Of a stretch of 46,425 nt of DNA, positions 1 to 46,425 are shown piece after piece. A program made the position numbers and the translations under genes. This stretch comes from Anaerolineaceae bacterium. GTDB lineage: Bacteria > Chloroflexota > Anaerolineae > Anaerolineales > Anaerolineaceae. Numbering within the stretch: position 1 is the first letter of the stretch; the number at the start of each line of letters is the position of its first letter. The stretch is from positions 1-46,425 of the forward strand of contig PWSY01000096.1 of assembly GCA_003563055.1 (NCBI GenBank). The letters are read 5' to 3'. The notes under the pieces were generated by a model. It was not told where the DNA came from. It saw only the letters and a program-made list of their open reading frames with translations, and made no database searches.

Positions 1-11
1 CATCACTGAAC

Positions 12-34
12 GCTATGCTTCTGGTAAGCATAGC
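12..34. other. Perfect hairpin at left edge
   Basis: GCTATGCTT (12-20) is exactly complementary to AAGCATAGC (26-34) around a five-base loop, giving a 9-bp stem. It lies downstream of the rpoD stop. No T-tract follows on the plus strand and only a short mixed tract on the minus strand, so it is not a convincing intrinsic terminator. It could be part of an RNA or of a gene cut by the window edge. Nothing else is recognisable in 1-98. Confidence 0.4.
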
Positions 35-98
35 TCCGGAGGCCAAGACATGTCCATGATTAGTGTTTGCCTTCTCATCTTGGGTAAATTATACAATA

Positions 99-1271
99 TT
101 ATAAATAATCCTTCAACTGTCGGGCTTTGTGAGGATGGCGTAATTGGCGCAACGCTTTACCCTCTATCTGGCGAATGCGTTCACGGGTTAAGCCAAATTT
201 AAGGCCCACCTCTTCCAGGGTATACACCCTGCCATGGTCGAGACCAAACCGTAATCTTAAGATGCGCGCCTCCCTGGGCGATAAAGTGTTCAGCACTTCA
301 TTTATTTTCTCACACATCATCGATTTATAAGTTACCTCAATTGGAGACGGGGTCAATTCATCTTCGACAAACATGCCCAGATCAGAGTCTTCCTCATCGC
401 CAACCGGGCTTTCCAAAGATAAAGGCAGCCAGGAAACACGTGTCATCCATTGGACTTTGCGGATGTCGACCGCCATCTCATCAGCTATCTCACTAACCAA
501 TGGTTTACGCCCCAGCCTATGCTCAAGCTCATAGCTGACTTTATACAGTTGCCGGATCTGATCAATCATGTGCACCGGGATGCGAATGGTACGGCCCTGG
601 ACTGCAATAGCCCGAGTAATCGATTGGCGAATCCACCATGTCGCATAGGTTGAGAATCGAAATCCCCGGGTGTAATCGAATTTTTCTACAGCCTTAATCA
701 GTCCTAAATTCCCTTCCTGGATTAAATCCAGAAAGGGCACCCCACGCCCCATATATTTCTTTGCGACACTGACCACCAATCGGGTATTTGCTTTAATGAG
801 TTGCTCCCAGGCCCGTTCACCGTCATACACTGAGAAAAATAGGGTTTTTTTTTGTTCTCGTGAATAATCCTTATCTGGATCAGCCAGGTCTTCTTTAGCC
901 AACTTCCCCGCTTCTATCCTTTTGGCGAGGGACTGTTCTTCGTCTTTGGTGAGTAAAGAGACGCAGGACATTTCTTTGAGATATAGCCCCACACTATCAT
1001 CTGACTCGACCAAATCTATTTCCTCCCCGTTTAGCGGCTCAACCACAAGCCCTGTATCAGCCACTTGCTTATTTGCCATTTTTGCAACCTGGATAACCAC
1101 ACCCTTGAGGTGAAGCTGTTTTTTGATGAAACGCAATTGCCCCATCTCGTCATCACCATGAGGGACTGATGCCATCAATTCTTCAATTGTTATATAGCCC
1201 TGTGTGTCAGCGATTTCCAACAGCGTTTCAATGACTTTATCGTTCTCATTTCGCTGACAATCTCTGACCAT
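99..1271 (-). CDS. rpoD: RNA polymerase primary-type sigma factor (sigma-70, RpoD/SigA)
   Basis: Sigma-70 family factor of 390 residues that directs RNA polymerase to -35/-10 promoters. Visible parts in order: a short region 1.1-like N-terminus (about 10-65, with GYITIEELM); region 1.2 (about 90-125, [10 protein letters not shown]); region 2 (about 155-230) with the core-binding and -10 recognition stretch ending in [19 protein letters not shown]; region 3 ([13 protein letters not shown] onward); and region 4 (about 325-385) with the helix-turn-helix [20 protein letters not shown]. There is no large non-conserved insert between regions 1.2 and 2, unlike proteobacterial RpoD. It follows the DUF177 gene by 61 bp on the same strand and probably shares its promoter. 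An AGGAA/AGGT-type ribosome site precedes the ATG. Chloroflexota often carry several RpoD-like factors, so whether this is the essential one cannot be told from the sequence. Confidence 0.92.
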
Positions 1272-1332
1272 CTACCTGTTCCTGTCAGCTTCGCGTTTAG
1301 ACTTTTTGTCAGATTCCCCTGTAATCAACATA

Positions 1333-1839
1333 TTATGGCAATTCTTCTCTTCGTATCACATCCGCGGACGACCTGACCTCAGCCTGATGTTCACAAACCG
1401 TCTCATTTAAATTAGCCCCACAGACCACACAAAGGCCAAGACAATCTTTTTGGCACAGCCGCTTAATTGGCAATACCAGGATGAGATATTCACGGTAAAG
1501 CGAATTCAGGTCTATAAACCCATCATCGGGTAAAATCATATCCGTTTTTTCGCGATATCTGGATGGAAATTGGTATAATTCTTCAAATTCAACGCTGAGT
1601 GGCTGAAAAATTTCCTTAAGACATCGCACACAAGTTGTTTTGAGGTCAGCATCTGCGGTTATTTGGAGCAATAGACCCTCACGGGTTTTTGATATCCTTA
1701 CAACACTCCTCAGCTGATTAATCAGGAGGTCGTCAATTTCTAATATTTCAAATTCTACGGGCACTTCGCGACTGGTACCAATTGGCTTATGGTACATATA
1801 GCCAACATTCAGCCGCAATGGGTTATTACTTTTATTCAC
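1333..1839 (-). CDS. DUF177/YceD family protein
   Basis: 168-residue YceD-like (DUF177) protein, a family linked in other bacteria and plants to 23S rRNA accumulation or ribosome assembly; the molecular activity is not established. Two cysteine pairs stand out: CVRC near residue 95, and the C-terminal cluster with CQKDC and CVVC at about 133-145, which together could bind a metal such as zinc. The C-terminal metal-like cluster is characteristic of the family. The start is a GTG at 1839, chosen because it places the known N-terminal beta region (LRLNVGYMY) directly after it; the ribosome site is weak. In many bacteria this gene precedes rpmF (L32), but here it is followed by rpoD. Confidence 0.82.
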   Translation of the reverse strand: MNKSNNPLRLNVGYMYHKPIGTSREVPVEFEILEIDDLLINQLRSVVRISKTREGLLLQITADADLKTTCVRCLKEIFQPLSVEFEELYQFPSRYREKTDMILPDDGFIDLNSLYREYLILVLPIKRLCQKDCLGLCVVCGANLNETVCEHQAEVRSSADVIRREELP

Positions 1840-1886
1840 AATAATTCATTCAGAAAGACTAATGGGTAAAATCACATCCGACTAGA

Positions 1887-1915
1887 ATTATATCATACCC
1901 AACGATGAGCGTCAA
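1887..1915 (-). promoter_or_regulatory. Sigma-70 promoter for DUF177-rpoD
   Basis: On the minus strand, -35 TTGACG (1910-1915) and -10 TATAAT (1887-1892) are separated by exactly 17 bp. This is near consensus and predicts a transcript start about 40 nt before the DUF177 GTG. The predicted product of the operon is the kind of sigma factor that would read such a promoter, so autoregulation is possible. Confidence 0.8.
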
Positions 1916-1950
1916 CGCACCCTCCGTAATCTTATTAACAGGAACCACTC

Positions 1951-2553
1951 ATGCAAAAGATACTTCTGCTCGCAACAAGAAATCAGGGGAAAATAGATGA
2001 GATTAAGGCCATATTAGCGCCTCTTGAGTTCAAACTCATTTCTGCACAAGAAATTATTCAAGACCTGACTGTTCCTGAAACAGGCCAGACCTATGCCGAA
2101 AATGCCCGACTAAAAGCACTAGCTTACTTCAATGAGACTGGGTATGTGTCACTGGCAGACGATTCAGGCCTTGAGGTAGATGCGCTTGGCGGTGCACCTG
2201 GCATCTATTCTGCCAGGTTTTCACCCAAGGCCAACGCGGATGACGCAGACCGGCGCGCCTATCTGCTGTCGCAACTGGCCGGAAAGCCAGACCCATGGCA
2301 CGCACATTTCCATTGTACGGCTGTCCTCACCCTACCTGGCGGTGAATACATCGAAACCCACGGGCGCTGTGAGGGAATTATTATTCCACAAGAACGCGGC
2401 AGTGGAGGATTTGGGTATGATCCCATCTTTTATGTGCCCGCTTTTCAAGCCACCATGGCAGAACTGCCTGCCGAAGTAAAAAATAAGATCAGCCATCGGG
2501 CAAAAGCGATTTCAGCAATGAAAGCTAGAATTAAGAAGTTGATGACAACATAA
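1951..2553 (+). CDS. rdgB: XTP/dITP pyrophosphatase (RdgB/HAM1)
   Basis: 200-residue non-canonical purine NTP pyrophosphatase of the HAM1/RdgB family. It hydrolyses dITP, XTP and similar deaminated nucleotides to the monophosphate, cleaning the cytosolic nucleotide pool. Family signatures are all present: the N-terminal nucleotide-binding strand LLATRNQGKIDEI (residues 5-17), the metal/catalytic stretch ADDSGLEVDALGGAPGIYSARF (split about 70-91), and the C-terminal substrate-specificity block GGFGYDPIF with the following SHRAKA (about 150-187). Length is typical. The ATG follows AGGAA by a normal spacing. The gene is divergent from the DUF177-rpoD unit and is followed by a candidate intrinsic terminator. 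Confidence 0.95.
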   Translation: MQKILLLATRNQGKIDEIKAILAPLEFKLISAQEIIQDLTVPETGQTYAENARLKALAYFNETGYVSLADDSGLEVDALGGAPGIYSARFSPKANADDADRRAYLLSQLAGKPDPWHAHFHCTAVLTLPGGEYIETHGRCEGIIIPQERGSGGFGYDPIFYVPAFQATMAELPAEVKNKISHRAKAISAMKARIKKLMTT

Positions 2554-2632
2554 TCTAATGGGTTGTTTTCATTAATCATCAGTCAGAGGCCCATAATCCA
2601 AAAGGCGCTGTGTCAATCAGCTTATTATTAAT

Positions 2633-2659
2633 CGCTTGCCAGTGAGCAATCGCTTTTTT
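2633..2659 (+). terminator. Candidate intrinsic terminator after rdgB
   Basis: CGCTTGC (2633-2639) pairs with GCAATCG (2646-2652) with one mismatch around a six-base loop, and a run of six T follows at 2654-2659. It lies between convergent rdgB and the nitroreductase gene and touches the stop codon of the latter. Confidence 0.5.
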
Positions 2660-3167
2660 ACCACGTATTATAATGAACCCGGGATTCATTAAACCGATCA
2701 ACGGGTTCAGGTTGTGATGCCGGGTGCCCAATGGCAATAAGAGATACAGGGCGAACATCCTTGGGTAAATCCAATAACGACTGCATCCCAAACACACGCT
2801 CGGAATCAGGGAAGATCCCCAACCAAACTGCACCCAGACCTTTGGCGTGCGCGGCCAGCAGGATATTTTCAGTAGCTGCAGAGCAATCTTGCAGCCAACT
2901 GGCCCGCTTCTGCTCTAATTTGCGATCACTGCATACCAAAATGGCTAAGGGTGCATCCATCAGCATTTTTGAATATGGATGAAATTCCGGTATGGCATGC
3001 AAGATTTCCGGATCATCAATGACAACGAAATGCCAGGGCTGCTCATTTTTTGCAGAAGGCGCTTGCATACCTGCCCGCAACAAATCAAGAACATCCTTTT
3101 CAACTACCGGATCATGCTTAAAATCCCTGACACTACGTCGTGTTAATATGGCATCTAATGTATTCAT
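2658..3167 (-). CDS. Nitroreductase-family FMN oxidoreductase
   Basis: 169-residue small nitroreductase-fold protein, expected to bind FMN and act as a dimer using NAD(P)H. Signature features: the N-terminal phosphate-binding TRRSVRDF (residues 9-16), the flavin-contact segment MQAPSAKNEQPW (about 34-45) and the C-terminal AKGLGAVWLG (about 108-117). Such enzymes reduce nitro compounds or quinones or act in cofactor metabolism, and the substrate cannot be inferred. AAAGGA precedes the ATG at good spacing. Seventeen bases separate it from the upstream 67-residue remnant gene, so the two are probably co-transcribed. Confidence 0.88.
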   Translation of the reverse strand: MNTLDAILTRRSVRDFKHDPVVEKDVLDLLRAGMQAPSAKNEQPWHFVVIDDPEILHAIPEFHPYSKMLMDAPLAILVCSDRKLEQKRASWLQDCSAATENILLAAHAKGLGAVWLGIFPDSERVFGMQSLLDLPKDVRPVSLIAIGHPASQPEPVDRFNESRVHYNTW

Positions 3168-3184
3168 AAACAGTCCTTTCCTCG

Positions 3185-3388
3185 TTAATCAAAACCCATT
3201 GAATTGATGTATGATTCCAAAAATCCCTTATCTGTGGTCAGTTCAATAAAAGACAAATCATCACCAATACCCCCACAGAAGGTGGTCAATGCCACCCCGG
3301 CCTCCTGGGCAGCGGTTAAGAGGTCTGTTTCAGTGCTGATACTGATTCGCCTGCCAACAGGCTCAAAACCGATCGTAAAAGAAACCAT
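3185..3388 (-). pseudogene. Remnant of a ferredoxin-ASKHA corrinoid activase (both ends kept, centre lost)
   Basis: Small ORF of 67 codons. Residues 1-40 resemble the start of the 2Fe-2S domain of RACo/RamA-type reductive activases of corrinoid proteins: a beta strand, GRR, then TDLLTAAQEAGVAL and FCGGIG. Only the first cluster cysteine (in TFCGG) survives, and the CxxC and later cysteine are missing, so it cannot hold the usual cluster. Residues 43-67 (IELTTDKGFLESYINSMGF) resemble the far C-terminus of the same family, where an IEL...F...Y/F..A pattern closes the ASKHA domain. The simplest reading is an in-frame deletion of roughly 500 residues between the two ends. A start and a GGAA-like ribosome site remain, so a tiny protein may still be made. 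Both similarity claims come from remembered family patterns, not from an alignment. Confidence 0.5.
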
Positions 3389-3468
3389 CCGTGTTCCAAT
3401 CCCGTCGATTGCGGCTTAATAACCTATACAAGTTATCGCATTTTCAAAAAAATTCACCCGTGTTGGGT

Positions 3469-3957
3469 CTAATTTTTGTAACCGATTTTTCGCAGAAAAC
3501 CCGTGCGCCAGGCAATACCCTCTTCGTCTTCAATGCCAACAGGGCGTTTTCCATCCGCCACACCAAGAATCGCTCGCCCGTCACCCACATCCATCACCAC
3601 AACACTGGTCGGGTTGGCGGTGGCACAATAGATACGGCAAACCTCAGGAACAGCTTTCACCTGGTTAAGAACATTGATTGGGAAGTATCCCTCTCCAAGA
3701 AAGAGGATAAACGCATGACCAGCGCCAATATTTTGGGCGTTTTCCCTGGCGAGCTCTATCATCGCCTCGTCAGTCCCACTCCATCGCACCAGGCACTCAC
3801 CTGAGGCTTCACAAAATGCCAGGCCGAACTTAATACCTGGCACACTGCAAACAAGTGCCTCATGAATATCTTCAATAGTCTTAATAAAATGAGATTGTCC
3901 CAGGATAAAATTGATCGCTTCAGGTTTCTGAATCTTGATATTTTTCATTTCCATCAT
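3469..3957 (-). CDS. Adenosine-specific kinase (DUF355 family)
   Basis: About 162 residues, matching the compact adenosine-specific kinase family (PF04008), which is best known from archaea and thermophilic bacteria and unrelated to ribokinase-type adenosine kinases. Family blocks are present throughout: ILGQSHFIKTIEDIHEAL, SVPGIKFGLAFCEASG, SGTD, IGAGHAFILFLG, PINVLNQVKAVPEVCRIYCAT and the C-terminal WRTGFLRKIGYK. It would phosphorylate adenosine to AMP, though physiological roles in bacteria are little studied. I place the start at the ATG at 3957, or the next at 3954. AGGAG lies 5-8 nt upstream of these, whereas a GTG at 3963 would overlap that site. It is the first gene of a minus-strand run with the activase remnant and the nitroreductase. 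Confidence 0.88.
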   Translation of the reverse strand: MMEMKNIKIQKPEAINFILGQSHFIKTIEDIHEALVCSVPGIKFGLAFCEASGECLVRWSGTDEAMIELARENAQNIGAGHAFILFLGEGYFPINVLNQVKAVPEVCRIYCATANPTSVVVMDVGDGRAILGVADGKRPVGIEDEEGIAWRTGFLRKIGYKN

Positions 3958-4028
3958 TTGCACTCCTTTCTTCGTTAGGTTTATTTTAACATGATTACAA
4001 TAATCAAAACCCTGAATCAGCCCAAGTC

Positions 4029-4055
4029 AAAAAAAGACGTCCTGTAATGGACGCC
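4029..4055 (-). terminator. Intrinsic terminator after lipA
   Basis: On the minus strand, GGCGTCC (4055-4049) and GGACGTC (4042-4036) form a stem with one mismatch around a six-base loop, followed by seven T (complement of A at 4029-4035). It sits 34 bp past the lipA stop in the correct orientation. Confidence 0.72.
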
Positions 4056-4088
4056 TCTCTTTCAGAAAAAGAATTAAACCTCATATTT

Positions 4089-5021
4089 TTACGGGTATAA
4101 ATGTCTGTGAATAGCCGACAATTCTCGCACCTGCTCGCCGGCATGGTAGGATGATCGAACCAGGGGAGCGCTTTCTACCCATTTGAATCCCAGCGCGAGG
4201 CCATAATCCTTCAAAGCGGAAAACTCTTCCAAATGGTAATACCGCTGAATAGGCAGGTGCTTTCGGCTGGGCTGCAGGTACTGGCCAATGGTCAGGATAT
4301 CGACTCCCCAGTCCCGTAAATCACGCATGGTAGCCTGAACTTCTTGGTAGGTTTCACCCAGACCCACCATTATGCCAGATTTTGTCAATACATCTGAGTC
4401 AAGCTGGCGCGCATGGGATAAAACCTTCTCCGACCACTCGTAGCGATCCTGGGGTTGAACCTGCTTGAACAGGCGGGGTACCGTCTCAACATTATGATTG
4501 AGAATTTCGGGGCGGGCGGCCATCACAATCCTTAATGCTTCAATACGGCCTTTAAAATCCGGGATGAGTACTTCAATACTGCAGCCGGGCTGCAATTGCC
4601 GAATACGACGAATGACCATGGCGAAGATTGGGGCGCCACCATCGCGGCGTTCATCCCGGTTAACACTGGTGATGACCGCATGCTTGAGGTTCATCTTGCG
4701 AACAGCCTGCGCAACCCGTTCCGGTTCATTCCAATCCAATAATGCCGGTCGTCCGTGTTTGACATCACAAAATCCACAGGTGCGCGTACAGATATCGCCC
4801 AGCATCAGAAAAGTCGCCGTGCCGCTTCCCCAGCATTCACCCAAATTCGGGCAGCCAGCTTCCTCACATACCGTGTGCAACGATCCACCCCGCATCAGGT
4901 TCTGCAAGTTTTTATAATTTTCACCACTGGGTGCGCGTACTTTTATCCAGCTTGGGCGCCGGGTTGGGGTGGTGTCGATGATTTCAGGATTTATTCTATC
5001 TCTGGTAGGATTTGTCGGCAT
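4089..5021 (-). CDS. lipA: Lipoyl synthase (LipA)
   Basis: 310-residue radical-SAM enzyme that inserts two sulfur atoms into protein-bound octanoyl groups to make lipoyl cofactor. Both iron-sulfur clusters are accounted for: the auxiliary-cluster motif [12 protein letters not shown] (residues about 52-63) and the radical-SAM motif [10 protein letters not shown] (about 78-87). The C-terminal serine ligand block SSYHAG is also present (about 290-295). Length is normal for LipA. The ATG is preceded very closely by GGAGGT. It has its own promoter and terminator and so looks monocistronic. Its partner acyltransferase is 4 kb away at 9029 rather than adjacent, and no lipB is seen in this window. 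Confidence 0.96.
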
Positions 5022-5037
5022 TGTACCTCCAGCAAAA

Positions 5038-5065
5038 ATTATACTACATCAAATAGCCCAAACAA
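5038..5065 (-). promoter_or_regulatory. Promoter for lipA
   Basis: Minus strand: -10 TATAAT (5038-5043) with a weaker -35 TTGTTT (5060-5065) at 16 bp spacing. The predicted leader to the lipA ATG is short (about 10-15 nt) and contains GGAGGT. Confidence 0.55.
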
Positions 5066-5143
5066 AATGCAGCAAATATATCCTGACGATGGATACTCCT
5101 TTATTTTCCAACGTAAGCCACCTTACCAGGTTGAGGGATGGCC

Positions 5144-6394
5144 TTAATCATTTCTAACATGGTCCGCCCAGGTGATGAAACTGAATCGTTTGTCGAAAAT
5201 TACTCCGATCAAAATCGGAAAGAGGCTGATCAGTGTGGATACCAGTCCAAAAAGTGCTGGGTTAGGCAGCGAGATCAGGTAGCTACCAATGATTGGCCCG
5301 GTGATCAAGGCAATACTCTCAACAGCCGAAACTAACCCTATCATCTCCCCGATCTGCTCCTTTTTTACTTCCTTGCTGATAATCCCATGCATGATATCAA
5401 TACTGCAATATGTGCCAAAGCCGATCATAATAATCACAATAGCAAATTCCCAGATCGAATTTAGGAAGATCAGCCAAACAAAACCAGATGAGAAGATTAC
5501 AAATCCCAGCATAAGTGTCAGGTAATCGCCCAACTTCCGCAGCACCCGAGGGAAGATCAACAACCGCACAAACAAACTAACCATGCCAGTCGCTGTCAGC
5601 AAAATCCCGATTTGTGCAAAGGAAAACCCAAAACGAACTGTGACAAACAACGACAAAGTGAGACGAAAAATAAACAGTGAGAGCGCATTAAACAAACTCT
5701 GAGACAGCCGCAACCGTGGAAGGCGCTCTTTAAGCAGGCTTATAGAAACAAATGGTTTCTTCTCCCTGGGAAAGTCCTTACTGACAGGCAAATTCGCCAC
5801 TAAGGTAGGATGACTTTCTTTCAGCGTGATAACGGTGATAACCAAAGCGATTGCAGCCAGCAAGCTGTTGAAAAGGCCAATCCCCAAGATGCCAAACTGA
5901 AATAGCAAAGCCCCAATCCCAGGCCCAATCAGCCCACCCAGCAGCCAGGCAAGGCCGGCCTTGCTCATTTCATTTGTCCGCTGATCCGGTGATGTACGGT
6001 CCCCGACGATCGTCAGCACAATTTGGACGTTCTTAGAAAAGATCCCATCAATAATCCTGGAGATCACAATCATGGTGAGATTGGTTGAGAAGGCAAGTAG
6101 CAGATAGCCTGCCAGGGCACCCACCCTGCAAATGATCAATATCGGACGGCGTCCAAAGCGATCCGATAATGAGCCCCAAAATATTCCGCTAAAAAACCCC
6201 ATAAATACATTAATTGAGAGGAACATGCCAATTAGCGCAACAGGCACACCCAAATCCAGGAAAATCGGCGCCAGGTAGGGGTTTAACACGGAAATTCCAA
6301 GCACATCCATGAAAGCACCTGCCCATAGGGGAAGCAAGGAATGGGCCAATTTTTGATCCAGGACGGTTTTAACTTTATTTATCATTATCACCAC
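5144..6394 (-). CDS. MFS-family drug-type exporter
   Basis: 416-residue major facilitator with about 12 hydrophobic segments. The loop after the second helix carries the MFS motif A in the form GSLSDRFGRRP (about residues 74-84), and the overall pattern resembles tetracycline/multidrug antiporters of the DHA1 type. The substrate is unknown. The start is uncertain among GTG 6394, GTG 6391 and ATG 6385; none has a strong ribosome site, and the longest form is given. It is divergent from a TetR-like regulator, the usual arrangement for an exporter repressed by its neighbour. A promoter and a palindrome lie in the gap. Confidence 0.88.
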   Translation of the reverse strand: MVIMINKVKTVLDQKLAHSLLPLWAGAFMDVLGISVLNPYLAPIFLDLGVPVALIGMFLSINVFMGFFSGIFWGSLSDRFGRRPILIICRVGALAGYLLLAFSTNLTMIVISRIIDGIFSKNVQIVLTIVGDRTSPDQRTNEMSKAGLAWLLGGLIGPGIGALLFQFGILGIGLFNSLLAAIALVITVITLKESHPTLVANLPVSKDFPREKKPFVSISLLKERLPRLRLSQSLFNALSLFIFRLTLSLFVTVRFGFSFAQIGILLTATGMVSLFVRLLIFPRVLRKLGDYLTLMLGFVIFSSGFVWLIFLNSIWEFAIVIIMIGFGTYCSIDIMHGIISKEVKKEQIGEMIGLVSAVESIALITGPIIGSYLISLPNPALFGLVSTLISLFPILIGVIFDKRFSFITWADHVRND

Positions 6395-6410
6395 TTACTG
6401 CTTATCTCGA

Positions 6411-6429
6411 TGGATTTTGAATAAATCCA
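6411..6429. promoter_or_regulatory. Candidate TetR-type operator
   Basis: TGGATTTTGAATAAATCCA is a perfect inverted repeat with 7-bp arms and a 5-bp centre, the size and symmetry expected for a TetR-family site. It lies between the predicted transcript start of the MFS gene and its start codon, in the divergent gap with the regulator. Assignment rests on position and symmetry only. Confidence 0.5.
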
Positions 6430-6452
6430 ATCAGTAAAACGCACACAGGATG

Positions 6453-6481
6453 AATATAATCCACCCTGACATAGATTACAA
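6453..6481 (-). promoter_or_regulatory. Promoter for the MFS exporter
   Basis: Minus strand: -35 TTGTAA (6476-6481) and -10 TATATT (6453-6458) at 17 bp spacing. The start point would be near 6446, just before the palindrome at 6411-6429, so a bound repressor would block elongation or initiation. Confidence 0.5.
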
Positions 6482-6530
6482 TTATCAATATCACATAACT
6501 GTAGGATATCAAACAAAAGAGTAAAATTGT

Positions 6531-7139
6531 ATGAAACCCAAACCTGACCGCCGGGTACGCCGGACCCGAAAAATGATTCAGAACGCCCTGTTCTCATTAA
6601 TGCAGCAAATGCCCTACGACAAGATTCGCATCAGCCAGATCACTGAAGTTGCGGATATTGCTCGCTCGACGTTTTATTACCATTACGATACCAAGGAAGA
6701 TTTGCTGCTCAGTGTTGCAGATGAGATCATCGACGAATACTTCAAAACTATTGATGAAGTAATTCGCGGCAGTAATAAAAGTCCCACCAGACTGCTCTTC
6801 TCTAAATGGAAGCAAAACCTGGATGTGATGAAACTGATCCTCGAAGCGGGGATGGAATTCAGGATTTACCAGCGCTTGCGAATGTTCAACGCCCAGCGGA
6901 CAGAATCCGATATAACTGAGAACTCCCTTCTGGATGATTACATTCGTACAATGCTGGATGGGGCCTGTTTCGCATTGCTGCTGCGTTGGACAAAAGATGA
7001 GGCCATAATCCCGGTCGATCAGATGGCACAGCTATTTACTGCCTTAAATATCAGTCATTTATTTACATCTCTCGAGACATCACTGCCCGGTTTTGGAGCT
7101 GAAGGCCCAAACAAGCGCTCACATAAGCCCAACAAATAA
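6531..7139 (+). CDS. TetR-family transcriptional regulator
   Basis: 202 residues. The N-terminal 60 residues form a TetR DNA-binding domain: RRTRKMIQNALFSLM (first helix), then the helix-turn-helix ISQITEVADIARSTFYYHYDTKEDLL (split, about 34-60) with the usual turn and FYYHY recognition end. The C-terminal two-thirds is helical and divergent, as expected for a ligand-binding/dimer domain of the TetR_C type often seen in Firmicutes and Chloroflexota regulators. It probably represses the divergent MFS gene, and possibly itself, in response to the exported compound; this is inferred from the arrangement. AAAGAG is the only ribosome-site-like sequence before the ATG. Confidence 0.88.
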   Translation: MKPKPDRRVRRTRKMIQNALFSLMQQMPYDKIRISQITEVADIARSTFYYHYDTKEDLLLSVADEIIDEYFKTIDEVIRGSNKSPTRLLFSKWKQNLDVMKLILEAGMEFRIYQRLRMFNAQRTESDITENSLLDDYIRTMLDGACFALLLRWTKDEAIIPVDQMAQLFTALNISHLFTSLETSLPGFGAEGPNKRSHKPNK

Positions 7140-7175
7140 CTCTATCCCTCTACTCTCCCGATATATGAGGTTAAA

Positions 7176-7214
7176 AAAATATCTTCAGCCCAATGGCAAT
7201 TACCATGATATTTT
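7176..7214. terminator. Possible bidirectional terminator between tetR and LRR genes
   Basis: AAAATATC (7176-7183) pairs with GATATTTT (7207-7214), with an inner ATGG/CCAT stem (7193-7196 and 7203-7206). A/T runs flank both sides. It sits in a convergent gap of 115 bp. The stem is AT-rich and therefore weak. Confidence 0.3.
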
Positions 7215-7254
7215 ATTGTAATCAGGTGGCGTGGTTTGGTTCGATTGATATCAC

Positions 7255-8715
7255 TTAAGGCAGTTCTTGAGGATATCTATAGGTGATGTTCAGCCAGTAT
7301 GGTCGAATAAAGTGATACGGGTCACTGCCATTCATTTTTGGTGAATTATCCAGGATGTTGACCGTGGCATATATACCAGACTCAATGTCATCTTGCAGGG
7401 CGCCCATGGACATCAATTTTGCAAGAGGCGATAAGCTACTGATGGCGGTATTGCGAATATTTAACCCCCGCAGTTGGGTTAATGACTCCAGGAATAAATA
7501 CTGATCGCCTATTTCCACGTTTCGCATGATCAACGTGTCAAGGCGATCTAATTCCGCCAACGCCATAAATCCCTCCTCAACCGGGTTGGAATGGATGTTC
7601 AGATATATCAGGTTGACCAACCCCCCCAATGGGGTCAAATCCTGAATACTGTTGTTCCTGAGGTTTAAGTGGCGCAAATTTATTAGGTATTTTAATGGGT
7701 CGACATGAGTGATTTGATTATCGCGCAGGTCCAACGTTTCAAGCGCTTGAAGTTTCATTAAAGGTGAAATATCTTCTACCTTATTCTCTCGCAAATCCAA
7801 TATCGCCAGCTGACTTGCCTGATGTAGAAACTGAATATCTTCAATGGATGTGTTCCGCATATTGATCCGAGTTAATTCTGTCAGATCAGCCAACACATCA
7901 GCGTTTTTGCCAATGGATACATTTCTCATGATCAGCGTATCCAAACCTGTAAAGCGGGACAAGACTTCCCAGCCAGTGTCAATCGGGTTGGTATGAATAT
8001 TTAGATAGACCAAATTCATCATCCCCCCTAATGGTGCAAGATCCTCAATTTCATTTTCACGCAGGTTGAGTTGCTCCAGGGCAGTTAAGCGATGGAGATC
8101 TTCAACGTTGGTTAAGCGATTCTCAGATAGGTCCAACACCCTCAGGTTCTCAAGAGAAGTCAATGGGGTCACATCAGCAATATGGTTATCGCGTAAATCA
8201 AGCACCTCCAGATGCGCTAATTCGCCCACCAATTGGATATCTGATAATCTAATCCTGGAACCATCTTCAATATCTAGGACATTATGTCGTAAGCTGAGGG
8301 CCACCAAAGGAAGGTGCGTGATTTGATCAAAATTAACCACATCCAGGTGAATGATTTCATTATTTCTCAGATTAAGGTTGTGCAATAAGTGCAGTTCGGC
8401 CAATGGTGCCAGGTCTTCTACATGATTATCATGTAAATTCAAAACCTTTAAATTACCAAGTGCCTCGATGCCTTCTAAACGCCTGATACCCATCCCGGAG
8501 GCATCCAGCTCGGTGATTGTGAGCAAATTTTGCTTTAAAAGAGGTCCTTCTCGCACATCAAGCACCTCCCGCACAGCTGCTTCCAATCGCAGGTCAGCAA
8601 AGTCCACAGTGGAGATTGTTGGCTGACAGGCGGGCATCACCATACCCAACCCAAGCATTAATACCACGCTGATAATCAGGCTTATGGAAAGAGGATAAAT
8701 ATTTTTTTCTGCCAT
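7255..8715 (-). CDS. Leucine-rich-repeat surface lipoprotein
   Basis: About 486 residues. The N-terminus has a hydrophobic export segment ending in MVMPAC, close to a lipobox, so the protein is probably a lipid-anchored or secreted surface protein. The rest is a run of about 22-residue leucine-rich repeats of the SDS22/internalin type (pattern L..L.LR.N.I.D..PL), with no enzyme motifs. Two long blocks of about 135 residues, each starting with a LEVLDLRDN-like repeat and containing NLVYLNIH.NP and LDTLIMRNV, are clearly duplicates (about 170-300 and 305-435). The C-terminus (about 440-486) is not LRR. I choose ATG 8715 because the TTG at 8721 adds only two residues and has no ribosome site. 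It probably mediates protein-protein contact outside the cell; the partner is unknown. Confidence 0.82.
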   Translation of the reverse strand: MAEKNIYPLSISLIISVVLMLGLGMVMPACQPTISTVDFADLRLEAAVREVLDVREGPLLKQNLLTITELDASGMGIRRLEGIEALGNLKVLNLHDNHVEDLAPLAELHLLHNLNLRNNEIIHLDVVNFDQITHLPLVALSLRHNVLDIEDGSRIRLSDIQLVGELAHLEVLDLRDNHIADVTPLTSLENLRVLDLSENRLTNVEDLHRLTALEQLNLRENEIEDLAPLGGMMNLVYLNIHTNPIDTGWEVLSRFTGLDTLIMRNVSIGKNADVLADLTELTRINMRNTSIEDIQFLHQASQLAILDLRENKVEDISPLMKLQALETLDLRDNQITHVDPLKYLINLRHLNLRNNSIQDLTPLGGLVNLIYLNIHSNPVEEGFMALAELDRLDTLIMRNVEIGDQYLFLESLTQLRGLNIRNTAISSLSPLAKLMSMGALQDDIESGIYATVNILDNSPKMNGSDPYHFIRPYWLNITYRYPQELP

Positions 8716-8773
8716 TAGCAATCACCCAACCAAGTAATCAATCAAACGCTTCTATGAAATACCAATAAAAACC

Positions 8774-8843
8774 GTAGCTACGCAGTCTGCAAAGGGAAAT
8801 TGGGGGTTTGGTGTGGCGGCGAAGCAGCCACACCAAACCCCCA
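8774..8843. repeat. Dispersed repeat copy A with 17-bp perfect hairpin
   Basis: Within the 313-bp gap 8716-9028, which has no gene. Bases 8774-8817 resemble 35900-35942 (both begin GTA-CTAC-CAGTCT and run into TTGGGGG). In this copy TGGGGG...GTGGC (8801-8817) is followed by its exact reverse complement (8827-8843) around GGCGAAGCA, giving a 17-bp perfect stem. No T-tract follows on either strand, so it is not a classical terminator. It is probably a small non-autonomous mobile or REP-like element. The rest of the gap shows nothing I recognise. Confidence 0.55.
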
Positions 8844-9028
8844 TCCTTCAGCAGCAGGGCTTCTTGATTAGTTACCAAAAACGAAATAATTCATGTCAAT
8901 TTCATTTTCTATGAGATGTTTCTGTTAAGTATTTTACCGTTTCATTGTGTAAAGATAAAATCCATGCTATTCACATGTATGAAGTGAAGTGGTATAAAAT
9001 AGGTCTCAGATTTATCAGGTTAGGAAAC

Positions 9029-9856
9029 ATGGATTATCATAAAACTACATGGCGTGTTATTGAACATTCCCCCAGCAAAGGCGCCTGGAATATGGCCGTG
9101 GATGAGGCAATATTGGAATCAGTTTATGCCGGTGACTCACCGGCCACATTAAGGCTATACGCATGGCATCCCGCCTGCCTCTCACTGGGCCATGCACAAC
9201 CTTATTCAGAAGTGAATACCGAGGTCCTCACTGAAAAAGGCTGGGATGTTGTCCGGCGTCCCACAGGCGGTCGGGCTATCCTCCATGTGGATGAATTGAC
9301 CTATTCGGTCATCACTCCAGAAACCGAGCCGAGGATGAGCGGCGGTGTGATGCAGAGTTACCTGCGCCTCTCTGAGGCATTATTGGAAAGTCTGAAAATG
9401 ATGGGGCTGACACCTCAAGCCAGTAAGTCTAAAAGCCATTCAAAACCTGAAATGCCCAACCCGGTGTGTTTTGAAGTGCCTTCTTATTATGAGATCACTG
9501 TTAATGGGAAAAAATTAATCGGATCTGCCCAGGCTCGACGCAAAGAAGGCATCCTGCAGCATGGCACGCTGCCTTTAACCGGTGACCTGACCCGCATTAT
9601 TTCCGCACTACGTTTTAAGGATACCGGGATTCAAGCCCGTGCAAGTCAACGTTTGCTTGACCGGGCCACCACGGTTGAACGCGAACTCGATCATACCCCC
9701 ACATGGAAACAGGCCAGCCACGCTTTCCAAGAATCATTTAAAAATGTGCTAAATCTGGACCTTGCCCCAGGTAAACTGACTGGGAAAGAAAAGGAAAGAG
9801 CACAAGAGCTCCTCAAGGAAAAATATGCGCATCCATCCTGGACAGAACGGATCTAA
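9029..9856 (+). CDS. LipM/LplA-type octanoyltransferase or lipoate-protein ligase
   Basis: 275 residues of the biotin/lipoate protein ligase fold. Key blocks: NMAVDEAIL (residues 21-29), the RRPTGGRAILH acyl-adenylate/acyl-binding loop (76-86), Lys161-Lys162 in VNGKKLIGSAQAR (158-170) and QHG (177-179). A cysteine at 147 in the NPVCFEVPS segment matches the position of the catalytic cysteine of LipM-type octanoyltransferases, so octanoyl transfer from acyl carrier protein is the favoured role; plain lipoate ligation is the alternative. Either activity would work with LipA. I set the start at ATG 9029, preceded by AGGAA, because an upstream GTG at 8945 adds 28 unrelated residues. The 3' end overlaps the next gene by 32 bp. 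Confidence 0.85.
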   Translation: MDYHKTTWRVIEHSPSKGAWNMAVDEAILESVYAGDSPATLRLYAWHPACLSLGHAQPYSEVNTEVLTEKGWDVVRRPTGGRAILHVDELTYSVITPETEPRMSGGVMQSYLRLSEALLESLKMMGLTPQASKSKSHSKPEMPNPVCFEVPSYYEITVNGKKLIGSAQARRKEGILQHGTLPLTGDLTRIISALRFKDTGIQARASQRLLDRATTVERELDHTPTWKQASHAFQESFKNVLNLDLAPGKLTGKEKERAQELLKEKYAHPSWTERI

Positions 9857-10964
9857 AATACCTATCTCCAATTATGCCGGTGGCTTTAAGGTCACATTGA
9901 TAGGAATCCTGTTACTCGGACTGATAGTCAATCTGTGTGCTGCCTGCACACCTGAACCGCCGCCGGCAACCCCCACCGAACCCGTATCCCCCACCCTGAC
10001 TGTTAGCTACTTGCCAACCATTGAACACACCCCAACACCAAGGCCGACGGCCACACCAACTTTGCCGCCATTAACCACCGAGGGGAATCCCGTCACGATT
10101 GGCTTTATCCTCCCACCAGAAGACACTTCTGCCATCCAGGCTGCAGAAGACCTGGTAGCATTAATTTCAAAAGACACTGGCTATGAAATAGAAAGTTTGC
10201 TCTATGCGGATTTTAACGCCCTGTCAACAGCTATTATGTCAGGGGATGTGCATCTTTTCTGGTTGGGCCCGATGGAATATCTTTACCTGCATTCTGAAGG
10301 GTATGCTCAGGTCATCCTTTTAACCAATCACCTGGGAGTGTACGCGTACAGCATCCAATTTATGACAAACACCTTCAGTAATTTTGCACCCTACTTTGAC
10401 CCAGAAAAAAACCAGAGCAGTAGTGACTCAATAACAGCCTTACAGCAATTTTCTGGCACGCGGCCCTGCTTAATCAACCCGGATTCCATCCCTGGCCATT
10501 ATGTTCCGCTTGGCCTGCTTGCAGGCGCCAGCACCCCCACTCTTGACCCGGTCTACACCTATAACTACAATGCCACTATCCGAGCATTATATATTCAAGG
10601 TATATGTGACTTTGGAGTCAGTTACGCAACAATAGGAGACCCGTTGACCGCCAGTGATATCATTGAAAACTTACCAGATGCCCAGGATCAAATTGTGGTA
10701 ATCTGGCGGTCGGATAACATTATCCCCAATGTAAACTTGTCGGCCGCAACCAATTTACCAACGCATATCCGCTACCGCTTACAGGAAGCAATTATAAACC
10801 TGGTAGAAAGCCCTCAGAACTTATCCCTTTTAAGTAAAGCCCTAAACTATGATGTAGAAGCTCTCAGAACAGTTAACGACCCATTTTATAATCCACTGCG
10901 GGCTGTCTTAATCCCCCTCGAGTTGGACTTTGAGGCAATTACCCACCAAGAAATGAACCCATGA
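9825..10964 (+). CDS. PhnD-like periplasmic-binding lipoprotein
   Basis: 379 residues. It has a short basic N-terminus, a hydrophobic export segment (about 23-37) and a lipobox-like NLCAAC, with the likely lipidated cysteine at 41. A Pro/Thr-rich linker follows (about 43-88), then a type-II periplasmic binding domain of the phosphate/phosphite/phosphonate (PhnD-like) family: TIGFILPPED, FWLGPMEYLYL and the hinge-like segment RPCLINPDSIPGHYVPLGLL. No permease or ATPase of an ABC importer is next to it, so it may be a stand-alone sensor or serve a distant transporter. The ATG lies inside the 3' end of the acyltransferase gene, suggesting coupled translation, and its stop overlaps the next start as ATGA. 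Confidence 0.8.
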   Translation: MRIHPGQNGSKIPISNYAGGFKVTLIGILLLGLIVNLCAACTPEPPPATPTEPVSPTLTVSYLPTIEHTPTPRPTATPTLPPLTTEGNPVTIGFILPPEDTSAIQAAEDLVALISKDTGYEIESLLYADFNALSTAIMSGDVHLFWLGPMEYLYLHSEGYAQVILLTNHLGVYAYSIQFMTNTFSNFAPYFDPEKNQSSSDSITALQQFSGTRPCLINPDSIPGHYVPLGLLAGASTPTLDPVYTYNYNATIRALYIQGICDFGVSYATIGDPLTASDIIENLPDAQDQIVVIWRSDNIIPNVNLSAATNLPTHIRYRLQEAIINLVESPQNLSLLSKALNYDVEALRTVNDPFYNPLRAVLIPLELDFEAITHQEMNP

Positions 10965-11620
10965 GTCCCCTCCAAAAGATCATCCGTTTTTTATTTCACC
11001 TGGCCATTTACTTGGCTATTGGAAGCCTGATTCTAACAGGTCTGCTGCGAGTCGGCATATTATTATTTGGCCGGCCTAAAACTTTTATAGCGCATGAGTC
11101 CCCGGATGCGCCCGTGGCTCTGGTTTTAGGCGCTGGTCTCAACCGGGATGGGTCACCTGGCGTAGTGCTTCAAGACCGAGTCAGGACAGCTGTAGATTTA
11201 TATTTCGCCGGGTCAGTCGAAAAAATTTTGATGAGTGGTGATAACAGCAGTGTCTATTACGATGAACCAGGCGCAATGAAAGCTTATGCTCTTCTACTTG
11301 GGGTTCCAGAATCCGATATCGTGCTTGATTTTGCAGGCAGGCGTACCTACGACAGCTGTTACCGGGCCCGGGCAATATTTGGGTTGGAAAAGGTAGTCAT
11401 TGTCACGCAATCTTTCCACCTACCACGTTCATTATTCCTTTGTAATGCTTTGGGCATCGAAGCAACAGGTGTGACAGCAGATGACGCCCATTATCGCCTC
11501 AGCAGTTACACTTTTTGGTGGGTGCGAGAGATTCTGGCGTCTGCCAAGGCTTATTGGGATGTTTTTTTCAACCATCCCCAACCATTATTAGGCCCTCCCG
11601 AACCCATCTTTCCTGATTAA
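10961..11620 (+). CDS. SanA/YdcF-like DUF218 membrane protein
   Basis: 219 residues. One N-terminal membrane segment (about 11-35) is followed by a DUF218 domain: VALVLGAGLNRDGSPG, the RVRTAVDLY helix, ILMSGDNS, YDEPGAMKAYALLLGVPESDI and the FAGRRTYDSCYRARAIFG...VVIVTQSFHLPRS block. This is the SanA pattern, linked in Escherichia coli to envelope barrier function and vancomycin sensitivity at high temperature; the biochemical activity is unknown. It overlaps the preceding gene by four bases, so the two are translated from one mRNA. Its last codons (GPPEPIFPD and stop) are the beginning of the 83-bp triplicated unit, so two extra copies of its tail lie downstream. Confidence 0.87.
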   Translation: MSPLQKIIRFLFHLAIYLAIGSLILTGLLRVGILLFGRPKTFIAHESPDAPVALVLGAGLNRDGSPGVVLQDRVRTAVDLYFAGSVEKILMSGDNSSVYYDEPGAMKAYALLLGVPESDIVLDFAGRRTYDSCYRARAIFGLEKVVIVTQSFHLPRSLFLCNALGIEATGVTADDAHYRLSSYTFWWVREILASAKAYWDVFFNHPQPLLGPPEPIFPD

Positions 11621-11837
11621 CCCATTAATACCATTTATAATCCGGTTGGCATCATTATCGCACGATGAGGCTAGGCCCTCCCGAACCCATCTTTCCTGAT
11701 TAACCCATTAATACCATTTATAATCCGGTTGGCATCATTATCGCACGATGAGGCTAGGCCCTCCCGAACCCATCTTTCCTGATTAACCCATCATTGCCAT
11801 TTATAATCCGGTTGGCATCATTATTGCACGATGAGGC
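11589..11837 (+). repeat. 83-bp unit repeated three times in tandem
   Basis: Units at 11589-11671, 11672-11754 and 11755-11837. The first two are identical; the third differs at four bases (three around 11790-11799, one near 11825). Each unit contains the last ten codons of the sanA-like gene with stop, a TATAAT box, and GATGAGG, which in the third copy is the ribosome site of the HD gene. The duplication therefore multiplies the whole intergenic control region. There are no spacers between units, so it is not a CRISPR array. Confidence 0.97.
11780..11807 (+). promoter_or_regulatory. Promoter-like element upstream of HD gene (third repeat copy)
   Basis: TATAAT (11802-11807) with TGATTA as a possible -35 (11780-11785) at 16 bp. 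The -10 is consensus, the -35 poor. The same pair occurs at 11614-11641 and 11697-11724, so up to three start points could drive the HD gene. Confidence 0.45.
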
Positions 11838-11841
11838 TTAT

Positions 11842-12420
11842 ATGATGAATAGAAAAGAAGCATTATCCATTCTCCACAAATATATCAAGAATCCCAACCT
11901 CATCAAGCATATGCTGGCAGTTGAAGCAGCCATGCGTTTTTACGCTCGCCAGTATGGCGAGGATGAAGAAAAATGGGCTGTGACCGGTTTGCTGCACGAT
12001 TTTGACTGGGAAATACATCCCACCATGGAGGAACACCCTCTGGCGGGTGAACCTATCTTGCGTGAGCATAATGTCCCCGAAGAGATCATCCAGGCAGTAC
12101 TCAGCCATGCACCGCATTCGGGCATTGCCCGTGAGAGTCTAATGGAGAAAGCGCTTTTTGCATGTGACGAAATCACCGGTCTGATTATCGCTGTAGCCCT
12201 CGTCCGTCCATCTCGGGCACTTTACGATCTTAAACCAAAATCTGTCAAAAAGAAATGGAAGGACAAATCATTTGCAGCAGGGGCTAACAGGGAAGAAATT
12301 AAACAGGGTGCCGCAGAATTAGGGGTTGATCTTTGGGAACACGTAGGCAACGTAATCAAAGCTATGCAACCCATTGCAGGTGAACTGGGTCTGGCTGAGC
12401 AACCGGTGGACAATCCTTGA
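11842..12420 (+). CDS. HD-domain phosphohydrolase-like protein
   Basis: 192 residues. Histidine 23, HD at 52-53 (LLHDFDWE) and the later HPLAGEPILRE and SHA segments form the metal-binding pattern of the HD superfamily, in the small stand-alone class often annotated as HDIG/YqeK-like hydrolases. A phosphatase or nucleotidase activity is likely; the substrate is unknown. The C-terminal part (SRALYDLKPKSVKKKWKDKSF) is conserved in this subclass as I remember it. Start: ATG 11842 (or 11845), 5-8 nt after GAGG that lies at the end of the third 83-bp repeat; the reading frame also extends upstream to a TTG inside the repeat, which is unlikely to be used. The stop is 8 bp before the next gene, indicating an operon. 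Confidence 0.82.
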   Translation: MMNRKEALSILHKYIKNPNLIKHMLAVEAAMRFYARQYGEDEEKWAVTGLLHDFDWEIHPTMEEHPLAGEPILREHNVPEEIIQAVLSHAPHSGIARESLMEKALFACDEITGLIIAVALVRPSRALYDLKPKSVKKKWKDKSFAAGANREEIKQGAAELGVDLWEHVGNVIKAMQPIAGELGLAEQPVDNP

Positions 12421-12428
12421 GGATGTGA

Positions 12429-13529
12429 ATGATGACGCTTACTGGCAAAGGTTACTTTATCTGGATGGTGAGACACTGTGAAAAAGGCGATCCTGATCGT
12501 ATCGCGGCTTTGGCAAAAGAGGCTAACCTCACGCATGTCCTGATCAAGGTAGCTGACGGCGCTTTTCCCTATAACATTGACCTGGAAAATGGTTTTGATT
12601 ATGTGCGTCCGGTCGTTAAAAAATTACATAGTCAAAATATCTCGGTTTGGGGATGGCACTATGTCTATGGTGACTATCCAGAACAAGAAGCTGAGATTGC
12701 TGTTAAACGCTCACTCGAACTGGGTTTAGATGGGTACGTGGTTAATGCTGAAGCGCAATATAAAACGCCTGCCAAAGCCCCAGCAGCCTCTCGCTATATG
12801 CGTATTTTACGCAGCAACCTTGGCACAACTCCCCTTGCTTTAAGCTCGTATCGTTTCCCTTCATTTCACATGGATTTACCGTGGAAACAATTTCTGGAAC
12901 GATGTGACTATAATATGCCCCAGATTTATTGGATGAAATCACATAACAATGCTGGGGCACAGTTACAGCGCTGCATCAATGAATTCAGGAACATCCATCC
13001 ACACCGCCCGATTATACCCACCGGCCCAACTTTCAAAGAACACGGCTGGATCCCGCAAAAAAGTGAGTTAATCGAGTTCCTCCAGGTAGCCAGGAAATTG
13101 CGGATTCCGGCCGTCAACTTCTGGTTCTGGGAAGGCTGCCGCCGTGACCTGCCCCATTTTTGGGATATCGTGCGGGACTATCCTTTTGACGCGCCAAGCT
13201 CAAACACCAGTTTGCCAGGTCGCTATATTGACGTCATCAATAGTATGGATGTGTCAAAGTTACTTAACTTGTATTCAGATTCGGCTGTGCACATCCGAAG
13301 AGAAGGTGTCATCCAGGGAAAGCAAGCCATTCACGAATATTTTTCTTCTTTTATTAACCTTTATGCAGACTGCGTATTTTCACTATTGAGTGAATCCAAC
13401 AATGGGAGTGTTTTTAACTTTCAGTGGCGGGCATCCGATAAGACAGGAGCCCGATTAATGGGACGAGACACCATCGGCCTGAGTGACCAGAAGATACGAT
13501 ATCATTATTCTTTTATTAAAGAAATTTAA
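12429..13529 (+). CDS. TIM-barrel protein fused to an NTF2/SnoaL-like domain
   Basis: 366 residues; no exact family recognised. Residues 1-265 look like a beta/alpha barrel of the glycoside-hydrolase type: repeated strand patterns such as HVLIKVADG, VWGWHYVYGD, GYVVNAE, PLALSSYR, YNMPQIYWM and PIIPTGPTF, with acidic residues (D/E) at strand ends. Residues about 275-366 look like an NTF2/SnoaL-like domain (MDVSKLLNLYSDSAVHIRREGVIQGKQAIHEYFSS split, then FNFQWRASDK and IGLSDQKIRYHYSFI), a fold that usually binds small ligands or aids dimerisation. No signal peptide is seen, so it is likely cytosolic. GAGGATG precedes tandem ATG codons, and either could be used. It is probably co-transcribed with the HD gene. 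Confidence 0.6.
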   Translation: MMTLTGKGYFIWMVRHCEKGDPDRIAALAKEANLTHVLIKVADGAFPYNIDLENGFDYVRPVVKKLHSQNISVWGWHYVYGDYPEQEAEIAVKRSLELGLDGYVVNAEAQYKTPAKAPAASRYMRILRSNLGTTPLALSSYRFPSFHMDLPWKQFLERCDYNMPQIYWMKSHNNAGAQLQRCINEFRNIHPHRPIIPTGPTFKEHGWIPQKSELIEFLQVARKLRIPAVNFWFWEGCRRDLPHFWDIVRDYPFDAPSSNTSLPGRYIDVINSMDVSKLLNLYSDSAVHIRREGVIQGKQAIHEYFSSFINLYADCVFSLLSESNNGSVFNFQWRASDKTGARLMGRDTIGLSDQKIRYHYSFIKEI

Positions 13530-13558
13530 TATCGACCTTAACCTGTTCTCATTGTCAA

Positions 13559-15988
13559 TTATGATGCCATGTCAAGTGGAATGGTCATCTCGACGATAGC
13601 ATCACCCTTCTTTAAATCAATGACTTTATCGCCGCGTTGTATTCGTTGACGATCAGGCGCATCCGTTACACGAATCAACCGGCTGGCAGCTTCTTTGAAA
13701 TGTAATACGCCGTTATGGGTCAATAAGCCCACCATCATCCCAACAATATACTCCTCTTTGGCCAGCTTCCAGGCAATAACGCCTAAACCATAACGTCCCT
13801 GTGTGGGGAATATAGCAGGTGTCATTCTTTTCGCATTGCCAAGATTGCTGACCATGAGAAGTTCACCGCGCCGGGAAGCTACACCTGCACCAACAACCTC
13901 ATCATCATCTTTTAGCTTGATCCCATTTACACCGGCTGCCACCAGGCCCATTGGGCGTGCTTCTTCTTCATTAAATCGGATCCCCATACCTTGCTTCGTA
14001 ACTAAAACGACATCATCATCCCCATCCGTGAATAATAATGAACAAATTGCATCGCCATCATTAATTTTTACCAAATTAAACAAGTTTGCAGATGGCCCAG
14101 GAAGGTCACAAAGCTTTGATCGTTTGATCATTCCCTGGCGGCTCACACTCATGATATAGCCATTATCATCATCAAGATTCACTGGCAATGAGAACAACAA
14201 CTTTAGTGGCTGCTCAGATGTAAACGACGTAATTGCCGAGATGGGGACACCTTTTTCCAATTCGCCCGCAATCGGCAGGGCATGGACAGATAGCGCTGCA
14301 GCTTCTCCATTTTCTGCCACAATGAACACTGTCTGGTGCGTGGTTGTACGTAAAACCATCTTTGGTGCGCCAAGGCCCCACTGGCGGAAAGACTTATCCG
14401 TATCTGTACGGGCAATCAGATGATCTTCAGAAATGGCCACCCAAACCTGCCTTTCGGGTATCACATCTGCTGTAGTCACTAAATCAACAGCCGTTTCTCC
14501 CGCTTTCATTTGGATAATTTGAGTGCGTCGTGAGTCAGCATAGCGCTCACGAACCGCCTTCAGCTCATCAATAACCACATTTCGCATCTTCTTGGCAGAA
14601 CGCAGTAAATTTTGTAATTCCTTGATTCGTTTTGAAACCTCTTTAAACTCATCCTCAATTTTTTTGCGTTCCAGGGCTGCCAGACGTCGCAAAGGCATAT
14701 CCAAAATCGCCTGTGCCTGTACCTCATCTAATGAGAATTTTCGCATCAAATTATTCCGGGCCGTCTCAACCCGTTGTGATCTGCGGATGGTATCTATGAC
14801 ATCATCAAGATGTTCCAAAGCAACCAGATAAGCTTTTAGAATATGTAATCTCTCTTTCGCTTTCCGCAGTTCAAATTCACTGCGGCGTTTAACCACTTCC
14901 AGGCGGTGGTCAATAAACACCTTGAGCGATTGTTTCAATGTCAGTTTATGTGGCTGCCCTTTTACCAGCGCCAGCATGTTAATCCCAAAAGTGCCTTGCA
15001 TGGTTGTGCGTTTATAGAGGGTCTTAAGAATCACATCGGGGTCAGCCGATTTGGATAATTCAATCACAATCCGCATACCCTGACGGTCAGATTCATCTCG
15101 CAGATCGGTGACTCCATCCAATACATCATCGCGAACAAACTCAGCGATTTTTTCAATCAGAGAAGATTTGTTGGTCATATAGGGTAATTCTGTGACAATG
15201 ATCCGCTTCCGCCCGCGGTTCATTTCCTCCACTCTCACCCGAGCCCGCATCCGCACCCGTCCTTTTCCACTACCATAAGACTGTGCCAGGGTCTCTGTCC
15301 GATCATCAGTAATAATCAAGCCGCCAGTAGGGAAATCGGGGCCTTTGATGTGTTTCATCAGGTCTTCCACGCCAATATCATCAATTTTGGTCCAATTCTC
15401 CAACATCATCACCAATGCATCCACAACCTCCCCCAGGTTATGCGGCGGGATATTGGTCGCCATGGCAACGGCGATCCCCGAAGCCCCATTTACCAGTAAA
15501 TTGGGGATGGAAGCTGGCAAAACCAATGGCTCTTCCAAGGACCCATCAAAGTTCTCAGCAAAATCAACTGTGTCCATACCTAACTGCTGGATGATGTCCA
15601 TTGATATTTCGGTCAACCGGGCTTCGGTATAGCGCATCGCGGCTGGGGGGTCACCGTCAACACTGCCAAAATTTCCCTGGCCTTCTACCAGCATGTAACG
15701 CTGTGAAAATTCCTGAGCTAGGCGTGCCATAGCATCATAAACAGCCATATCTCCATGAGGATGATACTTTCCTAAGACCTCACCCACTATCCTGGCTGAC
15801 TTTTTAAAAGCAGAACCTGACCTGAGCCCCATATCAAACATTGCATATAATATTCGTCGTTGGACAGGCTTCAGACCATCCCTGGCGTCAGGCAGCGCTC
15901 TGGAAACAATCACACTCATTGCATAATCAAGGTATGATTGCTGCATTTCATCATTGATATTAATAGGACGAACAATACCTAAATCCAT
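13559..15988 (-). CDS. gyrA: Type IIA topoisomerase subunit A (gyrase/topo IV)
   Basis: 809 residues with the complete subunit A plan: winged-helix breakage domain (about 1-150) with catalytic tyrosine 120 in [11 protein letters not shown], tower and coiled coil (about 330-490), and a C-terminal beta-pinwheel (about 500-805). It cuts and rejoins duplex DNA together with a GyrB/ParE partner not present here. Two departures: the quinolone-site serine is methionine ([10 protein letters not shown], residues 76-85), and the canonical GyrA box QRRGGKG is replaced by FRQWGLGA (534-541) in the first blade, with only a degenerate TQGRYGLG near 729. Loss of the box suggests reduced supercoiling, so a topo IV-like role is possible. 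The start ATG is preceded by AGGAGGAG. It is convergent with the TIM-barrel gene. Confidence 0.9.
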
Positions 15989-16006
15989 AACTACTCCTCC
16001 TGTCCA

Positions 16007-16035
16007 ATCTTATGCCCATTACTGACAGGCGTCAA
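16007..16035 (-). promoter_or_regulatory. Promoter for gyrA
   Basis: Minus strand: -35 TTGACG (16030-16035) and -10 TAAGAT (16007-16012) at 17 bp. The start point would be about 12 nt before the ATG, leaving just enough room for AGGAGGAG. Confidence 0.72.
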
Positions 16036-16072
16036 GAAAGCCGTTGTGAGAACATATGTTTCATTATATCAT

Positions 16073-16101
16073 AAAAAATCCCGAGAAAAATCTCGGGATT
16101 T
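16073..16101 (-). terminator. Intrinsic terminator after rpoC
   Basis: Minus strand: AAATCCCGAGA pairs perfectly with TCTCGGGATTT (11 bp, four-base loop) and is followed by six T (complement of 16073-16078). It lies 28 bp past the rpoC stop and separates rpoC from the gyrA promoter. Confidence 0.92.
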
Positions 16102-16128
16102 CTAGTTTTATGTCTTAATCAATTAAAT

Positions 16129-19100
16129 CTACTCGACGATTTCAATTTCTTCTTCATCAATATCATCATCAAGATCTTCCTCATCTAAATCCACCAAATC
16201 CAGAAGATCTTCTTCGTCCACTTCGTCTTCATCATCGATAAAATTAATTTCTTCAATATCATCATCAAACAGATCAAGCACTCGCCCTTCAAGCGATGCA
16301 CCAGATGGTGTTTCGCCTGGGGTCTCACTTGTGAATTGACCGGGTTCAAAACCAGTGCCAGCAGGGATAAGTTTCCCGATCATGATGTTCTCTTTCAACC
16401 CAAATAGGGGATCTTCACGGGAGGCAACCGCAGCAGCAGACAAGACTTTAATCGTATGCTGGAATGATGAGGCTGACAGGAAGGACTCGGTCTCCAGGGC
16501 AGCTTTGGTGATCCCAAGCAGGATCTCCAAATAACGGGCTGGTTGTTTCCCCTGGGCCGCCAATTCTTCATTAACCCGTCGAATTTCCAACCGATTGACC
16601 AGATCTTGGGGAAGATATTTCGAATCCCCTGGACGGATAATCTGTACTTTGCCCAACATCTTATTGATGATGACCTCATAATGCTTGTCATTTATGTTCT
16701 GACCCTGGGTTCGATAGACCTGCTGAATCTCGCGCATAAGGTACTTCTGACAGGCTTCGCGACCCTTAATCCGCAGGATGGTGTGCGGATTTAAAGAACC
16801 TTCAGTCACCGGTTGGCCTGCTTCAATTTTCTCACCCTCTTTGACTATTAATCGAGAAGTTGTCGGAATGTCATATTCTTCGGATTCCTTGACTTCATAG
16901 GACACGATGACTTTTCGGCCTTCTATTCGAACCTTGCCGCTGTGCTGTGCTTTGATGATCGCTTCATCCTGTGTGGCAAGCGTGGTACCGCTTTCGACTT
17001 CATCTTCTTCGTTAACCTCAATATCCCAATCTTCAGGGATATCATATTCATCAGAAACCATTTCACTGTGGTCCACTCGAACAATCCGCTGATCAGTATA
17101 TTTTTCAGAGTGGATCACATGCGCAGTTCCAGCTATCCTTGAGATGATTGCTTCGCCTTTTGGCGCTTTGCGCGCTTCAAAAAGCTCTTCGACCCTGGGA
17201 AGACCCGTTGTGATATCGCTGCCCGCAGCAACACCACCAGTGTGAAAAGTTCGAAGCGTGAGCTGTGTTCCGGGTTCACCAATGGACTGGGCAGCAATGA
17301 TACCAACTGTGGAACCCAATTTGACCATGTCACCACGCCCAAGGTCGACACCGTAACAGCCCGCACAAATGCCATGAACCATCTCACAGGTCAGGGGTGA
17401 ACGCACCTTGACCCTATCTAAATTGAGCATGGTGATCTTTTTTACCCGCTCATGGGTTAGAATTTCATTCACATCAAAAACGATCTCTCCGGTATCTGGA
17501 TCAATAATGCGTTCTGCAAGTACCCGGCCGTAGATCCTTTCAGATAAAGTTTGTCCTGCAACGTCCTCACCAGCGTCTATCCAAATGCCATTTGTCGTGC
17601 CACATTCCTCTGTGTTCACAATAATATCCTGCGCCACATCCACCAAGCGACGGGTCAGGTACCCTGCATCTGCTGTTCTCAGGGCTGTGTCTGCCAGACC
17701 TTTGCGGGCACCGTGGGTCGAGATAAAAAATTCTAATGCGGTCAACCCTTCACGAAAGTTCGAGCGGATTGGCATGGGGAAGATGCGACCAGCGGGATCG
17801 GCCATCAAGCCGCGCATGCCAGCCAACTGGGCAATTGAATTAAACCCGCCTTTGCTGGCACCAGATATGGCCATTGTGGCCAGGTCACCAGTCGGGTCCA
17901 GTGATTCTTTGACCGCTTTTCCAACCTTATCGGTTGTTTCCTGCCAAACATCAATGGACTTTTCATCCCGTTCTTGCTCTGTTAGTAGCCCTCGTCTGAA
18001 ATCACGGTTGATAATATCAACTGAATCGAAGGCATTTTGAATGATCTCCTGCTTGACCGCTGGCACGGTAATATCCGCCACCGCAATGGTTGAGCCCGAA
18101 CGGGTGGCATATTGAAAACCAACTTCTTTTATGTTGTCGGCGACGACACAAGTTTCTTCCTGGCCGCAAACCTCATAGACCTCAGCCACCAGGTCCTTTA
18201 CCCCACCCTTATCCAATTCAGCATTAAAGAAACGCATGCGCTCTGTCAAGGCGTTATTGAAAATTACCCGTCCAACTGATGTATCCACCAGCCTGGTTTC
18301 AGGCTCAGGCATACGTGTGTTGTTCTCATCATACCAGGTAGCAACATTTATCTTGATTTTTGCGTGCACGTGTACTTGCCCGAGGTCATAAGCCATCAGT
18401 ACTTCGTCAATACCGGTGAAAATTCGCCCATCACCTTTGTGCTCACCTCCCACATCCATGGTCAGGTAATAAACACCCAATACCATATCCTTGGATGGGC
18501 TGATGATTGGCTCACCATTGGCTGGCTTAAGCAGGTTTTTAGTGGCCAGCATCAGTTCACGAGCCTCTGTCACCGCTTTCTGTGACAATGGAACGTGTAC
18601 AGCCATCTGGTCTCCATCAAAGTCCGCATTAAAAGCGGTTGTGACCAGAGGATGTAATTGGATCGCGCTGCCTTCTATCAAGATAGGTTCGAAGGCCTGA
18701 ATACCCAAACGATGCAATGTTGGGGCCCGGTTCAGCAATACAGGTCGTTCACTGATCACATCTTCTAAAGTCTCCCATACTTCGGGCCGATTGCGTTCAA
18801 TAAAGCGCCTGGCGCCTTTAATATTTGCCGCATATTCTTGTGAGACAAGTCTCGAAATCACAAAGGGGCGATATAGCTCTAACGCCATTGACTTTGGTAA
18901 ACCACATTGATGTAATTTCAAATAAGGGCCAACCACAATAACTGAACGCCCGGAGTAGTCCACGCGCTTACCTAAAAGATTCCGACGAAAACGACCCTTT
19001 TTACCTTTGAGCATATCGCTTAACGAGCGCAACTCTCGTCGCCCTCGGCGAGACAAGGCTTTGCCGCGTTGTGAGTTGTCAATTAATGAGTCAACTGACT

Positions 19101-20508
19101 CCTGCAACATTCGTTTCTCGTTACGTACAATCACATCAGGTGCACCTAATTCGAGCAAACGTTTTAGACGATTGTTGCGGTTTATCACGCGCCGGTAGAG
19201 ATCATTTAAATCGGAAGTTGCAAAGCGGCCGCCATCCAGTTGTACCATCGGCCGCAGGTCAGGGGGGATAACCGGTAAAACCGTCATGATAATCCATTCC
19301 GGATTATTGCGCGATCTGCGGAAGGACTCAATGATTCCAAGCCTGCGTGTTGCCTTTTTGCGTTTTTGCTTACTGCGTGTGGTGCGAATCTCATCCCATA
19401 ACTCTTCTGCCATGGCATCCAGATCAATCCGCTTGAGGATATCAAAAAAGGCTTCAGCGCCCATATCCGCACGAAACACCTGTCCCCAGCGGGACTTTAA
19501 TTCACGATAACGTGCTTCACTCAAGAATGTGAATGGCTCCAGCTCATATAATTCGTCTCGCAACCGTGCAGACTCAGTCTGGCTCACTTCAGCCTGATCT
19601 TCTAGTGCATTACGGAGTTCTTCCATGGTTAACTCAGACTCCGCTTTAACTTCTTCTTTCTGGAGTTTGAGATGCTCTAATTCGCGATTCCGTTGTTCTT
19701 TGAGATCCGATTCGAGGTCTTCCATCATCTCTTTAACGATCTTCTGTACCTCACTGAGATGGGTTGATGTCACTTCAACTCCAGTTTCAACAATGGTCAT
19801 CTCTTTATCAAGAACTGAAAACACAATAGGCTTGCGGATCTTCTTCCCCATCCGGGTTTGGATTTCACTTTCTAATCGTTGACCTTCTTTAATGACAGGG
19901 TCAATGCGTTTACCAATTTGTTCATCAAAGTGCTCTTGAAGTTTTTCACGTTCAGAGTCAAATTCTTTTAACGCTTTATCACGTTTTTTCTTGACCTCAG
20001 CAATTTGGGCATTGATCTTATCCCCCAATTCCCTTTCAGATAAACTGATCTCATCATCCAGCCGTTTCAAAGCCTTCTGCCGTGCATCATCATCGACATA
20101 GGTCACAATATATTGAGCAAAATAAAGAACCCGGTCGAGATTTCGCCGGGAAATATTCAGCATTAATCCCAGGAATGACGGAATACGACGGGTATACCAA
20201 ATATGGGCAACAGGTGCAGCCAGGGAGATATGGCCCATTCGCTCACGACGAACAGCCGATCGGGTTACCTCAACATTACATTTATCGCACACGATCCCCT
20301 TATAACGGGGGTTCTTGTATTTTCCACAATAACATTGATAATCACGTGTGGGCCCAAAAATAGCTTCACAAAATAAACCGTCTTTCTCAGGTCGCAATCG
20401 CCGATAGTTAATTGTCTCTGGTTTCAGAACTTCACCATATGACCAGCTTCGAATAACCTCAGGGGATGCAAGACCAATCCTCAGAGCTTTTAATCCCTTT
20501 GTTTCCAC
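16129..20508 (-). CDS. rpoC: RNA polymerase beta' subunit
   Basis: 1459 residues by the start chosen here. Visible landmarks: the N-terminal zinc ribbon with cysteines at about 59, 61, 74 and 77; the catalytic loop NADFDGDQM (about 627-635) that binds Mg2+; the zinc-binding cysteines near [13 protein letters not shown]; and the trigger-loop region ([43 protein letters not shown], split). Two additions are unusual: a charged coiled-coil insertion at about 143-323 between the zinc ribbon and the clamp, and a C-terminal tail in which 29 of the last 47 residues are Asp/Glu. The start is GTG 20508, because a perfect AGGAGG lies six bases before it; the upstream TTG at 20529 overlaps that site. rpoB is not adjacent on either side, although rpoBC is normally an operon. 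Confidence 0.96.
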
Positions 20509-20570
20509 TAGGAGCCTCCTGTAATTCAATGGAATTTAATGCTAAACTTTACCTATAATGCTTTAACGCG

Positions 20571-20609
20571 AGAAAACCTTGAGAAGGACGCGCCCTCTCA
20601 AGAGGTTTC
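20571..20609 (-). promoter_or_regulatory. Hairpin in the rpoC 5' leader
   Basis: Between the rpoC promoter and its start, GAAACC...TTGAGA pairs with TCTCAA...GGTTTTC with small bulges, around a GC-rich loop. No T-tract follows. The leader is about 135 nt, long enough for regulation of translation or transcription. Function is unknown. Confidence 0.5.
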
Positions 20610-20649
20610 GTCAATTGTCGGAACCATTTTCACAAGCATGCAAATTGTA

Positions 20650-20679
20650 ATTATAGCAAATTAATACAGTGTTTGTCAA
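20650..20679 (-). promoter_or_regulatory. Consensus promoter for rpoC
   Basis: Minus strand: perfect -35 TTGACA (20674-20679) and perfect -10 TATAAT (20650-20655) at 18 bp spacing. It starts 43 bp after the histidine-kinase stop, so rpoC is transcribed separately from that gene. Confidence 0.85.
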
Positions 20680-20721
20680 ATTTTTCAAGAGATGAATTCT
20701 ACCACAGCAAATGACAATAGT

Positions 20722-23700
20722 CTATCCCACTTTTTTCGAGTTTTGGACTTTTTGAGGAATTTTCAAGAAGAATGTGCTGCCTTTTCCCAGTTTACTCTCG
20801 AGCCACACCTTTCCACCATGGCGTTGTGCAATCGATTTCACGATGGCTAGCCCCAACCCGCTGCCATTTTGTCTCACTTCAATGCCTGGACTGAACCGAC
20901 GAAAACGTTCAAAAAGCCGTTGCTGATCCAAGGGGGCTATCCCAATGCCATTATCTTGAACGGCAAAAACCACACAATCCTCTTTTTGTGAAATACTCAG
21001 CTTGACTTCACCACCCATTTTCGTAAATTTTATAGCATTCTCCACTAAGTTCTTCAGAGCTTGTGTGATGAATGTCCTGTCAGCTTCAACAAGCAGTAAT
21101 GCTTCAGGCAATGATAAGGCCAAATGGATATTCTTTTGTTTGGCGTGTGGATTCATGCTGTCAAAGACTTTTTTGGCGATATCTCCTGCAGAAAACCGGC
21201 TGATCTCCAAAGAGCCATCTAATTCAAGACGCCTCATGTCCAGGAGATTCTGGGCCAGGTTCCGCATTTCTTCTACACTGTTAATAATATTTGTTATATA
21301 GTCGTTTTGTTGCTCGTTTAAATTACCGGTCAGCTGTAATATCTTTGCATACCCATGAACAAGTGTCAGCGGAGAAAGCAGCTCATGACTGACCGTGGTG
21401 ACAAACTCCGATTTTTGTGCTTCTTTCTCCTTTTGATTTGTGATATCTTTAAAGACCATCACCTGCACCTGTTTTTCATTGTTTATTTGAACTGGGCAAA
21501 CACGCACTTCCAAAACTTTTCCATCCGAGATGTGAACATCACAAGCATGCTTTGCTTGTTCTGTTTGCTGCGTAAATTCTGGGAATTTTACACCAAATTG
21601 TGTCTCAAATAAGGGGAAAATCTGTTTACCTATTATTGGCTCATCCCACCCAGTAAATAACGTTTCCACCGCTTTATTGTGATAAACAATAGCACCATCC
21701 TTATCAGAAATCAAAACACCTTCCTTAAGGACATCTAAAGCGCTCGCTAATTGCTGTTGAACCACAATGGAATCTTCCAAAGCTCTGGTATTAACGATTG
21801 CCAGAGAGGTTTTCCGGGATAAATCTTTTATGAAATGCACAGTTTCTGCATTTGGTGATCTGTCTTCCTGGTAGGTAACCCACACGACGCCCAGCAACAC
21901 ATCCTTCCATTTTAAAGGCACAGCAATCATTGATGCGGGTATCGGTATACCCTTTTGCATCGGCAACAACTTACCCATCGTAAAATCAGGCAATATTAAA
22001 GCTCCCTGTGACCGGGTTTGTGCTACGATCGCATCATCAAGCGGTTCAAACATGCGCGCATGCTTGCCTGACCCAAGCCTTTTGTCCACCGTTTTTTCTT
22101 GCCTGTCCAACATGATGATCCTGACTGACGAAACGCCTCGATTTAAGGCAGCTGACATAATGACATCAAGCGAGTCATCCAAACGTAAGCCAGCAGATAA
22201 CCGCTCACTTACCGACAGAAGTTCGTTTTGTTTTCTCCATTGAGCATGAAGCTGCACAACCATATTCTTAAAAGCGTCACTCAATTGACCCAGGTCGCGA
22301 CCCGCTCGCCGGTTTGGCCTCTCGATGCGAAAATCCCCTTCAGCCAGCTTATCCACCGTATTTTGCATCCAATCAATATTCTCAAGAATCGGAAATAATA
22401 ATCCCCATGACACGATCATCACGACAGATATTCCCAAGAAACTAATCAGCAGGATAGGTAAAGTCTGTTCCCATGCCAGCACCCGAAAAAAGTGTTCAGG
22501 AAGTGAAACAATCACCGCCCAGTCAATCTCACTTATGGGTTGGTAATAGTACATGAACGACGATCCATCATCTGTAGTACCCTCAAAAAAAGCTGGCGTC
22601 GAATAAAGCATCCCGGGATAAGGCTGCAGAACCCGTTCCGGATTGGTATGGTAAAGGATAATGCCGTCATCTCCAACAATCTGACTGATACCACCACGAT
22701 ATTCAATGTCCTCTAAAACACGCAAAAATGTTTGCGCGTAGGGATTCGTTTCAATATCAGCCCGTCCCCACACAATCCGAATAGGCTGCCCAGATTCATC
22801 TTCCAAACTGGCAATAAAACCAAATTGTGCCATAAGCCCACCAGGGGATGACGCCACAGGCACAACCCAATCGGCATCTTGCACCCTTGCCTGCTCAATA
22901 GCCACCTGCTCATTGGGTAATAATGTTAGATCGTTTGGCGAGCCAGAAGGGTAACTGGCTATCCATTCACCTGATAGTTCAAGCACAACGATCCGTTCAA
23001 AAAATGAAAATCTCTGCCCGGAATGCGCCAAACCTGCCTCGACAAGTTCAGGTGAACCACTTATATAACGCGCATCACCTGCCAAATCCTGAATTAAAGC
23101 TTGACCTGTATTTAAAAAGAGATGTAACCCCTCCACAACAATACCAGAGGTTTGAATCATGGAATTGACCTGACGCCTGCGAGCGGCATTTTCTGCGATA
23201 GAATAACTGATCGCCACGAGGGCCACCCATAACACCAGCATAATCGGCAGCACAACAGTCACCCATCGGTATTTCATGCTGTTCTCACCCGGAGCCGGGA
23301 TTAATGGGGCTTGATCACCCCATTTTTTAGGCGTAAAGGCTTTGATCAGAACACAAACCAGACCACCAATAACAATCATCCCCCCCAGTGATAAAACCAC
23401 TCGTGGAAAACGGATCATCGCATCGGCCAACCGCTCCGCCATCTCACCTGGTGTGCTTAATACCATGGCTAAGAAAACAAGGGGCAAAACCGATAACAGT
23501 GAGAAGAGTCCTGTGAATAAAGGGAACCGTAACAATCGAAATGACATCCTTCGATAACGCTGTCTCACACCCCAGCTAAATATTATGGCAATTGTCATGA
23601 ATATTAACGGTGTATATATTGTTAGTTTATCTAAATAAGCCAACCACAGACCAGACAAGCCAGCGATCAGCGCTGCTGGTAAGACGCCAAGGATACCTCC

Positions 23701-24000
23701 AGCAACCAACCACGGCACAGCCACAAAAAACATCATATGGTTGATCGGGTCGGCTTTAAACCCCACTTGGTACCCCAGATCAACATGAATACCGAAAAAC
23801 GGAGTCAGAATCAAAACGAGTACACTCACCAATGCCAGCCAAAATAAAGCATGACGGCCCACAACCGGTTTTCTTGGCCGCACTTGCATAACCAGAACAA
23901 TAAGAATCATCAACCATATCACCCATCCAATCAAAGTCACAGGATTATCCGGAATTTGTAGGCCGTATTCTGGCTTGAGTGGTGCAATGATCTCTGGCAT
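20722..24000 (-). CDS. Large membrane sensor histidine kinase
   Basis: 1092 residues. Order of parts: about six to seven N-terminal membrane helices (about 20-225, resembling an integral sensory module such as LytS/MASE), another helix (about 245-270), a dCache-like extracellular sensor (about 275-510), a helix (about 515-540), HAMP (about 545-600), GAF (about 610-755), PAS (about 765-880 upstream of the kinase), HisKA with phospho-accepting His872 in SHELLSP, and HATPase with the N box near 984-988, DNGIGI at 1016-1021 and GSGLGL at 1046-1051. It would autophosphorylate and pass phosphate to a response regulator, but none is nearby. The signal is unknown. It lies 88 bp after the C69 gene and may be in the cmk operon. 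Confidence 0.88.
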   Translation of the reverse strand: MPEIIAPLKPEYGLQIPDNPVTLIGWVIWLMILIVLVMQVRPRKPVVGRHALFWLALVSVLVLILTPFFGIHVDLGYQVGFKADPINHMMFFVAVPWLVAGGILGVLPAALIAGLSGLWLAYLDKLTIYTPLIFMTIAIIFSWGVRQRYRRMSFRLLRFPLFTGLFSLLSVLPLVFLAMVLSTPGEMAERLADAMIRFPRVVLSLGGMIVIGGLVCVLIKAFTPKKWGDQAPLIPAPGENSMKYRWVTVVLPIMLVLWVALVAISYSIAENAARRRQVNSMIQTSGIVVEGLHLFLNTGQALIQDLAGDARYISGSPELVEAGLAHSGQRFSFFERIVVLELSGEWIASYPSGSPNDLTLLPNEQVAIEQARVQDADWVVPVASSPGGLMAQFGFIASLEDESGQPIRIVWGRADIETNPYAQTFLRVLEDIEYRGGISQIVGDDGIILYHTNPERVLQPYPGMLYSTPAFFEGTTDDGSSFMYYYQPISEIDWAVIVSLPEHFFRVLAWEQTLPILLISFLGISVVMIVSWGLLFPILENIDWMQNTVDKLAEGDFRIERPNRRAGRDLGQLSDAFKNMVVQLHAQWRKQNELLSVSERLSAGLRLDDSLDVIMSAALNRGVSSVRIIMLDRQEKTVDKRLGSGKHARMFEPLDDAIVAQTRSQGALILPDFTMGKLLPMQKGIPIPASMIAVPLKWKDVLLGVVWVTYQEDRSPNAETVHFIKDLSRKTSLAIVNTRALEDSIVVQQQLASALDVLKEGVLISDKDGAIVYHNKAVETLFTGWDEPIIGKQIFPLFETQFGVKFPEFTQQTEQAKHACDVHISDGKVLEVRVCPVQINNEKQVQVMVFKDITNQKEKEAQKSEFVTTVSHELLSPLTLVHGYAKILQLTGNLNEQQNDYITNIINSVEEMRNLAQNLLDMRRLELDGSLEISRFSAGDIAKKVFDSMNPHAKQKNIHLALSLPEALLLVEADRTFITQALKNLVENAIKFTKMGGEVKLSISQKEDCVVFAVQDNGIGIAPLDQQRLFERFRRFSPGIEVRQNGSGLGLAIVKSIAQRHGGKVWLESKLGKGSTFFLKIPQKVQNSKKVG

Positions 24001-24088
24001 ATTTAGATCGTTTCAACAATTGGTTAATGGATTTTTACAGATCCGTTATCAGAATCACATCTGTGAGAATCCTTAAAACCCTGATCCG

Positions 24089-25420
24089 TTAAGGATGCCT
24101 TTTAGCTGCCTTATCGAAGTTTTTCCAGGCGATTCTGTCTAACAGTGGTCTGGCATTTTGGACAGGTTTCTCCATAATCGCTGTCAACCATTCAGAAACA
24201 GCTTTATCAGCCAAACCAAAACATTCTTTGGTAAAGGCTTGTTTCGTTTCGATGGGCTGATTAATTATTTCCGGTATCTGAGCAATAAATTCAGCTTCAA
24301 TAGAATCCCTTGCCGGGCTGATTTCCTGGATACGGGTAGCGTAGTCTCTCAACACCTCACGATGCAAGTTTTCATGGCGCCACCATAGGGTTGCTTCATC
24401 ATACGTGCCGGTTGGTTCCGGCCCAAGATCCGGTAAGCCAGACTCTATCCAGACTGGTTTAAAAATGCTCGTACAGGGGGCAGATGTGCCGGTCATCCAA
24501 TGTGTATCCTGACCATGAGCCAAATGAGAGACCATTGACCCGGTTGTTTGACTACCACGGATCATTCCAAAGCTTGCGTGCATGCAAACATCCGCACCCA
24601 TAACCCCTTTCCCGGGCACCCAGGCATTATCTGACTTTTCGCCATGGTTTCTAAGTAAGTTCATCGCGACACGAACATCAATACGGCCCCTGTGTTTCAT
24701 CAACTGCTCCTCAGTAGTACACTGGCGTTCTCTCCCTGCCCCAAACTTTGTGAAGATTAGATCACTGTAACACCGGCTAAAATTAAATTCGTCCGCGTCT
24801 TTACACCAGCCTTTTTCAAGCGCATAAGACTCAAGGTGATCAGAACACCGATCCCAATCGGCCCCGATACTGATTACATTGGAAATAGAGCGCACATCTT
24901 TCACCCGTTCAGCAGCCCAGTGTTTACCGGCAGTTTCAAAAACCCAGGCACCTTGCCGATCTGCAATCAAGAATCCATTGTGGTAAAAAAATTTTTTCGA
25001 AAAACCGCAGTTGCCACCCTGCCCATAGGTCTCCAATAGTTCAATCATCAAATCAAGGGCTTCGTCAGCAGTAGCTGTTCTCTCCAGGGCTAAACGCAAA
25101 AAATCCATTCCCAACAAACCCGGATTTTTCTCATAAGGCACTTTTGTAAATACAGCTTCATTACCTATGACCAGACCATGCTCATTTGCACCCATTTCTG
25201 CACCCCACATCCAGAAAGGTTTTGAAAGTAACACGGCATTTGTCTCCAATACCTGTGGCAGGTCAATATAGGTACACCTCACTTTTGCCCCTGCCTGGTG
25301 TTTTGTGCGGGGAATCATCAGTAATTGATGGGCTTCATTGGGGTCACGATCGCTGTTTTTGCCAAATATCACCGCACCATCCCGGGTTGCATTGCCAACT
25401 GCTACGAAAGTATCACACAT
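24089..25420 (-). CDS. Peptidase C69-family Ntn-hydrolase (dipeptidase/secernin-like)
   Basis: 443 residues when started at ATG 25420, which puts Cys at residue 2 (MCDT). In this family an exposed N-terminal Cys is the catalytic nucleophile after loss of Met, so this start is well supported; a longer frame from 25477 would bury it. Family blocks include FVAVGNATRDGAVIFGKNSDRDPNE (split), MWGAEMGANEHGL, IGNEAV and DIRS/SNVISIG. Members are dipeptidases or acyl-peptide hydrolases acting on small peptides. No signal peptide is present. The start overlaps the end of cmk by eight bases, implying translational coupling. Confidence 0.87.
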   Translation of the reverse strand: MCDTFVAVGNATRDGAVIFGKNSDRDPNEAHQLLMIPRTKHQAGAKVRCTYIDLPQVLETNAVLLSKPFWMWGAEMGANEHGLVIGNEAVFTKVPYEKNPGLLGMDFLRLALERTATADEALDLMIELLETYGQGGNCGFSKKFFYHNGFLIADRQGAWVFETAGKHWAAERVKDVRSISNVISIGADWDRCSDHLESYALEKGWCKDADEFNFSRCYSDLIFTKFGAGRERQCTTEEQLMKHRGRIDVRVAMNLLRNHGEKSDNAWVPGKGVMGADVCMHASFGMIRGSQTTGSMVSHLAHGQDTHWMTGTSAPCTSIFKPVWIESGLPDLGPEPTGTYDEATLWWRHENLHREVLRDYATRIQEISPARDSIEAEFIAQIPEIINQPIETKQAFTKECFGLADKAVSEWLTAIMEKPVQNARPLLDRIAWKNFDKAAKRHP

Positions 25421-26096
25421 TTTTAACCAATTCCTTTGCTTTTGATAATACCTGTTGAATGCCCAGGCAATCCACATGAATCACCACAGCATCTTCCGCG
25501 GGCTTTAAAGGGGCAATTTCACGGTTCGTGTCTATCTGATCACGATTGATCAAAGAGCGTAACACAGCATCATAATCAGGTCGCTCGCCCCGATTGATCA
25601 TCTCCTGGTAACGGCGGTGTGCCCTGACCTCAACAGATGCATCCAGAAAGATCTTTAGATCCGCATCTGGCATCACTACAGTGCCAATATCTCGCCCAAC
25701 CATGACAACCTTGTTCTCCTTTGCAATTCTTCGCTGTTGGGCTGTCATTTCTTCACGCACAATAGCATATGCAGAGATAGTGGATACATGCTCATTAACA
25801 CTCTCTTTGCGTATCTCCCGGGTGACATCTGTGTCATCAAGCAAAACATCAAATTCTCTTCCATCATCAACGCTGGGAGGTTGGACATCAATTCGAATGC
25901 TCTTTGCTAATTCGCCAATTGCCTGTTCGTCTTCTACATACAGACCACCTTCAATCACCGCCAGGGTCACGGCACGATACATGACACCCGTGTCAAAGTA
26001 AAGATAACCAAGGGACTCTGCCAGCAAAGCACCTAATGTAGATTTGCCAGAAGCTGCCGGGCCATCAATAGCAATTGTTGTGGGAAATCCCTTCAT
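25413..26096 (-). CDS. cmk: Cytidylate kinase
   Basis: 227-residue CMP/dCMP kinase that makes CDP/dCDP for nucleotide pools. The P-loop is GPAASGKST (residues 12-20). YFDTGVMYRAVTL (33-45) forms the NMP-binding start, and VMVGRDIGTVVMPDADLKIFL (about 132-152, split) and the Arg-rich lid segment are family marks. Length is normal for Cmk. AGGA precedes the ATG at good spacing. It is the first gene of a run with the C69 gene and possibly the histidine kinase, and follows the GT-C-like gene by 29 bp, so transcription may come from further upstream. Confidence 0.95.
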   Translation of the reverse strand: MKGFPTTIAIDGPAASGKSTLGALLAESLGYLYFDTGVMYRAVTLAVIEGGLYVEDEQAIGELAKSIRIDVQPPSVDDGREFDVLLDDTDVTREIRKESVNEHVSTISAYAIVREEMTAQQRRIAKENKVVMVGRDIGTVVMPDADLKIFLDASVEVRAHRRYQEMINRGERPDYDAVLRSLINRDQIDTNREIAPLKPAEDAVVIHVDCLGIQQVLSKAKELVKNV

Positions 26097-26125
26097 TAAT
26101 TAATTCCTATCTCTTTTTGTCTCGA

Positions 26126-27814
26126 TTAGCCATCAGGCATCAAATCCGTTCGTACCCAAAAAAGGATCTCTGTATTCCTGGTGGGAACTTCTCTCGTTAT
26201 CAACCAGTTGAGGTATTGGAAAGAACGCATCTCTTCCCATTGGGCCCGTTTAGACCAAACCAATTTTTGTCCCCGATAGCTGTTGGCAATCTCAGGAAGT
26301 TCCTGGACATTGGTGATTAACATACCTGGCTGGGTTTGAGGCGCAAGATATGGCACAAAGTGAACGGGGTCATAATCACGCAAGACCCATTGCATGCCGG
26401 GTGTGTCCAGATCAGAGACAGCAATCTCAATGGGGTTGACCCGTTTTGAATTTCTTGTAAGCACCCTGTCTATCGAGAGCAACAACCACTCAGGTGACAG
26501 ATTAGCCTCCTCTGGATACCATAAAGTATAGGAGATTTTGTGACTTAACCCGGTTGAATTGATGCTTATCGCGAACAGGCTGGCAGAAAAGACTAGGATA
26601 AATCCTATCAGGAAGCCAGCCCGGGCAACATTTCCAGACCAACCATAACTAATCAAAAGGAAAATGGCCACCAATAATACGACGCCCCCAGCCAGTGCAA
26701 TCAGGTAATTTATTTGCTGGGTCTGACTCAGGCCCGGCCGTACGAAAGACCGTGACGTAAGGGACATAAACGCTGACACCACAATCACCAGCACGGTTGT
26801 CAATATCAGCACAAACCTGCCGTTATCTGGCACTTGCCAGGTAAAACAAACCACCCGTGCAGACAAAATCCAAACAGGCAATGTCACCCAAACAAGATCA
26901 GCAGGTGTGCCGCCCGGGTAAAGTAAAACAAAGATCAGCCCAAAAACCCACCAAACAAATAAAAACATGTCAAGCTTATCTTTCATTAATATCCCCCTAA
27001 GCCCACCCCAAATAGCCAGGAGAATGGCTACAAATGTGTAAGCGGTCAGGATGAGTGGTAGCAGTAAATTCGTTGGTGGATAAGGTAAGGCAAATCCCCG
27101 GATAAAAGTTACCAAACCCGAAAAAATACCGCTGAGCCCAAACGGCGCCAGGTAAAAACCAGTCCCGACAACAAGTAATGCAACCGCAAAAGAGACCGCC
27201 ATAGGCAATAAAAAGCCATTGATTTCTGTCATTTTAGAAATGAGTAAAGCGTCAGATGCTTTAAATAACCACTCTGAGATTAAGAAACTGATTCCGATAA
27301 TTAAGCAGCCAACCCAAAAACTGGGGCCGCCCATTAAACCCAATGCCAGAGCAGCACCGGTTAGAATCGGTTTTTTCTTCATCCAGAACCCTACAGCAAG
27401 CAGGAGACAAACCAGCGCAATGATGGGTGAACCAATAATCCGTGATAACCCCACCATTTCAGGAGAGATGGCCAAGACTAAAGCCGATACTATTGCTGGC
27501 CACTGCCCAACCCGATCTCTAAATAAATAAGGCACAAAAACAATCAGCGAGCCGATAATACTCGGCCAGAAACGAGCCCAAAAATTGCTGGCATTGAAAA
27601 TAAAAAACGTCAAACCAGTCAAACCAACGTAAGTCATATTGGGCCCAAACAGGACAACAGCCCCCCGGTCAACAGCCAGGGCTTGCAAAGCCGTCACTGC
27701 CTCCCTATCGGTCAATGGTACCGCCCCCAGACGGATAAGCCTCATAGTTATTGCAACGGTAAAAGCAACGCACAGGAGCAGCAAATGCAAATCAGGTTTC
27801 TTGACATTCTTCAT
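26126..27814 (-). CDS. Polytopic GT-C-like membrane protein
   Basis: 562 residues with about 12 hydrophobic segments. The N-terminal luminal/extracellular loop after the first helix (IRLGAVPLTDREAVTALQ, about 28-45) has the D..E arrangement found in GT-C glycosyltransferases of the PMT/ArnT group, and the overall helix pattern fits. It resembles the uncharacterised chloroflexal/archaeal membrane families annotated around TIGR03663 (Agl23-like), but I cannot confirm the family. The C-terminal 100 residues form a soluble segment that may be extracellular. If it is a GT-C enzyme it would move a sugar from a polyprenyl phosphate donor to an acceptor outside the membrane. The weaker D..E loop leaves room for a non-catalytic role. 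Confidence 0.6.
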   Translation of the reverse strand: MKNVKKPDLHLLLLCVAFTVAITMRLIRLGAVPLTDREAVTALQALAVDRGAVVLFGPNMTYVGLTGLTFFIFNASNFWARFWPSIIGSLIVFVPYLFRDRVGQWPAIVSALVLAISPEMVGLSRIIGSPIIALVCLLLAVGFWMKKKPILTGAALALGLMGGPSFWVGCLIIGISFLISEWLFKASDALLISKMTEINGFLLPMAVSFAVALLVVGTGFYLAPFGLSGIFSGLVTFIRGFALPYPPTNLLLPLILTAYTFVAILLAIWGGLRGILMKDKLDMFLFVWWVFGLIFVLLYPGGTPADLVWVTLPVWILSARVVCFTWQVPDNGRFVLILTTVLVIVVSAFMSLTSRSFVRPGLSQTQQINYLIALAGGVVLLVAIFLLISYGWSGNVARAGFLIGFILVFSASLFAISINSTGLSHKISYTLWYPEEANLSPEWLLLSIDRVLTRNSKRVNPIEIAVSDLDTPGMQWVLRDYDPVHFVPYLAPQTQPGMLITNVQELPEIANSYRGQKLVWSKRAQWEEMRSFQYLNWLITREVPTRNTEILFWVRTDLMPDG

Positions 27815-28238
27815 AGATATTTTTCATCAATCACTATGCTTGACAGAATATGTTCAGGCAGTATTCACAACACCTTATGGGTATTTTATTCTCAAGATCA
27901 ATCTGTCAGAAAACAAACTCGATCTCATCCTGGTCAACAGTATTAATATACTTGATATTATACATCGCTACCATATTTTGCGTCCTGGTTCGATCTTAAT
28001 TAGGAATCATTCTATTTCTGTAAAAACATTTTCATTATCTGATTGGGCACCCGCTTGATTAACGCTCAGAATTGTACTCATAGACACAAAATAATGGCAT
28101 CAATAAACACAGTAGCTTGCGTACTAAAACGCAAGGCTAAACCATACCCAAGAACAAATTCCGGCGACACAGGTCATCATTGATGAACGCACTCCCTCTG
28201 AGTACCGCCTTTCAAAACCCGATGTCGTGATGAACTTT
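27815..28238. other. 424-bp intergenic region with a stem-loop
   Basis: No gene seen. It separates the 1786-residue fusion gene from the next minus-strand GT-C-like gene. AGCTTGCGT (28114-28122) pairs with ACGCAAGGCT (28129-28138) with one bulged G, a possible weak terminator for the fusion gene, but there is no T-run. I find no convincing promoter for the downstream gene. Confidence 0.4.
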
Positions 28239-31200
28239 TTAGTCTAAAACCTGATAGATAATGGTGCTATGATAGCGATAAACCTCTTCCCACAGCTGAC
28301 TTTCATAATCGTGAAACTTATCAAGCCCAGGGCCGGGATAATAGAAGCGTTCCAATTGACCAAACACAATATAGGCCACATCATAGCGAGTGATAAAATC
28401 ACTCACATAATCAATATCTTCTGTTGTGTAAAATTCATTGACAGCATCAACCCGTTCCTGGACAACATTCCGTTGGAGGACAGCGCGCTGTTGTCGCTGG
28501 TGCCAATTCCAACCCACCACACCGGGTAAACCAGTGTATATCGTAAAACGATTACCCCATCGATACTCATTGGCCTGTCCTTCCAGGATAACCGGAGACC
28601 CTTCAATGTTTTCTTGCATCCATCGAATGGCATGGTAATCCTCTTCCAATTGCATTTCCTCACCCTGGTCACGATAGACGGCATGTGTCATATACGCCAT
28701 ACCATCCAGGCTTCGAGGTGCTTCAGGCGCAATCCTATCGCGTATTTTATCCGCAGTGCCTGTCACAGTGAACAGCGCCGCTGAAACAACCAGGATAAAT
28801 AACGCAAATTGCCAAAATACTGCCAGCTTGTTTCGCCAATATCGAAGAGACTTAATGACCCATGCCAGGCAAAGACCACTGACCAGTGCAAACATGATCC
28901 ATGCTTGTAAATAGAACTTGAATACTGAGTTCATCCGGCCAATATCACCGGGCAGAAAGAACAATTCGACAGCTAAGGTCACCGTGAGCGCAGTGCCCAT
29001 CAGGAACAATAGGAAACGATATCCATTGGACATGCCTGGTCGAAACATCAATGCCACAATCCATAACCCCAAGGGTAGCACGACCAATGCAACAACCACA
29101 CCCATCAACAGACAAATAACCAGCAAAATAAAGAAAATTAACAGGACAGAATAAATGACTGATCGATAAGGTTCTAGTTTTTTCAAAGCAGACTGGGGTG
29201 TGGTCTTCATCCAATAATAGGTTTCCCAACACAACCAGCTGAAAATGATAAATAGGAACAAACCCCAATGGGTAAAATATGAGTTCAATGGGGTCCGATC
29301 ACCCTGCCAAATATCAACTTGAGCGTATGCCTGCCCAAACCAATAGGTAAATGGATGGTAAAAAAGTCTTGCTAATAAGGCCAGAGTTATTGATGCCAGG
29401 GATGCTATACCAATTTTCTCCAACAATACACCCCACCGTCCCTTGATATTTAGCCTGGGACTATAGTGTCTTACAATGCTGTAGAAAAGTGCAATCATAC
29501 CCAACACAAGGTAAGTGTAAAAGTCCCAGGTGTTGGTCGGTAACAAGGCACCAATAACAATCGCTCCAAGAGTATAGCTGATTGCCCCACTCAATAATTT
29601 GTTTTTACCATCTTTTTCACCCCAGCGCCCTTTGTTTAACACAACGGAAAGACTCCAACTGATCCCAAATACGGTAATTGGGAAAGCAATCAGATGAGCA
29701 TGCAAATCGGCATACAGAAAGGTGAAATATGGGAATTCGGTGATGGGCTCACCGGGGATGACCCTGCTCGGCACCCAATACCAGTCTCCTGGATAAAAGG
29801 GCATCGGTGCCCCTTGAATAAACTGCCCCAATCCTTGCAGCGTCCAGCTAATTTGTTGACCCAAAGAGGCTTCGTCAATTGAAGCACCGGCTGCTGCCAA
29901 ACGCTGAAATCCAGTTGTGATCAGTCGGATCGTACCAAGGTTGCCAACCACGACCATACCAATCGCCGTCGTAAGACCCACCCAAAAGGCTGTGCCCAGT
30001 ATCTTTTTGGTCTTCTCTTCGCCTATTTTTAAAGCAATTGTGCGTGGTATGCCTTTGTACAAATTCCAACCCACCGAAAAAGCACCCAGTGACAAAAGGC
30101 TGTACCACATCGGTAAAACAAGGTTATAGGCGATCGCCGGCACAATACCTAAAAGCTTGATCGGCATCCCCACAATCACAAAACCATAATAATAATAATT
30201 GATAAAACCGTTCGAAAACCAGGGATCGTAAGGTGGGAAGCTGGTGCTCTTGATAACAGCATTCAGGTAAGAAAAATCCATCGGTTTTTCACCGCCCTTA
30301 AATGGATGCCACAAATCCGGGTTTCCCAGTCGTACCAACAGGAATAGGCCAAAGGCAATTATGGCTAATACTTCAATCATTAAAAAATAACGCCAGTTGT
30401 CTTTCAGTTCTTGCCAGAGCCGTTTTCGCTGCAAAAGGATTAAACTAACTGCAATGAGGGTGATCCCAATTAACACCACTAAAATACTGGTTTTGGTAAC
30501 TGCTACGCCAAGAGAACCGGGAATCCAGACGAAAAAGGCTAATAAAAGCAATCCAGCTAGTTTCGACAAAGGATATCCCCGGTCATTGAGGCCAGGCAGG
30601 GCCAAGCGCACCAGTGGATAAGATATGACACCCAACAAGCTGACAAAAAGATAGAAAGCAACTATTGCCAATGGTTCAGATCTGTTAAGGAGGCTATGGG
30701 TGTTAAATAATTCTGACCAGGTGCCGCCCAAACGCTGCCCTTCCAATCGATCCGGGGGCAAAATCAGGTTGTGCCTTGGTTCAAGGACCTGCTCAGCAAC
30801 AGTCCCCCGATAGGATGCTGCTTCAGCAGGTGTGAAATAGACAACTTTACTGAGATCAACCGAACGCAAGATATGGCGCACTTCAATCGGGTCGTAAGCT
30901 TCTGTTTTTTGGAAAATCAGTACTTTTGGGTGATCATAAACAGTGAAGGCTTCTTCTGCAAATTGAGTATTAAATTCAATTGGCCCCAGGTTTGGATTGG
31001 AATGGGAAATGGCAACCAACTCAAAACCAAGCGTACCATCAAACATGCCTGGCTCTGCCACACTATAACACCAGATAATTGTTTCATCGGCTGGGCATCC
31101 CATCAGCTGACGATAATAATGTGTCGTCAGTGGATAACGTTCAGGCACGCGCGTCGTCGTACCCCATTGGCGATTTGAACTGATAAAAATATAATCCGCC

Positions 31201-33599
31201 AGGTCAAGGTTGGTCTCAAAACGATTAAGCTTGTTCTCATCATCCGGCCAATACATCTGGAAATTTAGGTCCCCCCTGTAAATGCCACCATCCTCACGAT
31301 AAGCGTTGTACCCATCCACCCTGTAGGGAACAACATCATCCCAACTGCTCTCATGCACAGGAGCTAAAGTATATAAAACGATCCGGGCACCAGCTGTACT
31401 GGTCGTGAGCGAAATATGAATTGTCTCTCCAGATTGAACCACTAATGGCTGTTCAAGGGAGAAAGTATAAGCATCACCCCGAATATCCGTGTCGGTTGTA
31501 AATTCGGAATATAGCGTATTGACCCTTATTTCTTGATCGGGTCCTTCTATAGTTAATGTCAGGGCCTTGGTCCCCTCTAGTCCAGAACGTTCAATAATGT
31601 AGGGAATATGGACCGCTCTGATTGTGCCGCCTTCAACCAACCGGGTCGTGTAAGAATATGGGGTTTCAGTGCTTATGCTCTGTTGGATTTGAGGTAAAGG
31701 GCTGTCGAGTTCCATACCTTCGTGAGTGAGCAAGTTTGCCACGGGAGAACCCCTCAAAAGAATGGAAGATCCGCCCTGTAAAAGTTCAAGCTGAAGGTAA
31801 TATAGTTCTCCTTTTTGGACTGCAACTGACCTGGTAAATTCAAAAGCAAAGGAATCGCCCCAACGATTGTTGTCCGGTGGCAGGAAGTCGCTCTCTATCA
31901 AAGTGCTTGCCAGCACTTTTTCCGCGCCATCAGCAGACACAACAGATAACATGATCTGCTTAATTGTCATCTTTTGAGTCTGATCCAGGATATGGGGAAA
32001 TGTAACCGATTGTAGTTTGCTATCTGCAATAGCAAGGAATGGCATCCTGAAGGGTTCTCCGGCAACCAAAGTGTCGCCTACCGGATAAGATAGGGGTTGT
32101 TGATAATTCCCATCAGCTGTTTCCAATTCTAAGGTTAAAGGCCCCGAGATATTTTGAAAGATCCAGCGGCTGGCTGCCACACGGGTGTGTGGACGGGTAT
32201 AAATTCGTGAAAACGCAAAGGCCCAGGCAGCTGTCAAAGTAACGACCAAAGCTGTCAAAACAATACCTGCAGTCCGAATGGCTTTTGGGGATATCTTCAC
32301 ACGCCCAATATTCACAGCTTTGCTTATTGACCAGAGTTCCACCAAACCCCATCCTGCAATCAATGCCAGGGCAGGGTAGATCAACATCTGGTAACGCATG
32401 GACCGTGTAAAAGCAAGTGCCTGCCAGACAAAATGAAGGCCTGTAAAAACCCATAAAGGAAAATTTCGCCGCAAGTCGTGTTTTCGCAAGATTAACCAGC
32501 CCATAGCGAAAAAAGCCGCCCATGCGAGCAAACCCAAGGGCCAACCGAACCCCCATACGACCATATTCTCCCAGGAGAAAGTGATCGGCCGCCTGGCCCA
32601 TTGTAATGCTGGTGGAAAGTCCACAGCGCCCGATGTCTGAGAACGCAGGCTCTGTAACCCCGACCACCAATTCTCATTGATGCGCATATTAAGGAATCCC
32701 GGCCCATCAAAGGCATAGGGTTGACCGATTCGAAATACCAGGAAGCTTAGAATTCCAGCTACCAATAGGTTTCGTAAAACACGGGGAAATGCCGCTTGCC
32801 TTTCGTCAGGTTCTATGTCCAGAATACGCATCCCCTCCACCAACGGTAAGACCATCGCTAACACAACCGCATTTATCTTCGAAGCCGTTGCTGCTCCCAG
32901 CGCAACCCCAAAAAGGATATAAGGCGCCAGTTCTCGTAATAATTGGCCGAGCTTAATCAGGTTAAAAGACGACTGGGATGGCTGATTTTCATCTACAGAG
33001 TCCTGATCAGCCGCAGGTTCTTCTGTATCATCCATTTTTTTAACAACCTTGCCATCTGGACGAGTTAATGCCCAAACAGCACCAAATACAGCCAGATAAG
33101 CAAAAGTGTTGGTGGGCACATCCACAGTCATATAATGGGACAGTTGAATGGGGAGAACAGCCAGCGCATAAAATACTGCCCCCAGCAAACCTGCCCAGCG
33201 GTTGTACAAACGTTTGCCAATGGCAAAAACCAACACTATGGTCAGCAGATCAAATAATGCGGATACTTGCCTTCCCAATATGGTGATCGAATCATAATCT
33301 GTTTGCCCCAACGCTTCGCCAAGATAACGGACGATGAAGATTGGTAGCGTGCCATAAACAAAGAAAGTATGACCTCGGTTAGCCGGGTTTAAGCTGGAAG
33401 TTGCTGTATCAAAATAATCAGATACGTTTTCAACCGGTGAGATCGATGCCTGCACCATACTGAGAAAACGTTCATCAGGGTGCATATGATGATTATCATC
33501 CCAGTTGACGCCGACCAGCCGTAAATAAGCACCAGCCAGCACAGTGATGATCAAAAAAATTATAAGAAGGGTCTTTTTATTACTTATTCCATTCAACAT
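28239..33599 (-). CDS. Giant membrane protein: GT39-like half fused to Chlor_Arch_YYY (DUF2298) half
   Basis: 1786 residues. Residues 1-480: about 10 membrane segments with a PMT/GT39-like extracellular motif MHPDERF (about 39-45) after helix 1. Residues about 485-965: a mostly hydrophilic beta-rich region holding two related-looking jelly-roll-type stretches, predicted outside. Residues about 970-1786: a second set of membrane helices containing the signature YYYYG (about 1135-1139) that defines the Chlor_Arch_YYY/DUF2298 family, plus FLYADLHAHLIAFP and a soluble C-terminal end. DUF2298 has unknown function; GT39 proteins use polyprenyl-phosphate sugars. I choose ATG 33599 (a frame from 33656 adds 19 residues with no good ribosome site). 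It is preceded by a mini-ORF (33593-33628). Confidence 0.82.
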   Translation of the reverse strand: MLNGISNKKTLLIIFLIITVLAGAYLRLVGVNWDDNHHMHPDERFLSMVQASISPVENVSDYFDTATSSLNPANRGHTFFVYGTLPIFIVRYLGEALGQTDYDSITILGRQVSALFDLLTIVLVFAIGKRLYNRWAGLLGAVFYALAVLPIQLSHYMTVDVPTNTFAYLAVFGAVWALTRPDGKVVKKMDDTEEPAADQDSVDENQPSQSSFNLIKLGQLLRELAPYILFGVALGAATASKINAVVLAMVLPLVEGMRILDIEPDERQAAFPRVLRNLLVAGILSFLVFRIGQPYAFDGPGFLNMRINENWWSGLQSLRSQTSGAVDFPPALQWARRPITFSWENMVVWGFGWPLGLLAWAAFFAMGWLILRKHDLRRNFPLWVFTGLHFVWQALAFTRSMRYQMLIYPALALIAGWGLVELWSISKAVNIGRVKISPKAIRTAGIVLTALVVTLTAAWAFAFSRIYTRPHTRVAASRWIFQNISGPLTLELETADGNYQQPLSYPVGDTLVAGEPFRMPFLAIADSKLQSVTFPHILDQTQKMTIKQIMLSVVSADGAEKVLASTLIESDFLPPDNNRWGDSFAFEFTRSVAVQKGELYYLQLELLQGGSSILLRGSPVANLLTHEGMELDSPLPQIQQSISTETPYSYTTRLVEGGTIRAVHIPYIIERSGLEGTKALTLTIEGPDQEIRVNTLYSEFTTDTDIRGDAYTFSLEQPLVVQSGETIHISLTTSTAGARIVLYTLAPVHESSWDDVVPYRVDGYNAYREDGGIYRGDLNFQMYWPDDENKLNRFETNLDLADYIFISSNRQWGTTTRVPERYPLTTHYYRQLMGCPADETIIWCYSVAEPGMFDGTLGFELVAISHSNPNLGPIEFNTQFAEEAFTVYDHPKVLIFQKTEAYDPIEVRHILRSVDLSKVVYFTPAEAASYRGTVAEQVLEPRHNLILPPDRLEGQRLGGTWSELFNTHSLLNRSEPLAIVAFYLFVSLLGVISYPLVRLALPGLNDRGYPLSKLAGLLLLAFFVWIPGSLGVAVTKTSILVVLIGITLIAVSLILLQRKRLWQELKDNWRYFLMIEVLAIIAFGLFLLVRLGNPDLWHPFKGGEKPMDFSYLNAVIKSTSFPPYDPWFSNGFINYYYYGFVIVGMPIKLLGIVPAIAYNLVLPMWYSLLSLGAFSVGWNLYKGIPRTIALKIGEEKTKKILGTAFWVGLTTAIGMVVVGNLGTIRLITTGFQRLAAAGASIDEASLGQQISWTLQGLGQFIQGAPMPFYPGDWYWVPSRVIPGEPITEFPYFTFLYADLHAHLIAFPITVFGISWSLSVVLNKGRWGEKDGKNKLLSGAISYTLGAIVIGALLPTNTWDFYTYLVLGMIALFYSIVRHYSPRLNIKGRWGVLLEKIGIASLASITLALLARLFYHPFTYWFGQAYAQVDIWQGDRTPLNSYFTHWGLFLFIIFSWLCWETYYWMKTTPQSALKKLEPYRSVIYSVLLIFFILLVICLLMGVVVALVVLPLGLWIVALMFRPGMSNGYRFLLFLMGTALTVTLAVELFFLPGDIGRMNSVFKFYLQAWIMFALVSGLCLAWVIKSLRYWRNKLAVFWQFALFILVVSAALFTVTGTADKIRDRIAPEAPRSLDGMAYMTHAVYRDQGEEMQLEEDYHAIRWMQENIEGSPVILEGQANEYRWGNRFTIYTGLPGVVGWNWHQRQQRAVLQRNVVQERVDAVNEFYTTEDIDYVSDFITRYDVAYIVFGQLERFYYPGPGLDKFHDYESQLWEEVYRYHSTIIYQVLD

Positions 33600-33628
33600 T
33601 TTATACCGCTTTTGTTTGCTGTCATCAT
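33593..33628 (-). CDS. Possible 11-codon coupling leader ORF
   Basis: ATG 33628 has GGAGG six bases upstream (33635-33639), overlaps the stop of the GT39-like gene as ATGA, encodes MMTANKSGIKC, and stops at 33593-33595, just past the ATG (33599) of the giant fusion, which has no ribosome site of its own. The arrangement suggests that ribosomes are passed from one gene to the other through this short ORF. The peptide itself may have no function. Confidence 0.4.
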   Translation of the reverse strand: MMTANKSGIKC

Positions 33629-35742
33629 TGAGCGCCTCCGGGCATTGGCGGCACAAAGAAAATCATGAAATCCCTGTTGGCTACGCTCGACTCATATTGC
33701 CAGAGCACACCTTCTGGAAAGAGATTATTTAATAAATTCATGTTCTCGCTGTCGTTGATATTTACAAAAAGCAATATTGGGCGTGGATCATCAAGGGTGT
33801 CCTCAAGTCTATCTCCTTGTATCTCAAAGTCCATACCCGGGTAACCTGCATTGAGTGCTACCAGGCGGGTATCAACCCAATGGGGGTAACTGACCACGTA
33901 GTTTGTTTCCGGGCTTCCCATGGTATCGATAAATAGTGCTGAAACACCTCCTAGTTCAGATGTGTTCCAGGTTGAATTTCGATACAGTTGATAATATTGA
34001 TTAAAGACAAGGTCATGATTATTAACCCCAGAGAAAATCAGCATCAATAAAAACACCAAACCAATAACCAATTTACCCAATTTCCCCGATACGCCATGAT
34101 AAATTGAGCGAACTGTGGCTTCAAATGAAAGACCTATCACCACAAAAACAGGGATAAATGCGCCTGCTGACCTGTTTAAGGATGGGTTCTCGCCCGGATA
34201 TGCCAATGATAAGATTGATGGCATCAAGAGCATTGGAATGGAGACCAACAAAAAAAGATCCATCCAATGTCGCTTGCGGATATAGCGAACCAATAACCCA
34301 ATAATGCCTAAAAAATAAAAAGAGCCGGAGATGAATTCTAAAGCTGGCCTGCCCGGAACAGAATGTACCCAGATAACCCCGTTATCCCAGAAGAACATAG
34401 TGCTTGCATCCCAAAAGTTTTTGAGAAAAATCAACACAGATGCCTTCTGAAATGGCACCTCCATCGCTGTCAATCGTGAAAAGGCGCGATAGGAAAATAA
34501 TTGAGGATTCGCCAACCAGTAACGAAGAAGGGGCAGGAAGACTATGGCTGAAACCAAAACAATCACAAACAGAACATAAACCACCTCTAACCGACGGCCT
34601 TTGGCTGATTTATGACAATAATAGATGAGAATGCCAATCACAACCAAAATAGGCACAATACGATAAGGCGTGTAACCATGCAAGCCTAAACCCAAAAATA
34701 ACCCTGCCAGGAGCACATCGGTGATTTTCTGACGCCGCAGACCGCGCACAAAAAAGTACATTAATGGTGCCACAAACAATGGGTAATAGGCGAAACGTAG
34801 TCCTATCCTGGTGATGACCAGGGGCCAATAAGCCATGCCAGCAAACAACGCTGAACTCAATCCTGTCCATTTGTTCCCAATCTCATTACCCAGCAGGTAA
34901 ATAAAAAAAAGTGTCAGCAAGTTAGCAAAAACAGAGACCACTTTTAAGCTCAAGAAGGACATGTCCTGGTTAAATACCTGCAAATACACGGATGTCATAT
35001 AGAATTGAAGCATCTCCCTGCCGGTATTACGCGGAAAAAAGACAGGCGTGGTGCCATCCAAGATAGTGCTGATGTCGATCACCTTCTCAGCATGGTCAGA
35101 TATCATTTCAGGGGGAACCGACTCTAACCGGTGAAAATTAAAAAACAGGATTATTGCTATGACGGCCAGCACAACAATCGTCCAATAGGTCACACGACAT
35201 GGCCAACCCTCTTGGGAAAATCTCTCCCAGATAGCTTTAGGGGATAAAGCGCTCAATTTATCATTGTCCAAAAAAGCCAGTAAAACAAATATGATGGATG
35301 CTAACCATAAAAGAGTATTGATAAAGCCAAACAGCCCCCGGCCAAACAGGACAAAGGCCAAAACTGCCAAGACGATACCAATGATCAAAAATTGTAAATT
35401 TATCAAATTGAGTAAACTTTGCCTGGCATCTGGCTTTAATCCCACAAGCTGCCACTCCTTTTTCAGAATTGCAAGCAACAGGCAGCCAAAAGCAATCGCG
35501 TAGAAAATTACCCCTAGCAAAGGAGTCCGGTTTGGAGAAGGTTCCAATGTGAGCTGGGCGACTAATCCAAATAATATTGCAACCAACGTAAACCATGGAA
35601 AATTAGGTTTACTGGTGAAGGTCTCTTTCGCTTGAGATTCTTTTTTGGGTGATGGAACTCTTGATGAAAACCTTAACTTAGAAATAAAATAATCCCAAAC
35701 GCTGGGCTCTAAGATGGGGTCTGGTTCTTGTTGGTTTGCCAT
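33625..35742 (-). CDS. GT39-type membrane glycosyltransferase
   Basis: 705 residues, at least 12 membrane helices, with a soluble cytosolic N-terminus of about 45 residues. The extracellular motif EMISDHAEKVID (about 212-223) after an early helix matches the acidic D..E site of GT-C enzymes of the PMT/GT39 group. WPLVITRIGLRFAYYPLFVAPLMYF (about 295-325, split) and the C-terminal soluble part of about 130 residues are also typical. It would transfer a sugar from a polyprenyl-phosphate donor outside the membrane, to a glycan or protein not identified. The stop overlaps the start of the mini-ORF that leads into the giant fusion, so expression of both is probably coupled. Confidence 0.78.
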   Translation of the reverse strand: MANQQEPDPILEPSVWDYFISKLRFSSRVPSPKKESQAKETFTSKPNFPWFTLVAILFGLVAQLTLEPSPNRTPLLGVIFYAIAFGCLLLAILKKEWQLVGLKPDARQSLLNLINLQFLIIGIVLAVLAFVLFGRGLFGFINTLLWLASIIFVLLAFLDNDKLSALSPKAIWERFSQEGWPCRVTYWTIVVLAVIAIILFFNFHRLESVPPEMISDHAEKVIDISTILDGTTPVFFPRNTGREMLQFYMTSVYLQVFNQDMSFLSLKVVSVFANLLTLFFIYLLGNEIGNKWTGLSSALFAGMAYWPLVITRIGLRFAYYPLFVAPLMYFFVRGLRRQKITDVLLAGLFLGLGLHGYTPYRIVPILVVIGILIYYCHKSAKGRRLEVVYVLFVIVLVSAIVFLPLLRYWLANPQLFSYRAFSRLTAMEVPFQKASVLIFLKNFWDASTMFFWDNGVIWVHSVPGRPALEFISGSFYFLGIIGLLVRYIRKRHWMDLFLLVSIPMLLMPSILSLAYPGENPSLNRSAGAFIPVFVVIGLSFEATVRSIYHGVSGKLGKLVIGLVFLLMLIFSGVNNHDLVFNQYYQLYRNSTWNTSELGGVSALFIDTMGSPETNYVVSYPHWVDTRLVALNAGYPGMDFEIQGDRLEDTLDDPRPILLFVNINDSENMNLLNNLFPEGVLWQYESSVANRDFMIFFVPPMPGGAQ

Positions 35743-35899
35743 TATTGATCTTTCGTTGGTTTTGGTTTGCTAATCATATACTTTGTTCACAGCCAACTTC
35801 AAATATGATACTATACAGATGATATGCGGGCAACAAACAACAACGCTGCCAGAAATGATTCTAAATGAAAGCTGGCATTAAAATGAATTGATCAAGAAA

Positions 35900-35942
35900 G
35901 TAACTACTCAGTCTACAAGAGAATTTGGGGGGTTGTTGTGAC
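35900..35942. repeat. Dispersed repeat copy B
   Basis: In the 209-bp gap 35743-35951. It resembles copy A at 8774-8817: GTAACTACTCAGTCT, a short A/G-rich stretch, TTGGGGGG and TTGTTGTGACC. It lacks the second hairpin arm seen in copy A. The 13-mer TAACTACTCAGTC at 35901-35913 is also exact at 42409-42421. Nothing else in the gap is recognisable. Confidence 0.5.
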
Positions 35943-35951
35943 CATTTAAAA

Positions 35952-36782
35952 TCACCCTTGGGCATTTTTCGGTTTGCGACGAGTGATATAGAAAGTGTAC
36001 ACCCCTTCCATGGAAGTTGGATTGTCCATAAACTTCCTGGTCAACTTCCAGGGAATGATAAGATTCCAGCGTTTAGGAACCAAAATCCATCTGCCGAACA
36101 ATTTCTTTGAAAGAAATGCCGGTAATCCTAAAGGATGACCCCACTCTAAAACATACAAAGCCTCGGGTGGGAAATAATCCCATGTTTTTACAAGCTCAAA
36201 ACCTGCCCGATCTAACCTGGCTTCCCATACATCAGGGGATTCTGTGTGCGCGTGTCGTGAGATCCGGTTAAAAAAACGACTGTAGGCTACACACAATTTA
36301 GACAAACCCAGGGCGCTTAATACTTTTCGACCCCAAAGGCTTTCAGGAAAACGGTGGTTAGGCACACAGAAAACAAACATCCCCCCCGGTTTGAGAATGC
36401 GGGCTACTTCTGCCAATACCGGTTCCACTTTTTCGATGTGTTCCAATACGGAAGTGCTGGTTACCGTGGCAAAAGACTGCTCACCAAAGGGAATATGAGC
36501 ACCCTCACCCAGCACCAAAAGGCGATATGCTTTTCGCCGTCGCGCTTCCATCGTGGGCTTGACCCATGGATCCATGCCAACATCAAGTTTTTTTTCGAAA
36601 GCAACCGATGCAAAATGCCCATCCCCCGAACCCAGGTCAAAGACAGGCTCTGGGAGTGGAATCTCTTCATAAAAGCTGTTTTCAACAGCCCGTAAGAATC
36701 CTCTGAAATAAGGCAGTTGCGATAGATGCTGCCATAATATTTGATCTAATTTTTCGCTTTTCACATGATTATTCGCACACAT
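35952..36782 (-). CDS. SAM-dependent class I methyltransferase
   Basis: About 276 residues. Motif I is VFDLGSGDGHF (about 47-57), followed by an acidic-residue turn (LDVGMDPW), the post-I segment VLGEGAHIPFGEQSFATVTSTSVLEHIE (split, about 92-119) and LKPGGMFVFCVPN (about 131-143), the order of the UbiE/Methyltransf_11 group. The C-terminal 110 residues are basic and aromatic and may bind a lipid-linked or membrane-associated substrate. Start: ATG 36782, or GTG one codon earlier; no strong ribosome site. It lies in the minus-strand glycan run, 72 bp after a GT4 gene, so a sugar or glycan-lipid substrate is the likeliest guess. The exact substrate is unknown. Confidence 0.82.
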   Translation of the reverse strand: MCANNHVKSEKLDQILWQHLSQLPYFRGFLRAVENSFYEEIPLPEPVFDLGSGDGHFASVAFEKKLDVGMDPWVKPTMEARRRKAYRLLVLGEGAHIPFGEQSFATVTSTSVLEHIEKVEPVLAEVARILKPGGMFVFCVPNHRFPESLWGRKVLSALGLSKLCVAYSRFFNRISRHAHTESPDVWEARLDRAGFELVKTWDYFPPEALYVLEWGHPLGLPAFLSKKLFGRWILVPKRWNLIIPWKLTRKFMDNPTSMEGVYTFYITRRKPKNAQG

Positions 36783-36857
36783 CACTGCTTTAACACAAAC
36801 CGTAAAGAACTCGGGTGGGGAATCACATACACCAATTTGGGGTATTTAGAAGGGTCA

Positions 36858-38027
36858 TTAACGCTTGTTCATCGATTCCAATAGCGTAACAAATAAATCT
36901 TCATATGCTGCTGCAGTCGCTCCAGGTGCATATTGAGCCATAATCGCTCTAGGGTTTGTGATATAGGCCTCCTTGTTCTTTGCAATTTCGATAATGGCTT
37001 GGGCTAAAGCACTAGAATCGCCAATGGGGATTACTTTGCCCATCCCATGCTGCAATACTGGCTGCCGAACGCCCGGTAGTTCAGAGGCTACACAGGGTGC
37101 CCCATTGATCATGGCCTCAATTTGTACCAACCCAAAGGATTCGGTTGAATTCAAACTGGGCACAACCAGGGTGTCCAAATTTGGATAAAATGCGGCCATT
37201 TCTTGGGGGTTTAAATTTCCCAGGAATTTCCATTGACCTTTAGCTTCATATGCTTGGATCATTGGGTACAGACGGTTAAAATAAGTTTCTTCACCCATAA
37301 CGTGCTGATATGTGCCAGCGTATAAAACCTTAGCCTCAGGAAAAGCCTGTAATACCTGGGGTAAAGCATTTAACAAAACTTCCACACCCTTTTCAGATGC
37401 AAAACGCGTCGCCATTCCAATGATGGGATAAAATCCGTGCACTTGATGCAGATCAGCAAAATCTTTTATTTCCGATTCAGTGGCCACGGGCAGTTCAACG
37501 GGTGGCGAGATAATCGAAATTTTATTATCATGAGCGCTTAAGTAAGGTGAATGCTCTGCAAAATCCCTGGTATAAGCCACAAAACGATTGGTAAAGATGG
37601 CGGCCAGGCGATTCATTACGTGAATAACCAAGTTTGCCATTCGGTTAAATAGCCCGGAGGGCAACTCCAAATCACAGTGATAGGTGATTACAACAGGTTT
37701 TCGCCATAAACGAGCCCGCAATGCAACACCGGCAGCATCAAATTGAGGTAGATGCAAGTGAACAACATCATGGTCTCGAACAAGCCGTGTCGCCATCAAA
37801 CCAAATTTTGGCATAATAACTCCCTTGCTTAGATGGGCCAACACCGGCACCCGGATTATCTGCACCCCATTGACAACTTCTTCCACGGGTGTGGCCGGAT
37901 CAAATTGAGAAGTCAATACAGTCACTGTATGCCCTCGGGATACCAATGCCTTGGACAAACGTTCGGCGTAAATAGTCAAACCGCTTGTGTGTGGACGATA
38001 ATACGTTAAAACAACAAGAATCTTCAT
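36858..38027 (-). CDS. GT4-family glycosyltransferase
   Basis: 389 residues with the two Rossmann domains of GT-B enzymes. The N-terminal acceptor domain begins MKILVVLTYYRPHTSGLTIYAERL. The donor domain has GMATRFASEKGVEVLL (about 198-213) and the nucleotide-sugar-contacting stretch STESFGLVQIEAM (about 300-312), the E-x7-E motif of retaining GT4 enzymes. It would transfer a sugar from a nucleotide sugar to a glycan precursor on the cytoplasmic face. It is 12 bp from the epimerase gene and the two are likely co-transcribed, so the epimerase product may be its donor; the sugar is not established. Confidence 0.9.
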   Translation of the reverse strand: MKILVVLTYYRPHTSGLTIYAERLSKALVSRGHTVTVLTSQFDPATPVEEVVNGVQIIRVPVLAHLSKGVIMPKFGLMATRLVRDHDVVHLHLPQFDAAGVALRARLWRKPVVITYHCDLELPSGLFNRMANLVIHVMNRLAAIFTNRFVAYTRDFAEHSPYLSAHDNKISIISPPVELPVATESEIKDFADLHQVHGFYPIIGMATRFASEKGVEVLLNALPQVLQAFPEAKVLYAGTYQHVMGEETYFNRLYPMIQAYEAKGQWKFLGNLNPQEMAAFYPNLDTLVVPSLNSTESFGLVQIEAMINGAPCVASELPGVRQPVLQHGMGKVIPIGDSSALAQAIIEIAKNKEAYITNPRAIMAQYAPGATAAAYEDLFVTLLESMNKR

Positions 38028-38039
38028 GCCAAAATTATC

Positions 38040-39065
38040 CTACTGAAATAGTTCCATGTTTTTATGGACCCAATCAAACAAACAACGCAATCCTCGACGC
38101 ACATCATAGGCCGGAGCCCATCCTAACGCTTGATGGGCTTTACGGATATCAGAAATATAAATTTTTTGATCACCAGGGCGCCAATCTTGATAATTGACCG
38201 GTAGCTCCTCACCCAATAATTGCCGCAGATGCCGACCAAATTCAACCCAAATTGACATCGTATTGGTTGGCCCACCCCCGATATTGTATACCTGTCCAGT
38301 TGCAATCTCTTGTTGATCAACGACTGCATCATAGGCGTTCAGTAAATCATCAATAAAGAGCACATCTCTGACTTGCTTGCCATCGCCGTAGATGGTTATC
38401 GGTTTACCTGTAAGTGCTGCAATCACAAACCAAGCCACCCAACCCTGATCTTCAATCCCAAATTGGCGCGGCCCGTAAATGCAGGACTGACGCATCACAA
38501 CGGTGGGCAAGTCATAAATGCGCGCATAATCTCGCACGTACTGATCTCCCGCACCCTTCGAACATCCATAGGGCGAATGAAAATCAAGCGGTTGTGTTTC
38601 CGGCACGCCCATTGGGATATCACGATAAGCATAGGCCGTTTCTCGTTCCTCAACCTTAATTTCCTCCATTTCACCATACACTTTATTGGTAGAAGCATAA
38701 ATGACAATTGGCCGTTCTCCCGTTTTTCTAGAAGCTTCAAGGACATTAAAAGTTCCCAGAGCATTGACTTCAAAATCCTGCCGGGGATCTGTGACAGAAC
38801 TTGTGACCGCAACCTGCCCAGCCAGGTGTACAATAACATCCTTCGCCCTGGCTTCTGTTTCAAGTCGTTCAGCATCCCTTACATCCGCCTGCACAAAATT
38901 GAACCCTTCCGGGCCAAAAGCATCTTGAAGCCACTTAAGGTTTCTTTTTGTGCCCTGTCGGGATAAATTATCATAAATAGTGACTTCCTCGCCCCGTTCC
39001 AACAATCGAGCCACATAATTACAACCAATAAAACCAGCACCACCTGTCACCAAATACCGTTTCAT
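38040..39065 (-). CDS. CDP-paratose/tyvelose-type sugar epimerase
   Basis: 341-residue extended SDR. TGGAGFIG (residues 7-14) binds NAD, the catalytic triad is represented by a Ser/Thr near STNKVYGE (about 125-132) and by Y...K in SPYGCSKG (about 168-175). The segments NKVYG, QPLDFHSPYGCSKGAGDQYV (split) and QSCIYGPRQFG...GWVAWF closely match the CDP-paratose 2-epimerase (RfbE/Tyv) subgroup, which converts CDP-paratose to CDP-tyvelose. No other CDP-3,6-dideoxysugar genes are in this window, so the true substrate may be a different nucleotide sugar. GGAGG precedes the ATG at a slightly long distance. It starts a tight pair with the GT4 gene. Confidence 0.85.
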   Translation of the reverse strand: MKRYLVTGGAGFIGCNYVARLLERGEEVTIYDNLSRQGTKRNLKWLQDAFGPEGFNFVQADVRDAERLETEARAKDVIVHLAGQVAVTSSVTDPRQDFEVNALGTFNVLEASRKTGERPIVIYASTNKVYGEMEEIKVEERETAYAYRDIPMGVPETQPLDFHSPYGCSKGAGDQYVRDYARIYDLPTVVMRQSCIYGPRQFGIEDQGWVAWFVIAALTGKPITIYGDGKQVRDVLFIDDLLNAYDAVVDQQEIATGQVYNIGGGPTNTMSIWVEFGRHLRQLLGEELPVNYQDWRPGDQKIYISDIRKAHQALGWAPAYDVRRGLRCLFDWVHKNMELFQ

Positions 39066-39246
39066 AATTACTTCTACCTCCTCAAATTACACCCAGAACT
39101 GATTCGCTGAAATAATTTAACCACGAAAAACAGAAGAAGGTTTCATGGCTATCAAGAAGCCCGTCCAAGAAAAATCTTTTAATCAAATTCCTCATCCTTC
39201 ACCAATGAACAATTATATTTCATCATGAGCAATCATCTCACAGCAG

Positions 39247-40272
39247 TTATTCATTTGATTTGACTTCTGAGGCATGATGGACAACGCGGTGGTAAAGTGC
39301 AATTACAGCCTCGCCTCGCAACCTTAAGCCAATTAAACCAATGATACTCGCATACACAAATGTCATCAGGTGCACCACAATGGCCAGTGTGAAAGCCAAT
39401 TCAGCTTCAACACCTAACAAGGCAAATGCAGCCACTTTCACACCCTCAAAGACCCCCCAACCGGCAGGGGCTGAAGGAAGCGCCGCGCCAAATGCGGCTG
39501 CACTAAGGACAAAAATCATCCACCAAAAAGGCGGTTGTGGAAATATACTGCGAAAGATGATGTAATTTTGTCCAAACGCCAGGAACCAGCTCACCACCAG
39601 GCTTCCTAATGCAAGCATAAAAGAAGCGGGGTTGTTCAGGATGGATAAACCATTTAGCAATTTTACAACCTTGGGTGCAACCCAATTCTTGATGAAATCA
39701 GACCTTTCGCCCCAACGAGCGATCCAGACATTAATCTTCCCCTGATACCGGGTGGCAAGAAAAAGAACTGCAAAACCCGTAATGGCAAGGATCAAAGCCA
39801 TCACGATCAATGATTGATCGTATGCTGCTCCCAATATTCTTGGCAGCATACTCAAAACAAACACAGCCGCCAGGAACACATCAAAAATCCGCTCGACCAG
39901 GACACTTGACAGCACCTCAAGACCAGATACACCCTGTGGATCGTCCAGTAAAACCGCCCGCCCAATTTCGCCCAATCGGAATGGAAAAATATTATTCAAC
40001 AAATAACCGGCACCCATGGTTAAAAAAGCATCTTTATAGCTTACTTTTCGCTGCATCAACAGGTACCAGCAGAACGCGCGAAATAAAAAACTGACCAGGT
40101 AGACCAAAGAGGCCAACAAAAAAGATCCCCAGCCAATTCTTGAAAGATGATGAAGAAATTGTGAAAAGTCAATATTGCGCAGCACCAGCCAAAGCGCGAT
40201 GCCGCTGATGGCCAGTGGGATCAGCCACCGCAATCCCTTTCCGAAAGCGTTTGTTGTCGTCCTGACTGTCAC
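39247..40272 (-). CDS. Flippase-like/UPF0104 membrane protein
   Basis: 341 residues, about 8 membrane helices, of the lysylphosphatidylglycerol synthase-TM/UPF0104 family, which includes archaeal AglD-like proteins and proteins thought to act on or near lipid-linked substrates. Marks: [41 protein letters not shown] (about 86-109, split) and the C-terminal [16 protein letters not shown] (about 268-283). The molecular function is unresolved. The GTG start overlaps the lepA stop as GTGA, so translation is coupled to lepA even though the functions differ. It is followed, after a 181-bp gap holding nothing recognisable, by the epimerase-GT4-methyltransferase run. Confidence 0.8.
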
Positions 40273-42068
40273 CTTTTATCCAATCTGAGGATCGCCATAA
40301 AAGCTTCCTGCGGAATTTCAACATTTCCCACCATTTTCATCCGGCGTTTACCCTTCTTCTGCTTCTCAAGCAGTTTCTTTTTTCGCGTAACATCTCCCCC
40401 GTAGCATTTAGAGAGCACATCCTTTCGCATGGCTTTCACATTTGCCCTGGAGATCACCCTACCTTGAGCAAAAGCTTGAACAGGGATGGTGAACAATTGC
40501 CGGGGAATTAACTCTTTTAAACGGGACACCAGTGCCTGCCCTTTATGATAGGCGTCATCCTTATGAACGATAGCCGTCAACGCATCCACAGATTCGCCAT
40601 TCACCAGGATTTCCAATTTAACCAGGTTGCCCGGTCGATACTCATTGAACTGATAGTCCATCGAGGCATACCCCCTGCTGCCAGACTTGAGTTGATCGAA
40701 AAAATCAATAATCAGCTCAGAAAGGGGAATGGAATAATTGATCTGAACCCTGTTCGGAGAGGGATATTCCTGTGAAAGAAAAACCCCCCTCTTCTTTGTG
40801 ACCAATTCCATCACAACCCCATAATGTTCTGTTGGGGTGAAGATGGTCAGGTCCATCCATGGCTCAAGTATTTCTGCAATCGTGTTCTCTGGCGGCATCT
40901 CCGAGGGAGATGAAATATTTAGTGATTCCCCACTCTCAAGCTGGATAAGATATTTCACCGAAGGGGCGGTAAAGACCACATCCATGTCATATTCCCTCTC
41001 AAGCCTTTCCTGGATGATTTCCATATGAAAAAGTCCTAAAAAACCACATCTGAAGCCAAAGTTTAAGGCTTCTGATGTTTCTGGCTCAAAGGTCAGGGCA
41101 GCATCGTTCAACTGAAGCTTTTCAAGTGCATCTCTCAGGTCGGCATAATCCTCACCTTCTGTTGGATATACCCCTGCAAAAACCATTGGCTTAGCTTGCT
41201 GGTATCCGGGAAGCGGGTTTGGGATCCCATCATTGACATAGGTGATCGTATCGCCAACCCGGCACTCCGACACGGTTTTAAAACCAGTGGCAATATAACC
41301 AACATCCCCAGCGGTTAACGACTTGATCGGCGTTAGGTTAGGCGCAAAGACCCCAATCTCTACCGGTGAAGTCTTCGCTTTTGTGGTCATCATCAACAAA
41401 TCATCTTCCCGCCTTATGCGACCATTGAAGACCCGTACATAAGCCACAACACCTTTATATGAATCATAATGCGAGTCAAAAATTAATGCTTCCAAAGGCT
41501 GTCCCTCATCACCCGAAGGCGGCGGGATCCATTCAACAATTGCCTGGAGCACTGCCTCTACATTATGGCCATGTTTGGCAGAGATCTGGATGATTTGCTC
41601 TGTTGGTGTTCCCAGCAGGTTGTGCAAATCTTCAGCGACTTCTTGTGTTTGTGCGGAGATCAAGTCAATTTTATTGATCACTGGAATGATCGTCAGGTTT
41701 GCTTCCAATGCCAGGTAAAGATTTGCCAGAGTCTGTGCTTCAATCCCCTGGGCTGCATCCACGACGAGCAAGGCCCCTTCACAGGCAGCCAATGCCCGAG
41801 AGACCTCATAATTGAAATCAACATGTCCGGGAGTGTCGATCAGGTTAAACGCATACCGTTCACCATTTGCTGCGTCGTAATACATTCGCACTGCAGAAGC
41901 CTTTATGGTGACACCTTTCTCACGCTCAAGATCCATCGTGTCCAGCACCTGCTCAGTCATTTCCCGATCAGATATCGTACCGGTCAGCTGGAGCATGCGA
42001 TCTGCAAGGGTCGACTTCCCATGATCTACATGGGCAATGATACAAAAATTTCGAACGTGTTCAATCAT
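40269..42068 (-). CDS. lepA: Elongation factor 4 (LepA)
   Basis: 599-residue ribosomal GTPase. G1 is AHVDHGKST (residues 13-21), G3 is DTPGHVDF (about 77-84) and G4 is NKIDL (about 132-136). The domain order is that of LepA/EF4, including the LepA-specific C-terminal domain ending in [21 protein letters not shown] (split, about 575-593). LepA affects translation efficiency, assembly of the 30S subunit or translocation under stress; its exact role is still debated. Length is standard. It has a promoter of moderate quality just upstream and shares an overlapping stop/start with the flippase-like gene. Confidence 0.96.
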
Positions 42069-42102
42069 GATGACTGTAGGAACCGAAATCTACTTTCTTA
42101 TG

Positions 42103-42130
42103 GTATTATCTCTCTACACCGTTTTCTCAA
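42103..42130 (-). promoter_or_regulatory. Candidate promoter for lepA
   Basis: Minus strand: -35 TTGAGA (42125-42130) and -10 TAATAC (42103-42108) at 16 bp. The transcript start would be about 30 nt before the lepA ATG. Confidence 0.5.
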
Positions 42131-42546
42131 CGTTACTGATAAAATAAATGGCGGACGATGCAGCAGGATTGTTTATTAGCAGCCTCAGTCGAGTGATAGA
42201 CCTGATCCACTGTTCTGAGACTGACTAGATTATACCAGCACGGCTAAATATTATCCGACCACAAAGACTTCCAGCTAATGCATTTCTTCTCGATCGTCAT
42301 TAGGATTATTCCTGGTGTTAAAACAATGTCGCCCGTATTCATAATTCTGAACAGGCTACACCACTCTAACATGCAAGACTATTTCACTGGAATTAAAAAG
42401 AATAAGCTTAACTACTCAGTCAACCCTACTACTGAAGGTTGGAGCTCTATTATCCAACAAGTGTTAACAGCACCAGCTAAAATGTGTCAAAAGGGGTAAT
42501 ATTATTATTAACTTATGTCACCAACGCCCCAAAGGTTGCTCACTTT
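42131..42546. other. Gene-poor gap with repeat fragment C
   Basis: 416 bp between divergent lepA and the sulfotransferase. The 13-mer TAACTACTCAGTC at 42409-42421 is identical to part of repeat copy B, which suggests a relic of the same element. No promoter of good quality for the sulfotransferase, no RNA gene and no convincing ORF were found. Confidence 0.4.
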
Positions 42547-43704
42547 ATGCACCTCAATTTCAAACTCTTTTTAAAAACAATCTGGGTAAGTTTCTTTAAA
42601 TCTAATGGAACACCAGGGCGGATAACACCAAAACGTTTTCTCGTGCTGATGTTCATCTTCCTTATCTATCCCCTTTGGAATAACAGTATTCGTTTGGCTT
42701 ACGGACTTGATCAACTCTTCTATCCTGAACATAAAAAACAGGATATTGAGAAACCAATCTTTATAATCGGAAACTTTCGCTCTGGCACCACCTTATTGCA
42801 TCGACTGCTGGCCAAAGACCCCCGGTTCACCGGGATGAAAGCCTGGGAAATCTATGTCGCTCCTACCATCCTTCAACGCAAACTCATTCGTTGGCTGATG
42901 AAAATTAACTGGATGATTGGGAACCCGATTCAGAAAATCATCACAGCCTTTGAAAAAGCACTCAAAGAATATTCCTATATGCATAAAACGGGACTTAAGG
43001 AAATTGAAGAGGATGGACATGTCCTGTTACACATTTGGTCAACCTACAACCTGTTTGCCTTCTTCCCCTTCCCTGAATTGGTAAATAAGTACATTTATTA
43101 TGACGAAGAAGTGCCCCAAGAACAAAAAGATATGGAAATGGCCTATTACCAGGAAATCCTGAAACGTCATATCTACGCGAACAATGGAAAACAGTATATC
43201 TCAAAAAACCCCTCTTATTCACCAAAAGTTAAAACGCTTCACCAGAAATTCCCAGATGCAAAGTTCATCAACCTGGTTCGCTCCCCCTTACGCGTCATCC
43301 CATCATCGGTTAGCATGTTCTCCAACCACTGGAAAACTTATGGGGAGCCCGGTCAAGAATACCCGCAACCCGGGCCAGAAATTATGCAGGAACAGGCTAA
43401 ACACTGGTACCTCTACCCCCATCAATACTTAAAAAAATTACCACCCGACCAATACGTGATGGTGCGCTATCGAGACCTGGTCGCTGACCCACAAAAAACC
43501 GTCGAGAACATTTATCTACACTTCAACATGGATATGACCCCCGAATATCGTCAGATCCTGACCTTTGAATCAGAAAAAGCCAAGCAGTTCAAGAGCAATC
43601 ACACCTATTCCCTGGAAAAGATGGGGCTTAACCACGAAGATATACTAAATGATTTTGAGACAACCATTGAAGATTTTGACCTGGAAACAAGGAAAACCCC
43701 TTGA
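42547..43704 (+). CDS. Sulfotransferase-family protein
   Basis: About 385 residues from ATG 42547 (a GTG at 42484 would add 21). AAAGG precedes 42547 at a rather long 11 bases, so the start is uncertain. A membrane-like segment (about 25-45) comes first, then the 5'-phosphosulfate loop IIGNFRSGTTLLHRLLAKD (about 75-93) with the key R.GTT pattern, and the 3'-phosphate binding strand INLVRSPLRVIPSSV (about 240-254). The C-terminal VRYRDLVADPQKTVENIY is standard for the Sulfotransfer_3 family. It would move sulfate from PAPS to a sugar, lipid or other hydroxyl; the acceptor is unknown. It is monocistronic and plus-strand, unlike its neighbours. Confidence 0.84.
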   Translation: MHLNFKLFLKTIWVSFFKSNGTPGRITPKRFLVLMFIFLIYPLWNNSIRLAYGLDQLFYPEHKKQDIEKPIFIIGNFRSGTTLLHRLLAKDPRFTGMKAWEIYVAPTILQRKLIRWLMKINWMIGNPIQKIITAFEKALKEYSYMHKTGLKEIEEDGHVLLHIWSTYNLFAFFPFPELVNKYIYYDEEVPQEQKDMEMAYYQEILKRHIYANNGKQYISKNPSYSPKVKTLHQKFPDAKFINLVRSPLRVIPSSVSMFSNHWKTYGEPGQEYPQPGPEIMQEQAKHWYLYPHQYLKKLPPDQYVMVRYRDLVADPQKTVENIYLHFNMDMTPEYRQILTFESEKAKQFKSNHTYSLEKMGLNHEDILNDFETTIEDFDLETRKTP

Positions 43705-43735
43705 CGGCCATCTTTTTCCCACAGCATTCTCGCAT

Positions 43736-43772
43736 AAAAAGGCGTGAACCCAATGCTCAGCCAATATCGCCT
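43736..43772 (-). terminator. Weak candidate terminator after tlyA
   Basis: Minus strand: AGGCG and CGCCT (5 bp) close a 23-base loop and are followed by five T (complement of 43736-43740). The stem overlaps the tlyA stop. Short stem, so confidence is low. Confidence 0.35.
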
Positions 43773-44550
43773 ATAAGACCCGCTTGATCATATCCTGATT
43801 ATTTACCACATTTGGTTGAATACCTAACCTGAGATCGACCAGGAATTCCACATTGCCTTTCGGACCTTGAATCGGCGAGCGGATTAGGTTCACCGGGTGA
43901 AATCCCAGTTCAGACGCGTCATACAGTGTCTCATTAAGCACCTGTTCATGGACAGCTCTATCTTTAATCACACCAGCATGCACCGCTGCTGCCTTTCGGC
44001 CAGCTTCAAACTGCGGCTTGATCAGCGCAACAGTTTGCCCATCAACCCCCTCAAACCACCCTTTAACGGCTGGCAACAACAGGGACAGCGAAATAAAGGA
44101 AGCGTCAATCGTCACCAGGTCGACCAGCTCTGGTAACTGATCCAGGTAACGAGCATTGATCCGTTCCATCACCACAACTCTGGGATCCTGCCGCAGTTTC
44201 CAATGCAACACCCCATAACCAACATCAATCGCGTAAACCTTTTTGGCTCCATGCTGAAGCAGGCAATCTGTAAATCCGCCAGTAGAAGCACCAACATCAG
44301 CGCACACCTTGCCATCAATACGCATATCAAATGCCACAACAGCTTCGGCTAATTTATTTCCACCACGTGATACATAAGGGGGTCTTTGTAACACCTCAAT
44401 CTGAGCATCCTCTGCGACCTTTGTTGAGGCTTTGTGTACCATTTCACCATTCACCCGCACCTCACCCGCCATAATAAATCGCTGGGCACGGTTGCGACTT
44501 TCAGCCAAACCACGATCAACAAGTAAAAGATCTATTCTTATTTTCTTCAT
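43771..44550 (-). CDS. tlyA: TlyA-family rRNA 2'-O-methyltransferase
   Basis: 259 residues: an N-terminal S4 RNA-binding domain (KKIRIDLLLVDRGLAESRNRAQRFI..., residues 2-60) and a FtsJ-like methyltransferase domain (about 62-245) with motif I VCADVGASTGGFTDCLL (about 82-98), YAIDVGYG, and RINARYL. In Mycobacterium, TlyA methylates 16S C1409 and 23S C1920 and affects capreomycin sensitivity; here the same targets are likely but unproven. The older name is hemolysin A. It is convergent with the sulfotransferase gene and divergent from the UbiA-type gene. Confidence 0.92.
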   Translation of the reverse strand: MKKIRIDLLLVDRGLAESRNRAQRFIMAGEVRVNGEMVHKASTKVAEDAQIEVLQRPPYVSRGGNKLAEAVVAFDMRIDGKVCADVGASTGGFTDCLLQHGAKKVYAIDVGYGVLHWKLRQDPRVVVMERINARYLDQLPELVDLVTIDASFISLSLLLPAVKGWFEGVDGQTVALIKPQFEAGRKAAAVHAGVIKDRAVHEQVLNETLYDASELGFHPVNLIRSPIQGPKGNVEFLVDLRLGIQPNVVNNQDMIKRVL

Positions 44551-44674
44551 AAGTAAATTTTAATCCGAAAATGCATATTCGACAGCTCTTGAGTTTCTCC
44601 TGACAGACCAACCACAATGCAAAGATTGAGCGCAACCACCTCAATCCAACCCTATTTTATGATAATATTGACCT

Positions 44675-45553
44675 ATGTTCAAACAACTCCGTCATATACT
44701 GAATACCATGCGCCCCAAGCAGTGGACGAAGAATGTCTTCGTGTTTGCAGCGCTGGTCTTTGATCGACAGTTGATCGATCGCAACCCGTTTGTAATAACT
44801 CTTGTCGCTTTTGCATTGTTTTGCCTGGCCTCCAGCCTGGTCTACATTATTAATGACCTGGCAGATATTGACTCTGATCGCCAGCATCCACAAAAGCGAC
44901 ATCGACCCCTTGCTTCAGGAAAACTTTCGAAAAACCTGGCCATCCTTACAGCACTCATCATAGGTGCTGTGATCTTTCCCAGTACTTTTTTGCTCAACAC
45001 TGCCCTGGGCTTGACCATCAGTGCCTATTTCGTCATGATGCTGGCTTACTCATTATGGCTCAAACACATGCCCCTGATTGATGTGATCATTATCGCTGCC
45101 GGGTTTGTGCTGCGAGTGGCCGCAGGTGTGGTTATCATCGAAACAGAACGGTTTTCACCCTGGCTGTTCGTTGCCACCACCTTCCTGGCATTGTTTATCG
45201 GCCTGGGTAAACGTCGGGCAGAGATTGAGCTGCTGGCAACCGAGGCTGGCACACACCGGCGTGTCCTTGATGGGTATTCACTGGAACTGCTCGACCAACT
45301 TCTGACCATCGTCCTGAGCACCACCCTGATGACCTATTGCCTGTACACCTTCTCTGCCGTCATCACACCGGATAATCACAGCATGATGCTGACCATACCC
45401 TTCGTCATCTACGGCTTATTCCGGTACCTGTTCCTGATTCGCATCAAGCATATCGGCGGCGCGCCAGAGGAGATTGTACTGACAGACCGTCCCATGCAAG
45501 TGACCATTCTTCTGTGGGGTCTGACCGTTATCGCCATCCTTTATTTTCTCTAA
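44675..45553 (+). CDS. UbiA-type decaprenyl-phosphate phosphoribosyltransferase homologue
   Basis: 292 residues, about 9 membrane helices. The N-terminal RPKQWTKNVFVFAAL and the first acidic motif NDLADIDSDRQHPQKRHRPL (about 64-83) are typical of 5-phospho-alpha-ribose-1-diphosphate:decaprenyl-phosphate transferases (Rv3806c group) rather than of ubiquinone or heme enzymes; LGKRRAEIELL (about 176-186) supports this. It would load PRPP-derived phosphoribose onto a polyprenyl phosphate, the first step to polyprenyl-phospho-arabinose or -ribose. No DprE1/DprE2 are in this window. No ribosome site is seen before the ATG and a GATAAT box lies about 9 bases upstream, so the mRNA could be nearly leaderless. 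The mevalonate kinase starts 13 bp after it. Confidence 0.85.
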   Translation: MFKQLRHILNTMRPKQWTKNVFVFAALVFDRQLIDRNPFVITLVAFALFCLASSLVYIINDLADIDSDRQHPQKRHRPLASGKLSKNLAILTALIIGAVIFPSTFLLNTALGLTISAYFVMMLAYSLWLKHMPLIDVIIIAAGFVLRVAAGVVIIETERFSPWLFVATTFLALFIGLGKRRAEIELLATEAGTHRRVLDGYSLELLDQLLTIVLSTTLMTYCLYTFSAVITPDNHSMMLTIPFVIYGLFRYLFLIRIKHIGGAPEEIVLTDRPMQVTILLWGLTVIAILYFL

Positions 45554-45566
45554 ACCCTAAACAAGT

Positions 45567-46425
45567 ATGGCTATTATTTTTAGAAAAGCGCCAGGAAAAA
45601 TCATCCTTTTCGGTGAACATGCGGTGGTATATGGGCAACCCGCGATCGCCATACCAGTGACTCAAGTTCATGCAACAGCACGAGTGTTCCCTAAGCTCAC
45701 TGCCTTAAAGGGAACGGTTCACTTGCAGGCACCCGATATCGATCTCGACACCGATCTATCCCATTTACCTGCCAATCATCCCCTGGCTGCAGCCATCCGC
45801 GTGACGCTTGAGGCGCTCAAACTTGAGACGCTCACACTTGACCATCTGCCCGCATTTACTTTGCAAATCTCATCAACAATTCCCATATCTGCCGGGATGG
45901 GCTCAGGCGCCGCGATTTCGGTGGCCATTATCCGGGCTCTCTCAGATTTTCTAGGTAAACCTCTTTCGCCGGAGAAGGTTTCTGACCTGGCTTACGAAGT
46001 GGAAAAAATATTCCATGGCAATCCCTCAGGCGTCGATAATAATGTCATCACCTACCAGAAACCAGTTTACTTCAGTCGAGGGCAGTCCATCCAATTCTTA
46101 AGCATCAAGCGTGCCACTCATTGGGTCATCGCAGACAGCGGTGAAAAAACACCTACCCGGGAGACGGTTTCTGCAGTACGAGACCAGCTTGAAGCACAGC
46201 CAAACCGGGTCGAAATGGTTTTTCAAAAAATTGGTGCCCTCACTGTAAAAGCTAAAAACGCACTGATCAATGGAGACCTGGAGGACCTGGGGGACTTACT
46301 GAACGAAAACCAGAAACTGTTAGAAGCCCTGGATGTCAGCAGCCCAAACCTTGAAAACCTGATCAAAGCAGCGAAAAATGCCGGTGCAATTGGCGCAAAA
46401 CTCTCAGGCGGTGGTCGTGGTGGTA
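45567..46425 (+). CDS. mvk: Mevalonate kinase (cut by right edge)
   Basis: First 286 codons visible; no stop before the window ends. It phosphorylates mevalonate to 5-phosphomevalonate in isoprenoid synthesis. GHMP-kinase marks are present: APGKIILFGEHAVVYG (residues 9-24), the ATP-binding glycine loop PISAGMGSGAA (about 108-118), GNPSGVDN (about 151-158), and the C-terminal motif KLSGGGRGG at the edge. The Asp in SGVDN is the expected catalytic base position. The ATG is 13 bp after the UbiA-type gene, with AAACAAG as a poor ribosome site, so coupling to the upstream gene is likely. Both genes serve polyprenyl metabolism. Confidence 0.92.
   Translation, partial: MAIIFRKAPGKIILFGEHAVVYGQPAIAIPVTQVHATARVFPKLTALKGTVHLQAPDIDLDTDLSHLPANHPLAAAIRVTLEALKLETLTLDHLPAFTLQISSTIPISAGMGSGAAISVAIIRALSDFLGKPLSPEKVSDLAYEVEKIFHGNPSGVDNNVITYQKPVYFSRGQSIQFLSIKRATHWVIADSGEKTPTRETVSAVRDQLEAQPNRVEMVFQKIGALTVKAKNALINGDLEDLGDLLNENQKLLEALDVSSPNLENLIKAAKNAGAIGAKLSGGGRGG

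Follow-up and report, generated by a model that had tools for sequence, protein, structure and literature searches.

Gene Organization at the Locus

The window, meaning the whole stretch of 46,425 nucleotides analysed here, carries on its reverse strand a gene for a large membrane protein, P0001, together with the following neighbours.

28239..33599 (-): fusion protein P0001, 1786 aa; predicted PMT/STT3-like GT-C half, hydrophilic middle and predicted YYY/DUF2298 GT-C half
26126..27814 (-): Agl23-like membrane protein; TIGR03663 at 48.4 bits, failing the cut-off of 126.25
33625..35742 (-): PMT_2-type glycosyltransferase; PF13231 at 30.5 bits, cut-off 26.1
35952..36785 (-): SAM methyltransferase; family scan, conserved neighbour
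36858..38027 (-): GT4 glycosyltransferase; family scan, conserved neighbour
38040..39065 (-): NAD-dependent sugar epimerase/dehydratase; family scan, conserved neighbour
39247..40272 (-): LPG_synthase_TM (flippase-like) membrane protein; family scan, conserved neighbour

The fusion that an earlier note had placed at 28239-33599 is present there as a single uninterrupted frame of 1786 codons, running from an ATG at 33599 to a stop at 28239, and the two motifs it had named were located at residues 39-45 (MHPDERF) and 1134-1139 (NYYYYG). The frame can be extended upstream as far as a TTG at 33656, which overlaps the preceding gene, and the start lies between 33599 and 33656. In the same interval, 33599-33656 of the window, a GGAGG is followed by ATG codons of another, soon-ending frame.

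The neighbours that had been considered to fit this gene (GT39, GT4, methyltransferase, epimerase and flippase-like) are present and recur in relatives. Among the best 80 of 576 loci, 54 have at least 7 kb upstream, and in these we found PMT_2 in 47, GT4 in 45, methyltransferase in 42, flippase-like in 40 and epimerase in 29. Downstream, where 61 of the best 80 loci have at least 6 kb, an Agl23-like gene occurs in 56 and a stand-alone YYY gene in 47. The block in the window has every conserved neighbour except the stand-alone YYY; the window genome's own copy lies on a different contig and is truncated by the contig end. TIGR03663 (Agl23) exceeds its cut-off in 17 of the genomes of 21 relatives. 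On contig C67 of the window genome (11114-13195), a 1194-residue frame passes the TIGR03663 cut-off when the pieces are summed, the model having 435 positions. Near the block there are also genes for a sulfotransferase (42484-43704) and a UbiA prenyltransferase (44675-45553).

Occurrence of the Fusion

Both halves lie in one frame at 76 of the best 80 of 576 confirmed loci, six of the 76 being cut by a contig end. Three of the remaining loci have no N half owing to a contig end, and one (L148) showed no fused frame in the scan. The six loci with 61-65% identity, again among the best 80, belong by title to Anaerolineaceae (four), Chloroflexota (one) and Brevefilum (one). At E 1e-10, P0001 had matches in 59 of the 61 genomes sampled from the order, and the YYY family model TIGR03662 was found in 192 of the 199 class genomes (E 0.001) and in 67 of the 101 phylum genomes (E 1e-20). 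Many of the TIGR03662 open frames in the class, order and phylum samples have about 800, 1400-1900 or 2400-2770 residues, classes that are defined by length alone. The fusion is also held by 35 of 40 regions that were picked by hand, most of them because the gene was present. Accordingly, a fusion of the P0001 type is the ordinary arrangement in the class and not a rarity.

These counts also bear on the concern, raised in the earlier note, that the long frame could be an assembly artefact or a sequencing error that joins two genes. At one locus, L080, the YYY half does occur on its own in the corresponding position. However, the in-frame fusion at 76 of the best 80 of 576 loci, including those of the isolates Levilinea saccharolytica, Bellilinea caldifistulae and Anaerolinea thermolimosa, refutes this explanation, to which we assign practically no probability.

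Two further proteins, L083:4483-11790 (2436 residues) and L084:4233-11459 (2409 residues), each contain PMT_2 and two DUF2298 stretches and are predicted to hold three GT-C modules per chain. A record titled as a Borreliella garinii MAG (L181) carries the fusion at 33% identity, and its title is probably wrong.

Predicted Structure of the Two Halves

In terms of domain layout, the model of P0001 was divided as follows.

32151..33599 (-): residues 1-483, membrane part of the N half; GT-C fold by prediction
31365..32138 (-): residues 488-745 (approximate), beta-sandwich insert in the middle; from secondary structure of the model, absent in 3/18 rows of alignment A1
30810..31352 (-): residues 750-930 (approximate), outer alpha/beta domain belonging to the first half; from model and conservation
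28740..30677 (-): residues 975-1620, membrane part of the YYY half; three extra helices and then the GT-C core in the model
28242..28736 (-): residues 1622-1786, outer alpha/beta domain belonging to the YYY half; resembles the AglB C-terminal core
30183..30200 (-): NYYYYG signature, residues 1134-1139; from sequence and alignments

When the halves were searched separately with family models, as the earlier note had proposed, the YYY half was a clear full-length member of TIGR03662 Chlor_Arch_YYY (489.1 bits against a cut-off of 300.25, model positions 3-726 of 727, protein residues 977-1784) and of PF10060 DUF2298 (359.5 bits against 27.8, model positions 1-488 of 488). The N half of the window protein matched no Pfam family (E up to 0.1), and its weak match to TIGR04154 archaeo_STT3 (E 1.6e-5) lies far under the cut-off. 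For PMT/GT39 (PF02366 or PF13231), the window protein is below the cut-off, whereas PMT or PMT_2 exceeds it in all ten hand-picked relatives, two of which are stand-alone N+M proteins. In a single comparison of a profile of 71 N+M parts with one built from 16 Chloroflexota STT3 proteins, the match had a probability of 96.4% (E 1.4e-9).

The structure models, in which two GT-C folds were to be expected if the earlier note was right, predict with confidence a GT-C fold in each half. In the structure-match ranking, the fold of the N half is equally close to STT3/AglB, PMT and ArnT. Therefore, the description of this half as GT39-like holds for the predicted GT-C fold but is too narrow as a family label. 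Two stand-alone N+M proteins outside the main block, L081:8477-10825 (783 residues) and L082:7825-10215 (797 residues), are paralogues of the first half.

The middle, which had been described as about 480 mostly hydrophilic residues, is indeed hydrophilic but is not one separate large domain. In the model it forms the outer alpha/beta domain that belongs to the first half, into which beta-sandwich domains are inserted. In the outer domain, D754 is invariant (71/71) and W753 is kept in 66 of 71 sequences. The insert is absent from three of 18 aligned fusions (alignment A1; L087, L089 and L100) and gave weak structural matches only, to unrelated beta proteins.

The predicted YYY half has a GT-C fold with a first external loop and an outer C-terminal domain, and its nearest fold in the structure comparison is STT3. 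Emb, AftA, AftB and ArnT are also among the structural matches, and PIG-U of the GPI transamidase is listed in both VIA structural-match tables. A GT-C fold alone is no proof of transfer, since PIG-U is not known to act as an enzyme on its own and Agl23 has been reported as a flippase (PMC11182771). At the level of sequence, the protein and both profiles matched solved structures no better than by chance, and the YYY profile matched neither the N-half profile (11%) nor the STT3 profile (about 5%) significantly. A common ancestry of YYY and STT3 is thus unsupported by the sequence profiles, and the residue matching between the two families given below is a proposal resting on fold and topology. 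Pfam may list DUF2298 under its GT-C clan, and the family note of TIGR03662 may mention two-copy proteins. In the open-access literature, we found no functional paper on DUF2298, Chlor_Arch_YYY, TIGR03662, TIGR03663 or PF10060; DUF2298 appears in a gene-neighbourhood table (PMC8756737).

Candidate Active-Site Residues

GT-C enzymes generally have a catalytic acid in the first external loop. The models and the topology reading place a conserved acid in this loop in both halves of P0001, and a further motif in the YYY half is a candidate metal site.

33468..33482 (-): HPDER motif, residues 40-44; D42/E43 candidate catalytic acids, first external loop
30288..30290 (-): E1104 within GGEKPM, on the first external loop of the YYY core; proposed as a catalytic or metal-binding acid
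29694..29708 (-): D1298-L-H1300-A-H1302; proposed metal site, cf. AglB second motif D161-H-H163

Conservation was read from two alignments, from which partial, X-holding and short frames had been dropped: A2, with the YYY domains of the window, 72 other fused and 53 stand-alone proteins (126), and A3, with the N+M part of the window and 70 others (71). In A3, D42, E43 and R402 are invariant (71/71), and position 160 is Asp in 69 and Glu in two sequences. In A2, E1076, E1104, R1279, E1288, D1298, H1300, H1302, R1555, N1557, E1673 and Y1679 are invariant in all 126 sequences, fused and stand-alone alike. From the order of the helices in the models, the invariant residues of the YYY half would lie on the outer face, with the exception of E1076, which would be within a helix.

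In AglB, Asp47 from the first motif binds the metal together with Asp161 and His163, both from the second motif, Asp-His-His (PMC8342417). When an STT3-type arrangement of two metal motifs was sought in the YYY half, the candidates were E1104 and D1298-x-H1300, both invariant in 126/126. The acid of YYY lies in the same loop as that of AglB, and its D-x-H starts a later outer helix. On the one hand, DPY19 works independently of metal (PMC10154233). On the other hand, the YYY half has the D-x-H-x-H set, and for this reason we prefer a candidate metal site, by analogy with AglB, over a DPY19-like metal independence. A spacing pattern in the first loop, picked after inspection of both STT3 and YYY, is present in 12 of 16 STT3, 87 of 126 YYY and 0 of 71 N-half sequences, compared with 3-6% of shuffled sequences; among stand-alone YYY, just 22 of 53 have it.

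History of the YYY Domain

A tree was built from 108 YYY domains (FastTree, midpoint root), which came from the window, from 40 hand-picked regions and from 25 of the 80 loci, with some genomes contained twice (e.g., L073 and L165). It separates 59 fused domains, four domains from two double proteins and that of L080 from 44 stand-alone domains with a support of 1.0. Because of this split, the fused and stand-alone YYY domains look like two old paralogues. At L080 (9362-14322), in a genome of the same family as that of the window, a fused-type YYY domain occurs alone; it lies after a PMT_2 gene and before a stand-alone YYY gene, in the same block position as the fusion. Since it groups with the fused domains and keeps this position, the N half was apparently lost later at L080.

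Occurrence of STT3

No match to PF02516 was found in the window protein (E up to 0.1) or in the contigs of the window genome (E up to 0.001), and no STT3 was found at E 0.001 in this genome and 12 further genomes of its genus, several of which are incomplete. At the same threshold, six of 21 relatives had an STT3 match, all of them weak (best 29.4 bits). In the phylum, STT3 reached E 1e-8 or better in one of 101 genomes (G327), which is not among the 67 genomes with YYY; both counts refer to 101 genomes, whose handles coincide among the matches listed (21 rows for STT3). A single STT3-positive genome in 101 gives little indication of whether YYY and STT3 exclude each other. In the class of G327, STT3 was found in nine of 100 genomes (E 1e-10). 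G327 itself, a Chloroflexota genome, encodes three STT3/AglB-like proteins (L183-L185) with DHH or DTH and with WADYG, WWDFG or WWDYG. We also considered YYY as a pure replacement of STT3, which is unsupported because Haloferax and Methanosarcina carry both families. The OST signature motif WWDYG (PMC3703281) was absent by eye from the outer domain of the YYY half (residues 1622-1786).

Proposed Mechanism and Alternatives

Residue conservation, the single frame and the gene block are direct observations. Considering these together with the predicted folds, we infer with a probability of about two thirds that P0001 consists of two complete, outward-facing GT-C modules that use polyprenyl-linked donors and carry out consecutive or joint steps of surface-glycan synthesis. 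Both active sites would be located on the membrane's outer side. The first module would be PMT/STT3-like, with D42/E43 and D160 as its acids and R402 near the donor phosphate. The second module, nearest to STT3/AglB, would bind a divalent metal, likely through E1104, D1298 and H1300 with H1302 nearby, and R1555/K1561 would be near the phosphate. Catalysis by both modules is suggested by the invariant residues, and metal use by the YYY half by the analogy with AglB. The donors would be sugars or glycans on polyprenyl phosphate or diphosphate, made inside and flipped outside, and the two modules would act in sequence or on one acceptor, building or transferring a surface glycan. The earlier note had suggested that the YYY half acts in the same lipid-linked sugar or glycan transfer as the first half; the predicted GT-C fold of both halves agrees with this, and the activity, donor and acceptor are put forward here as proposals.

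The main alternative is that only the N half is catalytic, and that the YYY half recruits or flips the lipid-linked sugar for it in the way of archaeal Agl23. This role is consistent with the reported flippase function of Haloarcula Agl23 (PMC11182771) and with the Agl23-like gene downstream at 56 of 61 loci among the best 80 of 576. However, the YYY domains conserve the acid, the DxHxH motif and the Arg/Asn set in 126/126, as an enzyme would, and a stand-alone YYY follows the fusion at 47 of those 61 loci, so that we regard this alternative as unlikely.

Two other alternatives are narrower forms of the reading with two catalytic modules. In one, the two halves build a lipid-anchored or secreted polysaccharide rather than a protein glycan. 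The GT4, epimerase, methyltransferase and flippase-like block suits polysaccharide synthesis equally, and Emb, AftA, AftB and ArnT are among the structural matches, but no polymerase or polymer-export family was present among the 16 window proteins scanned (beyond 1-13.5 kb); we consider this form possible, at somewhat less than even odds. In the other, whose odds overlap with those of the reading with two catalytic modules, the YYY half would itself glycosylate surface proteins, in an OST-like or O-linked manner. Its nearest fold is that of STT3 and it has an AglB-like motif, and in the phylum YYY occurs in 67 genomes and STT3 in one that is not among them. Moreover, O-glycan-like densities were reported at two Thr residues of a Litorilinea archaellin (PMC12488501). 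On the other side, YYY has no WWDYG, and Haloferax and Methanosarcina hold DUF2298 besides STT3, and we consider this form tentative and rather unlikely. A bolder extension of the two-module reading is that YYY/DUF2298 is a separate metal-dependent AglB-like lineage that glycosylates the surface proteins of Chloroflexota, and that the fusion in this class couples two transfer steps, with three GT-C modules within about 2400 residues in some relatives; this we find doubtful.

Comparison with Known Systems

The fusion architecture occurs widely, and public family models already show part of it. Within the open-access literature searched, the reading of DUF2298 as a GT-C module of STT3/AglB type that carries a candidate metal site appears to be new. 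For a widespread family with no stated function, it provides a fold prediction, candidate active-site residues and a gene context open to direct tests. If the transfer activity is true, these proteins would be candidate surface-glycosylation enzymes for Chloroflexota, where the densities in the Litorilinea filament protein were read as likely O-glycans and the accessible part of the report names no enzyme (PMC12488501).

Compared with PMT, ArnT and GT39 (PF02366, PF13231), P0001 shows similarity in the predicted fold of its N half, and the ten picked relatives exceed the PMT/PMT_2 cut-off, but P0001 itself reaches no PMT cut-off, is fused to YYY and has a beta-sandwich insert. The Agl23 family (TIGR03663) occurs in the same genomes, and a distant relative under the cut-off is the next gene to P0001; Haloarcula Agl23 was reported to suppress the deletion of rft1 in yeast and to move M5GN2-PP-Dol when placed in liposomes (PMC11182771). 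In contrast to STT3, AglB and PglB (PF02516), P0001 combines two predicted modules in one chain and is unmatched by PF02516, and its YYY half has no WWDYG and has three extra helices before the core. Finally, the models TIGR03662 and DUF2298 state no function for their family, for which we propose a GT-C fold with a candidate active site.
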